A DNA stretch of 64,000 bases from a bacterium SCSIO 12741. Its GTDB lineage: Bacteria; Bacteroidota; Bacteroidia; Flavobacteriales_G; Salibacteraceae. Below the pieces are notes generated by a model. The model made no database searches and was not told where the DNA came from. It saw nothing but the letters and a program-made list of their open reading frames with translations. Numbering within the stretch: the stretch's first letter is position 1; each line of letters opens with the position of its first letter. Position numbers and translations under genes: made by a program. The DNA lies in the NCBI GenBank assembly GCA_024398055.1, contig CP073749.1:2356594-2420593 (forward strand). The letters run 5' to 3'. Positions 1-64,000 of this stretch are shown piece after piece.

Positions 1-261
1 AAGAACTACCCGACTCGTTTTGCGACGGCCATAGATTTCGGACAGAACATCGGTAATGAGAAAGGTGATTGGATAGGGAAGTACTCCAGCACTTATTATA
101 AAGGTTTTGAATCCCAGGTCAACTGAAATGAATTTGTTGGCGATCAGGTTGCAGGTAACCAGGGCGGTAATAAAAAGGGCGGCCAAGGCTAAGAAAAGGG
201 CATCTGCCTGTTTGGCTTTTACTTTCGATTTTTCGAGAAGGTCCTGATCCAATGTGTCCAT
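1..261 (-). CDS. YhhQ-type queuosine precursor transporter (partial, N-terminus)
   Basis: Incomplete gene running off the left edge; the first 87 codons are present, from an ATG at 261. The protein starts with a short charged cytoplasmic stretch (MDTLDQDLLEKSKVKAKQ), then two hydrophobic segments, and contains the family-typical phrases NLIANKFISVDLGF, SAGVLPYPITFLITDVLSE and IYGRRK. These match the VUT/YhhQ (DUF165) inner-membrane family, members of which import queuosine precursors (preQ0/preQ1). It is read in the same direction as groL but lies beyond the groL terminator, so it is probably a separate unit. The family call is firm for this length; the exact substrate is inferred. Confidence 0.85.
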   Translation of the reverse strand, partial: MDTLDQDLLEKSKVKAKQADALFLALAALFITALVTCNLIANKFISVDLGFKTFIISAGVLPYPITFLITDVLSEIYGRRKTSRVVL

Positions 262-293
262 TGCTTCAAATGTAGGGGATAGTGGCTATAAAT

Positions 294-326
294 AAAAAGA
301 CCCGTCTGCCAGGGGCAAACGGGTCT
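294..326 (-). terminator. Rho-independent terminator of groS-groL
   Basis: Perfect 8-bp stem (AGACCCGT at 298-305 pairing with ACGGGTCT at 319-326) with a further TGCC/GGCA inner stem. On the minus strand it is followed by a T-run (complement of the A-run at 294-298). It lies 25 bases past the groL stop codon. Confidence 0.85.
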
Positions 327-351
327 CTATTATTTGGTAAGACTGTCAGGC

Positions 352-2019
<1,668 letters not shown>

Positions 2020-2029
2020 TTAATGGGGA

Positions 2030-2305
2030 TTATACAATAGCGAAGATGTCAGACTCACGCATGATCAGGTAGTCGTTTCCTTCGATTGTGATTTCAGTTC
2101 CGCTGTATTTTCCGTAAAGAACAGCGTCACCAACTTTAACTGTGATGGGTTCATCGGGCTTTCCAGCTCCGGCTGCAACAACAGTTCCTTTCTGTGGTTT
2201 TTCTTTTGCCGTGTCTGGAATGTAAATTCCTCCGGCGGTTTTTTCTTCAGCAGCAGCAGGCTCTACTACTACTCTGTCCGCTAAAGGGGTGATGTTTAAA
2301 GCCAT
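2030..2305 (-). CDS. groS: Co-chaperonin GroES (10 kDa)
   Basis: Seven-fold lid for GroEL. At 91 residues it is in the normal range. The sequence starts with [15 protein letters not shown], has a mobile-loop segment rich in Glu/Lys/Gly ([23 protein letters not shown], residues about 18-40, described here only in part by its ends), and ends with [16 protein letters not shown]. The typical [17 protein letters not shown] block is present. It is the first gene of the groSL operon. The 170-base leader carries a short inverted repeat (2354-2378) that may be an operator; no CIRCE element is present. Confidence 0.98.
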
Positions 2306-2353
2306 AATTAAAGTGTATTAAAAGAATTAAGTTATTTCTTGTTTCCCGGGGTT

Positions 2354-2378
2354 CTATCATCTCTTGTGCCAATGATAG
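2354..2378. promoter_or_regulatory. Inverted repeat upstream of groS
   Basis: Seven-base arms CTATCAT (2354-2360) and ATGATAG (2372-2378) separated by 11 bases, about 50 bases upstream of the groS start. The spacing and sequence do not match CIRCE (TTAGCACTC-N9-GAGTGCTAA). It could be an operator for a heat-shock repressor or a chance palindrome; no TAnnTTTG box is evident beside it. Confidence 0.3.
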
Positions 2379-2403
2379 CTTGTGGGACAATTTTACAGGA
2401 TTG

Positions 2404-2440
2404 CAAAAAAAATGTCAGTATGTTGTGACATACTGACATT
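2404..2440 (-). terminator. Rho-independent terminator after secG
   Basis: A perfect 12-bp stem (AATGTCAGTATG at 2411-2422 with its complement at 2429-2440), a 6-base loop, and an eight-T run on the minus strand (A-run at 2405-2412). It separates the miaB-to-secG transcription unit from the groSL operon. Confidence 0.9.
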
Positions 2441-2478
2441 CTAAAAATTTTATGGTCGGACTTTAGTCCTAAGATACT

Positions 2479-2850
2479 CTACTGATTTCCTTCAGCATTT
2501 TCTCCTTGCTGTGGAGAAGGCTGCTGCTGAACAGACTGAGGCACTTGTGGAAGTTGAGTAGGATCGTCTTCAATACGTTGGATAACCCCTGAGCCTTCGT
2601 CATTAACACCTATAGCCGATCCTCCGGCAGGTCCTTGAATGGCGGCAGCGGCCAAACACAATCCCATCAATACAATAGCCAGGCTCCAGGTTGCTCTTTC
2701 CAAGAAATCGGCGGTTTTCTTAACTCCCATCACCTGGTTGGCTGATGAGAATCCACTGGCAAGACCTCCTCCTTTGGATTCTTGTACCAGAACTACGGCT
2801 GTCAAAAGCAGACAGTCGATAAATATCAAAATGAAAATGAAATAAAGCAT
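2479..2850 (-). CDS. secG: Preprotein translocase subunit SecG
   Basis: Small integral membrane subunit of the SecYEG channel. The 123 residues hold an N-terminal membrane helix (about residues 1-22), the conserved cytoplasmic loop VQESKGGGLASGFSSANQ, and a second helix (about 52-72). The tail after residue 75 is a Pro/Gln/Glu-rich low-complexity extension (PQVPQSVQQQPSPQQGE), common in Bacteroidota SecG. It is the last gene of the unit miaB - sigma-54 activator - lptE - TPR protein - secG, four bases after the TPR gene, and is followed by a strong terminator. Confidence 0.95.
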   Translation of the reverse strand: MLYFIFILIFIDCLLLTAVVLVQESKGGGLASGFSSANQVMGVKKTADFLERATWSLAIVLMGLCLAAAAIQGPAGGSAIGVNDEGSGVIQRIEDDPTQLPQVPQSVQQQPSPQQGENAEGNQ

Positions 2851-2854
2851 AATC

Positions 2855-3805
2855 TTATCTTTTTTCCTTCAATTCAGAAATAAGGCGTGCAAAATAACCG
2901 CTTTTTTCCGGGAATTTCAAACTTAATTTCTCATAAACTTCTATGGCCTTGTCGAAATGCCCCTGTTTCGCATGAATTTTGGCCAGTGTTTCGGTGACCA
3001 TATCATCGTCTTCACGAAGGCTTTCACGAGCCATTTTGTCCAGGGAGAAGAATTCGGCTTTGGGCCTGTTGATGGGCACCATCGTAGGTTTTTCGTCTTT
3101 TACGGGAGCTGGAATTTCAACCGGACCTTTCTCGATAAATGTCGAAATCAAACTATCGGGTGAAGAAACTTTTTGAGTTTCCTTTTTTTCTACCCTTTTA
3201 AGCCAGGATAATAGGCCAGGATCACCCGGTTCTTCAACTGGAGCACTTGGCTGAACTTCCTCTTTTTCTTCTTGAACAACATTTTCAACGGGCTCCTGTG
3301 CGCTCAGTTCATCGCTGACCTCACGTTCGATACTCGCCGATACCGCATAACTGAGCAATTGTTTTTCAAGAAGTTCTCTTTCCCGAGCTTCTGCCTCAGT
3401 ATCCTGAACAGGTTCTTCTATGGTCTCAATAGCTTCGGGAGTAATTTCTGGTTCGGTTTCCGGAGGAGTTTCGAGCTTTTCTTCTACCGGTTCAGGTTCT
3501 ACCACTTCAAGTGAAGTAGTAATAACTTCGGGTTCACTGGCCACCTCTTCTTCCACCACGTCCACCAATTCCATGGCAGGCTGATGAATAAAATGATAGA
3601 GTTTTTCCCGATCAGGGGAGAATAGGGCGGCTTTCTTCAGTTGTTGCTCAAAGCGCAAATCCTGCTGAAGTTGAAATTGCTTAGCCTTTAAGGTTTGCAC
3701 CAGAGGGATAAAACCGAAAGATTTTTCCCACTTGTCCAGCTCTGCCTGTGATGCTGTCATCAGTTCAGGCGATTGAGTCCACTGCACAAGTTCAGATACA
3801 TTCAT
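2855..3805 (-). CDS. Tetratricopeptide-type protein of the lptE-secG operon
   Basis: 316 residues with no signal peptide, so probably cytoplasmic. Three parts are visible: an N-terminal Gln/Lys-rich helical region (about 1-75), a long acidic Glu/Pro/Val-rich linker (about 80-200), and a C-terminal segment with one recognisable TPR-like helix pair, ETLAKIHAKQGHFDKAIEVY followed by EKLSLKFPEKSGYFA (about 275-310). A gene of this design between lptE and secG is familiar in Bacteroidota, but its function is unknown to me. It ends 4 bases before secG and begins directly after the lptE stop, so it is surely cotranscribed. A role in envelope assembly is only a guess from context. Confidence 0.85.
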   Translation of the reverse strand: MNVSELVQWTQSPELMTASQAELDKWEKSFGFIPLVQTLKAKQFQLQQDLRFEQQLKKAALFSPDREKLYHFIHQPAMELVDVVEEEVASEPEVITTSLEVVEPEPVEEKLETPPETEPEITPEAIETIEEPVQDTEAEARERELLEKQLLSYAVSASIEREVSDELSAQEPVENVVQEEKEEVQPSAPVEEPGDPGLLSWLKRVEKKETQKVSSPDSLISTFIEKGPVEIPAPVKDEKPTMVPINRPKAEFFSLDKMARESLREDDDMVTETLAKIHAKQGHFDKAIEVYEKLSLKFPEKSGYFARLISELKEKR

Positions 3806-4324
3806 TTACCAGTCTCCTACCGAAGCGTTAAAGATTTCTTGAACCAGCAACTCATTAATTTCTTCAATCAATGTAGCCTCTACTTCGTTCAATTGCCGGG
3901 TACTGTTGTAATCGGCATATTGGGTAAAGCGCTTTTCGAAGTTGCGGGTTTCATCCGTTCGGTTCACGAATTTAACAAATACCGTAATCGTTAAACGGTT
4001 TTGTGCAGCAACTTCGTCGGCCTGGATTCCCACAGGGGCGGTACGGTATTGCTCGATTTTTCCGGAAAACTGGAGGTCGCCATTGTTCTTTACCAGGTCC
4101 AATCGCGTTTGAGTCAGGAAGATATCCCTAAGGGCTTCAGTAAAATCCTGAGAAAGAGTAGGCTGAGCCAGTGGTGCATAATTGGGGAAAACTTCAACCG
4201 AAATAGTTTTGACCTTATCATAGTCCAACACGGCACCATTAAAGGTAAACTGAACTCCTTTGCAGGATATCAATGAAGAACTGACCAATACGGCCATAAA
4301 AAGATTTCTTAACGTGGCTTTCAT
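3806..4324 (-). CDS. lptE: LptE-family LPS assembly lipoprotein
   Basis: 172-residue lipoprotein with signal peptide and lipobox (SSSLISC, Cys about residue 21), placing it at the outer membrane. The body matches the Bacteroidota LptE (LPS-assembly) family: VQFTFNGAVLDYDKVKTISV followed by NYAPLAQPTLSQDFTEALRD and an FLTQTRLDLV segment. LptE plugs the LptD barrel that inserts lipopolysaccharide into the outer leaflet. Its start codon overlaps the stop of the sigma-54 activator gene by four bases (ATGA), so translation is probably coupled. The family call is strong; the symbol follows family naming, as no LptD is present to confirm partnership. Confidence 0.9.
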   Translation of the reverse strand: MKATLRNLFMAVLVSSSLISCKGVQFTFNGAVLDYDKVKTISVEVFPNYAPLAQPTLSQDFTEALRDIFLTQTRLDLVKNNGDLQFSGKIEQYRTAPVGIQADEVAAQNRLTITVFVKFVNRTDETRNFEKRFTQYADYNSTRQLNEVEATLIEEINELLVQEIFNASVGDW

Positions 4325-5574
4325 TTTAAATGGTACTCATTGATTTTACGGTACAATGTTCTTTCACTAATTCCCAACTCTCGGGCCGCATGTTTTCGCT
4401 TGCCGTTGTATTTTTCCAAGGCCTTTTTTATCAATTCCTTTTCCTTTTCTTCAATAGACAGAGACTCTTCTACCTCCTCATGCTCATGAAAGGATGGGCG
4501 ATTCGGATGAATGATTCGAGGCTCGTTTTCGTTGTAATCAGAAACAATGCCAGGATTTTGATCGATAGGTACAGGATGCACTGTATCGGATTGAACCTCC
4601 CCATAAAAGCGGTTGATGATATCCACATTTTCACCACTATTAGGGTTGATCGTTTGATTTTTGATTCCCTCCAAAACCAATTTTTTCAAATCGGTCACAT
4701 CTTTTTTCATGTCGAAGAGCACCTTGTAAAGAAGTTCACGTTCTGAGAATTCCTGCTCTTCCTTTTTATAGAGTGTAGGAAGTTTTCGCTCCGCAAAATC
4801 AGGTAGGTAGGTGATCAGCGTTTCAGCGCCAATTTCACGTACCTGTTCAATTATCGAAATCTGTTCGGTCACATTCTTTAGCTGACGAATATTTCCTTTC
4901 CAGGAGTAGTTTTCCAGGACTCTTACTGCTTGTTCATTCAATCGAACTGGAGGCATGCGGTACTTTTCTGCAAAATCAGCGGCAAATTTTCGAAACAAAA
5001 GATGAACATCCTCTTTCCGATCCCGAAGAGGTGGGAGTTTAATGGGTACCGTACTTAAACGATAGAACAAATCCTCTCTGAATTTCCCTTTTTCGATCGC
5101 TTCGGGAATATTCACATTCGTTGCTGCTGCGATGCGTACATCGGTTTTTTGAACCTTGGAAGAACCCACCTTAATGAATTCACCCGATTCCAAAACGCGT
5201 AGCAAGCGAACTTGAGTTTGAAGTGGTAGTTCCGCAACTTCGTCCAGAAAGATTGTGCCGCCATTGGCTACTTCAAAGTATCCCTGGCGTGTATTGTGAG
5301 CTCCGGTAAAAGAGCCTTTTTCGTGTCCAAATAATTCAGAATCGATCGTTCCTTCCGGAATGGCACCGCAGTTTACAGCAATGTATTTGTTGTGCTTCCT
5401 TTGGCTAAGTTGGTGAATGATTTTTGGGAAATTCTCCTTACCCGTACCACTCTCTCCTGTGATCAGAACAGACAAATCCGTGGGAGCTACGCGCATTGCG
5501 GTTGCAATAGCATGATCCAAGGCAGGAGAACTACCAATTATCTTAAAGCGTTGTTTTACTTGTTGTATGGTCAT
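4321..5574 (-). CDS. Sigma-54-dependent transcriptional activator without receiver domain
   Basis: 417-residue enhancer-binding protein. It begins directly with the AAA+ ATPase: Walker A GESGTGKE (40-47), the sigma-54 contact loop as GSFTGA (87-92) instead of canonical GAFTGA, Walker B GGTIFLDEVAEL (105-116), and FREDLFYRL (about 165-173). A roughly 100-residue linker follows, then a C-terminal Fis-type helix-turn-helix (about 385-417, ELGISERTLYRKINEY). There is no N-terminal receiver, PAS or GAF domain, so any signal must act through partner proteins, the linker or expression level. It sits between miaB (3-base gap) and lptE (4-base overlap), which suggests control of envelope genes, but no target site is proven here. 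Confidence 0.93.
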   Translation of the reverse strand: MTIQQVKQRFKIIGSSPALDHAIATAMRVAPTDLSVLITGESGTGKENFPKIIHQLSQRKHNKYIAVNCGAIPEGTIDSELFGHEKGSFTGAHNTRQGYFEVANGGTIFLDEVAELPLQTQVRLLRVLESGEFIKVGSSKVQKTDVRIAAATNVNIPEAIEKGKFREDLFYRLSTVPIKLPPLRDRKEDVHLLFRKFAADFAEKYRMPPVRLNEQAVRVLENYSWKGNIRQLKNVTEQISIIEQVREIGAETLITYLPDFAERKLPTLYKKEEQEFSERELLYKVLFDMKKDVTDLKKLVLEGIKNQTINPNSGENVDIINRFYGEVQSDTVHPVPIDQNPGIVSDYNENEPRIIHPNRPSFHEHEEVEESLSIEEKEKELIKKALEKYNGKRKHAARELGISERTLYRKINEYHLK

Positions 5575-5577
5575 GAT

Positions 5578-6996
5578 TTATACCACTGTTCCTTTTAGGG
5601 TAGCAGATGAGCATTCGGTGATTTTAACTTGAACATATTCTCCCGGGCGCATATCGGTGTAAGGGAAAATAACCATGGTGTTTTCAGAAATTCTTCCACA
5701 CCATTCGTCTTTGTTTCTTTTGGATGGGCCTTCTACCAAAACTTCTTTTACCTCGCCAATAAAACGCTGGTTTCCTTTCAACCCGTGTTCGTTTTGAAGC
5801 GAAATGATTTCCGTAAGGCGCTTTGATTTTACATCATCGGGAACATCGTCGGTGAACTTTCGTTCAGCCAGAGTTTTGGGACGCTCCGAATACTTGTACA
5901 TGTAGGCAAAATCAAATTCTACCGCTTCCATTAGAGAAAGTGTCTCTTGATGTTGCTCCTCAGTTTCGGTGCAGAAACCACTGATAATATCTGTTGAAAT
6001 GGAACATCCAGGAATTATACGTCGAATAGCGTCGATACGCTCCAGGTACCATTCACGGGTATATCCACGGTTCATTTTCTTGAGTAACTCACTACTTCCA
6101 GCTTGAACAGGTAGGTGGATATAGTTGCAAATATTAGGGTAGTCAGCGATGGCGTGTAAAACGTCATCGGTCATATCTTTAGGGTGAGAGGTGGAGAACC
6201 GCACCCGAAGTTCCGGACTAACCTCGGCCACCTTGATGAGCAATTGAGCAAAACTAACAGTCGGCTTTTCAGGGTCTTTGATTTCTCCTTTCTTGGTAAT
6301 ATTCCATCGATAAGAATCCACATTCTGCCCCAGAAGAGTGACCTCCCGAAAGCCCATTTCGAATAGTTCGCGGGCCTCTTCTACAATGGTATGCGGGTCA
6401 CGACTTCTTTCTCTACCGCGGGTAAATGGCACTACGCAGAAGGAACACATGTTGTCGCATCCTCTCATAATAGAGATAAAGGAGGAAACTCCATTGTCGC
6501 CCAACTTTACAGGAGAAATCTCAGCATAGGTTTCCTCTCGTGAGAGTAAAACATTTACCGCCTTTTGTCCGCTTTCCACTTCTTGAATCAAGTCAGGAAG
6601 GGCTCGGTAAGAATCCGGACCAGCAACAATGTCCACCAGTTTTTCTTCATCGAGTAGTTGAGACTTAAGGCGCTCAGCCATACATCCCAAAATACCCACC
6701 ATCATTCCAGGATTCTTTTTTCTCTTAATCCCTTTGAAGTGAGTCAAACGATTGCGCACGGTTGTTTCAGCCTTTTCACGAATGGAGCAGGTGTTGATCA
6801 AAACCAAGTCTGCCTCATCAGCATCACGGGTAGTCGCAAAACCTTCCTTTTCCAAAATGGAAGCTACGATTTCACTGTCCGAAAAATTCATCGCACAGCC
6901 ATAACTTTCCAGGTAGAGTTTTTTACCATTTCCAGATTGAGAAGATTCCTTCACAATAGCTTCTCCCTGCACTTTTTCGTCCATCATTTCTTCCAT
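5578..6996 (-). CDS. miaB: tRNA-2-methylthio-N6-dimethylallyladenosine synthase MiaB
   Basis: Radical-SAM methylthiotransferase that modifies i6A37 to ms2i6A37 in tRNAs reading UNN codons. From the chosen start the protein has 472 residues. The N-terminal cluster uses Cys34, Cys70 and Cys105; the radical-SAM motif [19 protein letters not shown] holds Cys180, Cys184 and Cys187; a C-terminal TRAM domain follows. The open frame extends upstream to 7074, but that part ([12 protein letters not shown]...) is not family-like and overlaps an excellent promoter at 7037-7066, so the ATG at 6996 is preferred. It heads the operon that runs to secG. Confidence 0.96.
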
Positions 6997-7036
6997 TTGC
7001 TGCACTCTTTTTCGGCTCCAGGCCGAGTTTGACTGG

Positions 7037-7066
7037 CAAAAGTAGCCAAAAGGTAAATGGTGACAA
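7037..7066 (-). promoter_or_regulatory. Promoter of the miaB-secG operon
   Basis: On the minus strand the sequence is TTG (7064-7066), exactly 19 bases, then TACTTTTG (7037-7044), a full match to the Bacteroidota -33/-7 consensus TTG-N19-TAnnTTTG. Transcription would start near 7031, inside the long upstream frame of miaB, which fixes the miaB start at 6996. Confidence 0.8.
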
Positions 7067-7177
7067 AATGGCATTAATTGGCCGTAACTCCCAGTTTAAT
7101 AGGGGTGTTTGGTGTGAGGTGAGCTGGTTCTGTTGGATGTGAATTAAGCTTAAAATGCCTGTTTTTTGAATATTCCA

Positions 7178-7185
7178 TTACTTTG
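7178..7185 (+). promoter_or_regulatory. -7 box upstream of topA
   Basis: TTACTTTG, seven of eight matches to TAnnTTTG, 36 bases before the topA ATG at 7222. No TTG stands at the ideal -33 distance. A start near 7191 would exclude the upstream in-frame codon at 7183. Confidence 0.5.
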
Positions 7186-7221
7186 CACGACGTAAAAAAC
7201 GCATCAAACCCCATTGCAAGA

Positions 7222-9363
7222 ATGAATTTGGTAATCGTAGAGTCACCTGCAAAAGCAAAGACTATTGAAGGATTTTTGGGAGACGGCTTCACCGTTAAAT
7301 CCAGTTACGGACACGTCCGCGATTTGGCCACCAAAGACCTATCCATCGACATCGAAGATGGCTTTGCTCCACACTATCAGGTGATGCCAGATAAAAAGAA
7401 TGTCATCAAGGAACTCAAGAGTCTAACCAAGAAATCGGATACGGTTTGGCTAGCAACGGATGAGGACCGCGAAGGAGAGGCGATCTCATGGCACCTATAT
7501 GAGGTGCTGGGGTTGAAGCCCGAGAATACCAAACGTATCGTATTTCACGAGATCACCAAGCCAGCTATATCCAAAGCCATTGAAAATCCACGGTTCATTG
7601 ATTTGAACCTCGTTGATGCTCAGCAAGCACGCCGTGTATTGGATCGATTGGTGGGTTTTGAACTGTCTCCTGTACTTTGGAAAAAAGTAAAGCCAGCACT
7701 CTCTGCTGGTCGGGTTCAGTCTGTTACGGTTAGACTTATTGTTGAAAGGGAAAAGGAGATCGAGCAGTTTGTGCCGGTAGCCTCTTTTAAGGTTTCAGCT
7801 GAATTTGTTGTTGAAGGAAATGCCATTTTAAAGGCTGAACTTCCTACACGCTTTGAGCGCGAATCCGAAGCCCTTGACTTTTTAAATACATGTAAGAACG
7901 CTCAATTCACGATTGAAAATTTGGAGACTAAACCCTCCAAGCGTTCACCTGCACCCCCCTTTACAACCTCTACTTTGCAGCAGGAAGCGAGCCGGAAATT
8001 AGGCTTCTCCGTGCAGCAGACCATGGTGGTTGCTCAAAAACTTTACGAGTCAGGTAAGATTACTTACATGAGAACTGACTCCTTGAACCTTTCGGAAACA
8101 GCGATTGAAGGAGCCAAGCAAGAGATTATTGGAAGCTATGGAGATAACTACTCCTTTCCAAGAAGATTTGCCACCCGTTCAAAAGGAGCGCAGGAAGCTC
8201 ACGAGGCCATTCGCCCTACCAGTTTCTCTTTGCACAGTTTGGAAGGGGATTACAATGAAAAACGACTTTACGACCTGATCTGGAAACGAGCGATTGCTTC
8301 TCAAATGGCTCCGGCTCAATTGGAAAAAACGACTGCAACGGTTAATATTTCCGGAAGTGATGAGAAGTTTAAAGCCCAGGGTGAAGTACTAAAGTTTGAC
8401 GGTTTTATAAAGGTGTACACAGAAGGAACAGATGAAGATAAGGAGTCTGAGCGTTCTGGAATTTTGCCTCCGTTGAAAATTGGGCAAACTCTTGACCTAA
8501 AAGAAATTAAGGCGGTTGAGCGATTCACGAATCACCCTCCAAGATATACCGAAGCAAGTTTGGTGAAGAAGTTGGAAACTTTGGGAATTGGTCGACCATC
8601 TACTTATGCTCCAACTATTTCTACCATTCAGAAAAGGGGCTACGTAGAAAAAGAAGACAAGGAAGGAAAAGAAAGAAAATACCGGTACTTGAGTTTGTCG
8701 GATGGAGAGGTGAAAACTGAAACCAAAACCGAAATTACCGGAGCAGAGAAAAAGAAAATGTTCCCTACGGATATCGGGATCGTGGTTACCGACTTTTTGG
8801 TAGATCATTTTCCAAAGGTGTTGGACTACAGCTTTACGGCTGATGTGGAAAAGGAATTCGACCAGATTGCTGAAGGTGGAAGTAAGTGGAACGACATGAT
8901 TGGTCGTTTCTATGGACCTTTTCATAACAATGTGAACGTAACTCTGGAAGAAAAAGGAAAAGCTACTGGACAGCGTCAGCTGGGTGTAGATCCTGAGTCT
9001 GGAAGGAATGTATATGCGCGCATCGGACGATTTGGACCTATGGTTCAAATTGGAGAAGCTGAAGATGAAGAGAAACCGAAATTTGCAAAACTTAGGGCCG
9101 GTTCGAAAATTGGAACTATAACCCTCGAAGAGGCGTTGGAGTTATTCCGATTGCCTAAAACCTTGGGAGAATTTGAAGCCAACGAGGTGATTGTTGGAGT
9201 AGGAAGATTCGGTCCCTACGTTCGTCATGATGGCAAATTTGTTTCCTTGGGTGAGATTGATCCTATGGAAGTTACCCTGGAACAAGCGGTGGAGCTTATT
9301 GAAGCTAAACGTAAAGCGGATGCCAGCGCCATAATCAAGGCCTTCCCGAAGATGACACCGTGA
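7222..9363 (+). CDS. topA: DNA topoisomerase I (main reading frame, ends early by frameshift)
   Basis: Type IA topoisomerase that relaxes negative supercoils. The TOPRIM domain starts at the first residues (MNLVIVESPAKAKTIEGFLG) with the acidic DEDREGEA at about 80-87. The active-site Tyr lies in GKITYMRTDS at about residue 282. C-terminal repeats of the topoisomerase C-rpt type follow (RIGRFGPMVQIG, GVGRFGPYVRHDGKFVSLGE). The frame stops at TGA 9361-9363, but the missing C-terminus continues in the -1 frame to 9524. Near 9343 the sequence reads TTCCCGAAGAT where TTCCCCGAAGAT would give the expected FPEDDTVRVL. Adding one C restores a 767-residue protein of normal length. A sequencing or assembly error is the likeliest cause. 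Confidence 0.95.
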   Translation: MNLVIVESPAKAKTIEGFLGDGFTVKSSYGHVRDLATKDLSIDIEDGFAPHYQVMPDKKNVIKELKSLTKKSDTVWLATDEDREGEAISWHLYEVLGLKPENTKRIVFHEITKPAISKAIENPRFIDLNLVDAQQARRVLDRLVGFELSPVLWKKVKPALSAGRVQSVTVRLIVEREKEIEQFVPVASFKVSAEFVVEGNAILKAELPTRFERESEALDFLNTCKNAQFTIENLETKPSKRSPAPPFTTSTLQQEASRKLGFSVQQTMVVAQKLYESGKITYMRTDSLNLSETAIEGAKQEIIGSYGDNYSFPRRFATRSKGAQEAHEAIRPTSFSLHSLEGDYNEKRLYDLIWKRAIASQMAPAQLEKTTATVNISGSDEKFKAQGEVLKFDGFIKVYTEGTDEDKESERSGILPPLKIGQTLDLKEIKAVERFTNHPPRYTEASLVKKLETLGIGRPSTYAPTISTIQKRGYVEKEDKEGKERKYRYLSLSDGEVKTETKTEITGAEKKKMFPTDIGIVVTDFLVDHFPKVLDYSFTADVEKEFDQIAEGGSKWNDMIGRFYGPFHNNVNVTLEEKGKATGQRQLGVDPESGRNVYARIGRFGPMVQIGEAEDEEKPKFAKLRAGSKIGTITLEEALELFRLPKTLGEFEANEVIVGVGRFGPYVRHDGKFVSLGEIDPMEVTLEQAVELIEAKRKADASAIIKAFPKMTP

Positions 9364-9524
9364 GAGTACTCAACGGTAGATACGGGCCATACATCAAAGT
9401 GGGTAAGAAAAACGTAAAGATTCCATCGGGAACCAAGCCCGAGGAATTGACTCTTGAGGAATGTTTAAAACTTGCTGAAAAAGCTCCGGAACGCAAGCGG
9501 GGACGCAGGAAAAAAAGTAGCTAA
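9360..9524 (+). pseudogene. topA: C-terminal part of topA displaced by a one-base frameshift
   Basis: The frame from 9360 encodes VRVLNGRYGPYIKVGKKNV, then KIPSGTKPEELTLEECLKLA, and ends in a Lys/Arg-rich tail (RKRGRRKKSS) before TAA at 9522-9524. This is the last topoisomerase C-terminal repeat and basic tail, contiguous with the main topA frame if one C is restored in the CCC run near 9343-9346. It has no start of its own. Read it as the 3' end of topA, not as a separate gene. Confidence 0.9.
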
Positions 9525-9529
9525 TTTTG
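9522..9529 (+). promoter_or_regulatory. -7 box before the arginase-fold gene
   Basis: TAATTTTG matches TAnnTTTG completely and begins in the stop codon of the restored topA frame; the next ATG is at 9549. No TTG lies at the -33 distance, so it may be weak or coincidental. Confidence 0.35.
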
Positions 9530-9548
9530 AGACAGAATCCCCATCATT

Positions 9549-10712
9549 ATGGAGCTGTCGATTTATTTTAAGCAAATTGAATTTTACAACTCGGAGTATA
9601 CTCCCGAGGACTTGGGTTCAACTATTGCCTTGTTTAATGATGGGGAAGACTTCCCTAATCCAGCAGACTTTGATATTGTTCTAATCGGTGTTCTCGAAGA
9701 TCGCTTGTCCATTAACAATAAAGGTTGCGCTGAGGCCCCGGATGCCATTCGTAAGCAGTTTTACAAGCTGAAGAACAATTGGGAGGATTGCAAAATTGCC
9801 GATCTCGGTAATATTCAACCTGGAGAATCTGTAGAGGATACCTACTTTGCTGTTCGTCAAGTAGTGGCGGAATGTGTTAAAATGGGAACCTTGCCGGTAA
9901 TCTTAGGAGGAAGTCAGGACTTGACCTTTGCCAACTACCAGGCTTATGAAGAATTGGAGCAGGTGGTAAATATTGTATCCATCGACAACCGATTTGATCT
10001 CGGAGATGTAAATGAATCCATTTCGTCTCGTTCCTTCTTAAATAAGATCATTCTTCATCAACCCAATTATTTGTTCAATTATAGCAATTTGGGTTACCAG
10101 ACCTACTTCACTTCATTGGAAGAGCGTCAATTGATGGAGCGCTTATATTTTGATGTGTATCGTCTTGGAGAGGTGAAAGCAGATATTCGCGAAGTTGAAC
10201 CGGTGGTGAGAAATGCCGATGTGCTGAGTTTCGATATTTCAGCTATTCGATTCGCTGATGCTCCCGGGAATAAGAACACCACTCCTAACGGATTTAACGG
10301 GGAAGAGGCTTGTGCCATAACTCGTTACGCTGGCTTGAGTGATAAGCTATCGTCCATCGGATTCTATGAATTGAATCCTTCGGTAGATCAAATGGATCAG
10401 ACTTCTTTTTTAGTCTCTGAAATGCTTTGGTACTTCGTAGAAGGTTTCTACAACCGGAAATACGATACCATTAACCGGGATAAGAAAGAGCTTCTTAAAT
10501 ACATTGTAGCGACCAATACAGAGGCCAACGAAATTATCTTTTACAAAAACCTCCGCTCAGATCGTTGGTGGATGGATGTGCCCTATCCAGAAAGTAAACT
10601 TTCTCGCTATAGACGTCATCAGCTGGTGCCTTGTTCTTATCAGGATTACCAATTGGCATGCAACGATGAGGTTCCTCAAAAGTGGTGGAGAAACTACCAG
10701 AAACTGCATTAG
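9549..10712 (+). CDS. Arginase/formimidoylglutamase-fold protein with degraded metal site
   Basis: 387 residues resembling the ureohydrolase (arginase/agmatinase/formimidoylglutamase) family over its whole length: IGVLEDRLSINNKGCAEAPD near 46, PVILGGSQDLTFANYQAY at 116, SIDNRFDLGD at 144, DVLSFDISAIRFADAPG at 224 and GFYELNPSVD near 271. The residues that bind the two Mn ions in active members are partly lost: the His of GG(D/G)H is Gln123, the His of DAHxD is Arg148, and the second Asp of DxD is Ser231. Hydrolase activity is therefore doubtful. It has no signal peptide. It stands between topA and the porP/gld cluster and may serve that cluster in another role, such as binding or structure; this is inference. 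Confidence 0.85.
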   Translation: MELSIYFKQIEFYNSEYTPEDLGSTIALFNDGEDFPNPADFDIVLIGVLEDRLSINNKGCAEAPDAIRKQFYKLKNNWEDCKIADLGNIQPGESVEDTYFAVRQVVAECVKMGTLPVILGGSQDLTFANYQAYEELEQVVNIVSIDNRFDLGDVNESISSRSFLNKIILHQPNYLFNYSNLGYQTYFTSLEERQLMERLYFDVYRLGEVKADIREVEPVVRNADVLSFDISAIRFADAPGNKNTTPNGFNGEEACAITRYAGLSDKLSSIGFYELNPSVDQMDQTSFLVSEMLWYFVEGFYNRKYDTINRDKKELLKYIVATNTEANEIIFYKNLRSDRWWMDVPYPESKLSRYRRHQLVPCSYQDYQLACNDEVPQKWWRNYQKLH

Positions 10713-10768
10713 CCCCAACTGTGGATTAATCTTTTAAGTACATCCTAATAGCCTGACGGCCAGTAACT

Positions 10769-10778
10769 GCGATTCGGA
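10769..10778 (+). other. 10-base leader element shared with the second porP/sprF gene
   Basis: GCGATTCGGA occurs 16 bases before this ATG and again at 11972-11981, 15 bases before the second PorP/SprF ATG. The surrounding leader sequences differ. It may be a remnant of the duplication or a conserved translational element. Confidence 0.4.
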
Positions 10779-10794
10779 ACCAACATTAGCAGTT

Positions 10795-11811
10795 ATGAAA
10801 AACCTCTTAATTAGTACCCTGACGGTTTTGTTTGGATTCACAGCCAGTGCCCAACAAGAACCTCAATTTACTCAGAATTTTGCCAATCAACTTTTTGTCA
10901 ATCCAGCCTATGCCGGTGCCACTGGGTCCATTTGTGCCACCATGGCCTATCGCAACCAATGGATTGGCTTTGAAGGAAGTCCGAAAGACATGTTGTTCAC
11001 TTTACATGCACCCTTGGTGTTGTTCGACTCCGCCTCACAATTAAATCCGGCGATTGGATTTTCGTTTGTTCGCGACCGAATTGGCTTCCAGAGTATGTTG
11101 GGCTATAAAGTAGCCTTGACCAATCGTTTTTATATTCCTTATAAAGGATACTTGCATGTTGGACTTGGTGTAGGGGCCTATGGCGTTCATTTTGATTTTT
11201 CGGAAGCTCTATCTACAGATGGAGAATATGGAGCAGGTATCCGAGATGAATTTATCAACGCTCGTGATCAACATACTGATTATGGCCTGGACTTGGATCT
11301 CGGAGTCTATTACCGATCCTTTAAAGGAAACTTTCAGGCCGGTGCCGCACTGAAGCATTTAAACGGGTTAACAATTGATGGAAGGCAGTTTGTTCGGGAT
11401 TCCAATACCGTGCAAAGCAATCGTTTTCATCTGGCTCCCAATTTGACAATTCATGGATCTTATCAATTTAGAGGTAGGGGAGCCTGGTCCTTCGAGCCGG
11501 GTCTTTTGGTGAAAACAGAATTTCGGACCCTTCAGATTGATGCGTCTGTTCGTGCTATTTATCGTCAGTCTATTTGGGCAGGACTTGTTTATCGTTTTCA
11601 GGATGCTGTGAGCCCAATGATCGGCTATCAAATGAGAATGGGAAGAGGCTTGTTGAAAATTGGGGCCTCTTATGATATAACCACGAGTAGGCTCATTCAA
11701 CATAGCAGTGGAAGCTTCGAGTTATTCGCCAACTACTGCTTCAATCTCCCTCGGGAAGAAATGTTCACAAAAATCCATTCTGGTTATAGGGGTGTCTGGA
11801 AGATAAGATAA
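10795..11811 (+). CDS. PorP/SprF-family T9SS outer-membrane protein, copy 1
   Basis: 338 residues with a signal peptide (about 1-19, ending SAQ) and the hallmark N-terminal phrase QEPQFTQNFANQLFVNPAYAG. A series of amphipathic beta strands follows, ending in an aromatic-rich strand (GSFELFANYCFNL), as in the PorP/SprF family of outer-membrane barrels. Family members work with T9SS: SprF is needed to export SprB, and PorP associates with the GldK/N ring and with anchored partner proteins. The gene lies 186 bases before a second copy of equal length, both immediately upstream of gldK. Cotranscription with gldK is likely but not shown. Confidence 0.93.
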   Translation: MKNLLISTLTVLFGFTASAQQEPQFTQNFANQLFVNPAYAGATGSICATMAYRNQWIGFEGSPKDMLFTLHAPLVLFDSASQLNPAIGFSFVRDRIGFQSMLGYKVALTNRFYIPYKGYLHVGLGVGAYGVHFDFSEALSTDGEYGAGIRDEFINARDQHTDYGLDLDLGVYYRSFKGNFQAGAALKHLNGLTIDGRQFVRDSNTVQSNRFHLAPNLTIHGSYQFRGRGAWSFEPGLLVKTEFRTLQIDASVRAIYRQSIWAGLVYRFQDAVSPMIGYQMRMGRGLLKIGASYDITTSRLIQHSSGSFELFANYCFNLPREEMFTKIHSGYRGVWKIR

Positions 11812-11936
11812 GAATTACAAAGTCGTAAGGTTGGCTTATGAATAGGGCGCTGATTTGTTACCAAAGGATTGTTGAAATTTTACCCAACGCCCCAATTGGC
11901 TTGACAGTCTAATCCTATCAGTGGTGTTGAAAATTT

Positions 11937-11966
11937 TTGGATGCTACTAATTTTTAACTATTTTAG
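11937..11966 (+). promoter_or_regulatory. Promoter of porP/sprF copy 2 (and gld operon)
   Basis: TTG at 11937-11939, exactly 19 bases, then TATTTTAG (11959-11966), seven of eight matches to TAnnTTTG. The start point would be near 11972, about 25 bases before the ATG at 11997, leaving a short leader that carries the shared GCGATTCGGA element. Confidence 0.65.
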
Positions 11967-11971
11967 CAGCC

Positions 11972-11981
11972 GCGATTCGGA
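11972..11981 (+). other. 10-base leader element shared with the first porP/sprF gene
   Basis: GCGATTCGGA, identical to 10769-10778 and at nearly the same distance (15 versus 16 bases) from the start codon. By the promoter at 11937-11966 it would lie at the very 5' end of the mRNA. Confidence 0.4.
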
Positions 11982-11996
11982 GAAAATGGAGCAGGT

Positions 11997-13013
11997 ATGA
12001 TGAAGAGAATACTTTTTATATTTCTGATTTTTAGCGCATTAGGCGTAAAGGCTCAGCAGGACCCGCAGTTTACGCAAAACTTTGCGACACAACTGTATAA
12101 CAACCCTGCTTATGCCGGAATGAATCAGGCCATCTGTGCGACGGGTGTGTTTCGTCAGCAATGGATGGGGTTTGAAGGAGCGCCGAGAGATATTCTTTTC
12201 TCTGTTCATTCGCCAATCAAAATTTTTAAAGGGATTCCTCAATTGAATCCTGCGGTTGGATTTACATTCGTTAATGATGTAATTGGAGTTCAAAGTCTTA
12301 ATGGTTTTAAACTTTCCTTGGCTAACCGATTTGTATTACCAAACATTGGAAACTTGAGCTTCGGTATTGGACTGGGAGCGATGGGAGTTTCTTTTGATGG
12401 TAGTGAGTTTGTTACTCCTGACGGAAACGCTGCTAATGGTGGTGGTACCAATTCAACCATTGTTGACCCGAATCTTAACCCGAATGCAAATAGCCAGCAA
12501 TATGGTTTCGATATGGACTTAGGGTTGTACTTTAAGTCTGAAGACAAAAAGATTTTTGGTGGGGTTTCCCTTCAGCACTTGAATCAAAGTGCCTTGGAAG
12601 GTGAGGTCTTTAATAGTGGAGTAGTTCAAAGTACAAAGTATCAGTCACAGTCTCACATGTACTTCATTGGAGGATACAACTACGAATGGAATGCTGACTG
12701 GACCTTTACACCTACTGTATTCATCAAAACAGAATTCCGGACCATGCAGTTCGATTTGAATGTTCGTGCCCTATATAAAGAAATGGTATGGGGAGGAGTA
12801 TCTTATCGTTTCCAGGATGCAATTGCACCCATGGTCGGTTATCAGACCAGCGCCCTTGGACCAGGGATTGCTAAAATTGGAATGTCGTACGACATCACTA
12901 CACAGAAGCTGTCTAACTACAGCAGCGGAACGTTTGAAGTATTTGTTAACTACTGCTTCAACATTTCCATCCCACCCAAGGTTACAATTCACAAAAACCC
13001 TTTCTGGCTCTAA
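11997..13013 (+). CDS. PorP/SprF-family T9SS outer-membrane protein, copy 2
   Basis: 338 residues, the same length as copy 1, with signal peptide (about 1-19, ending KAQ) and the matching start QQDPQFTQNFATQLYNNPAYAG. The strands GLGAMGVSFDGSEFV, PTVFIKTEFRTMQFDLNVRA and WGGVSYRFQDAIAPMVGYQ have close counterparts in copy 1, so this is a tandem duplication that has diverged. The C-terminal strand GTFEVFVNYCFNI is typical for this barrel family. It sits about 105 bases before gldK and has its own well-formed promoter. This is the copy best placed to be the GldK/GldN partner; copy 1 may serve a different anchored partner (inference). Confidence 0.93.
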   Translation: MMKRILFIFLIFSALGVKAQQDPQFTQNFATQLYNNPAYAGMNQAICATGVFRQQWMGFEGAPRDILFSVHSPIKIFKGIPQLNPAVGFTFVNDVIGVQSLNGFKLSLANRFVLPNIGNLSFGIGLGAMGVSFDGSEFVTPDGNAANGGGTNSTIVDPNLNPNANSQQYGFDMDLGLYFKSEDKKIFGGVSLQHLNQSALEGEVFNSGVVQSTKYQSQSHMYFIGGYNYEWNADWTFTPTVFIKTEFRTMQFDLNVRALYKEMVWGGVSYRFQDAIAPMVGYQTSALGPGIAKIGMSYDITTQKLSNYSSGTFEVFVNYCFNISIPPKVTIHKNPFWL

Positions 13014-13040
13014 CATTTAGAAAGTTTCGCAATAATTTAC

Positions 13041-13048
13041 TTATTTTG
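13041..13048 (+). promoter_or_regulatory. -7 box upstream of gldK
   Basis: TTATTTTG, seven of eight matches to TAnnTTTG, about 70 bases before the gldK ATG. No TTG at the ideal -33 distance. It may give gldKLMN an own start apart from the porP promoter. Confidence 0.4.
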
Positions 13049-13118
13049 CGTTACATTAGGCGAGGTGTCTATGTATAAAACATTGAATATAAGTGTACTA
13101 AAATATAAAGGAGGTAAC

Positions 13119-14432
13119 ATGAAGAAGTTGCTGCTTTTTTCGTTGTCGGCGCTCCTGTTTGCCGGATGTTTTTCCGATGCAGGCGGTCAGCTGATTGGAG
13201 TACAGGATCGCGAACCCTGGTATCAACCAGATCCGTATGGAATGCTTTACATTCCACCGGGTAGTTTCGTTATGGGCCCTAATGATCAGGATGCCCCATA
13301 TTCCTATACATCTAAAGCAAAGACAGTTTCGATTTCACCATTCTATATGGATGAAACTGAGATTACCAATAACGAATATCGCCAGTTTGTTTTCTGGGTT
13401 CGCGACTCCATGGCTTACCGCATCCTAGGTGAAGAGGTTAGTGAAGAGGAGTACCTTATTACGGTTAACGAATATGAGGAAGACCTTGAGCCTCCTCGAA
13501 TTAACTGGGAATCGGAAATTGATTGGAATGAGCCTGAAAGCCGTGAAGCTTTGTCGGTTATGTTCCTTCCTGAGTACGAGCGTTTCTACGGCCGCCGTGA
13601 GTTGGATACCCGTAAGTTGATTTATGAATACTTCTGGATTGACTGGCGTGATGCTGCTCGTAAAAATCCTACCATCAATGGAGATGCTCTTCGTGAGCGT
13701 GGAATGACAGACCGTTCTGTGTTTATCCACAGAGATGAAATCCCTGTATACCCTGATACCCTTTGCTGGATTCATGACTTTACCTACTCGTTTAACGAGC
13801 CGTTGACCAATATGTACTTCTGGCACCCGGCTTACGATGAATATCCGTTAGTAGGTGTTTCCTGGAAGCAGGCTCGTGCCTTTAGCATCTGGAGAACTCA
13901 AATGCACAACGGTTACTTGTCAACGGTAGGTTCTTCTTACGTACAAGATTACCGTTTGCCAAACGAGTCTGAGTGGGAATATGCTGCTCGTGGTGGATTG
14001 GATTTGTCTCCTTATCCTTGGGGTGGTCCATATATCCGTAACACTCGTGGATGTTTCCTGGCCAACTTTAAGCCTTTGCGCGGTAACTACTATGATGATG
14101 GTGGAATTCACACCGTACCAGTAGTTTCTTATGAGCCAAATGACTTTGGACTGTATTGTATGGCTGGTAACGTAGCTGAATGGACTGCTACTGCCTACGA
14201 TGAGTCAGTATACGACTTCGCACACGATTTGAACATGGATTACATCTACGAAGCAAAGAATGATGATCCACCAGTTTTAAAAAGAAAAGTTATTCGTGGA
14301 GGTTCCTGGAAGGATGTTGGATATTACCTGCAAACCAGCACCCGAACCTACGAATATCAAGATACAGCTAAAGCCTATATCGGCTTCCGCTGTGTGATGA
14401 GTTACCTTGGGATGGGTAAGTCTCAGATTTAA
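13119..14432 (+). CDS. gldK: T9SS ring lipoprotein GldK (PorK)
   Basis: Outer-membrane lipoprotein that forms the periplasmic ring of T9SS with GldN. The start at 13119 gives a signal peptide with lipobox LLFAGC (Cys about 17) and is preceded by a full Shine-Dalgarno sequence (AAAGGAGG at 13107-13114), unusual among its neighbours. The longer frame from 13065 would bury the signal. The body is a formylglycine-generating-enzyme/sulfatase-modifying (FGE) fold: MLYIPPGSFVMGPND, PFYMDETEITNNEYRQFV, YPLVGVSWKQARAFSIWR, RLPNESEWEYAARGG, MAGNVAEWT and VIRGGSW. The protein has 437 residues. It is the first gene of gldK-gldL-gldM-gldN. Confidence 0.97.
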   Translation: MKKLLLFSLSALLFAGCFSDAGGQLIGVQDREPWYQPDPYGMLYIPPGSFVMGPNDQDAPYSYTSKAKTVSISPFYMDETEITNNEYRQFVFWVRDSMAYRILGEEVSEEEYLITVNEYEEDLEPPRINWESEIDWNEPESREALSVMFLPEYERFYGRRELDTRKLIYEYFWIDWRDAARKNPTINGDALRERGMTDRSVFIHRDEIPVYPDTLCWIHDFTYSFNEPLTNMYFWHPAYDEYPLVGVSWKQARAFSIWRTQMHNGYLSTVGSSYVQDYRLPNESEWEYAARGGLDLSPYPWGGPYIRNTRGCFLANFKPLRGNYYDDGGIHTVPVVSYEPNDFGLYCMAGNVAEWTATAYDESVYDFAHDLNMDYIYEAKNDDPPVLKRKVIRGGSWKDVGYYLQTSTRTYEYQDTAKAYIGFRCVMSYLGMGKSQI

Positions 14433-14482
14433 CAAGGCACGCAGGATTTAAGTAAAATAACTAAAAACAAACTTTAAGAATT

Positions 14483-15331
14483 ATGTCAGGAAAAAAAGGA
14501 GGATTGGCTCATTTTCTCTATGGAACAGTAAAGGGAAAAACCATTGTTAACATGTGTATGAGCCTTGGTGCAGCCATTGTAATTTTGGGAGCCTTGTTTA
14601 AAATTCAGCACTATCCAGGTGCGAGTGTAATGCTCATCGTTGGGCTTTGTACTGAATCTGCTCTATTTGCTTTGGGTGCTATCGAGCCACAACACTTGGC
14701 CGTTGATTGGTCTAAGGTTTATCCCGAACTGGCTCACACTGAGGACGAAGATGAGCTTGAAGAATTTGAGAGAAGCGAGGAAATCGGCGAGGCAGGTGAT
14801 GACTTGACCGTTACTCAGAAACTCGATAACATGCTTGAAGAGGCTAAGATCGGACCTGAATTGATCGAAAGTCTTGGCGACGGTCTACGTGGTCTTTCTG
14901 ATCAAGCAAAACAATTAACAGACATCTCTGATGCTTCTGCCGCTACTACTGATTACGTATCAAGCGTTAGAAATGCATCTGAGTCAGTAGATAATCTTTC
15001 TGATATCTACACCCGTGCGGCTGATTCTCTGTCAGGTTTGGCAGCTGAAACAAGCAACGGATCGGATATGGGTCAGCAATTGTCTGATATGTCTCGTAAC
15101 TTGGGTGAATTGAACGCGGCTTACGAAATGCAATTGAAGAGCGCTCAGGATACTCTTGAAAACTCTAAGAGCTACTTTACAGGTGTTGACAGCTTGTTGT
15201 CTGACTTGAACAACTCTGCAGAAGATGCACGCGTTTATGCTGAGCAAATGAACGAATTGTCTCGTAACATTAGCTCTTTGAACACGGTTTACGGTAACAT
15301 GCTTACTGCAATGAATCCGAACAACGCCTAA
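14483..15331 (+). CDS. gldL: T9SS/gliding motor protein GldL (PorL)
   Basis: Inner-membrane subunit of the proton-driven T9SS/gliding motor with GldM. The 282 residues hold two N-terminal membrane helices (about 22-40 and 48-66). The second contains Glu58 in VGLCTESALFAL, the position expected for the conserved proton-linked glutamate. A long cytoplasmic region follows, acidic first and then Ser/Asp/Leu-rich coiled coil (about 110-275). The gene lies 50 bases after gldK and 57 before gldM. Only one GldL is present here although GldM is duplicated. The family call is firm. Confidence 0.96.
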   Translation: MSGKKGGLAHFLYGTVKGKTIVNMCMSLGAAIVILGALFKIQHYPGASVMLIVGLCTESALFALGAIEPQHLAVDWSKVYPELAHTEDEDELEEFERSEEIGEAGDDLTVTQKLDNMLEEAKIGPELIESLGDGLRGLSDQAKQLTDISDASAATTDYVSSVRNASESVDNLSDIYTRAADSLSGLAAETSNGSDMGQQLSDMSRNLGELNAAYEMQLKSAQDTLENSKSYFTGVDSLLSDLNNSAEDARVYAEQMNELSRNISSLNTVYGNMLTAMNPNNA

Positions 15332-15388
15332 TTGACTAGGATAGGAACTCAATAGTAGATTTTAAAAATTAAAACAGGAGTTTAGAAA

Positions 15389-17050
15389 ATGTCATTAGGA
15401 GATTTGCCACCACGGCAGAAGATGATTAACTTGATGTACTTGGTACTTCTTTGCCTCTTGGCGATGAACGTATCCAAGGAAATCCTCCACTCGTTTTTGA
15501 TTATCAACAAAGGTTTGATCAGAACGACGGATAACTTCCAGCACAAAATTGAGGACACTTATACGCAGTTTAAAAAAGCGTATAATGATGACCCGAAAAA
15601 GGTTGAGAAGTATTGGAAGGATGCACAAACTATTAAGAACCAGTCCGACGAGATTGTTGAGCACATTGCTATGATCAAGGCCCGTTTGCTTGAGACTGCT
15701 GATCAGCAGCCTGAAGGTTACGGAGATACTGTTCATTTGGAATATGTTCACAGTTTGGACAATCAGGATGTAGGTGCCCAATTGATGATTGGACAAGAGC
15801 CTACCAATCCTTGTTCTGATAAAGAAACATGTGCCTTGGTTTTGAAGGCGAAGATTGAAGAATTCAATAATTCTATCGATCGTTTGTTTGCAGATGATAA
15901 GGCACTTGCTGATGAACTTAAGATTCCGTTGGAGCAAGTGAAGCAGCATGACAAAATGGAAAATTGGGAGATTGCTAACTTCTACCACCTTCCAATGGCT
16001 GCAACGATTACAAACTTGTCTCGTTTTCAAGCGGCTATTCGAAATACAGAAGCTAGTATCCTGAAAGAATTGATGAGTAACATTCGTGCGAACGACTTTG
16101 CCTTCGACCAGTTGCAGGTTCAGGTAATTCCACGTAACGGTACTTACATCACTCAAGGTGACTCTTTTATCGCCGATGTAGTGGTGGCGGCTTATAACAC
16201 AACTAAAAACCCAATTCTTCACACTACTACAAACGTGAGCGGTGGTTTTGATACTACCGATGCTAAGCGTCCTGAGGTTATTGGAAAGGATACTTCTAAC
16301 GTATACTTCGAAACTGAAGGTATCGCCTCTTACGGTGTGAAAGCTACTACTCTTGGTGAGCAAGAGTGGGGTGGGGTACTTAAGGTTATGAAGCCAGACG
16401 GAAGTTTTGTACACTACAAGTTTGAGCACAAGTACATGGTTGCTAAACCTTCCTTGGTAGTTGCACCTACTAAGATGAACGTATTCTACAAAGGTCTTGA
16501 GAACCCAGTTGACATTTCGGTTTCGGGTATTGCTTCTGAGAAGTTGTCTTTGACTGTAGAAGGATGCCAGGTTAAGCCTATTAACAAGTCTCAAGGTAAG
16601 TACGAGGTTATTCCAAGTGCTAAGTCTAAAGCTAAAGAAGTTAAGGTTTCTGTAAGTGCCATGATCGATGGTAAGAGACAGAGTTACCCAGCTCAGGTAT
16701 ATCGTTTGAAAACGGTGCCTAAGCCTATCCCTTACTTCAACGGTAAAACAGGTTCTGTTGACATGAAGAAGAGTCAGTTAGTGACTGGTAACTTCGTGAG
16801 TTCAAAACTGGATGACTTCCTGTTTGACCTGAAATACAAGACCGTAAGTTTTGAAATGTTCGTTTCTGTTGGTGGAAAGTCCCAAGCATACCGTGCAAAA
16901 GGTGGACGTTTGACCGGTGAAATGAAGAGTGTAATAAAATCCATGAAGCCTGGACAAACAGTGATCTTCCAAAAGGTGGTTGCCAAAATGGACCGCCCTG
17001 GAGCTCAGAACCGTCCACTTGATGGTAACATTATTATTCACGTAAAATAA
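15389..17050 (+). CDS. gldM: T9SS/gliding motor protein GldM (PorM)
   Basis: Single-pass inner-membrane protein with a large periplasmic shaft that links the GldL motor to the outer-membrane ring. The 553 residues begin MSLGDLPPRQKMINLMYLVL, with one helix (about 13-33) followed by helical and beta periplasmic domains; HDKMENWEIANFYHLPMAAT (about 190-210) and YRLKTVPKPIPYFNGKTGSV (about 440-460) are family landmarks. It is followed after seven bases by gldN. The very biased codon use points to high expression. A long open frame on the other strand here is a shadow of that bias. Confidence 0.97.
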   Translation: MSLGDLPPRQKMINLMYLVLLCLLAMNVSKEILHSFLIINKGLIRTTDNFQHKIEDTYTQFKKAYNDDPKKVEKYWKDAQTIKNQSDEIVEHIAMIKARLLETADQQPEGYGDTVHLEYVHSLDNQDVGAQLMIGQEPTNPCSDKETCALVLKAKIEEFNNSIDRLFADDKALADELKIPLEQVKQHDKMENWEIANFYHLPMAATITNLSRFQAAIRNTEASILKELMSNIRANDFAFDQLQVQVIPRNGTYITQGDSFIADVVVAAYNTTKNPILHTTTNVSGGFDTTDAKRPEVIGKDTSNVYFETEGIASYGVKATTLGEQEWGGVLKVMKPDGSFVHYKFEHKYMVAKPSLVVAPTKMNVFYKGLENPVDISVSGIASEKLSLTVEGCQVKPINKSQGKYEVIPSAKSKAKEVKVSVSAMIDGKRQSYPAQVYRLKTVPKPIPYFNGKTGSVDMKKSQLVTGNFVSSKLDDFLFDLKYKTVSFEMFVSVGGKSQAYRAKGGRLTGEMKSVIKSMKPGQTVIFQKVVAKMDRPGAQNRPLDGNIIIHVK

Positions 17051-17057
17051 TTAAGTC

Positions 17058-17909
17058 ATGAGGAATCTTGGATTAATCTTATCCCTTCTGTTTTGTCTGG
17101 CCTTGCTTGATGTGAGCGCGCAGCAGAGTACAGTATTGGATGGGGTATACGTAAAAGAAAACACCCCTTCAAGACGCGTTGTTCCTTACACCAGTCTTAG
17201 AGAGGCTGACGTAATGTGGTCAAAGCGTATTTGGAGACGGATTGATCTAAGAAAGAAGATGAACCAGGTGTTCTACTTCCCTGAAGAGCCAGCACAAGGT
17301 CGTAAGAACTTGTTCGACTACATCAGAGAAGCTATCCTGGAAGACGGAATTTTGACAGCATACGATCCAGGACCTCCTACAGATCCGGACGATATGTTTA
17401 CCCGTCCATTGACTCGTGATGACGTGTTGAAAAGAATGGTTAGTGAAACCGAAGTTGAGATTTATGACGAGTATGGTGATGTTACCGGTACTGAGATTGT
17501 ACGTGACACCGTTCGTTCGGCTCAAGTGAAGTTTTACGAAATGAAAGAAGAGTGGTTTTTTGAAAGACAACGCTCTGTAATGGATGTTCGAATTATTGGT
17601 ATTAAGCCAGTAATCGAAGTAGAGGGACCTGATGGAAACCCTACCTTGCAGGATATGTTCTGGATCTATTTCCCAGAGGCTCGTTACGTATTTGCTAACT
17701 CGGAAGTATTTAACCGGGTTAATGATGCGGAAAGACGGACTTACGAGGATATTTTCTGGAAGCGTCAATTCGAATCCACTGTGATCAAAGTTTCCAATGT
17801 GTACGATCGTCAAATCTCGGATTACAAAACCGGGTTGGACGCCTTGCTTGAGGCTGAAAAGATCGAGGAGACTATCTTCAATTTTGAACACGATCTCTGG
17901 CATTTCTAA
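17058..17909 (+). CDS. gldN: T9SS ring protein GldN (PorN)
   Basis: Periplasmic protein that binds GldK in the T9SS outer-membrane ring and contacts the GldM shaft. The 283 residues have a signal peptide (about 1-21, ending VSAQ), then LREADVMWSKRIWRRIDLRK (about 48-67), DDMFTRPLT, KFYEMKEEWFFERQRSVMDV and VIEVEGPDGNPTLQDMFWIY, all GldN landmarks. It lies seven bases after gldM and is followed by a strong terminator, so gldKLMN ends here. The paralogue at 19852-20702 has exactly the same length after frame correction. Confidence 0.97.
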   Translation: MRNLGLILSLLFCLALLDVSAQQSTVLDGVYVKENTPSRRVVPYTSLREADVMWSKRIWRRIDLRKKMNQVFYFPEEPAQGRKNLFDYIREAILEDGILTAYDPGPPTDPDDMFTRPLTRDDVLKRMVSETEVEIYDEYGDVTGTEIVRDTVRSAQVKFYEMKEEWFFERQRSVMDVRIIGIKPVIEVEGPDGNPTLQDMFWIYFPEARYVFANSEVFNRVNDAERRTYEDIFWKRQFESTVIKVSNVYDRQISDYKTGLDALLEAEKIEETIFNFEHDLWHF

Positions 17910-17930
17910 TACAGAGATAACCGCATAATG

Positions 17931-17967
17931 AAAAGCCCTGTTGGATATTCCATCAGGGCTTTTTTTT
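17931..17967 (+). terminator. Rho-independent terminator of the gldKLMN operon
   Basis: AAAAGCCCTG (17931-17940), a 13-base loop, CAGGGCTTTT and a run of eight T. It separates the first gldMN pair from the second. Confidence 0.93.
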
Positions 17968-18177
17968 GCTCCATTGGCAATAATTCGCTGATCCTTCGTT
18001 ATTTATATGGTTTCCCATTCGAATAAAACCAATTCATAGGATAGATACAGATTACCCAGCAACTGCCCTTTGGGAAGAGGGCAACTTCAATAGATTTTTC
18101 TCGCCTGGCCGAGGATACTCCTGACGAGCATCGGGGTTCCCAAAGCCGCTATTGTTAATCTTAAAAAGGAGTATGCT

Positions 18178-19779
18178 ATGGGACTAAGTGACTTGCCGCC
18201 CCGGCAAAAAATGATCAACCTGATGTACCTCGTATTGCTTTGTTTGCTTGCGATGAACGTCTCCAAAGAAATTTTAAACTCATTCCTGATCATCAATCAG
18301 GGACTCAACCGAACCACTGAAAACTTTGACAAACAGTTGGACGTGGCCTATCAAAATCTGGCCAATGCCTTTCGTGATGATTCATTAAAGGTGGGTCCCT
18401 ATTTCCGAAAGGCTGAGATCATCCGTACAGAAGCAGCTGAGATTGTAGACCAAATTGAGTTTATCAAAGCGAGACTCAAAGAGAAAGCCGATGGCTTAGA
18501 GGCGGGGGCTGGTGATACCATGAAATTGGAGGATATTCAAAACCTCGATAACCAAGACATAGGTGCTGAGTTGATGATCGGGCAGGATCAGGTAAACCCT
18601 TGTACGGATAACCCCACCTGTGCGCTTTTACTCAAAGAACGCCTGGAGGCCTTTAATGCCAGTATTGCTGAGACGTTTCCAGATAATGAGGCCCTGGTTA
18701 GGGAACTTCAGATACCTCTGGAGGCCCAAAAGCAACATGATCTGGTCGAGGAGTGGGAGGTAGCTAATTTTTACCACCTACCATTAGCAGCAACCATTAC
18801 TAATCTGACGCGGTTCCAAGCGGCCGTTCGAAATTCGGAAGCTGTAATTGTCAAGAGACTTTCCAGGGATATTTTTATTGGAGATGATTCCTTCGATACC
18901 TTGGCCGTAAAGGTCATTCCACACTATGGAACTTATATCAACCAGGGAGATTCGTTTAAGGCGGATATTATCGTGGCCGCGTTTCGCAAGACCAAGCCAC
19001 CCCTGGTTGAGTTAAGAGGCAATTCTGGGCCTGTTAGCTACGAAAATGGGGTAGCTACCTTCGGTGTAAAAACAAACGCTGTAGGGCCGCAAAAATGGGG
19101 TGGAACGGTGAAGCTCCAAAATATGGCTGGAGACTGGTCCAGTTACGACTTTGAACATGAGTATTTGGTCTCTCGTCCAAACTTAGTGGTTTCGCCAAGA
19201 GCGATGAATGTGCTCTACAAGGGCTTAGAAAACCCGATCGATATATCGATGGCAGGTATTCCTTCCGAAGATCTAAGAGTGAGTGTGCCGGGCTGTAAAG
19301 TGGTTGCCAAGGATCGCTCCCGGGGTATGTATGATATCATTCCTAATGCGGGTAACACGAACAATACGGTAAACATATCGGTGTCGGCGGAGGTAAATGG
19401 GCAATTGGAGACTTTTACACCTATCGAATACCGTTTGAAAACGGTTCCCAAACCGGTGCCTCGATTTCGTGGAAAAACAGGCTATGTGAAAATGAGCCCG
19501 GCTGAACTGAGAACAGGTCGGGGTATTGCAGCCAAACTGGACAACTTCGTCTTTAATCTGCATTATGATGTGGTGAGCTACAAGGTAATGATTCGAAATG
19601 GCGACCGATCGATCACTTATAATGTTACCGGAGGACAATTCCCTCAAGAGGTTAAGAGGGCCATTCAAACGATGCGTAAAGGCCATGTTTTGTCTATTTA
19701 TGATGTGGTGGCCAAAATGAATAAGGAAGGAGCTAAAAACCGTCCTTTAGAAGGTAGCATTATCGTAGAGGTTAAGTAA
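18178..19779 (+). CDS. Second GldM paralogue
   Basis: 533 residues, 20 fewer than the first GldM, collinear with it from end to end: MGLSDLPPRQKMINLMYLVL at the start, one membrane helix (about 13-33), LQIPLEAQKQHDLVEEWEVA, NFYHLPLAATITNLTRFQAA, YEHEYLV-type and YRLKTVPKPVPRFRGKTGYV segments, and the same ending (ENRPLEGSIIVEVK-like). The main difference is a shorter middle where copy 1 has a Thr/Ser-rich insert. A Shine-Dalgarno sequence (AAAAAGGAG, 18163-18171) precedes the ATG. Codon use is less biased than in copy 1, suggesting lower expression. It is followed directly by a second gldN. No second gldL or gldK is present. It probably makes an alternative shaft using the same GldL motor (inference). 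Confidence 0.93.
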   Translation: MGLSDLPPRQKMINLMYLVLLCLLAMNVSKEILNSFLIINQGLNRTTENFDKQLDVAYQNLANAFRDDSLKVGPYFRKAEIIRTEAAEIVDQIEFIKARLKEKADGLEAGAGDTMKLEDIQNLDNQDIGAELMIGQDQVNPCTDNPTCALLLKERLEAFNASIAETFPDNEALVRELQIPLEAQKQHDLVEEWEVANFYHLPLAATITNLTRFQAAVRNSEAVIVKRLSRDIFIGDDSFDTLAVKVIPHYGTYINQGDSFKADIIVAAFRKTKPPLVELRGNSGPVSYENGVATFGVKTNAVGPQKWGGTVKLQNMAGDWSSYDFEHEYLVSRPNLVVSPRAMNVLYKGLENPIDISMAGIPSEDLRVSVPGCKVVAKDRSRGMYDIIPNAGNTNNTVNISVSAEVNGQLETFTPIEYRLKTVPKPVPRFRGKTGYVKMSPAELRTGRGIAAKLDNFVFNLHYDVVSYKVMIRNGDRSITYNVTGGQFPQEVKRAIQTMRKGHVLSIYDVVAKMNKEGAKNRPLEGSIIVEVK

Positions 19780-19851
19780 TTGAATTTTGCCCGGAGGGCT
19801 GCTCTCATTCCGCGTGCCGGAGTGGCTCTCCAGGGCCTTAAAAAGGAGTCT

Positions 19852-20702
19852 ATGAGAATTTTAATGATGGTAGTGGTATGCCTGGTCGGATTTACTTTTT
19901 CTGGCTTGGCTCAAGTATTAGAGCCAGTCGATCCATGTGGTCATAAACGAGAGCATCGATTGGGACGAAAGGTGATTCCCTATCCGTACTTGCGGGAAGC
20001 GGATGTGATGTGGGCACGCCGCGTATGGCGAAGAATCGATTTAAGAAAGAAGTTGAACCAGAGTTTATACTTTCCGACTGAACCGAATCAATGCCGCAAA
20101 AGTCTGTACGACTATCTCATGGAAGGGATTTTCGTGACCGGTGAAATTACCCCTTATCACCCTGGGGCGCCCACGGCTCCTGATGATATGTTTACTCGCC
20201 CCTGGACGCAACCGGAGTGGCCAAGCTACTTATCGATGAAACCTTGGTGCCCCAATACAACGAATGGGGGGAAGAAACAGGGTACTTAACCGTTAAAGAC
20301 ACGATTCAATCACATCAGGTACGTTTCTATGAGATCAAAGAAGAGTGGTTTTTCGATCGGCAGCGATCGGTGCTTGAAGTTCGTATCATCGGCATCAAAC
20401 CGGTCGCGGAGGTAGAAGGCCCAGATGGAAACCCGACCCTTCGAGATCTATTCTGGGTATACTTTCCGGAAGCCAGACACATGTTTGTACACAACGAAGT
20501 ATACAATCGACACAACGATTCACGCCCGATGACCTACGATGAACTCTTCCTCAAAAGGAGATTTGAATCCACCATTATCAAGGTATCCAATACCCATGAT
20601 AGAATGATCGCCGATTACAAAACAGGAATCGATGCCTTATTGGAAGCTCAAAAAGAAGAAGAGTTAATCTTCAATTTCGAGCACGATCTATGGGAGTATT
20701 AA
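19852..20702 (+). pseudogene. Second GldN paralogue, interrupted by a one-base deletion
   Basis: The start ATG at 19852 follows AAAAAGGAG and gives a signal peptide (MRILMMVVVCLVGFTF, ending GLAQ). The first frame runs through YLREADVMWARRVWRRIDLR and PDDMFTRPWTQPE, then goes out of frame and stops at 20289. The second frame picks up at about 20217 with VAKLLIDETLVPQYNEW and runs to 20702. Alignment with copy 1 (RPLTRDDVLKRMVSET against RPWTQPEVAKLLIDET) places the lesion at GAGTGG, where GAGGTGG is expected. Restoring one G gives exactly 283 residues, the length of copy 1. Everything else is well conserved, so a sequencing error or a very recent mutation is more likely than old decay. Confidence 0.88.
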
Positions 20703-20710
20703 GCGGGAAT

Positions 20711-21772
20711 TTACCTTTCCTGGTACATGTTTGCATAGTAGTTCTGGTAATCACCGTCAACTACTCGCTGCAGCCATTCGCTGTTGTTTAGGTACCATTC
20801 CACGGTATGGCGCAACCCAACTTCGAAAGTCAGGGAAGGTTTCCAGCCCAATTCGCGTTCAATCTTAGATGCATCGATGGCATAGCGCATATCGTGCCCA
20901 GCTCTATCGGTTACATAAGTGATCAACTTTTGAGAGGTGCCTACTTCCTTTCCAGTCAATTCATCGGTCACATCGCAGAGTAAGCGAACCAAGTCAATAT
21001 TGGTCCATTCGTTGTGGCCACCAATGTTGTAGGTTTCACCGTCTTTTCCGTTGCGATATACTTGTTCGATAGCTTCAGCATGGTCCACTACATACAACCA
21101 GTCACGAATGTTTTCCCCTTTTCCGTAAATCGGAAGGGGCTTCTCATTCACGATATTGTTGATGCAAAGCGGAATTAGCTTTTCAGGAAATTGAAAAGGT
21201 CCGTAGTTGTTCGAGCAATTCGAAATCTTTACCCGCATTTTGTACGTGTTGGCATAGGCCCGTACAAAATGATCTGACGACGCTTTGGAGGCACTATAGG
21301 GGCTCTTAGGGTCATAAGAGGTTGTTTCTTCAAACAATCCTGTTTCTCCTAAGCTTCCATATACCTCATCCGTAGAAATGTGGTAAAAGATGCGATTCTC
21401 GTAGTCTCCTGCCCATGCCTTTTTAGCCGCATTCAATAAGGTAACCGTACCAATCACATTGGTTTGAACAAAGGCTAAAGGATTTTCAATGGAGCGGTCT
21501 ACATGAGATTCCGCAGCCAAGTGAATAACTCCTTCAATGTTGTATTCGGTAAACAGAGCGTCTAATCCTTCACTATCGCAAATGTCTCCTTTGACAAATT
21601 TGTAGTTCGGAGCGTTCTCAATGTCCCGAAGGTTTTCCAGGTTACCGGCGTAGGTTAGTTTGTCCAGATTCAGGATTTGCGTATCCGGGTATTGGTTAAC
21701 AAAGAGGCGTACCACATGAGAACCAATAAAACCTGCTCCTCCAGTTATCAGAATGGTTTTTGAAAAAGACAT
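20711..21772 (-). CDS. rfbB: dTDP-glucose 4,6-dehydratase
   Basis: NAD-dependent short-chain dehydratase (353 residues) that converts dTDP-glucose to dTDP-4-keto-6-deoxyglucose. Visible motifs: NAD-binding ITGGAGFIGSHVVRLF (about 8-23), HLAAESHVDRSI (about 84), the catalytic THR/DE region ISTDEVYGSLGE, the YSASKASSDH block with catalytic Tyr and Lys, and NNYGPFQFPEKLIPL. These are RmlB signatures. It is the last gene of a minus-strand sugar-nucleotide operon that starts at 27081. The usual rmlA, rmlC and rmlD partners are not in this window, so the final sugar is unclear. Confidence 0.95.
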   Translation of the reverse strand: MSFSKTILITGGAGFIGSHVVRLFVNQYPDTQILNLDKLTYAGNLENLRDIENAPNYKFVKGDICDSEGLDALFTEYNIEGVIHLAAESHVDRSIENPLAFVQTNVIGTVTLLNAAKKAWAGDYENRIFYHISTDEVYGSLGETGLFEETTSYDPKSPYSASKASSDHFVRAYANTYKMRVKISNCSNNYGPFQFPEKLIPLCINNIVNEKPLPIYGKGENIRDWLYVVDHAEAIEQVYRNGKDGETYNIGGHNEWTNIDLVRLLCDVTDELTGKEVGTSQKLITYVTDRAGHDMRYAIDASKIERELGWKPSLTFEVGLRHTVEWYLNNSEWLQRVVDGDYQNYYANMYQER

Positions 21773-21784
21773 GATTAAGATAAA

Positions 21785-23080
21785 TTAGAGTGACCAGTAA
21801 CTAATGTTTTCAATCGCTCCGCGATAGATTCCCTTGATGTCAACCAAAAGACCTTCATCGGTGAGCATGTTTTTGAAGTCGCCTTCTTTCAAAGACAAGT
21901 ACTCGGCGTGATTAACAGCAACGATAATAGCATCGTATTTGCCAGAAGGCTTATCCGTTAATCCGAAGTGATACTCTTCCATCAATTCTTTGGAATCTGC
22001 GTAAGGGTCTACTACCTCTACATTGGCGCGGTAAGATTGCAATTCTTTAACCACATCAGAAACCTTGGAGTTACGGATGTCACTTACATTTTCTTTAAAG
22101 GTGGCACCCATGACCAAAATGCGTGCTCCAGAGATATTTTTGCCCGTGGCCAATATCTTCTTCACCGTTTGCTTGGCAACATAAAATCCCATGCTGTCAT
22201 TAACATAACGACCTGAGTTAATCACCTTAGCATGGTACCCCACACCTTCAGCCTTAAAGGTCAAATAGTAAGGGTCTACACCAATACAGTGTCCACCAAC
22301 CATACCCGGTTTAAAGGGCAGGAAGTTCCATTTGGTTCCAGCTGCTTCAAGTACTTCGTAAGTGTTGATGCCAATGCGGTTGAAAATGATGGACAATTCG
22401 TTCATCAAAGCAATGTTCAAGTCGCGTTGAGTATTCTCAATGATTTTGGCAGCCTCAGCAACCTTGATAGAAGAAGCGCGGTGCACCCCTGGCTCAACGA
22501 TCAATTCGTAAACCTTCGAGATCAAATCCAAGGACTCATCATCACTACCTGATACCACTTTCAAAATTTTGGTAATGGTGTGCTCTTTGTCTCCTGGGTT
22601 AATTCGTTCTGGAGAATATCCTACTTTGAAATCTTCGTTGTATTTCAGACCTGATTCTTTTTCCAAAACAGGAATACAATCATCTTCTGTACAACCTGGA
22701 TATACGGTGGATTCGTAAACTACGTAATCGCCTTTTTTCAATACTTTACCCACTGTAGACGAAGCTCCAAGCAATGGGCGCAGATTTGGTTGATTGTACT
22801 CATCAATCGGTGTAGGAACGGCAACGATAAAGAAGGTTACATCCTTCAGGTCGTCTGGATTAGCCGTAAATTCAATGTCACATCCTTCAAAAGCTGATGA
22901 TTCCAATTCTTCACTGGGGTCAATTCCTTGACGCATCAACTCTACTCGTTCAGCATTGATGTCGAAACCAACCACTTTGATTTTGCGCGCAAATTCCAGC
23001 GCAATTGGCAATCCGACGTAACCCAATCCGATTACCGCTAATTTGTTCTCCTTGTTCAGAATTTTATCGTACATGATCAT
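21785..23080 (-). CDS. Nucleotide-sugar dehydrogenase, TviB/WbpO type
   Basis: 431 residues of the UDP-glucose/GDP-mannose dehydrogenase family. The NAD site is [20 protein letters not shown] (about 14-33), the catalytic Cys is in [20 protein letters not shown] (about 265), and the C-terminal domain contains [20 protein letters not shown]. The short form and VESTVYPGC-like segment ([20 protein letters not shown]) favour UDP-N-acetyl-hexosamine dehydrogenases (WbpO/TviB, UDP-GalNAc or UDP-GlcNAc to the uronic acid) over UDP-glucose dehydrogenase, which is encoded separately upstream. The substrate is inferred. Its ATG overlaps the acyltransferase stop by four bases. Confidence 0.9.
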
Positions 23081-23673
23081 TGATCTTTTTTTCTCACATT
23101 TCCATCTGTTAACTCATAGTCGTCCCCACTCTCTGGGCACTTGGCCAGGCCATTTTCATCAAATTGCAAGCGATGACCATATTCACTCATCCAACCAATT
23201 TGACGGGCCGGATTACCAACCACAAGGGCATAATCCGGTACTTCTTTGGTGACCACCGAACCAGCACCGATAAAGGCATATCGGCCAATGGGGTTCCCGC
23301 AAACGATGGTTGCGTTGGCCCCGATGCTGGCTCCTTGTTTTACCACAGTTTGGCTGTATTGCCCTCTGCGATTAACCCCACTCCGAGGGTTGATAACGTT
23401 AGTAAATACCATGGATGGACCCAGGAAAACATCGTCTTCACATTCCACGCCGGTATAAACCGAAACGTTATTCTGAATTTTTACATTCTTACCCAATTTT
23501 ACTTTGGGAGAAATCACACAGTTCTGACCAATATTGCAGCCTTCGCCGATATTACAATCGGGCATGATGTGGCTAAAATGCCAAATGCGTGTTCCCTCCC
23601 CAATGATACAGCCCTCGTCAACGACAGCTGTCTCATGGGCAAAATAGGGTGATTTATCGTTTGATGTACTCAT
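23077..23673 (-). CDS. Left-handed beta-helix acyltransferase (WbpD-like)
   Basis: 198 residues from the ATG at 23673 ([20 protein letters not shown]). The body is a hexapeptide-repeat beta helix: [60 protein letters not shown] and [20 protein letters not shown]. The pattern is that of UDP-2-acetamido-3-amino-uronate N-acetyltransferases (WbpD/WlbB). With the WbpE-like aminotransferase at the head of this operon, it points to a diacetamido uronic acid or related sugar. A longer frame from 23706 is possible, but its extra residues lie inside the upstream gene. The chosen ATG overlaps that gene by 20 bases. Confidence 0.88.
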
Positions 23674-24640
23674 CGAAATTGTAATGCTCTTTTTTATACC
23701 ACTCATCTTCTGGAAGAGATCGGAAATAATCGTAGGTCACTTTCAATCCTTCAGAACGAGAAACTTTTGGCTCCCAATTCAATACTTCACGGGCCTTGGT
23801 AATATCAGGCTGACGCTGTTTAGGATCGTTTACCGGAAGATCTTTGAAGATTAATTTCTGATCTGAACCGGTTAGGGCCAAAATCTCTTTCGCAAAGTCG
23901 AGAATGGTAATCTCATTTGGATTCCCGATGTTCACCGGATCCGTGTGTCCGGATAGGAGCAATCGGTAAATCCCTTCGATCAAATCGTCTACAAAACAGA
24001 AAGAACGAGTTTGAGATCCATCTCCAAAAATGGTTAGATCTTCTCCACGAAGAGCTTGACCAATAAAGGCAGGTAATACTCTTCCATCGTTCAACCTCAT
24101 CCGAGGTCCATAGGTGTTGAAGATTCGAACAATACGGGTATCCACACCGTGGAAGGTATGGTAGGCCATGGTCATGGCTTCCTGAAAACGCTTGGCTTCG
24201 TCATATACCCCTCTTGGGCCTACTGGATTCACATTTCCCCAATACGATTCGGTTTGAGGGTGAACGGTAGGGTCGCCATAAATTTCAGAAGTAGAAGCCA
24301 CCAAAATGGTCGCTTTTTTAGCTTTCGCCAATCCCAATAAATTGTGCGTTCCTAAGGAGCCCACCTTAAGGGTTTGGATAGGGATCTTTAAGTAGTCAAT
24401 AGGACTGGCCGGAGAAGCGAAATGCAGGATGTATTTCAAGTCACCCGGAATATGGACATACTTGGATACATCGTGGTGATAGAACTCAAAGTTTTTGAGT
24501 GGAAACAGGTGCTCGATGTTGCTCTTGTCACCCGTAATAAGGTTATCCATCCCAATTACATGGTACCCTTCTTTGATGAAGCGATCACACAAGTGGGATC
24601 CTAAAAATCCGGCTGCTCCGGTAATGAGAACTCTTTCCAT
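23654..24640 (-). CDS. UDP-glucuronate decarboxylase (UDP-xylose synthase) family
   Basis: 328 residues from ATG 24640 ([20 protein letters not shown]). An in-frame TTG at 24652 lies inside the upstream gene and is less likely. It is an extended SDR enzyme with the UXS signature set: [49 protein letters not shown], the catalytic [13 protein letters not shown] block, and [23 protein letters not shown] oxidises and decarboxylates UDP-glucuronate to UDP-xylose with tightly held NAD. The UDP-glucose dehydrogenase gene directly upstream supplies its substrate, a strong contextual match. The stop codon lies 20 bases inside the acyltransferase gene. Confidence 0.92.
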
Positions 24641-24641
24641 T

Positions 24642-25940
24642 TTATCGGCCAATACTGTGGTACTCGTAACCTAATTCTTTCATCTCTTCTTGCTCGTACA
24701 AGTTCCTTCCATCAAAAATAAGTTTTGAACTGAGCTCGGTTTCCATTTTGGAGAAATCCGGAGTTCTGAAAACTTGCCATTCAGTACAGATCAATAATGC
24801 GTCTGCACCTACTAAAGCTTCATATTGATTGGAAGCATAGTTAATCTTGTCGCCTAAAACACCCTTCACATTTTCCATGGCTTCTGGGTCAAAGGCGGTA
24901 ACATCAGCACCAGCTTCAAGAAGTTTTTCTATGTTGTAAAGTGATGGGGCTTCACGAATGTCATCCGTGTTAGGCTTAAAGGCCAATCCCCAAACCGCAA
25001 TCTTTTTTCCTTTTAAGTCACCACCAAAGTGATCCAAAATACGTGGTATCAAAATGGTTTTTTGCTTTTGGTTGACTTCCATTACCGAGTTCAGAATCCG
25101 GAAATCGTAGTCGGCCTCAATAGAAGACTTGCTTAGCGCTTGAACATCTTTGGGGAAGCAGCTACCACCATATCCTATTCCAGGGAAAAGGAAACGGCGA
25201 CCAATACGAGAATCTGCTCCAATTCCAATACGAACTTCGTCAACATTGGCACCTACCTTCTCGCACACATTGGCGATTTCATTCATGAAGGTAATCTTGG
25301 TTGCCAAAAAGGCGTTGGCAGCGTACTTGGTCAACTCTGCCGACTTTTCGTCCATGTAAAGGATTGGATTTCCTTGACGAACGAAAGGCTTGTACAAATG
25401 CCCCATGTGGTCACGTGCGCGGTCAGAACTGGTTCCAACTACTACACGATCCGGTTTCATAAAATCTTCTACGGCGAATCCTTCGCGCAAAAATTCAGGA
25501 TTTGAAACTACGTCAAACTCTACGGTTGTATTCTTTTGGATGGCGGCGGTTACTTTTTCAGCCGTACCAACGGGAACAGTACTTTTATCAATAACCACTT
25601 TGTATTCGGTCATGATTTTTCCAAGCTCCTCAGCCACGCCCAAAACGTAGGACAGGTCAGCTGATCCATCTTCTCCCGGAGGTGTTGGCAAAGCCAGGAA
25701 GATGAAAAGAGATTCGTCAACCGCTTCTTTCAAGTTTGTGGTAAACGAGAGTCTTCCTTGAGAAATGTTCCGTTCAAACAAGGCCTCTAATCCCGGTTCG
25801 TAAATCGGGATTTGACCATTTTTCATTTGATCGACTTTCTTTTCGTCAATGTCGACGCAAATAACTTCATTGCCCGTTTCTGCCAGACAGGTTCCAGTAA
25901 CCAATCCAACATATCCGGTTCCAACTACTGCTACTTTCAT
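24642..25940 (-). CDS. UDP-glucose 6-dehydrogenase
   Basis: 432 residues; oxidises UDP-glucose twice to UDP-glucuronate. Motifs are the NAD site [20 protein letters not shown], the [18 protein letters not shown] substrate loop, [33 protein letters not shown], and the catalytic Cys in [18 protein letters not shown] (about 258). The C-terminal part has [17 protein letters not shown]. Its product feeds the UXS-type decarboxylase that starts one base after its stop codon. It follows the aminotransferase gene after seven bases. Confidence 0.95.
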
Positions 25941-25947
25941 AAGTTCT

Positions 25948-27081
25948 TTAGTGCTTTTCTATAAATTCAATAACACCATTGGTGATGTAGTTGAGTTGTT
26001 CCTCATCCAATTCGGTGTGAATCGGTAAAGACAGCACACATTCGGTTAGCTTGTCGGTTACTTCAAGACTAACGGTTAGTTCATGCTTTCCTTTGAAGGC
26101 ACCCTGTTGGTGAATGGGCAGCGGGTAATAGATGTTGGCCGGAATTCCTTGAGCTTGTAAATGCTCGAGCATAGCATCACGGTCCACACCATTCAATTTG
26201 ATGGTGTATTGGTGAAATCCATGCGTACTCCAGGACTCTGTAATAGGAGTGGAGATTTGAGCATAAGGAGCAAATTTTTCAGAATACCAGGAAGCTGCCT
26301 TTTGCCGGGCATCAACGTATTCATCGAGGTGTCTGAGTTTGATTCTCAAAATGGCCGCTTGAATACTATCCAAACGGGAATTGACACCAATGATGTCGTG
26401 GTAATATTTTTTTGACTGGCCATGGTTTGAAACCATGCGCAATTTTTGAGCTAAATCATCATCCTGAGTCATGATAGCACCGCCATCACCGTAGCATCCC
26501 AGGTTTTTTGATGGGAAAAAGGACGTACATCCTACCGTTCCAATGGTACCTACTTTACGGCGAGAACCATCTTGGTAAATGTAGTCGCTACCAATTGCCT
26601 GAGCCGTGTCTTCCACAACGGGAATGTTGTGCTCATTGGCAATGGTCATAATCTCTTCCATATTCGCACAGTGTCCGTAAAGGTGCACAGGGATAATGGC
26701 TTTGGTTTTTGGTGTAATGGCCTGCTTCAAGGATTCCATATCCAACGTGAAGTGGTTCTCATCTACATCCACAAATACCGGAGTCAGGTTCAAAAGACCG
26801 ATAACTTCAGCAGTAGCGATATAGGTAAAACTTGGAGTAATTACCTCATCTCCGGGCTTTAATCCGAGCGCCATTAGAGCAATTTGCAGGGCGTCCGTTC
26901 CATTTGCACAGGGGATAACGTGTTTTACATCCAGGTAGGCTTCAAGTTCTTTCTGAAATTCTTTTACTTCTGGGCCGTTAATGTAAGCGGTTGATCGCAA
27001 GACATTTATAACCGATTCTTCTATCTCATCCTGAATCTTTTCGTACTGGGTTTTCAGGTCAACCAGTTGTAGTTTTTTCAT
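25948..27081 (-). CDS. DegT/DnrJ/EryC1/StrS sugar aminotransferase (WbpE-like)
   Basis: 377-residue PLP-dependent aminotransferase that aminates keto-sugar nucleotides. It shows VIPCANGTDALQIALMALGL (about 55-74), GDEVITPSFTYIATAEVIGL, PVHLYGHCANMEEI with VVEDTAQAIGSDY, and the PLP lysine in TSFFPSKNLGCYGDGGAIM (about 190). The MKKLQLVDLKTQYEKIQDEI start resembles WbpE/WlbC enzymes that make the 3-amino group of UDP-GlcNAc(3N)A. It is the first gene of the minus-strand sugar operon; 90 bases separate it from the divergent gene at 27173, with no clear -33/-7 pair on its side. Confidence 0.93.
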   Translation of the reverse strand: MKKLQLVDLKTQYEKIQDEIEESVINVLRSTAYINGPEVKEFQKELEAYLDVKHVIPCANGTDALQIALMALGLKPGDEVITPSFTYIATAEVIGLLNLTPVFVDVDENHFTLDMESLKQAITPKTKAIIPVHLYGHCANMEEIMTIANEHNIPVVEDTAQAIGSDYIYQDGSRRKVGTIGTVGCTSFFPSKNLGCYGDGGAIMTQDDDLAQKLRMVSNHGQSKKYYHDIIGVNSRLDSIQAAILRIKLRHLDEYVDARQKAASWYSEKFAPYAQISTPITESWSTHGFHQYTIKLNGVDRDAMLEHLQAQGIPANIYYPLPIHQQGAFKGKHELTVSLEVTDKLTECVLSLPIHTELDEEQLNYITNGVIEFIEKH

Positions 27082-27172
27082 TTCTTTTAACCCTTGAAAA
27101 TAAACGTGCGAATATAATTAAATTTGACGGTCCGAAAGGTTCGTAAAACCTGGATATTATCACTAGTTTTCG

Positions 27173-27943
27173 ATGAGATTAAAAAGCACCAGTTATCTGA
27201 TAATTTTAGGCCTCATTTTGGCCTTTTCTTCCTGGTCTGAAAATGCTCAGGCTCAAAAGTCAAGACAAGACTCGATCATTATCCCCCATTTAGATCTGGT
27301 TTACTCCTATCGATTGCCTTCAGGAAACCTGGCCGATCGTTTTGGATTCTTCCACACCATTGGGGCTGCATTCTATGTGAAAGACCGTAAAGGCTTTATC
27401 TACGGCGCTGATTACGATTTTCAATTTGGTGATCAGGTTAAGGAAAATACCTTGACCAATATTTTAACCACAACGGGCCACTTGATCAACTCGGATGGAG
27501 AATTTGCCACCCTTAAGGCCAACTTTCGTGGATTTACGGTTTCTGGAAAATTTGGAAAGCTTTTCCCTTTGCTAAGTCCCAATCCGCATTCAGGTATAAA
27601 AGTTCTTCTTGGTGTTGGTTTTTGGCAGCATCGTATTCGGGTGGAGGATACCCAAAGAAATACTCCGCAGATTTCAGGCGAATATTTGAAGGGCTATGAT
27701 CGTATGAGTAACGGTCTTTTGCTTTCTCAATTTGTTGGCTATCAATACTTCAGCAATTCAAGGCTACTCAATTTTTACTTTGGTGTAGAGGTGGCTGAAG
27801 GGTTTACTCAAAATCGACGCGATTACGATTTTAATACCAAGGAAAAAAACACCGATAGCCGTTTCGATGCCTCGGTTGGATTTAAGGTGGGCTGGGTAAT
27901 TCCATTCTACAAGAAACGGGTGCAGAAGCGCTATTACAACTAA
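27173..27943 (+). CDS. Putative outer-membrane beta-barrel protein upstream of waaA
   Basis: 256 residues with a signal peptide (about 1-27, ending ENAQAQ). The rest is alternating polar/aromatic strands: PHLDLVYSYRLPSGNLADRF, FFHTIGAAFYV, GFIYGADYDFQFGD, HSGIKVLLGVGFWQH, LLNFYFGVEVAEGFTQNRRD, ending VGFKVGWVIPFYKKR. This suggests an eight- or ten-strand outer-membrane barrel. I do not recognise a named family. It lies three bases before waaA, so it is probably cotranscribed with the LPS-core gene, and a role in envelope assembly is plausible from context only. Confidence 0.8.
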   Translation: MRLKSTSYLIILGLILAFSSWSENAQAQKSRQDSIIIPHLDLVYSYRLPSGNLADRFGFFHTIGAAFYVKDRKGFIYGADYDFQFGDQVKENTLTNILTTTGHLINSDGEFATLKANFRGFTVSGKFGKLFPLLSPNPHSGIKVLLGVGFWQHRIRVEDTQRNTPQISGEYLKGYDRMSNGLLLSQFVGYQYFSNSRLLNFYFGVEVAEGFTQNRRDYDFNTKEKNTDSRFDASVGFKVGWVIPFYKKRVQKRYYN

Positions 27944-27946
27944 TTC

Positions 27947-29206
27947 GTGGAATTTCTCTATTCGATTTTAGTCGGCTCTTATGGGCTGTTTATCCGGATA
28001 GCCTCGCTGTTTGTTCCCAAAGCTCGTGCATGGGTAGAGGGGAGGCGAAATTGGCGTACGGTTATTGGAAAGGAACAAAATGCATTTGAAGATAAGCCCA
28101 TTTGGGTGCATGTTTCTTCCGTTGGAGAATTTGAGCAAGGAAAACCCGTTATTGAAAGCTTGAAGGAGCGCTATCCGGGAAAGAGAATTGTATTGACCTT
28201 TTTCTCTCCATCGGGTTATCAATTGTTATCCAATTACGATCAAGCTGATCAGATTTATTATTTGCCTCTTGATGGAAGGCGATCTGCAGCCGATTTTTTG
28301 GATCGGGTGAAGCCCTGTTTAGCCATTTTCGTTAAATATGAGTTTTGGTACTTCTATTTTAAAACGCTCCACCAACGCAGTATTCCATTCGTACTTATTT
28401 CAGCAACCTTACGACCCGATCAGCTCTTTTTTAAATGGTATGGCTCGGGCTACCGCAGAGTGCTACATTTTCCAAATCATTACTTCGTTCAGGACGAGCA
28501 GACCCAGAAGCTTTTGCTCCAAATTGGAAAGCAAGAAGTGACCGTGTGCGGGGATACCCGAATCGATAGGGTGGCGGAGGTTACGCAAGAAAATGAACCC
28601 CTTCCTCTGATTGAGAAATTTAAGGGAGAGCAGCCACTTTTGGTAGTTGGGAGCAGCTGGGCTAAGGAGAATGAACTGATGGTCAATTGGTACAAAAGAC
28701 AGCCTGATCGGAATTTGAAATGCATCATTGCGCCCCATGAAATCAATTCTTCCAAAATTGAAGAATTAAGAAAGAAGCTACCCATTCCATCCATTCGATT
28801 TACAGAAATTGATGAAAAGAGAGGAGAATGGCAGGATGCACCGATTCTAATTTTAGATTGCATTGGCATTTTAAAAAGGGTTTATCGTTACGCCGATTTC
28901 TCCGTGATTGGTGGCGGATTTATTGACGGGATTCACAATATATTAGAACCAGCTGCTTTTGGCGTTCCCATGATGTTTGGCCCCAATTACCATAAATTCG
29001 TAGAAGCTGTAGAGCTTATTGATAGGGATGGTGCCTTTTCCTTTAATCAGGAATCAGAATTTATAAACGCGATGGATGCCTGGTCAGAATCGGCAGAAAT
29101 CAGATCTGAAAAAGGAAAGATATGCCTTGACTTTATTCGCGAAAATCAGGGAGCTACAGCTAAGATTATTGAAGTAATAGGCCAAAAGTGGAATGAGCTG
29201 GACTAG
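27947..29206 (+). CDS. waaA: 3-deoxy-D-manno-octulosonic acid (Kdo) transferase
   Basis: 419-residue membrane-anchored GT-B glycosyltransferase that adds Kdo to lipid A at the inner membrane. The start is GTG at 27947, three bases after the upstream stop. After an N-terminal hydrophobic anchor (about 1-22) come the family signatures WVHVSSVGEFEQGKPVIESL, FFSPSGYQLL, LPLDGRRSAADFLDRVKPCL, FVKYEFWYFYFKTL, VVGSSWAKENE, and near the end SVIGGGFIDGIHNILEPAAF and PMMFGPNYHKF. It overlaps crcB by 14 bases. The enzyme implies an LPS-bearing outer membrane, in line with lptE elsewhere in the window. Confidence 0.96.
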   Translation: MEFLYSILVGSYGLFIRIASLFVPKARAWVEGRRNWRTVIGKEQNAFEDKPIWVHVSSVGEFEQGKPVIESLKERYPGKRIVLTFFSPSGYQLLSNYDQADQIYYLPLDGRRSAADFLDRVKPCLAIFVKYEFWYFYFKTLHQRSIPFVLISATLRPDQLFFKWYGSGYRRVLHFPNHYFVQDEQTQKLLLQIGKQEVTVCGDTRIDRVAEVTQENEPLPLIEKFKGEQPLLVVGSSWAKENELMVNWYKRQPDRNLKCIIAPHEINSSKIEELRKKLPIPSIRFTEIDEKRGEWQDAPILILDCIGILKRVYRYADFSVIGGGFIDGIHNILEPAAFGVPMMFGPNYHKFVEAVELIDRDGAFSFNQESEFINAMDAWSESAEIRSEKGKICLDFIRENQGATAKIIEVIGQKWNELD

Positions 29207-29573
29207 TATTCTATTGGTTTTCCTCGGCGGAGGTTTAGGAAGTGTGAGCCGCTATTTGGTGGCCTGGCTGATTAGTCAGCGCTTCGAATCGGTGTACTCC
29301 ATTGGAACGCTAACCGTCAATATTGTGGGTAGTTTACTTCTGGGTTTAGTGGTTGGAGGGCTCAGTAAATATCAATTGACCAATCACCATCTTTCCTATT
29401 TATTGGCCATCGGATTTTGCGGTGGATTTACCACCTTCTCAACGTTTAGCTACGAAAATGCTCTTTTACTCAAAGCAGGGCAGTATGGGCCATTTGCCCT
29501 GTATGCGGGCGGCTCTTTGATTCTCGGTATAGGAGCCTTGATGCTGGGCTTGTTGCTTACGAAGTGGGTTTAG
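29193..29573 (+). CDS. crcB: Fluoride channel CrcB/FluC
   Basis: 126-residue inner-membrane fluoride exporter working as a dual-topology dimer. Four hydrophobic helices are visible. Signatures are GGGLGSVSRYLVAWLISQRF, the pore Asn in GTLTVNIVGSLLLGLVVGG, and GFCGGFTTFSTFSYENALLL with the Phe box and the sodium-site Gly-Thr-Thr. The start ATG lies 14 bases inside waaA, so it is translated from the same mRNA. No fluoride riboswitch can precede it, given that overlap. Confidence 0.95.
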   Translation: MSWTSILLVFLGGGLGSVSRYLVAWLISQRFESVYSIGTLTVNIVGSLLLGLVVGGLSKYQLTNHHLSYLLAIGFCGGFTTFSTFSYENALLLKAGQYGPFALYAGGSLILGIGALMLGLLLTKWV

Positions 29574-29587
29574 TCCGTCGGCTGGGC

Positions 29588-31213
29588 TTACTGTAGGATT
29601 CCTTCCTTGTATTTTTCCGAACGTTCTTCCTTGCCATCCGGACCATACCAAGTTGATTTGCCATTGCGCAAACCTTCCTTGATTTTGAATTCCAGTTTTG
29701 GTCGCTCCGGACCATACCATAAGATATACTCACCCTTAGGCAGTGGTTCGCCATTGTGGCTGTCGATAAAGCGTTCCTTTTCCATTAGCCCGTTTACGTA
29801 GGCCTTTTCCCAAACGATGGATGAATTGAAGTAGTAGCTCCAGGTGCCATTCATCAAATTGGCTTTGTATGATCCTTTTACTTCGGTAGATCCACCTTTT
29901 TTAACTTCATAGGAGCCATCTTTGATGAAGACGGTGTCGTTGTGGATTTCCTTGAGGAAGAATTCAAGGAAGTTGTCGTTCTTCCATTCTGATTCAGGCG
30001 TGTGTAAGTAGTGAATGGTTAGGATGCTATCCTGACTTAACGACTCATATTTTATCTTCATTTTTTGATCGTCCCGATGCTCAATCCAGAGGGAATTTAA
30101 TTCCAAGCCAGAACGGTCATATTCGAACATCTCAATCAGCTGGTCGCTTTCAAATTTTTTGGAGTACTTTACCCGGCCTTTTACATAGTACTTCCATTCG
30201 CCATGGGCCTGTCCACCTTCCCAATTTTCTTCTCGGATAAGCTTTCCTGTAACACCATCGTAGAAGGACCACAATCCCGTTTTTAGCTCTTGATCGAAGG
30301 TTCCTTTTTCTATGCTCACTCCAGCAATTTTTAATTCGTAAGGGCCGCTCTTAATGTCTTCTTGAAAGGTGATGATTTCTTCGCGTTTGTCCTTTGGAGT
30401 GGAAAAGGTCCAGGCGCCCTGTTTTTTGCCATCCAGGTAAGTTCCTTCTTCCAGTTTTTCGGATTCGAATCCGGTGCGGTAATAAGGACCATTTCGAACA
30501 TCGTTTTTCCAGGTGATCAGCTCTTCATAACGTGCCCAGCCAGTGGAAATGTATTCTCCATCCACATTGGTATCTATAGGATGAATGGAAATAGTTTCAG
30601 GGCCATTCTTTTTGCCGTTTTCGTAGGTTACCTCTCGGGTTAATTCGTTGGAAGGGCCACCATAGATGCGCCATTTGCCACTCATAAGGTCTTCCGAATA
30701 AAACCCTTCCCGATCTATTTTGCCGTCTTTATAGTGGTACCAGTATTTGCTTTTTTGGCCCGATTCATAGTAACCAGAATCTATGATCAGGGTAGCTGTG
30801 TCGCCGATCGTGTCCCAGGTCATAAGGTAGGAGGTGTAGAGGCTGTCTAACTCTCCATTGGCATAGGATCCCACTTCGTAAATGGAATCGGTGAGCCGTA
30901 CAAAAGGACCACTAAGCGTGTCATTAACAAAGTTGAAGTGCTGGTAAAGGTGGCCATGCTCCGTGGAATCATAAACAAAGAAATTCCAAGCACCTTGTCG
31001 CTGGTTGGCTGCATAGTTTACCGTGTGAGCCAGCTGATTGCTTTCCAGGTAAAAAGCATTAACCGTTCCATCTACCTGGCGGTCTTTAAAGGGGTAAATA
31101 GTCTTAAGTCCATTCAAGGAATCGATTACTTCCAGGTTGCCTTTGTCCAAGGTATCTATTTGGGAGTAAGACAATAGGGGGAGTAGGGTAATAAGCACAA
31201 CTATCCGCAACAT
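29588..31213 (-). CDS. Exported MORN-type (YwqK-like) repeat protein
   Basis: 541 residues from ATG 31213, giving a signal peptide (MLRIVVLITLLPLLSYSQ); the frame extends to 31270, but that part lies upstream of the promoter start. The whole mature protein is tandem MORN_2/YwqK-like hairpins of about 22-45 residues with the pattern W-x-Y-Y/F-G, for example GAWTFSTPKDKREE, TGLWSFYDGVTGKLIREENW, AHGEWKYYVKGRVKYSKKFE, NGTWSYYFN and NGKSTWYGPDGKEERSEKYK. Some annotations call such proteins YwqK-family antitoxins; nothing here supports a toxin-antitoxin role. It is probably a periplasmic or surface repeat protein of unknown function. It converges with crcB (14-base gap). Confidence 0.85.
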   Translation of the reverse strand: MLRIVVLITLLPLLSYSQIDTLDKGNLEVIDSLNGLKTIYPFKDRQVDGTVNAFYLESNQLAHTVNYAANQRQGAWNFFVYDSTEHGHLYQHFNFVNDTLSGPFVRLTDSIYEVGSYANGELDSLYTSYLMTWDTIGDTATLIIDSGYYESGQKSKYWYHYKDGKIDREGFYSEDLMSGKWRIYGGPSNELTREVTYENGKKNGPETISIHPIDTNVDGEYISTGWARYEELITWKNDVRNGPYYRTGFESEKLEEGTYLDGKKQGAWTFSTPKDKREEIITFQEDIKSGPYELKIAGVSIEKGTFDQELKTGLWSFYDGVTGKLIREENWEGGQAHGEWKYYVKGRVKYSKKFESDQLIEMFEYDRSGLELNSLWIEHRDDQKMKIKYESLSQDSILTIHYLHTPESEWKNDNFLEFFLKEIHNDTVFIKDGSYEVKKGGSTEVKGSYKANLMNGTWSYYFNSSIVWEKAYVNGLMEKERFIDSHNGEPLPKGEYILWYGPERPKLEFKIKEGLRNGKSTWYGPDGKEERSEKYKEGILQ

Positions 31214-31232
31214 AGGCCTCTCTTCTAAAAGA

Positions 31233-31263
31233 TAAAAGTATACAACCTTTGTTAGATTTTCAA
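31233..31263 (-). promoter_or_regulatory. Promoter of the MORN-repeat protein gene
   Basis: TTG (31261-31263, minus strand), 20 bases, then TACTTTTA (31233-31240), seven of eight matches to TAnnTTTG. The start point near 31227 supports the ATG at 31213. Confidence 0.6.
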
Positions 31264-31317
31264 TGATCAACCTTCAGGATCAATTTTCAATTGCATCGTA
31301 ATGCGACCAAAATTTCC

Positions 31318-33882
31318 CTACTGTTTTTCAATCAAAAAGGCCTTGCTTTGTCCATTTCCTTGTATCCATAGCGTATACCAGCCGCCTTCGAGGTTTTCTA
31401 CATTTATGTCAAAAGAGTTGGATCCGGGATGAACCTGAAGGTCTTTTTGGCTTACCTCTCTACCCAAACCATCGAGCCAGGTAAGGGAAATGCGCTCAAA
31501 TTGTTCCCATTCCAATTCTATATGAAGCTGATCCTTGACCGGATTGGGGTACAAACGAATTTGGGTATTTGCTGATTCTTCCTGGAAGCCCAAGCCTTCT
31601 ACCTTGAGGCAAGCAGAGGTGTCCGTACATCCGTTTTTAGATACCACCAATGCATATTCACCATTGGTTTGCGCTTGAAAACTCCTAAGCGTATCTCCGG
31701 TTAATGGCAGGCCATTTTCACAATCGATCCATTGATAACGGGCAGAATCCTGATCTGCTGTTAACCGGTTTCCATTCATTGTTACTGAATCCGATAAAGG
31801 GTAAATGGTCAATCGATACTCAATAATGCTATCGCAACCCAACGGAGTATTCAACTTCTCCTGGTATATGCCGCTGACGGTCCATCTGGAGCCGGCAGGA
31901 GTTTGATAGGCCTGACATACCGTGTCCACCAAACTGGCATACGAGTTATGCCCAATAAGCAATTGGTACTCTCTTCTTAAGGAATCACAGCCGAAATGAT
32001 TGAACAGCGTATCATGATGCAAGCCGCTTTGTGTCCAGACTTTTCCGGTTGGAGATACGAAACTGTCGCAGGCGGTAAATGAAAATTGCTCGATGGTGAC
32101 CGGATATATCGTCAAGTCGAAATACAGGAGGGAATCACAACCCGCTGCATTGAGCAGGGTGTCTTGGTATTGGCCACTTTGCGTCCATACTTTTCCTGAA
32201 GGGGAGATGTATTCATAACAAGAGGAAAAACGATGATTGACAACGGATGGCTGGTGGATAATCAGATTGAAGTGTAGAAGTGAATCGCAGCCATATACGT
32301 TGGTTAGCGTGTCGGTGTGGATGCCGCTCTTGGTCCAAATTTTACCCGTAGGTGATTGAAAGGACCCGCAGAGAGTGTCCCAAAAAGAAAGGCGAGATTC
32401 GGGTTTAACCATCAGGTTTAGCTCCAGAATGGAGTCGCAGCCAAACTGATTGGGTAAGGTGTCGAGGTAAACACCGGTTTGAAAAAGAACCTGTCCGTGA
32501 GCCTCTTTCCAGGTATAAGAGTGGCAAACGGTATCTTTCATCTTAGTCAGGCTGGAATCAGAGATTACCAATTCGTAGCGTTCCAAAGAGTCGCAACCTA
32601 CCGCATTGGTAAGAGTGTCAAAATAAATACCTGTGGTTGTAAAGAGTTTTCCAGTAGAGCTCATCCGGGGAGCACAGAGGGTATCCCAGAAAGTAGTTTG
32701 GCTTTTACGCTTAACGGTTAGGTATATACCCAAAATAGAATCACAATCATTGAGGTTGGTTTTATGGGCCAAAAAGTACTGTGAGCTTGTGTAGGTCTTT
32801 CCGTCGGGAGCCGTATAGCTATCACATACCGTGTCGTAGCGTGTTTCCTGGTAATCTTTAACGGTAATATCGTAGCGTCTTAGGGTATCGCAGTTCGTAG
32901 AGTCTATGCTGGGAACCAATTCTTGGTATATGCCCGAATTGTACCACACCTGTTGGTTGGTAGAAAGGTAATTTTGACAACCTACGTCCACGACCGTATC
33001 GCGAAAAATGGCACTCGACCCGGCAGCCAACATTAGGGTGTAGGAGGAGTCGCACAGGCTTTTTCGAGGTAAATGAATGGTGTAGGTTCCTGGTGTGTAA
33101 TAGTATTTTCCATCCAGGGCCTGGTGGGCTTGGCAATTCACGGTATCCCAAATCGTGTCGGGTACCAGATTTTTGCAGGGAGTAAATAGGTAGTCTACTC
33201 CGGGAACTAAAGAGAGTGTGTCCTTTTCGGTTGTCTCAATTAGGTTTCCGCTTTTAAATGATTGATGAGAGCCAATACTGATAAAGCTTCCTGGGCCTAC
33301 CTGGTCGTTTCTCAATCCGATGGAAGCCTGCATGCCAATGGGCTGAGCTCCCTGATGTCCTTGATCATAATTGAATCGGATTCGGTTGGAATGTTGGTGT
33401 AATTCCAATTGCATAACCACCTGAATTACTCCAATGCCGGGTGTGTAAACCCAATCTAACCACTCAAAGGTAAATACCTGGGTTCCGTGTAAATAGGAAG
33501 CGTAGCCATGCCCATAATGAACGGTGTCATGATCGTCCCACAAAGGGGCAATCACATTTTTTAGGCCTGAGCTGTCCAAATCGTTCCCGGCCGCTATAGA
33601 GGTGATCGTGGTGTCAAAGGACGCCCAGCCCTTGGGACTCACTACCAGGTGGGTGTAGGTTTTATTGTTGTATTCAAAGCCGAAGCCGATGGGAACAATA
33701 GCGAGCTTGTTCTTCTCTACATCCGGTACGCGAACGTGGTTAGCGTAGGAAACAATGTAGGATCCAGTAGCAGATTGTAGAGTCTCTACGTGGTAGGTAT
33801 TGTGAAATCCATTTTGAGCCAGACACGACCAGGAAAGGAGCAGATTGAATAAGGTAAGGCTGACTAGAGTTTTCATCTCCAA
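31318..33882 (-). CDS. Large T9SS-secreted repeat protein
   Basis: 854 residues. Signal peptide about 1-22 (ending CLAQ). Residues about 25-235 form a globular domain with GKWASFDTT-like and IRFNYDQGHQGAQPIGMQAS strands, resembling the nidogen-like/adhesin heads of Bacteroidota surface proteins. Residues about 242-696 are roughly nine repeats of about 49 residues with DT(V/L)C near the start and GCDSL near the end, for example SPTGKVWTQSGLHHDTL. Two Cys per repeat suggest a disulfide in each. Residues about 775-854 are a T9SS type A sorting domain: IRLYPNPVKDQLHIELE, then GLGREV and GGWYTLWIQGNGQSKAFLIE. It is exported by Sec, then T9SS, and anchored or released at the surface. Adhesion is likely but inferred. 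Confidence 0.9.
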   Translation of the reverse strand: MEMKTLVSLTLFNLLLSWSCLAQNGFHNTYHVETLQSATGSYIVSYANHVRVPDVEKNKLAIVPIGFGFEYNNKTYTHLVVSPKGWASFDTTITSIAAGNDLDSSGLKNVIAPLWDDHDTVHYGHGYASYLHGTQVFTFEWLDWVYTPGIGVIQVVMQLELHQHSNRIRFNYDQGHQGAQPIGMQASIGLRNDQVGPGSFISIGSHQSFKSGNLIETTEKDTLSLVPGVDYLFTPCKNLVPDTIWDTVNCQAHQALDGKYYYTPGTYTIHLPRKSLCDSSYTLMLAAGSSAIFRDTVVDVGCQNYLSTNQQVWYNSGIYQELVPSIDSTNCDTLRRYDITVKDYQETRYDTVCDSYTAPDGKTYTSSQYFLAHKTNLNDCDSILGIYLTVKRKSQTTFWDTLCAPRMSSTGKLFTTTGIYFDTLTNAVGCDSLERYELVISDSSLTKMKDTVCHSYTWKEAHGQVLFQTGVYLDTLPNQFGCDSILELNLMVKPESRLSFWDTLCGSFQSPTGKIWTKSGIHTDTLTNVYGCDSLLHFNLIIHQPSVVNHRFSSCYEYISPSGKVWTQSGQYQDTLLNAAGCDSLLYFDLTIYPVTIEQFSFTACDSFVSPTGKVWTQSGLHHDTLFNHFGCDSLRREYQLLIGHNSYASLVDTVCQAYQTPAGSRWTVSGIYQEKLNTPLGCDSIIEYRLTIYPLSDSVTMNGNRLTADQDSARYQWIDCENGLPLTGDTLRSFQAQTNGEYALVVSKNGCTDTSACLKVEGLGFQEESANTQIRLYPNPVKDQLHIELEWEQFERISLTWLDGLGREVSQKDLQVHPGSNSFDINVENLEGGWYTLWIQGNGQSKAFLIEKQ
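31795..33159 (-). repeat. Array of about nine 147-base coding repeats
   Basis: Within the 31318-33882 gene, residues about 242-696. Each unit of about 49 residues keeps D-T-(V/L)-C, a T-G-K-x-(W/L/F)-T core, a D-T-L-x-N turn and G-C-D-S-(L/I) followed by a hydrophobic strand. The central units (497-645) are closest to each other, the outer ones more diverged. Confidence 0.8.
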
Positions 33883-34073
33883 TTATTTATTCGAAAGTAA
33901 TCAATATCAGGAGCTTAAAGAAAAGATTTCTATGATTTTGGATGAAACGATTCTAAAATTGGAGGAGGTTGATTTTCGAATCTGTATGCGCAGAAGAAAA
34001 GCGGAGTAATTAAAGGGTGGGTATGCTTGGCGGTTGTTGGATGAATCAACCCAATGGTGATTCAATTTTGAAA

Positions 34074-34118
34074 ATAAAAAAAGCCTCTACCTGGCAGGGG
34101 GATACCAGGAGAGGCTTT
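34074..34118 (-). terminator. Rho-independent terminator of the acidic secreted protein gene
   Basis: AAGCCTCT (34081-34088) with CCTGG (34090-34094) pair with CCAGG and AGAGGCTT (34105-34117), leaving a single-base bulge. The minus-strand T-run is the complement of 34076-34082. The 33883-34163 gap otherwise shows no gene. Confidence 0.88.
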
Positions 34119-34163
34119 CGCTTCATTACACTAGGCTGGTTGAGGTGGTGCTAAAAGGTTTAA

Positions 34164-35285
34164 TCAATGAATGACCAACCGGTGGGAATAAACCTGGCCG
34201 TTTTGCTCAATCTTTACCAGGTACATTCCGGCTTCCGATTCGTTCAATTCAAATTCTTGTGTGCCGTTCCAATTTTTAAATTCTTGGGTCATTACTTCTT
34301 TTCCCTGGAGATCGGTTACGGTGATTTTTACCGAGCCTTCCTGTGGAGTGTTAAAGCTCAGGGAGAATTTTCCTGAACTCGGATTGGGGTAAAATTTTAC
34401 TTCGTTAAGTTCTAAGGTTTGCTCAGTGCTCATAACTTGGCCCGTTTTAGCGCTGCTTTCGTCTTTAACGGGGGTCACAAATACCATGGTAGATCCGTCT
34501 TTTGAGCGGGCGGCAAATCCAGGGTGCTGGCGACCTTTTTCTTCCCATCTCATACGCTTGTGTTCACCACGTTGCACTTCTTTAAATTCACTTCCATTTA
34601 CAGACTTGTACACTTTAACCTCGCCATCGTCGCCTACTTCTTTTTTGATTTTGATGGTTTTAGGCTCTTCCTCATCCGAAGTTTCAACAATGATTTCCAT
34701 TTCTTCTCCGTCTTCCATCATCTTCACCTTGGAACGTGGGTGAAATACTTTCGTGTCAGGATCTACTTCTTTTCCATTGACGTATTTCTTTACAGTTACA
34801 TTGCCATCGTCGTCTACTGTTTTTTCAACCCGGATTTCCTGATTTTCTACTTCGCCTTCATCATCGTGAATTTCGATTTTTTGAATCATCACCTTTTCTT
34901 CAATGGCTCCTTCAAAGTTGTCGTCATCGGCTTCCGCAATTACCATTACATGACTTTTGGGGTGGTCGCCTGAGCGGTTAAATACCCACACGTCATGACG
35001 AGAATGCATCCGGCGCATTTCTCCATGGCCACCACCTTTTTTATACACCTCCATTTCTTTGAGGTCAATGTTTTTTGACTTCAAGTACTTCTGTAGATCG
35101 CCGCGTTCGGTTACATCAACAATCTCCTCCGATTTGTTAATTTGTCCATTGTTATCTTCTACAATAGTCACTTTTACCTGGTGAGGAGTTGCTTTTCCTT
35201 GTTTCCCATTTTTGTGATTCGCTTTCACAATAACTGCTGTTAATCCAAGAAAGACCAACAGGGTAAATACTAATTTCTTTTTCAT
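34164..35285 (-). CDS. Acidic T9SS-secreted protein divergent from a two-component system
   Basis: 373 residues from ATG 35285 (MKKKLVFTLLVFLGLTAVIV, signal peptide to about residue 22). The middle is highly charged and built from beta-strand repeats: KTVDDDGNVTVKKYVNGKEV (about 155-174) resembles KKEVGDDGEVKVYKSVNGSE (about 214-233), and KIEIHDDEGEVENQEIRVEK lies at 136-155. A His/Arg/Met-rich patch (GGGHGEMRRMHSRHD) is near residue 84. The end is a T9SS type A sorting domain (VKFYPNPSSGKFSLSFN ... MYLVKIEQNGQVYSHRLVIH). It is not a family I recognise. It is transcribed away from the histidine kinase gene, whose sensor loop has similar KMEIH and DDDGNEIRIEV segments. It may be that kinase's target, ligand or both (inference). 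Confidence 0.85.
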   Translation of the reverse strand: MKKKLVFTLLVFLGLTAVIVKANHKNGKQGKATPHQVKVTIVEDNNGQINKSEEIVDVTERGDLQKYLKSKNIDLKEMEVYKKGGGHGEMRRMHSRHDVWVFNRSGDHPKSHVMVIAEADDDNFEGAIEEKVMIQKIEIHDDEGEVENQEIRVEKTVDDDGNVTVKKYVNGKEVDPDTKVFHPRSKVKMMEDGEEMEIIVETSDEEEPKTIKIKKEVGDDGEVKVYKSVNGSEFKEVQRGEHKRMRWEEKGRQHPGFAARSKDGSTMVFVTPVKDESSAKTGQVMSTEQTLELNEVKFYPNPSSGKFSLSFNTPQEGSVKITVTDLQGKEVMTQEFKNWNGTQEFELNESEAGMYLVKIEQNGQVYSHRLVIH

Positions 35286-35407
35286 GATTTTTCGGTTTTC
35301 AAATTCCACAATCCAAAAGTACCTGAGGCTTGTAAATCAAGGGGTTAAAGTAAGTCTAAAGAAGGTTAAAGGTAAGTTAAAGTTCAGGCTGAGAGCGGAC
35401 GATGCTC

Positions 35408-35415
35408 TACTTTTG
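35408..35415 (+). promoter_or_regulatory. -7 box at the histidine kinase start, leaderless arrangement
   Basis: TACTTTTG matches TAnnTTTG completely and ends four bases before the ATG at 35420. Transcription would start at or next to that ATG. No TTG at the ideal -33 distance. Confidence 0.55.
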
Positions 35416-35419
35416 TACC

Positions 35420-37018
35420 ATGAGTAATCAGGCGATTCGAGGAAGAATATGGTTGGCCATTGTGGCTCTGGTGGGAATAATATTCCTGCAGGGAGTTTGG
35501 CTAAAACGAGCCTGGGAAATTCATCAGCGACAGTTGGATCATCGCTTGCACTCTGCTATGGTTGGTACAGCGCACCAATTAGAGAAGGAGCACTTTAGGT
35601 TATTTATGTCCGAAGGTCGGTGGGATGCCATGATTCCGGAAGTAGAAAATCGGGTGCAGGCCTTTGCAGGATCGTCAAGCGGGTCTGGGAAAATGGAAAT
35701 TCACAACAACATTGTGATCGAAAACCTGGATGATGATGGTAACGAAATCCGAATTGAGGTGATCGAAGACTCCGACGGAGGTGACGACTACATCGAAAAG
35801 CAAGTAGTTATTTCCCGGGATGGTACGGAGCAAATGAGAAGGTCGATGAGAACGCGACCCAGGAGACAACGAATGAAGTTCAGCCAAAGTGGAAAAAGGG
35901 TTAAATCCTTTGGTCGCTGGATGGCTTATGCGGAGGAACTTGCCGAAGAATATCTGGTAACCGACAGCCTGTTAATTGCCAATATTCAAACCATCGACGT
36001 AGATTCTTTACTTAAACGCGAAATGCGCCGGGAGCGGATCAAATCTCCCTTTGCCTATGCAATCGTTTTCGCTGGAGATGATTCCAATCACGTGGTAAGT
36101 CAATCGTACAATTACACTACCTCGTTTAATAACGAGGCAGATCGTGTAGCCATTCTTGGTCATCGCAAGGCAGAAGCTCCCTTGGAATTGTTGGTTTATC
36201 TACAGCAACCCTCTATGAATTGGCCGGCTGGATTGGTTATGATGACCTTGCTTTCCTTCCTGTTTACCTCTGCCATCATTTATGCCTTTTGGTACACCGT
36301 GCGATCCTTGTACAACCAAAAGCGTTTGTCCGACATCAAAACCGACTTTATCAATAACATGACCCACGAGTTTAAAACCCCTATTTCCACGATCTCCCTG
36401 GCTGTGGATTCCATTCGTCACCCCAAGGTGAAACAGGATGCTGATTTGATCGATCATTATGCCGATGTGATCAAAGAGGAGAATAGTCGTATGAATGATC
36501 AGGTAGAGCGGGTTTTGCATTTAGCGTTGCTAAACAAGGGGCGAGTTCCTCTAAAGCTCGAAGCCACCGATATGCACGAATTGATTCGCCATGCGGCCAA
36601 GGCTTTTGATCTGCTTTTGGAGAAAAAAGGTGGGGAGCTTGTTTTGAATTTACAGGCAAATCCGCACCATCTTATAGTAGACAATGAGCAGGTGAGGCAT
36701 GTGTTGAGTAATCTTTTGGATAATGCGATTAAGTATAGTCCTCAAAATCCTCGGATTAGCGTGACCACTGAAGTTCGGGGAAACAATTTTCAAATAGCTG
36801 TATCAGACCAAGGAATGGGGATGGATCGTGAAACCTTGCGGAGAGTTTTTTCCCGATTCTACCGCGCTCAATCAGGAAACATTCAAAACGTTAAGGGATT
36901 TGGTTTGGGCTTAAGTTATGTAAAGAGCATTGTTGATCTTCATCAGGGGAGCGTTAGGGCGGAAAGTGAATTGGGAAAAGGAAGTACATTTTATATTGAA
37001 TTTCCATTGAATGGCTGA
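35420..37018 (+). CDS. Membrane sensor histidine kinase
   Basis: 532 residues from ATG 35420; the in-frame ATG at 35402 lies upstream of the -7 box and is less likely. Two membrane helices (about 9-28 and 270-295) enclose a periplasmic sensor of about 240 residues. The sensor has an acidic strand-rich part (KMEIHNN about 91, DDDGNEIRIEV about 104) and an Arg/Lys-rich stretch (MRTRPRRQRMKF). There is no HAMP domain. The phospho-acceptor His316 is in THEFKTPISTISLAVD, and the ATPase domain shows NLLDNAIKYSPQ, DQGMGMD and GFGLGLSYVKSIV. It overlaps the response regulator by eight bases. The partner gene upstream on the other strand encodes a secreted acidic protein. Confidence 0.95.
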   Translation: MSNQAIRGRIWLAIVALVGIIFLQGVWLKRAWEIHQRQLDHRLHSAMVGTAHQLEKEHFRLFMSEGRWDAMIPEVENRVQAFAGSSSGSGKMEIHNNIVIENLDDDGNEIRIEVIEDSDGGDDYIEKQVVISRDGTEQMRRSMRTRPRRQRMKFSQSGKRVKSFGRWMAYAEELAEEYLVTDSLLIANIQTIDVDSLLKREMRRERIKSPFAYAIVFAGDDSNHVVSQSYNYTTSFNNEADRVAILGHRKAEAPLELLVYLQQPSMNWPAGLVMMTLLSFLFTSAIIYAFWYTVRSLYNQKRLSDIKTDFINNMTHEFKTPISTISLAVDSIRHPKVKQDADLIDHYADVIKEENSRMNDQVERVLHLALLNKGRVPLKLEATDMHELIRHAAKAFDLLLEKKGGELVLNLQANPHHLIVDNEQVRHVLSNLLDNAIKYSPQNPRISVTTEVRGNNFQIAVSDQGMGMDRETLRRVFSRFYRAQSGNIQNVKGFGLGLSYVKSIVDLHQGSVRAESELGKGSTFYIEFPLNG

Positions 37019-37694
37019 AAAGGGAAAACTATTACTGGTAGAGGATGAGCCCAACTTAGGATCTGTTTTGAGTAACTATCTAAAGCTTTCAGGCTATGAG
37101 GTGGTGTGGGCAAAAAATGGACAAGAAGGGCTTAAGCATTTTGATCCTGAGCTGGTTGATCTGTGCTTGCTCGATGTGATGATGCCTGAAATGGATGGTT
37201 TTACCCTGGCTCGTGAAATTCGAAAAACTTCCCCCGATGTGCCTGTTCTGTTTATTACCGCCAAATCCATGAAGGAGGATATTTTGGAAGGCTACCAGAT
37301 CGGAGCAGACGATTACATTACCAAACCCTTTGATACGGAAGTTTTGTTGGCCAAGATTGAAGCCTTCCTCCGAAGAAAGGGAATGGGTAAAGAACCGGAG
37401 CATTGTCAAATTGGAATCTACCGTTATACGCCTAAGTTCCGAGAACTGCACGGCCCAGAAGGTAACCAGGTGTTGTCTCCCAAAGAAGGGGCATTGCTGG
37501 GATTATTTTGCCAGCACATCAACGATATTTTGACCCGGGAAAAGGCTTTGAGAACCATTTGGGGCGACGACAATTATTTTACCACCAGAAGCATGGATGT
37601 TTACATTACCAAACTGCGTAAATATCTCAGAGCCGATCCAAACATTGAGATCATTAATATCCATTCCAATGGATATATGCTTAAAATCCACTGA
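37011..37694 (+). CDS. OmpR/PhoB-type response regulator
   Basis: 227 residues. Receiver domain: acidic pair in LLLVEDEPNLG (about 7-17), phospho-acceptor Asp55 in LCLLDVMMPEMDGF, and Lys in DDYITKPFD (about 105). The C-terminal winged helix (about 130-227) has VLSPKEGALLGLFCQHINDI and RSMDVYITKLRKYL. It is translationally coupled to the kinase gene (eight-base overlap). The acidic secreted protein gene next door is a natural candidate target, but I found no repeated binding site in the 116-base divergent gap. Confidence 0.96.
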   Translation: MAEKGKLLLVEDEPNLGSVLSNYLKLSGYEVVWAKNGQEGLKHFDPELVDLCLLDVMMPEMDGFTLAREIRKTSPDVPVLFITAKSMKEDILEGYQIGADDYITKPFDTEVLLAKIEAFLRRKGMGKEPEHCQIGIYRYTPKFRELHGPEGNQVLSPKEGALLGLFCQHINDILTREKALRTIWGDDNYFTTRSMDVYITKLRKYLRADPNIEIINIHSNGYMLKIH

Positions 37695-37715
37695 TAAACA
37701 GCTTATTAGTTCATT

Positions 37716-37745
37716 TTTCTGAATGGGAAAAAAGGCTTAATTTTG
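37716..37745 (+). promoter_or_regulatory. Promoter of tig-clpP-clpX
   Basis: TTT (37716-37718), 19 bases, then TAATTTTG (37738-37745), a full match to the -7 consensus. The start point near 37751 leaves a leader of about 67 bases before tig. Confidence 0.6.
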
Positions 37746-37817
37746 CAGCCCCGTTTAACTGTACGCGCGGTTATGTATGGGATTGATTATTGAGAAAGAC
37801 ACAAACAAGAACGCAAA

Positions 37818-39215
37818 ATGGATATCAGAAAAGAGAATATTGATGATCTGAACGCCGTAATCAGCATTAAAATTGAACCCGTTGACTACCAAGACCGGGT
37901 AAATTCAATTTTGAAGAACTACCGTAAGCAGGCGAACATTCCTGGTTTTAGAAAAGGAGCTGTTCCCTTCGGAATGATCAAAAAGATGCACGGTAAGGCC
38001 GTTTTGGCTGAAGAGATTAATAAGATTCTGGTTGATAACCTTTACCAATATATCGATGCTGAAAAGCTACAGGTATTGGGTAACCCCATTCCTAACAAAG
38101 AAGAGAAGCCTTTGGAAGATCTTGAAGATGGCGAATCTTTCGAGTTTAAGTACGACGTAGGATTGTCTCCTGAGTTTGACGTTAAGTTGAGCGATAAGGT
38201 GAAAATGGACTACTTCAAAATCACCATCGACGATGAGCTTTTGGACAAGTATGTAAATGACTTGGCCCGTCGCTACGGAAGCATGAAAGAAGTTGAGGTA
38301 GCTGGCGAAGAAGACATGATCAACGGATCTTTGGATGAGTTGGATGAAAACGGTGAAAAAGTAGAAGGTGGAATTCACCACCACACCAGCATCGCCATCA
38401 ATTACCTGGAAAACGACAAGTCTAAAAAGGCTTTGGTTGGAAAGAAGATAGGTGAGTCTATCGAAATGGATCCTCGCGACTTCTCTAAAGGAGAGGCTGA
38501 TTTGGCTGCTATGTTGAATGTAGACAGAGACAAATTGGATCAAGTAGGTAACCGTTTCCGCTTTACCGTTAAAAAGATTCACGAATTGACTCCTACTTCA
38601 GTAGATCAGGAGTTTTTCGATAAGCTTTTCGGTCCTGGTGCAGTGAGCAATGAAGAAGAATTTAGAGCGAAATTGAGCGAAGATTTAGCTCAGACTTTGG
38701 AAAATGATTCTGACAAATTGTTGATTAAGCAACTTCAGGATAAGCTGAAAGATAAATTGAAATTGACTCTTCCTGATGAGTTCTTGAAGCGTTGGTTGAT
38801 TTTGACCAATGAAGAGGTTACAGAAGAGAATATTGATAGCGATTACGACAATTTCTCCGAAGGGATGAAATGGCAGTTGATCGAGAACCAAATTGTTCGT
38901 GAAAGCGAATTGAAAGTGGAATATGCCGAAGCTTTGGAAAGAACAAAATCTTTGTTCCAGGCTCAAATGGCTCAGTACGGATCTGAAGTAGGTGATGAGG
39001 AGTTGGAAAACGCTGCAAAGAACTACTTGGAGAAGAACGAAGAGTCTCGTCGTATCTACGAACAGCTCATGTTTGAGAAACTGTTAAAACTTTACAAAGA
39101 AACCCTCAATCTAAAAACGAAAGAGGTAAGTTTTGACGATTTCGTTAAATTAGCCACAGGCAATGCGCCCAAAAAAGGAATTTTGGACAGCTTGTCAAAT
39201 CTGGTTAAAATGTAA
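37818..39215 (+). CDS. tig: Trigger factor
   Basis: Ribosome-bound chaperone and proline isomerase, 465 residues. The ribosome-binding signature is NIPGFRKGAVPFGMIKKMHG (about 38-57). The middle domain differs from the classic FKBP insert: residues about 150-240 are acidic and include EGGIHHHTSIAINYLEND, as seen in other Bacteroidota. A long helical C-terminal domain follows (about 255-440). It stands upstream of clpP and clpX, the usual tig-clpP-clpX order, with two bases between its stop and the clpP start. Confidence 0.96.
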   Translation: MDIRKENIDDLNAVISIKIEPVDYQDRVNSILKNYRKQANIPGFRKGAVPFGMIKKMHGKAVLAEEINKILVDNLYQYIDAEKLQVLGNPIPNKEEKPLEDLEDGESFEFKYDVGLSPEFDVKLSDKVKMDYFKITIDDELLDKYVNDLARRYGSMKEVEVAGEEDMINGSLDELDENGEKVEGGIHHHTSIAINYLENDKSKKALVGKKIGESIEMDPRDFSKGEADLAAMLNVDRDKLDQVGNRFRFTVKKIHELTPTSVDQEFFDKLFGPGAVSNEEEFRAKLSEDLAQTLENDSDKLLIKQLQDKLKDKLKLTLPDEFLKRWLILTNEEVTEENIDSDYDNFSEGMKWQLIENQIVRESELKVEYAEALERTKSLFQAQMAQYGSEVGDEELENAAKNYLEKNEESRRIYEQLMFEKLLKLYKETLNLKTKEVSFDDFVKLATGNAPKKGILDSLSNLVKM

Positions 39216-39217
39216 TA

Positions 39218-39898
39218 ATGGACGGAAAAGAATTTCTTAAATATGCTGTAAAAGACCGAGGCATTAGCAGCCTGGTAATGGATCAATATGTTTCCAGTAT
39301 CAGCCCTATGGCCTCGATGACTCCTTATATCCTGGAAGAGCGTCAGTTGAACGTTCAAGCCATGGATGTATTCTCCCGATTGATGATGGATCGCATCATC
39401 TTTTTAGGTACCGCAATCGACGACCAAGTAGCTAACATCGTTCAGGCTCAGCTTTTGTTTTTGGCATCGGCTGACGCTACCAAGGATATTCAGATTTATT
39501 TGAATACTCCAGGTGGATCGGTTTATGCTGGATTGGGCATTTACGATACCATGCAATATGTATCACCTGATGTAGCTACCATTTGTACGGGTATGGCTGC
39601 CTCTATGGGATCGGTACTGTTGTGTGCAGGAGAAAAAGGAAAAAGGTCCGCTTTACCTCATTCGCGGGTAATGATTCACCAGCCAATGGGTGGTGCTCAA
39701 GGACAGGCAAGTGACATCGAAATCACAGCCAAACAAATTCAATTACTGAAAAAAGAACTGTACGAAATTATCGCTGAACACTCAGGTCAGTCTTACGACA
39801 AGATTTGGGAAGACGGTGATCGCGACCACTGGATGATTGCCGAAGAAGCTAAGGCTTACGGTATGGTGGACGAAGTGCTCGTACGCAACAAGAAATAA
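39218..39898 (+). CDS. clpP: ATP-dependent Clp protease proteolytic subunit
   Basis: 226 residues. The tetradecameric serine protease works with ClpX. Catalytic Ser129 lies in [20 protein letters not shown] and His154 in [40 protein letters not shown] is also family-typical. An N-terminal extension of about 30 residues ([20 protein letters not shown]) is probably a propeptide removed on maturation, as in related bacteria. It ends one base before clpX. Confidence 0.98.
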
Positions 39899-39899
39899 G

Positions 39900-41135
39900 A
39901 TGGCAAAGGGAGAACCACGTTGTTCGTTTTGCGGCAAAAGCAAAAGTGAAGTTAACATTCTGATCGCTGGAATTTCCGGCCACATCTGTGATGGCTGTAT
40001 TTCGCAAGCCCAACACATCGTGGAGGAAGAGATTACCCAACGGGTGGAGTCTTCCATTTCTAAAACCCTTAACCTTCTTAAACCCAAAGACATTAAGTCT
40101 CATTTGGATGAACATGTCATTGGACAGGATCAGGCCAAAAAGGCTCTTTCTGTAGCGGTATACAACCACTACAAACGAATTACTCAAAAGAGTGACGAAA
40201 ACGACGTCGAAATCGAAAAGTCGAATGTTATTCTATTGGGTGAAACGGGAACCGGAAAGACCCTTTTGGCCAAAACCATTGCTCGAATTCTAAACGTGCC
40301 TTTTGCTGTGGCTGATGCTACGGTTATTACCGAGGCAGGTTATGTTGGAGAGGATGTAGAAAGTATTCTGACCAAGCTGCTTCAAGCTGCTGACTACGAT
40401 GTGTCGGCTGCTCAACGTGGTATCGTGTTTATTGATGAGATCGATAAAATTTCCCGCAAAAGCGATAATCCTTCCATTACCCGTGATGTATCCGGGGAAG
40501 GAGTGCAGCAGGCTATGCTTAAGCTCCTGGAAGGCGCTGATGTTGGGGTTCCGCCAAAAGGTGGAAGAAAGCACCCTGAGCAAAAATTGGTTCAGATCAA
40601 CACCAAAGACATTCTCTTCATTTGTGGAGGTGCCTTTGTTGGAATTGATTCGCTGATTAAACGTAGGCTCAATACTTCGGCCCTCGGTTTTGGTGCTCAA
40701 AAGAACCTTGATCATATCGAAGACCAAAACATTCTTCAGTATGTGACTCCTCAAGATTTGAAAAAGTACGGCTTGATTCCCGAGCTTATCGGTCGTTTCC
40801 CCGTTCTTACCTATTTGAATCCTTTGGATAATGTGGCCCTCAGCCGTATTTTGACAGAACCTAAGAATGCTTTGATCAAGCAGTACAGCAAGCTTTTTGA
40901 AATGGAGAATATCAAACTCAGTTTCGATAAAGAGGTGCTGGACTTTATGGTGGAAAAAGCCGTTGAATTTGCCTTGGGTGCTCGTGGACTTCGTTCCATT
41001 TGCGAAGCCATTATGATGGATGCCATGTACGAGCTTCCGTCTGAAAAGGATCAGGTAACTGAGTTTAGAGTGACTTTGAGTTACGCTCAAGAAAAGTTGA
41101 AGAATTCAACGATCCAGAATCTAAAGGTAGCCTAA
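39900..41135 (+). CDS. clpX: ATP-dependent Clp protease ATP-binding subunit ClpX
   Basis: 411 residues from ATG 39900, one base past the clpP stop. The N-terminal zinc-binding domain has [11 protein letters not shown] with a later CDGC pair (four Cys). The AAA+ part shows Walker [21 protein letters not shown], Walker [18 protein letters not shown], the pore loop YVGEDVES (GYVG type) and [19 protein letters not shown]. ClpX unfolds tagged substrates for ClpP. An upstream in-frame start at 39837 lies inside clpP and lacks the zinc-domain start, so it is rejected. Confidence 0.98.
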
Positions 41136-41141
41136 AGCGTT

Positions 41142-41654
41142 TTACCCCTTTTTCTTGTATTCCCATACTTCGAACGCAAACTGATGTTTGTCGTCGGGAT
41201 CCTGCTTTTGAATTAAGTTGGCGTTCCAATCGTCTTGCTCAAACTTGGGGAAAAAAGCTTCCGCATCTTCGAAAGAGGCTTGTACATGCGTGATGTACAT
41301 TTTGTCGATTAACCCTTGCTTGAGGGCTAAGGCATAAACTTCACCACCTCCAATTACAAAGAGCTCTTCCTCACCGGCCTGGCGGGCTAAGTCAATTCCT
41401 TCTTCAATATTGTGAATTACTGTACATCCCGGAGCTTCAAAATCCTGCTGTCGGGTTAATACCTGATTTGGTCTTCCAGGTAAGGGGCGAAACCTTTCAG
41501 GAATGCTGAGGTAGTTTTTGCGGCCCATTAGCACGTGATGCCCACGAGTCGTTTCCTTAAAAAATTTCATGTCGGCAGGAAGGTGCCACATGAGGTCGTT
41601 ATCTCGTCCAATGGCATGGTCTGAGCCCATGGCTACAATCAGGGAAACGATCAT
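41142..41654 (-). CDS. folA: Dihydrofolate reductase
   Basis: 170 residues; reduces dihydrofolate to tetrahydrofolate with NADPH. It begins [20 protein letters not shown], followed by the substrate Asp/Trp region [20 protein letters not shown] and [20 protein letters not shown], and [13 protein letters not shown]. It overlaps thyA by four bases and regenerates the folate that ThyA oxidises, so the pair is both an operon and a metabolic couple. It converges with clpX. Confidence 0.97.
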
Positions 41655-42445
41655 ACGGAAACAGCTGCTTTAATGTGAGGGTGTGGATCGTAATTAACCA
41701 ATTCGAAGTCTTCAAACTTGAAGTCAAAGATGTTTTTGACTTCTGGGTTAATCTTCATTTGAGGCAGTGGCCTTGGATCACGTGTAAGTTGCAGTCGGGC
41801 TTGCTCCAGGTGATTGTTATACAAATGAACGTCACCAAAAGTATGGATAAACTCTCCCGGTTCCAGATCGCACACCTGGGCAATCATCAAGGTTAATAGA
41901 GCATAGGAGGCAATGTTAAAAGGTACTCCTAAGAAGGTATCAGCACTACGCTGGTACAGCTGGCAGGAAAGCTTTCCGTCGGCCACATAAAATTGAAACA
42001 TGGTGTGGCAGGGAGGCAGGGCCATGTCTTCGATGAATTCCACATTCCAGGCACTCACAATTAGGCGACGAGAATTGGGATTCGTTTTAATCATTTCAAT
42101 CAATCGGGTGATCTGATCTACACTTTGGCCATTTGATGTAGGCCAAGAGCGCCATTGGTATCCGTATACAGGACCCAGGTCACCATTTTCATCGGCCCAT
42201 TCATCCCAAATTCTAACTCCGTTTTCTTTGAGGTAGCCAATGTTGGTGTCGCCGCTCAAAAACCAAAGCAATTCATGAATAATGGAACGTAAATGCAGCT
42301 TTTTGGTTGTTAATACCGGAAATCCTTCTTTAAGATCGAAACGCATTTGATATCCGAAACAACTTAAAGTTCCAGTGCCTGTTCGGTCACCTTTTTGGGT
42401 TCCGTTTTCCAGGATGTGATTTAACAGATCGTGGTATTGCTGCAT
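41651..42445 (-). CDS. thyA: Thymidylate synthase
   Basis: 264 residues; methylates dUMP to dTMP using methylene-tetrahydrofolate. The catalytic Cys146 is in [38 protein letters not shown] (about 21-38) and [20 protein letters not shown] are family signatures, and the C-terminal [12 protein letters not shown] closes over the active site. The leader on the minus strand has TTACTTTG (42464-42471), seven of eight matches to a -7 box. It is cotranscribed with folA. Confidence 0.98.
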
Positions 42446-42703
42446 GACATTTATTTTGTCTTACAAAGTAAAGTTATCCGCTACCCAAAAGGGGGAGTGG
42501 AGGTCTCTTTTTACTAACAGAAAATGCACAGACCAGTTCCCCGAAGTGGTGACGTGGAATTTTATTTTGCAGGGAAAACCCCTAATTCATAGAACAAAGA
42601 GTCGGTGTAATATTGGCATCGGAAAAAGGGCAGAGAAATGGATTACCACAGGAATTGTATATTAGTAGAAGAGCGTTGCAGCAAAACCCAAATGTATTTT
42701 TCT
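42446..42703. other. 258-base intergenic region between thyA and the lipoprotein gene
   Basis: Divergent promoter region. The minus side has TTACTTTG (42464-42471) for thyA. The plus side has TTATTTTG-like and TATATTAG-like sequences before the lipoprotein, none with a TTG at 19 bases. I see no tRNA, hairpin terminator or coding potential. Confidence 0.5.
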
Positions 42704-43123
42704 ATGTCGAAGGTCCTTTATATCCTGGGATTGACTCTATTGGTATGGTCATTTTCAGGCTGTCAGTCGAACAAGGATGCCGTGAAGTCAGAAAATTCGT
42801 CTTCCATTTCATCCGATAACCTTTCTTCAACCGTTAAACTTGTCTTAAGCGCCCTGGAAAAAAGCGGAGGAAAACTTACCCCAGCTTTACAGGAGAAATA
42901 TTCCACCCTCGAGCGAGATGGCCAGCAATACCTACGTGGTACGGCCAAAGTTACCCAGCCAGATGTGGCATCAAAAAGCATTTCAGCTACCGGAACCCTT
43001 ATAGAAAGTAAAACAGGAGAAATCTGGACCTTGCTTATCCCTGTAGATCGTCTCAAAGACTTGACCGAGGTGAGCGAGTTGTCCTATTTAGACTTGGATA
43101 CCCAAAGTGAAATAACAAAGTAG
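42704..43123 (+). CDS. Small lipoprotein resembling a subtilase propeptide/inhibitor
   Basis: 139 residues from ATG 42704, which gives a signal peptide and lipobox (WSFSGC, Cys20). The frame goes back to 42638, but that portion has no sense as a protein start. After a Ser-rich linker (about 25-40), residues about 45-136 form one domain. Its last part, GEIWTLLIPVDRLKDLTEVS with ELSYLDLDTQSE, lines up with GEIVTVRVPVKNLDGLKRIA and IRYIEVDMPVE in the propeptide region of the protease encoded three bases downstream. That spacing implies cotranscription. It may be a membrane-anchored inhibitor or folding helper for that protease. This is inferred from my own alignment, not from a family match. Confidence 0.75.
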   Translation: MSKVLYILGLTLLVWSFSGCQSNKDAVKSENSSSISSDNLSSTVKLVLSALEKSGGKLTPALQEKYSTLERDGQQYLRGTAKVTQPDVASKSISATGTLIESKTGEIWTLLIPVDRLKDLTEVSELSYLDLDTQSEITK

Positions 43124-43126
43124 GTT

Positions 43127-45334
43127 ATGAAAAAACATCTATTAGCATTAGCCCTGTTGGTGGGATCTGTACCCTCAATCGCCCAGCAGAATTCGACAAG
43201 CCCGGTTTCGGGTGGATTGCTGCTCAATGAGCCGCATGAATCTTCAAAACTGCCAAACGGTTTTTGGCAAAATCACATCCCTCATTCCATTCAAGCAGTG
43301 GATGGCGAAGAATGGATTGGAGTGACTTTATTGACCGATGAGAACTTTAATCCCAATGACATTAATGCCCTGCAAGGACAGGTAGGATCTGAGTTGGGCG
43401 AAATTGTAACTGTTCGTGTGCCCGTGAAGAACCTGGATGGTTTAAAGCGTATAGCTGGAATTCGTTACATTGAAGTGGACATGCCCGTGGAGGCTAAGTT
43501 AGACAAAGCCCTGCCAGCCTGTAATGTCCCACAAGTACATGATGGAACCGGACTCTCCGCCAAATACTCGGGGAAAGGAGTGGTGGTAGGAGTTATTGAC
43601 TACGGTTTTGATTTTACACATCCAACCTTTTTAGATACCTCTGGAAATAGCCTGAGAGTTAAAAGAGCCTGGATCATGGGTGACCAAACCGGTACACCTC
43701 CAGCTGGACAAATTGCCGGTTCAGAAATTACCGATCCTGATACCCTATGGGATTATGGTGGAACAACCGACGGGTCTCACGGTACTCATGTGGCTGGAAT
43801 CGCTGGTGGATCCGGTTACCCTGATGGAGATTACACCGGAGTAGCCTATGAGTCTGATTTGGTTTTGGTGGAATTGGATAACAGTGGTAGCTCAGAAATC
43901 ATCAATGGTATTAAGTACATTTTCGATTATGCCGCCGCTCAAGGAAAGCCGGCCGTAGTAAATATGAGCTTAGGTTCTCATTTAGGACCCCACGACGGAA
44001 CCTCGTTACTTGATCAAGCCATTGACAACATGGTGGGACCTGGTAAAATTGTAGTTGGTGCTTCCGGTAATGAAGGGTCAACCCAGTTGCACATCGGACA
44101 TTCTTTTGGATCCGGAGATACGGTGAATACCTGGCCAGCTTTGAATGAAGGAACAGTCGGGGCGACTGTTATAGATATTTGGGGTGAAAAAAATGAAAGC
44201 TTTTCCATTGCCATCGGTGTTATCGATACTTCAGGAAGTATTTTGGGAAGTACCGGGTGGATTACGGTTACCGATACTACCTACGACGGATTGATGGACG
44301 ACCAAGGAGATACCGCTGCCTTTGAAGTGGCCATGGTTAGAAAAAATGGAATCAACGATAAGCCGAGCGCCCGTATTGAAATGTACAGCAATTCCAGTGA
44401 GTACTTCCTCGTGATGGGAATTACCGGGCCCAATGGAAAAAAAGTGGACCTATGGAACCACGGTACTGGACTGGGTGCTGGTTTTTATGACTTTGTTCCT
44501 TTTACGCCAGCTCCTTTCAATTTAACTGCCGGAGATACGCTATCTACTATGGGAGAAATTGGAGGAACAGCTAAGGATATTATTACCGTTGGCGCTTATA
44601 CCTCCAAAACCCATTATACCAACATATTTGGTCAATCGGATACGGTTGGTGAAGGGGAAGGAGAGCTGGCTCTGTTTTCAAGCCTTGGGCCAACAGCTGA
44701 TGGTCGGGTTAAGCCAGATATTACTGCTCCGGGACACTTGGTTGTTTCAGCGGTTAATTCCTACGATCAAGAATACCTTCGAGGTGGACCCTACGAGGGG
44801 CACTTAGTAGACAGTGTGACCGATGGAACGGATACCTGGTATTATGGGCAAATGTCAGGAACATCTATGGCTACTCCAATGACCACAGGTATCATTGCTC
44901 TTTGGCTTCAAGCTGATGAAAATCTCGATCCAAATGGAATCAAAGATCTGTTGAATGGCCACTCCATTAAAGATCAACACACAGGTAGTATTCCTTCAGG
45001 AGGAAATAACTTCTGGGGAAGAGGGAAAATTGATGCTTTGGCTGTAATGACAGAGCTGGAAAGCTACTTTGGAATTAGCGAAGCAGAAGAAAGTGAAGGC
45101 TGGACGGTATATCCTAATCCAACTCAAGGTGAGGTGACTATTAAGTTGGATCAAGGAGAGGTCTCCAACATTCAGCTAACGGATTTGAGCGGTCGAATCC
45201 TACATCAGGAAAATCAATTGTCAGGAAGTCAGTTGACCCTGGATTTGAGCGACTGGAATCAAGGCTTGTATTTATTGAGTCTTTCCGATGCTCAAGGAAA
45301 AAACTATGCTGCCCGTTTGATCGTGGGTCAGTAA
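43127..45334 (+). CDS. T9SS-secreted subtilisin-family (S8) serine peptidase
   Basis: 735 residues. Signal peptide about 1-19; propeptide-like region about 60-125; catalytic triad Asp158 (VVVGVIDYGFDFTHP), His221 (DGSHGTHVAGIAGGSG) and Ser580 (GQMSGTSMATPMTTG), with the oxyanion Asn in GASGNEGS near 314. About 260 residues between His and the Ser block include an insert between about 340 and 480 with a beta-sandwich look. The end (about 655-735) is a T9SS type A sorting domain: WTVYPNPTQGEVTIKLDQ, LTDLSGRILHQEN and GLYLLSLSDAQGKNYAARLI. It acts outside the cell. The small lipoprotein gene three bases upstream is its likely partner. Confidence 0.95.
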   Translation: MKKHLLALALLVGSVPSIAQQNSTSPVSGGLLLNEPHESSKLPNGFWQNHIPHSIQAVDGEEWIGVTLLTDENFNPNDINALQGQVGSELGEIVTVRVPVKNLDGLKRIAGIRYIEVDMPVEAKLDKALPACNVPQVHDGTGLSAKYSGKGVVVGVIDYGFDFTHPTFLDTSGNSLRVKRAWIMGDQTGTPPAGQIAGSEITDPDTLWDYGGTTDGSHGTHVAGIAGGSGYPDGDYTGVAYESDLVLVELDNSGSSEIINGIKYIFDYAAAQGKPAVVNMSLGSHLGPHDGTSLLDQAIDNMVGPGKIVVGASGNEGSTQLHIGHSFGSGDTVNTWPALNEGTVGATVIDIWGEKNESFSIAIGVIDTSGSILGSTGWITVTDTTYDGLMDDQGDTAAFEVAMVRKNGINDKPSARIEMYSNSSEYFLVMGITGPNGKKVDLWNHGTGLGAGFYDFVPFTPAPFNLTAGDTLSTMGEIGGTAKDIITVGAYTSKTHYTNIFGQSDTVGEGEGELALFSSLGPTADGRVKPDITAPGHLVVSAVNSYDQEYLRGGPYEGHLVDSVTDGTDTWYYGQMSGTSMATPMTTGIIALWLQADENLDPNGIKDLLNGHSIKDQHTGSIPSGGNNFWGRGKIDALAVMTELESYFGISEAEESEGWTVYPNPTQGEVTIKLDQGEVSNIQLTDLSGRILHQENQLSGSQLTLDLSDWNQGLYLLSLSDAQGKNYAARLIVGQ

Positions 45335-45356
45335 GCGGTTAAGAATAATAAGAAGG

Positions 45357-45390
45357 AAGCGTTACTCCGATTCGGGGTAGCGCTTTTTTT
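45357..45390 (+). terminator. Rho-independent terminator after the subtilase gene
   Basis: AAGCGTTAC (45357-45365) pairs with GTAGCGCTT (45377-45385) with one G-T pair, followed by seven T. It overlaps the 3' end of the convergent nupC gene. Confidence 0.85.
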
Positions 45391-46699
45391 ATAGAATCAT
45401 TCCAACAATGGTAGCTGAAGTAAGAGAGGCAAGCGTTCCTCCGATTAAGGCCTTTAATCCATATTCTGAAAGCTGTTTGCGCTGAGATGGAGCCAAGGAC
45501 CCAATTCCTCCGATCTGGATGCCAATAGAAGCGAAATTGGCAAAACCACAAAGGATATAAGTTGCCATCACAATGGATTTTTGACTGGCAAAGGCTCCTG
45601 CATCTTTAAGTTCTGCTAAGCTTGCATAGCCTACAAATTCAGAAACGATAATCTTTTCACCCAATAATTGACCAACCAGTGTCATGTCAGGTCCTTCTAC
45701 CCCGATAAGCCACATTAATGGGGCGAAGATGTATCCCAGCACCATTTGAAGCGAAAGGCCAGTATACTTGTTGTTGGTCCAATCGGCAACCAGATCGTTG
45801 ATGTGGGTGTATTCGCCCAGCATGTTCAAGCCATAGTTAACCATGGCAATGAAGGCAAAAAAGACCAGAAGCATGGCTCCCACATTAACAGCCAGTTTTA
45901 GCCCTTCTGTGGTTCCATTAGACAAGGCATCCAGAAAATTGGAGCCCACTTGTTGTTTAGATACTTCAATATTGGAGTTGATTTCTTCGGTTTGCGGAAC
46001 CAGAATTTTGGAGATGACAATGGCCCCTGGTGCTGCCATAATAGAGGCGGCTAATAAGTGCTTGGCATAGAAAAGTCGCTGTACTTCATCACCACCACCC
46101 AAGAAAGCGATGTAAGCTGATAAAACTCCACCTGCAACCGTAGCCATACCTCCCACCATTACCAGTAAGATTTCTGACCGGTTCATCGAGGCCAGGTAGT
46201 TCTTGATCATCAATGGAGATTCCGTTTGGCCCAGGAATATGTTTCCCGCTACCGATAGGCTTTCAGCTCCGCTCACTTTTAAGAATCGGGTGAAAAGTCC
46301 GGCTAATCCCTTTACAACTACCTGAATAATTCCCAAATAGAAAAGGACGGAGGTAAGGGCCGAGAAAAAGATGATTGTAGGAAGAACCTGAAAGGCAAAT
46401 ACAAAGCCGAAGGATTCCTGATCCATGATGTAGTTGCCAAATAGGAATAAGCTCCCCTCCCTGGTGAATTCCAGAATCAGTATAAAAGCCTTACCAACCA
46501 ATTCAAAGGCCCTTTGGACGTAATAGATTTTAAGAATTAGAACGGCTAAAACCAATTGCATGGAAAGACCAACGCCTACCAATCTCCAGGAGATAGCTTT
46601 TCGGTTGGAACTAAATAACCAGGCAATAAAGATGATGACTAACATGCCCAATGCACCTCGTGCAATAGACATGAAATTGAGGGCCAGTAGTAAGCTCAT
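45389..46699 (-). CDS. nupC: Concentrative nucleoside transporter (NupC family)
   Basis: 436 residues with about ten membrane helices. It imports nucleosides with Na+ or H+. Family signatures are AGLFTRFLKVSGAESLSVAG, NIFLGQTESPLMIKNYLASM, NRSEILLVMVGGMATVAGGV and, near the end, ILCGFANFASIGIQIGGIGS. Two deoxynucleoside kinase genes elsewhere in this window give it a metabolic context of nucleoside salvage. It follows the bifunctional-nuclease gene by 13 bases and ends the etfB-etfA-BFN-nupC run. Confidence 0.95.
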   Translation of the reverse strand: MSLLLALNFMSIARGALGMLVIIFIAWLFSSNRKAISWRLVGVGLSMQLVLAVLILKIYYVQRAFELVGKAFILILEFTREGSLFLFGNYIMDQESFGFVFAFQVLPTIIFFSALTSVLFYLGIIQVVVKGLAGLFTRFLKVSGAESLSVAGNIFLGQTESPLMIKNYLASMNRSEILLVMVGGMATVAGGVLSAYIAFLGGGDEVQRLFYAKHLLAASIMAAPGAIVISKILVPQTEEINSNIEVSKQQVGSNFLDALSNGTTEGLKLAVNVGAMLLVFFAFIAMVNYGLNMLGEYTHINDLVADWTNNKYTGLSLQMVLGYIFAPLMWLIGVEGPDMTLVGQLLGEKIIVSEFVGYASLAELKDAGAFASQKSIVMATYILCGFANFASIGIQIGGIGSLAPSQRKQLSEYGLKALIGGTLASLTSATIVGMIL

Positions 46700-46712
46700 G
46701 CCGGGAAAGTTA

Positions 46713-47300
46713 CTACTTTCTCCGATTTAGCTCGTCACGGATCTGGGAAGCGAATTCGTAGTCTTCTGCATCCAAGGCGTCACGTAGCATTTCTTCAAGC
46801 TGTTCCTGGGTTTTGGAAACCAGGGGCTTGTCCTCTTGAACTTCTTCTTCACTTGTTTCTTCCATCGGACGAATGGCAGCATCTTCGTCAATGATGACAC
46901 CGGCATTTTTAAGGATGAATTCATACGTGAAGACCGGACATTTAAATCGTACAGCCAGGGCAATGGCATCTGAAGTACGCGCATCAATTTCCACTCGCTC
47001 TCCCGAAGGAGATAGGCAAATCAATTGAGCGTAGAACACCCCTTCCTTTAGGTTGTAGATAATGACCTCTTCCAGGTTGATTGAAAAAGCTTCGGCAAAA
47101 TGCTTGAATACATCATGCGTTAGCGGACGGCTTGGTTTCATCTGCTCCAACTCAATAGCGATAGCCTGAGCTTCGAAACTGCCAATAATGATTGGTAAGC
47201 TACGGTTTCCCTCCACCTCGCTCAGAACAAGGGCATACGCCCCCGTCTGAGTTTGGCTATAGGATAAACCTGATATTTCAAGTTTGATTTTTTCTTCCAT
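46713..47300 (-). CDS. Bifunctional nuclease family (DUF151) protein with C-terminal UVR motif
   Basis: 195 residues. Residues about 1-135 are the BFN/DUF151 domain: YALVLSEVEGNRSLPIIIGS, FEAQAIAIELEQMKPSRPLT and ARTSDAIALAVRFKCPVFTY. Residues about 158-195 form a UvrB/UvrC-type helical hairpin (EMLRDALDAEDYEFASQIRD), which usually mediates protein contacts. A plant member is reported to have DNase/RNase activity; bacterial function is poorly known. It lies 29 bases downstream of etfA and 13 upstream of nupC on the same strand. No export signal is seen, so it acts in the cytoplasm. Confidence 0.93.
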   Translation of the reverse strand: MEEKIKLEISGLSYSQTQTGAYALVLSEVEGNRSLPIIIGSFEAQAIAIELEQMKPSRPLTHDVFKHFAEAFSINLEEVIIYNLKEGVFYAQLICLSPSGERVEIDARTSDAIALAVRFKCPVFTYEFILKNAGVIIDEDAAIRPMEETSEEEVQEDKPLVSKTQEQLEEMLRDALDAEDYEFASQIRDELNRRK

Positions 47301-47329
47301 CGATTCAGATTCGATGCGTTAAGACCAAA

Positions 47330-48280
47330 TTAGGCCAGGATATTTTTTGTTGCTTCGACCAATTTAGGAACTACTTCAAAAGCATCTCCAACGATACCGT
47401 AATCGGCTGCCTTAAAGAAAGGAGCTTCAGGGTCCGTATTGATAACTACGATCACCTTGGATCCGTTAACTCCAGCCAAGTGCTGAATAGCTCCGGAAAT
47501 ACCAATGGCGATGTACAAGTTTGGACGAATAGCAATACCTGTTTGACCTACGTGCTCGTGGTGAGGTCTCCATCCGATATCGGCAACGGGACGAGAACAA
47601 GCAGTAGCAGCGCCTAAGTTTTCGGCCAATTCTTCTACCATTCCCCAGTTTTCAGGACCTTTCAATCCGCGACCTGCACTTACCACCATTTCGGCTTCGG
47701 TCAAATCGAGTTTGCCTTCGGTTCCTTTCTTGCGGAATTCTTTGAAACGTACTTTGCTTGCACCTGCTTCTTCAGCAACTTTCTCAACGGAAGCACTTCC
47801 GTCGGTAGTTTCTACTGAAAGTGAGTTAGGCAATACAGTCAATACTTTGTTGTCAGAACTTACGGAGAACTGAGCGAAAGCTTTTCCTGAGAAAACCGCT
47901 TTGTTAACTACAAAACCATTTGATGTGTCAGGCAATGCCACCACACCAGAAACGATACCAGCATTTCTTTTGGCAGCTACAATAGGAGCTACTGCTTTTC
48001 CACCGTGATCGTGGGCAGTAACAACGATTGATGCTCCAAGAGCGTCAGCCTTTTGGGATACCCATAGAGCAAGCTGGCTATTGTCATGTCCATCGATGGC
48101 AGTATTGCAAATCACTTTGCTGGCACCAAATTGACCCAAAGCGGCCAAAGCGCTATCATCCACATTACCAAAAGTCAATGCGGTACAATCAGCGTCCATT
48201 TGAGAAGCGTAGTAAACAGCTTCATTGGAAGATTTTAAAATCTTTCCGTCTTTATTTTCTACTAAAACTACTACTGCCAT
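47330..48280 (-). CDS. etfA: Electron transfer flavoprotein alpha subunit
   Basis: 316 residues; FAD-binding partner of EtfB, taking electrons from acyl-CoA dehydrogenases. The C-terminal FAD domain has VSAGRGLKGPENWGMVEELA, GAATACSRPVADIGWRPHHE with VGQTGIAIRPNLYIAIGISG, and AIQHLAGVNGSKVIVVINTD. The N-terminal domain is typical of alpha subunits. It begins two bases after the etfB stop codon. Confidence 0.97.
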   Translation of the reverse strand: MAVVVLVENKDGKILKSSNEAVYYASQMDADCTALTFGNVDDSALAALGQFGASKVICNTAIDGHDNSQLALWVSQKADALGASIVVTAHDHGGKAVAPIVAAKRNAGIVSGVVALPDTSNGFVVNKAVFSGKAFAQFSVSSDNKVLTVLPNSLSVETTDGSASVEKVAEEAGASKVRFKEFRKKGTEGKLDLTEAEMVVSAGRGLKGPENWGMVEELAENLGAATACSRPVADIGWRPHHEHVGQTGIAIRPNLYIAIGISGAIQHLAGVNGSKVIVVINTDPEAPFFKAADYGIVGDAFEVVPKLVEATKNILA

Positions 48281-48281
48281 C

Positions 48282-49022
48282 TTAAATAACTTTTGCTTCG
48301 TTTCTTAATAGATCAATTAGCTCAGCTGCATTATCCGGATCGATGAAACGACACTCAGATTTGGCAGGAGGAAGGCTGTAAGAGCTTACCTCAGTTGAAG
48401 TAGCGCTACCTGAAGCAGGTACTACTTCCAATTTTTTGGTTCTTGCGGCCATAATTCCACGCATGTTAGGAATACGCTGCTCGGCCATTCCCTTAGCTGC
48501 ACTCAATACAAGAGGAAGGTCAGCTTCCAGTACTTCGGTTCCACCTTGAACGTCACATTCAATAGTGGCAACAGTACCGGCCACATCAAGTTTAGTAGCT
48601 TGAGATAGGAATGGCATGTCCAACAAGGCTGCGATCATTCCTGGTACTTGAGCGCCATTGTAGTTAATGGTTTCTTTACCAGCGAGAATAAGGTCGTAGT
48701 TTTTGTCTTTGGCGTAATTGGCAATTTCGTTAGCAACCTGCAAAGCATCGGTAGCAGAAGCATCGATACGAACGGCAGAATCGGCACCAATAGCGAGGGC
48801 CTTACGAATAATCGGATCATTTTCCGCACCACCAACGGTAATAGTAGTTACTGTTCCTCCAAGAGTTTCTTTCAGCTCCAATCCACGCACCAAAGCATAC
48901 CACTCGTCATAAGGGTTAACGATAAACTGTACGCCAGCCTCGTTAAATTTCGTATCCCCATCGGTGAACGAAATCTTCGTTGTGGTATCCGGTGCTTTAC
49001 TTATACAAACCAGAATATTCAT
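48282..49022 (-). CDS. etfB: Electron transfer flavoprotein beta subunit
   Basis: 246 residues from ATG 49022 (MNILVCISKAPDTTTKISFT); an in-frame TTG at 49040 is less likely. It binds AMP and pairs with EtfA. The signature region is VNPYDEWYALVRGLELKETL, then AIGADSAVRIDASATDALQV, and DLILAGKETINYNGAQVPGM. A full-match -7 box (49051-49058) lies upstream. It heads the run etfB-etfA-BFN-nupC, divergent from pdhB. Confidence 0.96.
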   Translation of the reverse strand: MNILVCISKAPDTTTKISFTDGDTKFNEAGVQFIVNPYDEWYALVRGLELKETLGGTVTTITVGGAENDPIIRKALAIGADSAVRIDASATDALQVANEIANYAKDKNYDLILAGKETINYNGAQVPGMIAALLDMPFLSQATKLDVAGTVATIECDVQGGTEVLEADLPLVLSAAKGMAEQRIPNMRGIMAARTKKLEVVPASGSATSTEVSSYSLPPAKSECRFIDPDNAAELIDLLRNEAKVI

Positions 49023-49050
49023 AGAAATTATTTGCTTCAAATTAAGGCTG

Positions 49051-49058
49051 CAAAGGTA
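49051..49058 (-). promoter_or_regulatory. -7 box of etfB
   Basis: Minus-strand TACCTTTG, a complete match to TAnnTTTG, 28 bases before the etfB ATG. No TTG at the -33 distance. Confidence 0.5.
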
Positions 49059-49187
49059 AGTAAAAAACGTCCTGCTTGGAGGGGGGAGAGCTGACCACTT
49101 CAGGTGCGGATTTGCTTTGAAGTCTGCGAGATCAGGCCGGTCCGTTAAATGGTCAATTTTCTTTAGGGCTGAATTTGTATTATATCC

Positions 49188-49195
49188 TATTTTTG
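49188..49195 (+). promoter_or_regulatory. -7 box of pdhB
   Basis: TATTTTTG, a complete match to TAnnTTTG, 23 bases before the pdhB ATG at 49219. It lies inside the extended frame and so argues against the upstream start at 49117. Confidence 0.5.
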
Positions 49196-49218
49196 TGGCC
49201 CTTCAAAATCGAAGAACA

Positions 49219-50199
49219 ATGAGAGTGATTCAATTTCGTGAGGCCCTGAGAGAGGCGATGAGTGAAGAAATGAGACGTGACAACAACGTCTTTCTGATGG
49301 GTGAAGAGGTAGCCGAATACAACGGTGCCTATAAGGTAAGCCAGGGAATGTTGGACGAATTTGGTCCAGACCGGGTTATCGATACACCTATTGCTGAACT
49401 GGGTTTTGCCGGAATCGGTGTGGGAGCTGCCATGAATGGATTGCGTCCCATCGTTGAGTTTATGACCTGGAATTTCGCCATCTTGGCGGCGGACCAAATT
49501 ATTAACTCGGCAGCCAAAATGCTCCAGATGAGTGGTGGGCAATACCACGTACCCATCGTTTTCCGCGGTGGAAATGGTCAGGCTGGTCAGTTGGCGGCAA
49601 CACACTCCCAGAGTTTCGAAGCCTTTTACGCTCACGTACCAGGACTAAAAGTTCTTACTCCTTCTAATCCATACGACGCTAAAGGATTGTTGAAAGCTGC
49701 GATCCGTGATGAAGATCCAGTAGTTTTCCTGGAGTCTGAAAAAATGTATGGTGATAAAGGTGAAGTGCCGGATAGTGAATATATTATTCCAATTGGTCAG
49801 GCCAACGTAAAAAGAACCGGTACTCATTGTACCATCGTAACCTTCGGAAAAATCATCAAGATTGTGGACGAAGCTGCTGAAGCTTTGGCCAAAGAAGGAA
49901 TTGAGGTAGAAGTGATCGACTTGCGTACCATTCGTCCATGGGATGAGGCTACCGTTATTAAATCGGTGATGAAGACCAATCGCTTGTTGATTGTGGAAGA
50001 GTCTTGGCCAGTTGCTTCTATCGCTTCTGAGATTTCTTTCCGGGTTCAGCGTGAAGCCTTCGATTACCTCGATGCGCCTATCCGTCGATTGACTCAAAAG
50101 GATACTCCTTTTGCCTTTGCTACCACACTTATCGATGAGGCACTTCCTCACACCGAAGATGTGGTTCGTGTGGTGAAGGAGCTGATGTATCAGGCCTAA
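49219..50199 (+). CDS. pdhB: Pyruvate dehydrogenase E1 component beta subunit
   Basis: 326 residues from ATG 49219 (MRVIQFREALREAMSEEMRR). It forms E1 with an alpha subunit and decarboxylates pyruvate using thiamine diphosphate. Typical blocks are FLMGEEVAEYNGAYKVSQGM, DTPIAELGFAGIGVGAAMNG, LRPIVEFMTWNFAILAADQI, VFRGGNGQAGQLAATHSQSF and the C-terminal transketolase part with VEVIDLRTIRPWDEATVIKS. No alpha subunit, E2 or E3 gene is nearby, so the complex is encoded at scattered loci. A closely related 2-oxoacid E1 beta is a lesser alternative. Confidence 0.93.
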   Translation: MRVIQFREALREAMSEEMRRDNNVFLMGEEVAEYNGAYKVSQGMLDEFGPDRVIDTPIAELGFAGIGVGAAMNGLRPIVEFMTWNFAILAADQIINSAAKMLQMSGGQYHVPIVFRGGNGQAGQLAATHSQSFEAFYAHVPGLKVLTPSNPYDAKGLLKAAIRDEDPVVFLESEKMYGDKGEVPDSEYIIPIGQANVKRTGTHCTIVTFGKIIKIVDEAAEALAKEGIEVEVIDLRTIRPWDEATVIKSVMKTNRLLIVEESWPVASIASEISFRVQREAFDYLDAPIRRLTQKDTPFAFATTLIDEALPHTEDVVRVVKELMYQA

Positions 50200-50280
50200 G
50201 TCCTTCTCGGTAGATCCGAACCTTCTGTTTTTTATTATCCCTCTGTCATTCAGCAGGTTATTATATCTGGGAAATACAAT

Positions 50281-50310
50281 TTGTACGAACCGATATAAAG
50301 CCTACTTTTG
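50281..50310 (+). promoter_or_regulatory. Promoter of the membrane pyrophosphatase gene
   Basis: TTG (50281-50283), exactly 19 bases, then TACTTTTG (50303-50310): a full match to TTG-N19-TAnnTTTG. The start near 50316 leaves a leader of about 54 bases. Confidence 0.8.
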
Positions 50311-50369
50311 CTGGCTTTTAACGCTATCTGTTAGAGATTAAATAAGTTATCAATAGAAATTAAATAAGA

Positions 50370-52610
50370 ATGGAACAGAACATCATTTTTGTGCCAATTG
50401 CACTTTCGATCCTCGGACTTCTCTTTATGCTCGTCAAAATGAGCTGGGTAAAAAAGCAAGCTCCCGGAAGTGAGCGGATGCAATTTATTTCCAAGAGTAT
50501 TAAAGAAGGTGCTCTTGCCTTTTTGAATGCAGAATACCGTTTGTTGGTCATTTTCGCTGTTGTTGCAGCAGGTCTGTTGTTTGTGATTTCAACTTTGGTG
50601 CCTACCACCAGTTGGATGATTGTACCGGCTTTCATTTTCGGAGCCATTTTTTCGGCCTTGGCTGGAAACATCGGAATGCGTGTTGCTACCGAAGCTAATG
50701 CTCGTACTGCAGAAGCAGCTAAAACAAGTTTGCCACAAGCTCTTAAAGTTTCCTTCGGTGGAGGTACTGTAATGGGATTGGGTGTAGCTGGATTGGCTGT
50801 ACTCGGATTGAGTCTGTTCTTTATGTTTTTTGCTTCCCAGTTTATGGGTGGAGGCGGAGACTTCTACGGAAATATGACTGTGGTTCTTGAGGCCTTGGCT
50901 GGTTTCTCTCTGGGAGCTGAGTCAATCGCCTTGTTTGCTCGTGTGGGTGGTGGTATTTATACCAAAGCTGCTGACGTTGGAGCTGACCTGGTAGGTAAAG
51001 TAGAAGCAGGCATCCCAGAAGATGATCCACGTAACCCGGCAACTATTGCTGATAACGTAGGAGATAACGTAGGTGACGTAGCTGGTATGGGAGCCGACCT
51101 TTTTGGTTCGTATGTAGCTACCGTTTTGGCGGCCATGGTACTGGGTAACTATGTGATTCGCGATATGAGCGAAACAGTTGGTTTCTCCGATGCTTTCAAC
51201 AACATGGGCCCAATCCTTCTTCCAATGGTTATCGCCGGAGTTGGAATTTTGGCTTCTATTATCGGAACATTCCTGGTAAAAATTGGAAGCAACGATGCTA
51301 AAGAACCTCAAGTACAAAAAGCTTTGGATATCGGAAACTGGACCTCTATCATTTTGACTTTGATCGCCAGTTACTTCCTGATCAACTGGATGCTTCCTGA
51401 AACCATGAACATGAAGTTCTTCGGTGAAGGATATAAAGAAGTAGCTTCTATCAATGTTTTCTACTCGGCTTGTATTGGTCTTGCAGTAGGAGCTTTGATC
51501 TCTATGGTGACTGCTTACTATACCAGTTTGGGTAAAAAACCAGTATTGGATATCGTACAAAATTCTTCTACCGGTGCTGCTACCAATATTATCGCTGGTT
51601 TGGCCGTAGGTATGAAGTCCACTTTTGCTTCAGTAATCCTTTTTGCTGCTGCCATTTACGGTTCTTATGCCTTAGCCGGTTTCTACGGTGTGGCTTTGGC
51701 CGCTTCTGCTATGATGGCTACCACAGCTATGCAGTTGGCTATCGATGCTTTCGGACCGATTGCAGATAACGCTGGTGGAGTTGCTGAAATGAGTGAATTG
51801 GAAGACCACGTTCGTGAGCGTACCGATATTTTGGACTCTGTAGGTAATACTACTGCAGCTGTTGGAAAAGGATTTGCGATCGCTTCTGCAGCATTGACTG
51901 CTTTGGCTCTGTTTGCTGCTTACGTAACCTTTACTGGTATCGACGGTATCAACATTTTTAAAGCAGACGTTTTGGCCATGCTTTTTGTAGGAGGTATGAT
52001 TCCGGTTGTATTCTCAGCCATGGCTATGAAGTCAGTGGGTAAAGCAGCCATGGAAATGGTTCAGGAAGTACGTCGTCAGTTCCGCGAAATTCCTGGAATT
52101 ATGGAAGGTACTGGTACTCCTGAGTACGCCAAGTGTGTAGATATCTCTACCAAGGCTGCCTTGAAAGAGATGTTGCTTCCTGGTTTGATTACCATCATTA
52201 CTCCAATTATCGTTGGTTTGGTTTTCGGATCTGAGCCTCTTGGAGGTTACATGGCTGGTGTTTGTGTAAGTGGTGTTATGTGGGCCATCTTCCAGAACAA
52301 CGCTGGTGGTGCCTGGGACAACGCTAAGAAATCTTTTGAAGCAGGTGTAATGATCGACGGTGAAATGACTTACAAAGGATCTGATGCTCACAAAGCAGCC
52401 GTAACAGGTGATACTGTAGGTGATCCATTTAAAGATACTTCTGGTCCATCCATGAACATTTTGATTAAGTTGACTTGTTTGGTTGGTTTGGTAATTGCCC
52501 CAATCTTAGGTCAAATGGAAGGAAACGGAGAGCACGCTTCTAAAGATCAAACCCCAACTGAAATTGAGGTTTCTGAAGCAACTAATAGCACCATTAACAC
52601 TATTCACTAA
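50370..52610 (+). CDS. hppA: Membrane-bound ion-pumping pyrophosphatase
   Basis: 746 residues with about 16 membrane helices; hydrolyses pyrophosphate and pumps H+ and/or Na+ across the inner membrane. The active-site blocks are [20 protein letters not shown] (about 207), [20 protein letters not shown] (about 230), [20 protein letters not shown] (about 460) and [20 protein letters not shown] (about 680). The K+-determining site reads [16 protein letters not shown], with Ala where K+-independent pumps have Lys, so the enzyme is probably K+-dependent. Whether it pumps Na+, H+ or both cannot be read safely. It is followed after five bases by the YceI gene. Confidence 0.97.
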
Positions 52611-52615
52611 GAAGT

Positions 52616-53296
52616 ATGAAATTGATTTGGCAAACTGCTGTTCTGGGATTAGCGTTGGTAGCCTTTGGTTGCAATTCTGAAGGAGCTTCTAATTCTGCAA
52701 AAAATCAAGACTCTACTACCGAAGCAGGAAGTATGACCCAGGCGGATGCTCCGGCCAAGGCATACGAATACTTGCTCAACAAGGAAGAGAGTAGTGTAGA
52801 TTGGATGGGGAATAAGCCCACTGGATCACACAATGGAAACATTAGTTTTTCAAACGGAGCCATGGGTTTCAATGGGAACATGGACTTGAATCATGGCGTG
52901 GTAGAGGTGGATATGACTACCATTACTTGTATCGATATTCAGGATGAAGAGGATAACAAGGATTTCGTCGGGCATTTGAAAAATGAAGACTTCTTTGACG
53001 TTACTAAGTATCCTACTGCCAATTTGATGGTCATGTCCATGACTCAAAAAGGTAGTGATGGAACTTTCCAGATTGAAGGTGAAATTGTAATCAAAGGAAT
53101 TAATCGTATCGTTTCTTTCGAAGCACAGCGGAAGATGAATGGCGATCAAATGATCTTTGATGGAATTTTGATCCTGGACAGAACTGAATTTAATGTGACT
53201 TACAAGTCCAAATCTGTTTTTGGCGATTTGGGTGATAAATTCATCTACGACGAATTTACACTGAACTTCCACCTGGTGTTTGATCCGGTGAGATAA
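52616..53296 (+). CDS. YceI-family lipoprotein
   Basis: 226 residues with signal peptide and lipobox (LVAFGC, Cys about 19). A Ser/Ala/Thr-rich linker leads to a YceI lipocalin-like barrel (about 48-226): SSVDWMGNKPTGSHNGNISF, VEVDMTTITCIDI, DFVGHLKNEDFFDVTKYPTA and INRIVSFEAQRKMNGDQMIF. Family members bind polyisoprenoid-like lipids; the ligand here is unknown. It lies five bases after hppA and probably shares its mRNA, ended by the terminator at 53321-53374. Confidence 0.93.
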   Translation: MKLIWQTAVLGLALVAFGCNSEGASNSAKNQDSTTEAGSMTQADAPAKAYEYLLNKEESSVDWMGNKPTGSHNGNISFSNGAMGFNGNMDLNHGVVEVDMTTITCIDIQDEEDNKDFVGHLKNEDFFDVTKYPTANLMVMSMTQKGSDGTFQIEGEIVIKGINRIVSFEAQRKMNGDQMIFDGILILDRTEFNVTYKSKSVFGDLGDKFIYDEFTLNFHLVFDPVR

Positions 53297-53320
53297 GATA
53301 TATCTTAGTTAAAAGAGCTT

Positions 53321-53374
53321 GACCGCCTGTCTGGTAGTTGATTAGTTTCAGCTGTTGGCAGGCGGTCTTTTTTT
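53321..53374 (+). terminator. Rho-independent terminator after the YceI gene
   Basis: GACCGCCTG (53321-53329) pairs with CAGGCGGTC (53359-53367), with a long loop, followed by TTTTTTT. Its T-run and following G supply the TTG of the next gene's promoter. Confidence 0.85.
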
Positions 53375-53401
53375 GGGGGCTCGTAGAATTTTCTACATTT
53401 G
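53373..53401 (+). promoter_or_regulatory. Promoter overlapping a terminator, leaderless arrangement
   Basis: TTG (53373-53375), 18 bases, TACATTTG (53394-53401), a complete -7 match, and the ATG only five bases later at 53407. The TTG sits at the end of the preceding terminator's T-run. Confidence 0.65.
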
Positions 53402-53406
53402 GCGGC

Positions 53407-54360
53407 ATGAGGATTACCATTGTGCTTGCTTTTTTGGTTGGATCATCCTTACTCGGTAGTGCTCAAGACTACGTCGATCTGGCTAAGTTTACCTATTTAA
53501 ATTCCCCATTTAACCGCTATTCCAACGCCGATACGGTGGTAGACGTGGCCCGTGTTCAGGAATTCTACCTGGACCTTACGGTTCCCATTAAATTGCAAAA
53601 AGGCCATGCCATCATCACGGGGATCACCTTGGAGCAATTAAGCCTGCAAACTGCCCCTGAAGGGTATAATGTTAATCAGGTGTTCTCCACGGCCCTTAAG
53701 ATGGGTATGAACTACAAACACAGCGAAAAACTCGAGGGAACGTACCTCTTCATGCCTAAGTTCTCTTCCGATTTTCACGACATCGGTAGAAAGGATCTTC
53801 AGCTTGGAGGGTTGGTGCTCTACAAATACCACAAAAAAGAGTTCTTAAAGTACCGCTTCGGTATGTATTACAATTCGGAGCTATTCGGGCCTTTTTTCGT
53901 GCCTTTAGTGGGTTTCTGGCATCGGAGTAAGAATAAGAAGTTTGAGGCCAACGTAACGCTGCCAGTTTGGGTTGATTTGAACTACCGCTTTACGAAGTGG
54001 TTTACTGCGGGGCTAAACTTCAGTTCTTTTGTACGGTCTTATTACCTAACGCCTCATTCTACCCAAGGTAGGGAGGAGTATCTGGTGAAGGCGTCTAACG
54101 AGCTTTATGCTTACGGGCAATTTCACCTGACCAAGTCGGTTTTACTTCAAGGTAAAATTGGGTATTCCATCGGCCGAAGATTTGCCGCCTACGATGTAGA
54201 AGATCGGGTAACGTTTGGATTCATGGCTTTCCGATTTGGTGATGATCGCGACCGGAATAACGGTACATTTAGCGATGGTCTGATTTTTCAGGGCAGGTTA
54301 ATTTACCGCTTCGATTTATCGAAGGCGGAGCCTGAGCCTGCTCCCATACCTGGAAGCTAA
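53407..54360 (+). CDS. Putative outer-membrane beta-barrel protein (DUF6268-like)
   Basis: 317 residues from ATG 53407 with a signal peptide (MRITIVLAFLVGSSLLGSAQ); the longer frame from 53338 lies upstream of the promoter and inside the terminator. The rest consists of amphipathic strands with many Tyr/Phe/Arg: VQEFYLDLTVPIKLQKGHAI, YNVNQVFSTALKMGMNYKHS, GLVLYKYHKKEFLKYRFGMY, FGPFFVPLVGFWHRSKNKKF and GLIFQGRLIYRFDLSKAEPE. It resembles the DUF6268 outer-membrane group of Bacteroidota. The C-terminus is a short Pro/Glu tail. Function unknown. Confidence 0.8.
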   Translation: MRITIVLAFLVGSSLLGSAQDYVDLAKFTYLNSPFNRYSNADTVVDVARVQEFYLDLTVPIKLQKGHAIITGITLEQLSLQTAPEGYNVNQVFSTALKMGMNYKHSEKLEGTYLFMPKFSSDFHDIGRKDLQLGGLVLYKYHKKEFLKYRFGMYYNSELFGPFFVPLVGFWHRSKNKKFEANVTLPVWVDLNYRFTKWFTAGLNFSSFVRSYYLTPHSTQGREEYLVKASNELYAYGQFHLTKSVLLQGKIGYSIGRRFAAYDVEDRVTFGFMAFRFGDDRDRNNGTFSDGLIFQGRLIYRFDLSKAEPEPAPIPGS

Positions 54361-54376
54361 TTAAGTTAACAGGAAA

Positions 54377-54991
54377 TTAGAAAAGGCCGTGTAGCTCGGC
54401 ATCTACTCGGGAAATGATTTTTCCCAAGTCTTCTTTGTCTTCTTTGAAGTTGTTTTCATCGACATTCACAACCACCAAACGGCCTTTGTTGTAGGTAGAA
54501 ATCCAAGCTTCATAGCGTTCATTCAAGCGTTTTAGATAGTCCAGGCGAATTTGCTCTTCGTATTCACGCCCACGTTGCTGAATCTGGCTTACCAAAGTAG
54601 GAACCGAAGCACGCAAGTAAATAATCAAATCCGGAGCTGCGATGAACGATTCCATCAGGTTGAAGAGAGAAAAATAATTCTCAAAATCCCGGGTAGTCAT
54701 CAAGCCCATGCTGTGCAAGTTGGGCGCAAAGATGAAGGCATCTTCATAGATCGTACGATCCTGAATGATTCCTCTTCCTTTTTGCTTAATGTCTTGAATT
54801 TGAGCAAAGCGACTATTGAGGTAATAGATCTGCAGGTTGAAAGACCAACGTTGCATATCATCGTAGAAATCATTCAGGTAAGGGTTCTCATCAACGTCCT
54901 CAAAGTGGGGTTCCCACTTATAATGTTTGGACAGAAGGGTAGTCAGAGTTGTTTTTCCTGAACCTATGTTTCCTGCGATGGCTACGTGCAT
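54377..54991 (-). CDS. Deoxynucleoside kinase, copy 1
   Basis: 204 residues of the deoxyadenosine/deoxyguanosine/thymidine-kinase-2 family; phosphorylates deoxynucleosides for salvage. P-loop AIAGNIGSGKTTLTTLLSKH (about 4-23), DVDENPYLNDFYDDMQRWSF, the catalytic/base-recognition IIQDRTIYEDAFIFAPNLHS, and LIYLRASVPTLVSQIQQRGR with the lid Arg. A strong Shine-Dalgarno sequence (AGGAGG) precedes the start. It converges with the barrel gene at 53407. The base preference cannot be set from sequence alone; its DRTIYEDA motif suggests deoxyadenosine. Confidence 0.92.
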   Translation of the reverse strand: MHVAIAGNIGSGKTTLTTLLSKHYKWEPHFEDVDENPYLNDFYDDMQRWSFNLQIYYLNSRFAQIQDIKQKGRGIIQDRTIYEDAFIFAPNLHSMGLMTTRDFENYFSLFNLMESFIAAPDLIIYLRASVPTLVSQIQQRGREYEEQIRLDYLKRLNERYEAWISTYNKGRLVVVNVDENNFKEDKEDLGKIISRVDAELHGLF

Positions 54992-55024
54992 ATTTTTTCC
55001 TCCTAGGCTAAATTAAAAAGCACA

Positions 55025-55054
55025 CTAAATTATAAAAACTGACTGCGCGGTCAA
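55025..55054 (-). promoter_or_regulatory. Promoter of deoxynucleoside kinase copy 1
   Basis: Minus-strand TTG (55052-55054), exactly 19 bases, then TAATTTAG (55025-55032), seven of eight matches to the -7 consensus. The start near 55019 leaves a 28-base leader with the AGGAGG ribosome site. Confidence 0.65.
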
Positions 55055-55071
55055 GTAAAAGTTCTCAACAA

Positions 55072-55890
55072 TCAGGGGGATTGTTTAAGGATGTTTAACT
55101 GGCTATTATTCAGAATGTTGATTCTGTTTTTAGTAAGGAGAATCTGCTGATTTTCCTCCTCAAAATGCATCACGGTGTCCGAATCGAGAGTGGTGAGGTT
55201 AAAGTTTATCAAATAGGGGGTAGAATAATAGATCAAATTTCCATCCTTCACTTGGATTTCGGCCGGGCAACAAATGGGGATTGTCTTGTAATAGGCCCCG
55301 AAAATATCAAAGACCAAAACGCCGCGATCAGGATCTACTACATACAGCCAGTTGTTGATTTCTCGCATGTAAATCGGCTCGGGGATAAAACCCAATAATT
55401 GATTTAAATCTCCGCTTCGGGCAATGTGTTGGTTGCTTTTATCCAGCCGGATGAGTTCGAATCGGGTTTTATCGAATAACCAAATACCGTTGCCATGCGA
55501 TGTACATACCTGCGATACTTGAACAAATCCGAGTTCGTCGAGTGGAATGTCCCTACCTCTCAGTGCCAATTGATTGTCCAGAAACAAAACCTGAAGTTGA
55601 TCTTCAAAAAAGACCAATACCTCTAAGCCATTGGTCGCATCCAAATCTGTGATGTTGCCCAAAAAGTTGTTGCTGTTGCGGGAAAGCAGCTTGCCATCCG
55701 GAGAGTACAAGAAAACCTCGTTGTTTCGGATTAGGTAAATCTTTCCGAAATTGTCAACCCGTACAAAGTCTGCCTTTTCTTCCAGAGTTTTAAGTGGAAT
55801 CAATTCCGGGGCCTGGGAAAAAACCGATAAAGAGAACCCTAAACATAAAAGGGTTGCCCAAAGAGTTTTAAGACTGTTGCAACAGAGCAT
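55072..55890 (-). CDS. Exported beta-propeller-like protein of unknown function
   Basis: 272 residues from ATG 55890 (MLCCNSLKTLWATLLCLGFS, signal peptide ending FSQ). The mature part is a run of short beta-strand units with Asp/Asn turns, such as VRVDNFGKIYLIRNNEVFLY, SPDGKLLSRNSNNFLGNITD, GNGIWLFDKTRFELIRLDKS and WLYVVDPDRGVLVFDIFGAY, consistent with a six- or seven-bladed propeller. No catalytic motif is recognised. Two adjacent Cys (ICCP, about 211) may be structural. The start lies 23 bases inside the GH3 gene, so the two are cotranscribed. Confidence 0.78.
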   Translation of the reverse strand: MLCCNSLKTLWATLLCLGFSLSVFSQAPELIPLKTLEEKADFVRVDNFGKIYLIRNNEVFLYSPDGKLLSRNSNNFLGNITDLDATNGLEVLVFFEDQLQVLFLDNQLALRGRDIPLDELGFVQVSQVCTSHGNGIWLFDKTRFELIRLDKSNQHIARSGDLNQLLGFIPEPIYMREINNWLYVVDPDRGVLVFDIFGAYYKTIPICCPAEIQVKDGNLIYYSTPYLINFNLTTLDSDTVMHFEEENQQILLTKNRINILNNSQLNILKQSP

Positions 55891-57397
55891 GAATCTCTTC
55901 AATTATTTTTCGTTTGTTCGATAGCCGGGGTACCTTGTTTTGACCACCCAGCTTTCCTTTGCTTTTGAGCCAAGCATAAAACGTGCCGGGTTCCACTGCC
56001 GTTACTCTAGGCAGCTTCATGTTCATGTCTTTGTAGCGCTTGGCTTCGTAATCGCTGTTTACTTTTTTCAACTCCTCATCGAGGCGTTGAGTAAAGGTAG
56101 CTAAGTTGGAGGGAGCCTGACTAAATTCAATGATCCATTCGTGCCCTCCTGAGTGTTCAACTCCATCAAAATAGGGGGCCGCCGTGTATTCGCTAATCGT
56201 TGAGCCAGTGTCTTTACAAGCTACAGCCAAGGCCTTTTCGGCATTCTCGGCTACCAATTCTTCTCCAAACGCGTTGATGTAGTATTTCGTACGCCCGCTT
56301 ACCTGAATCCGGTAGGGATGTTGACTTGTGAATCGAATGGTATCACCTACCATGTATCTCCACAAACCGGCATTGGTGCTAATGATCAAGGCGTAGTCCT
56401 TATTCAGTTCCGTTTCTTCGAGCAGTACGGTTTGAGGTCTGTCTTTGTGCAATTCGTCCAGGGGAAGAAACTCGTAATAGATTCCGTAATCCAACATGAG
56501 GAGCATATCGCTGTCCTCTTCCTCTTCCAACCAGCGGTCCTGCAAACCAAAAAATCCTTCTGAGGCGTTATACGATTCCAAAAACCTCACCCGATCGCTC
56601 GGAAACAATTCTTTGAACTTTTCGCGGTAGGGGTGAAAGCTTACACCGCCGTGACCGTAGAGCTCAAATTGAGGCCACACTTCCATCATATTGCTCTTCC
56701 CGGTGATCTCCAGAATTCGATTGAGAAGAAGCAGGTTCCAGGAAGGGACTCCAGAGATGCTGGTGATGTTCTCCACCGCACCCACTTCGGCCATCTTGTC
56801 GATTTTTTTCTCCCATTGAGGAGTCAGCGCGATGCTCAAATCCGGTACCCGAAGATACTCCGCCCAAGCTGGCAAATTTTTAATAATGATGGATGAGAGG
56901 TCTCCAGAGTAAGAGTTTTTGCTGTGTTTGTTTACTTCGCTGCTACCGCCGAGAATCAATCCTTTGCCATCAAATAGATGCGGATCTTCCTGGTTGCAAT
57001 AGTGAATGGTAAGAAGGTCTGTTCCGCCTTTGTAGTGACAGTTTTCCAACGATTCTCGGGAAACAGGAATGAATTTGCTTTTGTCTGAGGTGGTGCCCGA
57101 GGATTTGGCAAACCACTTAATTTCGGTCGGCCAAAGAAGGTTCTGTTCTCCCTTCATGATTCGGTCTATGTAACCCTTCAGGCTTTCATAGTCCTGCAGG
57201 GGTACTTCTTCGCTGAATCGCTTTCGATCCTCTAATTTTTCGAACCGGTATTTTCTACCAAATTCGGTATGCCTGGCATTGCCAATTAATCGATTAAACC
57301 ATTCATTCTGCACCTCAATAGGGTACTTCTTGAACAGCTCAATTTGATGCATACGTTTTTTAAGAATCCAACCGGCGATGGAGTTGACGAGAGCCAT
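55868..57397 (-). CDS. GH3-family acyl-adenylate/amido synthetase-like protein
   Basis: 509 residues from ATG 57397 (MALVNSIAGWILKKRMHQIE). The family includes plant GH3 enzymes that join amino acids to acyl acids through an adenylate. Motif evidence: WFAKSSGTTSDKSKFIPVSR (ATP/AMP loop, about 95-114), FLESYNASEGFFGLQDRWLE, YYEFLPLDELH, LIISTNAGLWRYMVGDTIRF and YYINAFGEELVAENAEKALA. Bacterial members are common in Bacteroidota, but their substrate is unknown. It lies upstream of the propeller gene and overlaps it. The sppA terminator lies between it and sppA. Confidence 0.9.
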   Translation of the reverse strand: MALVNSIAGWILKKRMHQIELFKKYPIEVQNEWFNRLIGNARHTEFGRKYRFEKLEDRKRFSEEVPLQDYESLKGYIDRIMKGEQNLLWPTEIKWFAKSSGTTSDKSKFIPVSRESLENCHYKGGTDLLTIHYCNQEDPHLFDGKGLILGGSSEVNKHSKNSYSGDLSSIIIKNLPAWAEYLRVPDLSIALTPQWEKKIDKMAEVGAVENITSISGVPSWNLLLLNRILEITGKSNMMEVWPQFELYGHGGVSFHPYREKFKELFPSDRVRFLESYNASEGFFGLQDRWLEEEEDSDMLLMLDYGIYYEFLPLDELHKDRPQTVLLEETELNKDYALIISTNAGLWRYMVGDTIRFTSQHPYRIQVSGRTKYYINAFGEELVAENAEKALAVACKDTGSTISEYTAAPYFDGVEHSGGHEWIIEFSQAPSNLATFTQRLDEELKKVNSDYEAKRYKDMNMKLPRVTAVEPGTFYAWLKSKGKLGGQNKVPRLSNKRKIIEEIHALLQQS

Positions 57398-57485
57398 AGA
57401 CCTGTTTCTTTTGATTGCCTCCAGCAACAAAGATGGTCAATATTTCATTCCCCGGCTCTACCCATGTCCATGGGATTTTTAGGGC

Positions 57486-57532
57486 AAAAAGAACCCCCGT
57501 CCTTGAGGCTGGTTAGCCTCCCGAACGGGGGT
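57486..57532 (-). terminator. Rho-independent terminator of sppA
   Basis: ACCCCCGT (57493-57500) pairs with ACGGGGGT (57525-57532), with an inner GAGGCT/AGCCTC stem. On the minus strand it is followed by TTCTTTTTG. It is 26 bases past the sppA stop. Confidence 0.88.
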
Positions 57533-57557
57533 AGTTTATCTTATTGATTTACAGTTC

Positions 57558-59345
57558 TTAGTAAACTGTCAGGTCGAAAGGAATACGGGCTTGAATGCCA
57601 GAAGTTTCTTTCATGCGCTGAATAGTTTGGTAGTATTTGAAGTCATCTCCCAGGTAGCTTTCCATGATGGATACTTTACCTTGGTTAAACAGTTCTTCGG
57701 TAAAGGTCTCGAAGGGATCTTTTTCTTCTGGATATGATTTCAAACGGAAGTCATCCAAGTTTGCCATGTCCGCTGCGTAAGCAATAGCATCGTTTAGTCC
57801 ACCCAGTTCGTCAACCAAACCTCTTTCCAGAGCATCCTTACCAGTCCATACACGGCCTTGTCCAATAGAATCAACTTCAGGGACGGTAAGACCACGACCA
57901 TCGGATACACGGCCCAGGAAGGTAGCGTATACAGTTTCCACTGATTCCTGGATTTTGTCGTGCTGCCAAGGAGTCAATTTACGAGTTGCGATACCGATGT
58001 TAGAGTTTGCGTTTGTTGTTGTTCCGTCAAAGGTGACACCCAATTTGTTGGAGAAGAATTCTTCTGTGTAAGGAATCATTCCAAAAACACCGATAGATCC
58101 GGTGATGGTGTTGGCTCCGGCAAAAATGCGGTCAGCTCCACAGCTGATGTAGTAACCTCCAGAGGCGGCCAATCCACCCATACTTACAACAAATGGTTTT
58201 TCCTTTTTAGCCAATTGAGTTTCTCTCCAGATAACATCAGAGGCCAAGGCGCTTCCACCAGGAGAGTTAACACGCAATACGATGGCTTTTACCGTAGAAT
58301 CTTTACGAGCTTTACGAATCGCTTGAGCGATGGTTTTTGATCCCAAAACGCTGGAAGAACTGCTTCCACTTCTGATTTCACCAGCCGCATATACCACAGC
58401 TACCTTATCGTTCAATTCCCATGGCTTGGCTTCGTCTTCTTCTGTTTTCTTAGGTGCTTTGGAGTATTTACCCAGTTTTACCAGGTGCATGTCATCTTCT
58501 TCCTCCACGTCAATACGAGCCATCAAAGTATCGATCACTTCGTCGCCATAAAGCAGGCCGTCAATCATTCCCAAGTCCACTGCATTTTGTGGTCCCATTG
58601 AAGCAAGACTATCAGCGATGTCGTTCAATTGGGCTACGCTTAGGTCTCTGGACTCAGCAATTTTGCTCAACCAAACACCCCAAATCGAATTTAGGAAACG
58701 ATCGATTTGTTCGCGGTTAGCATCACTCATTTTATCCTTGATAAATGGTTCTACTGCACTCTTAAACTTGTTGTTTTTTCCTCGGATGATTTGCATTTCT
58801 ACATCCAACTTTTCCAAAGCGCCTTTAAAGAAAGTCAACTCAGACATAAGTCCTTTGAATTCCAGATCGCCTTCTGGATAGAGGTAAATTTTGTCGGCAA
58901 CCGAAGCCAGGTAGTAAGAACCTTGGTCAACGTATTGTCCGTAGGCGATGATAAACTTGCCTGAAGTACGGAAGTCCAAAAGCGCTTCGCGAACCTCATC
59001 CAGGTTAGCTAAGGCCATAGGTACGCCTTTTAGTTCCAGGTAAATACCTTCAATGTTGTCGTCATCTTTGGCTTTTTCGATGTTGTCCAATACTTCCTTC
59101 AGCCCCAAAGGCTTGTTGGATTCCATAGTGGCAAAATCAAAAGATTCAAAAGGGTTGTTAGAAGGCTTATCGATCAATCCTTTATTAAAGGAAAGGCGAA
59201 GAATTGAGTTTTCTTCAATCTTCACTTCTTTTTCGCCCGAGTCAATGCTGGCCGCAATCACGCCTACCATTATGAATACCAGAACTAATCCTGATATCAC
59301 AAACCCCAGCATTGAGGCAAACATGATTTTTATAAACTGTTTCAT
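57558..59345 (-). CDS. sppA: Signal peptide peptidase SppA, 67 kDa type
   Basis: 595 residues; inner-membrane serine protease that degrades cleaved signal peptides. One N-terminal membrane helix (about 10-33). It is the long form with two ClpP-like halves: the N-terminal half carries the general-base Lys195 (NNKFKSAVEPFIKDKMS), and the C-terminal half the nucleophile Ser395 (SMGGLAASGGYYISCGADRI). AIVLRVNSPGGSALASDVIW and GSIGVFGMIPYTEEFFSNKL are also typical. A complete -7 box lies at 59371-59378. It has its own terminator. Confidence 0.96.
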   Translation of the reverse strand: MKQFIKIMFASMLGFVISGLVLVFIMVGVIAASIDSGEKEVKIEENSILRLSFNKGLIDKPSNNPFESFDFATMESNKPLGLKEVLDNIEKAKDDDNIEGIYLELKGVPMALANLDEVREALLDFRTSGKFIIAYGQYVDQGSYYLASVADKIYLYPEGDLEFKGLMSELTFFKGALEKLDVEMQIIRGKNNKFKSAVEPFIKDKMSDANREQIDRFLNSIWGVWLSKIAESRDLSVAQLNDIADSLASMGPQNAVDLGMIDGLLYGDEVIDTLMARIDVEEEDDMHLVKLGKYSKAPKKTEEDEAKPWELNDKVAVVYAAGEIRSGSSSSSVLGSKTIAQAIRKARKDSTVKAIVLRVNSPGGSALASDVIWRETQLAKKEKPFVVSMGGLAASGGYYISCGADRIFAGANTITGSIGVFGMIPYTEEFFSNKLGVTFDGTTTNANSNIGIATRKLTPWQHDKIQESVETVYATFLGRVSDGRGLTVPEVDSIGQGRVWTGKDALERGLVDELGGLNDAIAYAADMANLDDFRLKSYPEEKDPFETFTEELFNQGKVSIMESYLGDDFKYYQTIQRMKETSGIQARIPFDLTVY

Positions 59346-59370
59346 CGTGTGTACTATTGAATTTCGCCTT

Positions 59371-59378
59371 CAAAGGTA
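59371..59378 (-). promoter_or_regulatory. -7 box of sppA
   Basis: Minus-strand TACCTTTG, a complete match to TAnnTTTG, 25 bases before the sppA ATG; no TTG at the -33 distance. Confidence 0.5.
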
Positions 59379-59442
59379 GGTTTACTACTGAGGAAAATGG
59401 AGTTACAATTACATTAAAGGTGTTCCGGTCGTATGAATGGAA

Positions 59443-59450
59443 TATTTTTG
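59443..59450 (+). promoter_or_regulatory. -7 box at the folK start, leaderless arrangement
   Basis: TATTTTTG, a complete match to TAnnTTTG, ends four bases before the ATG at 59455. The ATG at 59437 lies upstream of the box and is excluded if this promoter is used. Confidence 0.55.
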
Positions 59451-59454
59451 CCTT

Positions 59455-59961
59455 ATGCAGTCGGAGGAGATGATGGAGGTGTTGATTTCACTGGGATCAA
59501 ATTTAGGAAGTTGGGAGGCTGTGCAACAGCTTGCTTTAGACGAAATTGAAGCTCGGATAGGAAGGCTTGAACGTTTGTCTCAGGTCTATCGAACGGAGCC
59601 CTGGGGTGTAAAAGATCAGCCCTATTTTAAGAATCAGGTGGTTTTGGTTCACACCCGTTTATCGGCACCGGAGGTACTGAATCAATTGCTCAACATTGAA
59701 AAAGAGTGCGGTCGTGATCGGGAAAAAGAGGACCGCTGGGGGCCACGATCTCTGGATTTAGATATTCTATTCTATGGAAACGAGCAGGTGGCAGATTCAA
59801 ATTTGGAAATTCCTCACCCCCGATTGCACCAGCGAAAATTTATTCTCATACCCTTGTCCGAAGTAGCTCCGGATTTAATTCATCCAATTACTGCACAATC
59901 CGTGCGAGAAATGTTGGATTATTGCACCGACGATTCCAAGGTGGAGCTTTACGAACTATGA
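59455..59961 (+). CDS. folK: 2-amino-4-hydroxy-6-hydroxymethyldihydropteridine diphosphokinase
   Basis: 168 residues from ATG 59455 (MQSEEMMEVLISLGSNLGSW); later Met codons at 59470/59473 are possible. It transfers pyrophosphate from ATP to the pterin in folate synthesis. Signatures are VLISLGSNLGSWEAVQQLAL, VYRTEPWGVKDQPYFKNQVV, DREKEDRWGPRSLDLDILFY (the metal-binding RWGPRxLDLDIL motif) and IPHPRLHQRKFILIPLSEVA. Its stop overlaps the next start (ATGA), coupling it to a deoxynucleoside kinase. It complements folA-thyA of this window in folate/dTMP metabolism. Confidence 0.95.
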   Translation: MQSEEMMEVLISLGSNLGSWEAVQQLALDEIEARIGRLERLSQVYRTEPWGVKDQPYFKNQVVLVHTRLSAPEVLNQLLNIEKECGRDREKEDRWGPRSLDLDILFYGNEQVADSNLEIPHPRLHQRKFILIPLSEVAPDLIHPITAQSVREMLDYCTDDSKVELYEL

Positions 59962-60590
59962 ATTATCACTACCTCGCTATAGAAGGAACCATTGGGGCTG
60001 GAAAAACCTCGTTGTCCCATAAGTTGGCTGAAGAATTTAATGCCCGAGTGGTGCTAGAGGAATTTAGCGACAATCCATTTCTGCCTGGATTTTATAGTCA
60101 GCCCGATAAGTTTGCCTTTCAGCTCGAATTGAGTTTTTTGGCGGAGCGTTACCAGCAGATTGGTCGGGAACTGAGCAACCGGGATTTGTTTCAGCAGATG
60201 GTGGTGTCTGATTACATTCTTCAGAAGTCACTCATTTTTGCCCGGGAAAACCTGAAAGGGGACACCTTGCAGCTGTATCGAACCCTTTATGATTTGATGA
60301 TTCGGCAGGCTCCAAAGCCCGATTTGACGGTTTATTTGTACCAAGAGCCCGAAAAATTGAAACAAAATATCCTAAAACGGGGTAGACCCTATGAGAAGGA
60401 TATTCCGTTAAACTACCTTAAACGAATTCAAAAACGGTATATGGCTTTTTTCCGGCAGCAACGGAAATCGGTTATTCTGATTTTGGATACAACGGATTTG
60501 GATTTTGTATCAGATCCAAAACATTATCAAATAATCCTTGGACTGTTGAAGGAAAATTATCCCTTCGGAATAACGAGAATTAAACCGTAG
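59958..60590 (+). CDS. Deoxynucleoside kinase, copy 2
   Basis: 210 residues from ATG 59958, overlapping the folK stop by four bases. P-loop AIEGTIGAGKTSLSHKLAEE (about 7-26), EEFSDNPFLPGFYSQPDKFA, VVSDYILQKSLIFARENLKG and LTVYLYQEPEKLKQNILKRG. It is clearly a paralogue of the kinase at 54377-54991 but differs at the base-recognition block (SDYILQKSLIF against QDRTIYEDAFIF), suggesting a different preferred base, for example deoxyguanosine. The specificity is inferred. The usual DR(S/T) of the family is replaced by SDY. Confidence 0.9.
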   Translation: MNYHYLAIEGTIGAGKTSLSHKLAEEFNARVVLEEFSDNPFLPGFYSQPDKFAFQLELSFLAERYQQIGRELSNRDLFQQMVVSDYILQKSLIFARENLKGDTLQLYRTLYDLMIRQAPKPDLTVYLYQEPEKLKQNILKRGRPYEKDIPLNYLKRIQKRYMAFFRQQRKSVILILDTTDLDFVSDPKHYQIILGLLKENYPFGITRIKP

Positions 60591-60701
60591 TTCGCTGATT
60601 TCAATGCAGTGAGACCTCCTTCTTATTGAGAACAATTAGTTATTATTGCACTTTATTAGCAAAATGATTCTTTAATCGAAAGACTAAAAATGTCTAAAGT
60701 C

Positions 60702-62429
60702 ATGAAAAAGAATACCATAAAGACTCTGTCCTTAGTAGCGTTGGTATCTGTGGGGTTGGCAGCATGTAACCCTTTGAAGAAAATGGATAAGTACGCGGAG
60801 AACATTAAATATTCCGTGAACCCCGACCCCCTTGAAATGCACGGAGATAGTGTAGAAGTAAACATTAGCGGAAAGATTCCACCCAAATACTTCCATAAAT
60901 TAGCTACCGTAAAGGCCAAAGCAGTATTGAAAAATGCTGACGGAGAAGTGGTTAAAGAATTGAAGGAAATGACCCTGCTCGGAAACGAAGCAGACGGTGA
61001 TGGAAAAAAGATTGACTACGAAAAAGGAGGATCTTTTAGCTACACTGACAAGATCGCTTACGAGCCTATCATGGAAAACGTTCAGTTGTTCGTTCAGGCT
61101 ACCGGATCTTTCAAAACCAAGACTCAAGAGTTCGAATCACGCAAGATTGGTGATGGTACCATTACCACTCCTTACCTGGTTCAGTCAGACGCTCGTCCTA
61201 TCTTGGCTAAAGACAACTTTAAGAAAGTTATTCCTCACACCGTTGAGGCTCAAATTCACTACTTGATTCAATCTTCTCAAGTTCGTTCAACTGAATTGAG
61301 AGATGAAGATATTAAAGCCTTCACTGAATTCGTAGAAATGGCCGTTGCCAATGAGTACGTTTTCAAAGGAGTTACTGTTTCAGCTTACGCTTCTCCTGAT
61401 GGAGAAATGGATTTGAACGACAACTTGGCCAACAATCGTGCTAAGACTGCCGCTCAAGCAATCATGAGAATTCTTAAGCGTAAGAAAGTGGAAGCTGCCA
61501 AGGCTGAAGGATTTATTACCGAGATCGGTAAAGGTGAAGACTGGGAAGGTTTTGAAAAAGCAACCAAGGCTTCTGATATCGAAGATAAAGACATCATCTT
61601 GGGTGTTCTTAAAATGAACGCTGACAACGCTAAGCGTGAAGCTGAGATCAAGAACATGGCTGCTGTATACGTTGAGTTGGCTGAGAAAGTACTTCCTTCT
61701 CTACGTCGTTCCATGATTACTTTGAACGCTGACGAAATGGCTCGTACTGATGAGGAAATCACGGCTTTGACCAAGTCTAACCCTGATACACTTTCAGTAG
61801 AAGAGTTGTTGTACGCTGCTACATTGACTAACGATCTTGATGAGAAATTGAGAATCTATAAGTTGGCTCAGTCTCAGTATCCATCTGACTGGAGAGCTCA
61901 CAACAACGTAGGTTATGTAATGGTACTTCAAAACAATGTTTCTGGTGCAAAAGCTGAATTTGAAAAAGCGGCTTCTGCTCAAAATACTCCGATTGTATCT
62001 AACAACTTGGGTGTTTGCGAATTGTTTGAAGGAAACACAGCTAAGGCTGAAGGCTTGTTCAAGTCTGCTTCCGGAGCTGGTCCTGAGGTAAGCTACAACA
62101 TGGGTATTATCAATATCAAGAAAGGAGACTACGGAACTGCAGTTTCTAAGTTTGGTGGAGAGAAAACCTTCAACGCTGCCTTGGCTCAAATGTTGAACGG
62201 AAACAACGACGGAGCTTTGAAAACTTTGGATGCTTCTGAAGCTAAAGCAACTGCTGAAGGATACTACCTTAAAGCGGTTATCGGAGCTCGTACTTCAAAC
62301 AACGATATGGTAACCAGCAACCTGAAATCTGCTTTCGGATTGGAAGGTAAGCTGAAGTCCAAAGCTGCTAATGATGCTGAATTTATCAGTCTACGTGAAG
62401 ATGCTGCCTTCAGTGGATTGGTGAAGTAA
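60702..62429 (+). CDS. TPR-containing lipoprotein with OmpA-like segment
   Basis: 575 residues from ATG 60702 (MKKNTIKTLSLVALVSVGLA, lipobox AAC, Cys about 22); an upstream ATG at 60690 is possible. N-terminal beta-rich part (about 35-170) with SGKIPPKYFHKLATVKAKAV; middle region (about 195-270) with GVTVSAYASPDGEMDLNDNL and NNRAKTAAQAIMRILKRKKV, an arrangement like OmpA-type peptidoglycan-binding domains; C-terminal TPRs (about 370-520) such as WRAHNNVGYVMVLQNNVSGA and PEVSYNMGIINIKKGDYGTA. Codon use is strongly biased, so it is an abundant envelope protein. Its exact role is unknown; outer-membrane to peptidoglycan linking is a fair guess. Confidence 0.85.
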   Translation: MKKNTIKTLSLVALVSVGLAACNPLKKMDKYAENIKYSVNPDPLEMHGDSVEVNISGKIPPKYFHKLATVKAKAVLKNADGEVVKELKEMTLLGNEADGDGKKIDYEKGGSFSYTDKIAYEPIMENVQLFVQATGSFKTKTQEFESRKIGDGTITTPYLVQSDARPILAKDNFKKVIPHTVEAQIHYLIQSSQVRSTELRDEDIKAFTEFVEMAVANEYVFKGVTVSAYASPDGEMDLNDNLANNRAKTAAQAIMRILKRKKVEAAKAEGFITEIGKGEDWEGFEKATKASDIEDKDIILGVLKMNADNAKREAEIKNMAAVYVELAEKVLPSLRRSMITLNADEMARTDEEITALTKSNPDTLSVEELLYAATLTNDLDEKLRIYKLAQSQYPSDWRAHNNVGYVMVLQNNVSGAKAEFEKAASAQNTPIVSNNLGVCELFEGNTAKAEGLFKSASGAGPEVSYNMGIINIKKGDYGTAVSKFGGEKTFNAALAQMLNGNNDGALKTLDASEAKATAEGYYLKAVIGARTSNNDMVTSNLKSAFGLEGKLKSKAANDAEFISLREDAAFSGLVK

Positions 62430-62454
62430 GTTTTAGACATAAATCTTTTTAGAA

Positions 62455-62491
62455 AGTCCCCGTTGGTCAAAGTACTTACGGGGATTTTTTA
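62455..62491 (+). terminator. Rho-independent terminator after the TPR lipoprotein gene
   Basis: TCCCCGT (62457-62463) pairs with ACGGGGA (62478-62484), followed by six T. Confidence 0.85.
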
Positions 62492-62511
62492 TTTCCGATC
62501 AATTCCATTTG

Positions 62512-62519
62512 TATATTCG
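62512..62519 (+). promoter_or_regulatory. -7 box at a small lipoprotein start, leaderless arrangement
   Basis: TATATTCG, seven of eight matches to TAnnTTTG, ends four bases before the ATG at 62524. Confidence 0.4.
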
Positions 62520-62523
62520 AACC

Positions 62524-62736
62524 ATGAAAAAGCGGCTAATACTTTTAACCCTGTTGACCGGTTTTGTTTTCGGAGCCTGCAACAACTGTTATGTTTGTGA
62601 ATACACCAATGCCAAGGGAGAGCGCAAATCGACTTCAGAGATTTGCAACGATAAAGATGGCTTGGATAACCTGGAAAAAGACCTCAATGAGCGCTATGGT
62701 CAATATGGAGACGTATTTTGCATGAACACTCCCTAA
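62524..62736 (+). CDS. Small Cys-rich lipoprotein, copy 1
   Basis: 70 residues (MKKRLILLTLLTGFVFGACN). Signal peptide with lipobox FGAC, then C-NN-CYVC-EYTN immediately after the lipid Cys, SEICNDKDG, and a final FCMNTP. Four Cys remain besides the lipid Cys (a C-x-x-C pair plus two single ones), suggesting two disulfides or metal binding. A paralogue follows 55 bases later with the same Cys spacing. Not a family I can name. By its signal it is in the periplasm or at the outer membrane. Confidence 0.75.
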   Translation: MKKRLILLTLLTGFVFGACNNCYVCEYTNAKGERKSTSEICNDKDGLDNLEKDLNERYGQYGDVFCMNTP

Positions 62737-62765
62737 ATCGTTCGCAAATCCAATACTTAATTTTC

Positions 62766-62773
62766 TATATTTG
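62766..62773 (+). promoter_or_regulatory. -7 box of the second small lipoprotein
   Basis: TATATTTG, a complete match to TAnnTTTG, 12 bases before ATG 62786 and 18 before ATG 62792. The copy thus appears to have its own promoter. Confidence 0.5.
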
Positions 62774-62791
62774 CTCAAATTTGAAATGGAT

Positions 62792-62986
62792 ATGAAGAAG
62801 TTAATGTTACTTGCAGTGATGGCCATGAGCCTGGGGATGATTTCTTGTGAAAAGTGTTCAACCTGTACTTACCAAGATCCCAATAGAGGAACATTGACCA
62901 GCGAAGAAGTTTGTGGCAAATCCAGACAGTACGATCAAATTATGGAGCAGTACGACGAAAACGGTTGGTCCTGCACCAAAAACTAA
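62792..62986 (+). CDS. Small Cys-rich lipoprotein, copy 2
   Basis: 64 residues from ATG 62792 (MKKLMLLAVMAMSLGMISCE); the ATG at 62786 two codons upstream is also possible. Lipobox MISC followed by EK-CSTC-TYQD, SEEVCGKS and a final WSCTKN. The lipid Cys, C-x-x-C pair, SE(I/V)C and last Cys fall at the same places as in copy 1, so the two are tandem paralogues although other residues differ. Function unknown. Confidence 0.75.
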   Translation: MKKLMLLAVMAMSLGMISCEKCSTCTYQDPNRGTLTSEEVCGKSRQYDQIMEQYDENGWSCTKN

Positions 62987-63013
62987 GAAGAGATAACAAC
63001 TACATAAGTAAAG

Positions 63014-63046
63014 CCCTTTTTCGGAAATCCGTTAAAGGGTTTTTTT
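63014..63046 (+). terminator. Bidirectional terminator between the lipoprotein and trmH-type genes
   Basis: CCCTTT (63014-63019) with inner CGGA pairs with TCCG and AAAGGG (63034-63039), followed by seven T. It overlaps the stop codon of the convergent gene. Confidence 0.75.
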
Positions 63047-63571
63047 ATGGGCCTGGTAGAAGTGCCAGAGCACGATACCAGCCGATACCGAAATGTTCAG
63101 AGAATGCTTGGTTCCTTCCTGAGGGATTTCCAAAACACCATCGCAGGCATTTACTACATCCTGATCCACTCCCTTTACTTCATTGCCCAATACCAATACA
63201 TACGCTTGATCGGCTTGTGGTTCAAAGCTGAGTAGATTATGGCTGTCTTTCGTTTGTTCCACGGCCAGGGTCTGGTAGCCTTTTTCCTTGAGCTCCTCAA
63301 TAAGATCGAGGGTATTCTCCCGGTATTCCCATTCCACCGACTCACTGGCCCCGAGGGCCGTTTTTCGAATGCCGCGATGCGGTGGAGTAGCCGTAATTCC
63401 GCATAACCACACTTTTTCCACCCGAAAGGCATCAGAGGAGCGAAAAACCGAGCCAATATTATTCAGGCTACGAATGTTGTCTAAGACCACTACCAGAGGG
63501 ATTTTAGAGGCCTTTTTAAAGGCTTCGACCGACAAGCGGTCCATTTCCTCCACTTTTAATTTCCTGTTCAT
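63032..63571 (-). CDS. TrmH/SpoU-family RNA 2'-O-methyltransferase
   Basis: 179 residues from ATG 63571 (MNRKLKVEEMDRLSVEAFKK). The SPOUT knot signatures are VVLDNIRSLNNIGSVFRSSD (motif 1 with Asn and Arg), VLVLGNEVKGVDQDVVNACD (motif 2) and IPQEGTKHSLNISVSAGIVL (motif 3). It methylates a ribose in tRNA or rRNA using SAM; the target cannot be told. The frame extends to 63676, but those residues lie towards the divergent mutS and look noncoding. Confidence 0.93.
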   Translation of the reverse strand: MNRKLKVEEMDRLSVEAFKKASKIPLVVVLDNIRSLNNIGSVFRSSDAFRVEKVWLCGITATPPHRGIRKTALGASESVEWEYRENTLDLIEELKEKGYQTLAVEQTKDSHNLLSFEPQADQAYVLVLGNEVKGVDQDVVNACDGVLEIPQEGTKHSLNISVSAGIVLWHFYQAHKKTL

Positions 63572-63665
63572 AAATCGCCAAAAGATGTAAGAGGCAATTC
63601 GGGCTTCGTGTAGCCGTCTTTTTACCTTTATCCGTTCACGGACAAAGAAAATACAAGCGGTAGAT

Positions 63666-64000
63666 TTGGCAACCAAAAAAGCTAGCGAAACCCCTTTGAT
63701 GAAGCAGTATAATCAAATCAAAGGGAAATATCCGGATGCACTTTTGCTCTTCCGGGTAGGAGATTTTTACGAAACCTTTGGTGAGGATGCGATCAAAGCA
63801 TCCCGGATTCTGGGCATTATTCTAACCAAAAGAAAGAATGGTGCTGCGGCTCATATTGAGCTGGCTGGGTTCCCTCACCACTCTCTGGATACCTATTTAC
63901 CTAAGTTGGTAAGAGCTGGAGAGCGAGTAGCCATTTGCGATCAGTTGGAAGACCCCAAGATGACCAAGAAGATCGTCAAAAGAGGGGTTACTGAATTGGT
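63666..64000 (+). CDS. mutS: DNA mismatch repair protein MutS (partial, N-terminus)
   Basis: The first 111 or so residues, running off the right edge. The frame reads [20 protein letters not shown], then [20 protein letters not shown] with the mismatch-binding Phe-x-Glu region ([10 protein letters not shown]), [20 protein letters not shown] and [20 protein letters not shown]. The best start is TTG at 63666, since the residues after it match the usual MutS start (KK[10 protein letters not shown]). ATG 63699 would drop these. A TAnnTTTG-like string (TAGATTTG, 63661-63668) overlaps the TTG and is probably coincidence. Confidence 0.93.

Follow-up and report, generated by a model that had tools for sequence, protein, structure and literature searches.

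Each of the KLIKK proteases of Tannerella forsythia is preceded by a small lipoprotein ORF, and these lipoproteins have no significant similarity to one another (PMC4404884). The KLIKK enzymes are C-terminal-domain, T9SS-type proteases, three of the six being serine proteases (PMC4404884, PMC7296668), and the potempins (PotA–E) are reported to inhibit the co-expressed KLIKK protease (PMC7296668). In the literature found, protection of the periplasm and surface of cells that export T9SS proteases has been worked out mainly for these potempins. Stand-alone propeptide inhibitors of subtilases (MEROPS I9) include POIA1, the yeast proteinase B inhibitor, and Arabidopsis SPI-1; also described are TgMIC5 and Plasmodium SUB1-ProM, the gene for which adjoins subtilase genes (PMC6993865). 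The protein ORF2 inhibits the Aeromonas sobria protease ASP with an IC50 of about 84 nM, and ASP, which has no propeptide, needs ORF2 for maturation (PMC5638518).

The window analyzed here, a whole stretch of 64,000 nt from bacterium SCSIO 12741 (Salibacteraceae; GCA_024398055.1, CP073749.1:2,356,594-2,420,593, forward strand), contains a gene pair in which, as with the potempins, a small lipoprotein gene lies directly upstream of the gene for a T9SS-secreted protease. In contrast to the potempins, the lipoproteins considered here constitute one homologous family originating from the subtilase propeptide. They are set apart from the potempins by description; among the fold matches listed for the window lipoprotein, potempin structures are absent, and the two groups may still be related. 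The original prediction called the arrangement little described, which holds for the propeptide-derived version but not for the arrangement as such, known already from the T. forsythia potempins (PMC4404884, PMC7296668). No description of a propeptide-derived lipoprotein paired with T9SS subtilases was found in the open-licence literature, which is weak evidence of novelty. With the I9 inhibitors the window lipoprotein shares a propeptide fold (predicted here), sequence kinship with S8 propeptides, and a separate gene, whereas the examples in PMC6993865 are eukaryotic and the present family comes from bacteria, is mostly lipid-anchored, and has a T9SS substrate as its partner. As in the ASP/ORF2 system, an adjoining gene encodes a separate partner protein for an S8 protease, and this partner ends in Lys, which in ORF2 lies at the active site; however, the protease here keeps its propeptide and the partner is usually a lipoprotein. 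The propeptides of Tk-subtilisin, ProN-Tk-SP, CspB, and BPN' have the same predicted fold and C-terminal register as the lipoprotein, but are synthesized as part of the protease chain and then cut off.

The gene pair in the window

The features of the pair, with the evidence for each, are as follows.

42704..43123, + strand: stand-alone propeptide-like lipoprotein gene, 139 aa (ORF, BLASTP, ortholog in genome G008 with the same flanks)
42704..42763, + strand: lipoprotein signal peptide II and lipobox FSG|C20 (sequence)
42827..43120, + strand: lipoprotein region modeled as propeptide fold (AlphaFold pLDDT 88.7 and 81.3, fold matches)
43091..43120, + strand: lipoprotein C-terminal tail DLDTQSEITK (structural alignment to 1spb_P, tail count)
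43127..45334, + strand: T9SS subtilase, 735 aa (PF00082 E 3e-40, PF18962 E 5e-14, catalytic residues)
43187..43498, + strand: the subtilase's own N-terminal propeptide (alignments)
43499..45046, + strand: S8 catalytic domain with D158, H218, N315, and S580 (domain search, alignment)
45107..45325, + strand: T9SS type A C-terminal sorting domain of the subtilase (PF18962, TIGR04183)

The two genes lie at 42704-43123 and 43127-45334 with a spacing of three bases, as originally described. The lipoprotein is a separate product: it has a signal peptide and a stop codon of its own and is conserved as an ORF distinct from the protease. Its lipobox Cys is invariant in an alignment of five lipoproteins. 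An alternative in-frame ATG at 42638 would give a lipoprotein of 161 aa, but we prefer the start at 42704, since the product then begins with a lipoprotein signal peptide like that of the G008 ortholog. In the protease the catalytic D158, H218, and S580 are all present, as is the oxyanion residue N315, and the gene for SprA of the T9SS translocon is found in the SCSIO 12741 genome. Three nucleotides (GTT) separate the TAG stop of the lipoprotein from the ATG of the protease at 43127. A scan for promoters and terminators returned sites no more numerous than in shuffled sequences and none between the two genes; from the 3-nt gap we infer that the genes are co-transcribed. The interval 43121-43126 (TAG GTT) leaves both genes in one reading frame, which looks incidental since the orthologous pair in G008 is out of frame.

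Homology and predicted fold of the lipoprotein

The original prediction that the lipoprotein lines up with the protease just ahead of its catalytic domain is borne out by three comparisons. Residues 72-136 of the lipoprotein align with residues 59-122 of the protease with 18 of 65 identical (28%) at E 5e-6 (BLASTP, single comparison). Smith-Waterman alignment of the mature lipoprotein with the prodomain scores 78 (z 11.5), a value reached by none of 5000 shuffles, and the proposed profile alignment, in which two orthologous lipoproteins are compared with nine subtilase prodomains, gives a probability of 97% and E 7e-11 over 76 columns. The resemblance of the lipoprotein to the propeptide thus reflects homology rather than chance. 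All 15 matches of a lipoprotein-only profile in the PDB are to the propeptide region of Tk-subtilisin, the best at E 0.005. In Pfam and NCBIfam the window lipoprotein and ten relatives have no match above the cut-off; the window protease's own propeptide likewise lacks a Pfam match, indicating that the Pfam models are too insensitive here. The lipoprotein of genome G515 weakly matches CspB_prodomain in Pfam (E 0.08).

An AlphaFold model of the lipoprotein reaches pLDDT 88.7. Because the alignment used for this model included prodomains, modeling was repeated with lipoproteins only (16 rows), giving pLDDT 81.3 with structural elements and best matches unchanged. The best VIA-align matches of both models are the propeptides of ProN-Tk-SP (Z 8.8-9.0), CspB (Z 7.8-8.1), and Tk-subtilisin (Z 7.1-7.2), and residues 7-77 of the BPN' prosegment align to the lipoprotein model as far as its second-last residue. 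Although Z-scores of 7-9 are moderate in themselves, they gain weight because the top rows all belong to one family and agree with the sequence evidence. Absence of fold similarity, named in the original prediction as a refuting result, was not observed: the best matches of both models are all subtilase propeptides, and the lipoprotein is accordingly predicted to have the subtilase-propeptide fold. ORF2 (3wqb_B) is among the Foldseek matches of the lipoprotein model.

C-terminal tail and protease cut sites

The last residue of the subtilisin BPN' propeptide, Tyr77, occupies the S1 site. In the structural alignment to 1spb_P, 1spb being the 77-residue BPN' prosegment, D130 of the lipoprotein corresponds to the helix-capping residue E69, T138 to the P1 residue Tyr77, and K139, the last residue, lies one position further; the window tail thus carries Thr at P1, with Lys as the following residue. 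In the BPN' propeptide, E69 and D71 cap two helices (PMC6993865). The commonest stand-alone tail extends 8 residues past the helix-capping Glu/Asp, i.e., exactly to P1 (∼16 of 39 sampled), while about half of the 39 overrun P1, mostly by 1-5 residues, and a few end short. Lys or Arg stands at the P1 position of the tail in 15 of 18 Bacteroidia-type lipoproteins, a count in which kinship is likewise left uncorrected. By its position in the alignments the lipoprotein tail would reach the S1 site.

Counting 8 residues from E116 by the spacing of pro-BPN', the autoprocessing site of the window protease is predicted to be K124|L125. At autoprocessing sites that are themselves predicted, Lys or Arg occurs in 12 of 16 paired but only 13 of 57 unpaired proteases (Fisher p 2e-4, a statistic that ignores kinship and was examined once the pairs were known). 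Tail length and basic residues suggest a product-like occupancy of the active site.

Occurrence of the pair in Bacteroidota

An initial scan of the genome collection with the window lipoprotein as single query returned no relatives. The survey of other Bacteroidota that had been proposed nevertheless found the pair repeatedly, beside 17 of 80 subtilase relatives from named genomes and as 17 intact pairs in 16 genomes of a phylum sample. The named-genome count comprises propeptide-like ORFs of 140-160 aa directly upstream of the subtilase at a gap of -4 to 46 nt and includes G008 (JAGQYO010000034.1, Flavobacteriales MAG HKST-UBA67), which belongs to the same family as the window organism but a different genus. 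In G008 the two genes are 22 nt apart and have the same neighbors as in the window, dfrA-thyA at one end and a nucleoside transporter at the other; in the remaining family members with examined loci the subtilase is present and a stand-alone copy is absent. Barnesiella, Bacteroides luti DSM 26991, Paludibacteraceae, and Prevotellaceae are among the other named-genome pairs. A lipobox is recognizable by eye in 14 of the 17 ORFs; in the other three it is lacking (L246), doubtful (L218), or masked (L220). The stand-alone ORFs L246:3540-4004 and L218:3341-3823 immediately precede a subtilase yet show no clear lipobox, and lipid anchoring is therefore not universal.

The phylum sample comprised 395 genomes, whose small frames were searched with a core profile of lipoproteins and prodomains. 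The profile matches 24 small frames, 23 excluding that of the window, of which 22 were inspected (G576 was left out). Intact frames directly beside a subtilase number 17 (12 upstream, 5 downstream), in 16 genomes that lie outside class Bacteroidia, usually at a gap of 2-50 nt. The rest are two adjacent but flawed frames (G424, G643), two frames away from a subtilase, and one prodomain-like piece. G424 was set aside because its signal peptide is not clear, G643 because its lipoprotein frame is broken, and C99 of G634 because it is a prodomain-like piece without lipobox. The break in G643 (L186, about 3543-3919, reverse strand, beside a subtilase) is due to a frameshift or an assembly error; the related genomes G515 and G752 carry intact copies. 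On the reverse strand of L192 (G514) a single propeptide-like lipoprotein comes after two subtilases in tandem. In G444 there are two separate pairs, L177 and L189, whose gene orders are opposite. Neighboring genes vary among lineages, so the linkage of the pair has been kept despite changed surroundings.

All ten partner proteases tested carry both an S8 domain and a T9SS tail, although one of the tails scores just below the cut-off. The partners also retain their own propeptide, recognized by profile, and most paired propeptides score well. The propeptide of the G008 protease is unusually diverged and is the exception; relaxation or loss of the cis-propeptide was not generally observed among paired proteases. 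The named relative closest to the window protease (45% identity) is L193 (JACQGG010000155.1), from a MAG labeled Acidobacteria, in which no stand-alone copy was detected beside the protease; horizontal transfer or mis-binning may account for its label.

In a 94-row tree (120 columns) the stand-alones group together and not with the prodomain of their partner, with 8 label changes compared to 30 in shuffles, and several lineages branch in parallel among stand-alones and among prodomains. An AU test on the 120-column alignment (p 0.053) neither establishes that the stand-alones arose once nor rejects it. The lipoprotein is probably a duplicated subtilase propeptide that became a separate lipid-anchored protein.

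Possible roles of the lipoprotein

The original interpretation is supported: the recurrent pairing with T9SS subtilases, the propeptide that the protease retains, and a C-terminus placed like that of a reaction product all fit a stand-alone inhibitor. The lipoprotein is probably a co-encoded, lipid-anchored trans-propeptide that inhibits its own protease in the manner of a bound product and shields the envelope. It would be produced together with the protease, tethered to a membrane by its N-terminal lipid through some 20 residues of flexible linker, and would bind the catalytic domain as a cleaved propeptide does, its beta-sheet packing against surface helices of the protease and its C-terminal tail, with Lys as last residue, lying in the S subsites like a reaction product. 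Such a reusable inhibitor could protect the cell's envelope, before or after T9SS export, against protease that becomes active too early or that returns; binding, inhibition, and site of action are what we infer here. Since the protease keeps a cis-propeptide for folding, a reusable inhibitor is the most likely role, and the retained propeptides of the partners fit an added inhibitor better than a replacement foldase. Counting against this reading are the sampled tails that overrun P1 or fall short of it, the Thr at P1 in the window tail, and the copies that lie apart from a subtilase.

The opposite emphasis, in which the lipoprotein acts in trans as a folding helper in the periplasm, as ORF2 does for ASP, and inhibition is a mere by-product, appears unlikely. 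ORF2 is found among the fold matches, is encoded next to its protease, and has its C-terminal Lys at the catalytic center (PMC5638518), and the diverged propeptide in G008 points in the same direction; but ASP lacks a propeptide while the partners here retain one recognized by profile, and a folding helper would need no lipid anchor. Lipid anchoring, common among the stand-alones, would suit a receptor or anchor that holds the protease at the surface through the propeptide-binding face, or an inhibitor of other subtilases, foreign or own, and orphan copies adjoin PorP/SprF and T9SS cargo genes instead of a subtilase. Against these roles, which seem quite improbable, most copies adjoin a subtilase at -4 to 50 nt, and tails that stop at P1 point to an occupied active site rather than to simple docking. 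The shared frame of the window genes, with TAG GTT between them, might also indicate that a protease gene has been split or has decayed, or that a sequencing artefact is involved. This explanation can practically be dismissed, and a split or frameshifted gene was rejected: the two genes encode separate signal peptides, the protease propeptide is complete, the G008 genes are out of frame and 22 nt apart, and separately signaled pairs recur across the phylum.

Since the pair recurs in distant Bacteroidota, it is probably a widespread, unnamed means by which these bacteria restrain their own proteases. A more speculative extension, and a rather doubtful one, is that lipid-anchored trans-propeptides throughout the phylum form a second checkpoint for T9SS subtilases, in which folding by the cis-propeptide would be followed by capture by its membrane-bound twin and release only on or after export, so that one fold would be used twice in each maturation route. 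One inhibitor family with a clear propeptide origin and a predictable action would make self-protection testable across Bacteroidota, including the culturable Bacteroides luti and Barnesiella, assign a function to lipoproteins outside all Pfam and NCBIfam families, and provide many natural inhibitor-protease pairs for specificity studies.

Copies apart from a subtilase

Stand-alone copies with no adjoining subtilase occur in G100, G136, G167, G057, G606, and G634, and not every member can thus be a cis-encoded guard. The orphan lipoproteins L092:1891-2361 (G136), L093:4707-5177 (G100), and L094:4861-5331 (G167) have no subtilase beside them and directly follow a PorP/SprF-like gene and a large protein whose tail is gliding/T9SS type B-like; their own tails end in Lys at the P1 position. 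The orphan in L111 (G057, 900-1364, - strand) comes right after a gene whose secreted product may carry a T9SS-type tail, and the orphan's own tail ends about 4 residues before P1 and so may no longer reach an active site. In L112 (G634) a 232-aa ORF (4944-5642, - strand) with no subtilase nearby encodes a propeptide-like lipoprotein with a long Pro/Glu-rich C-terminal extension.
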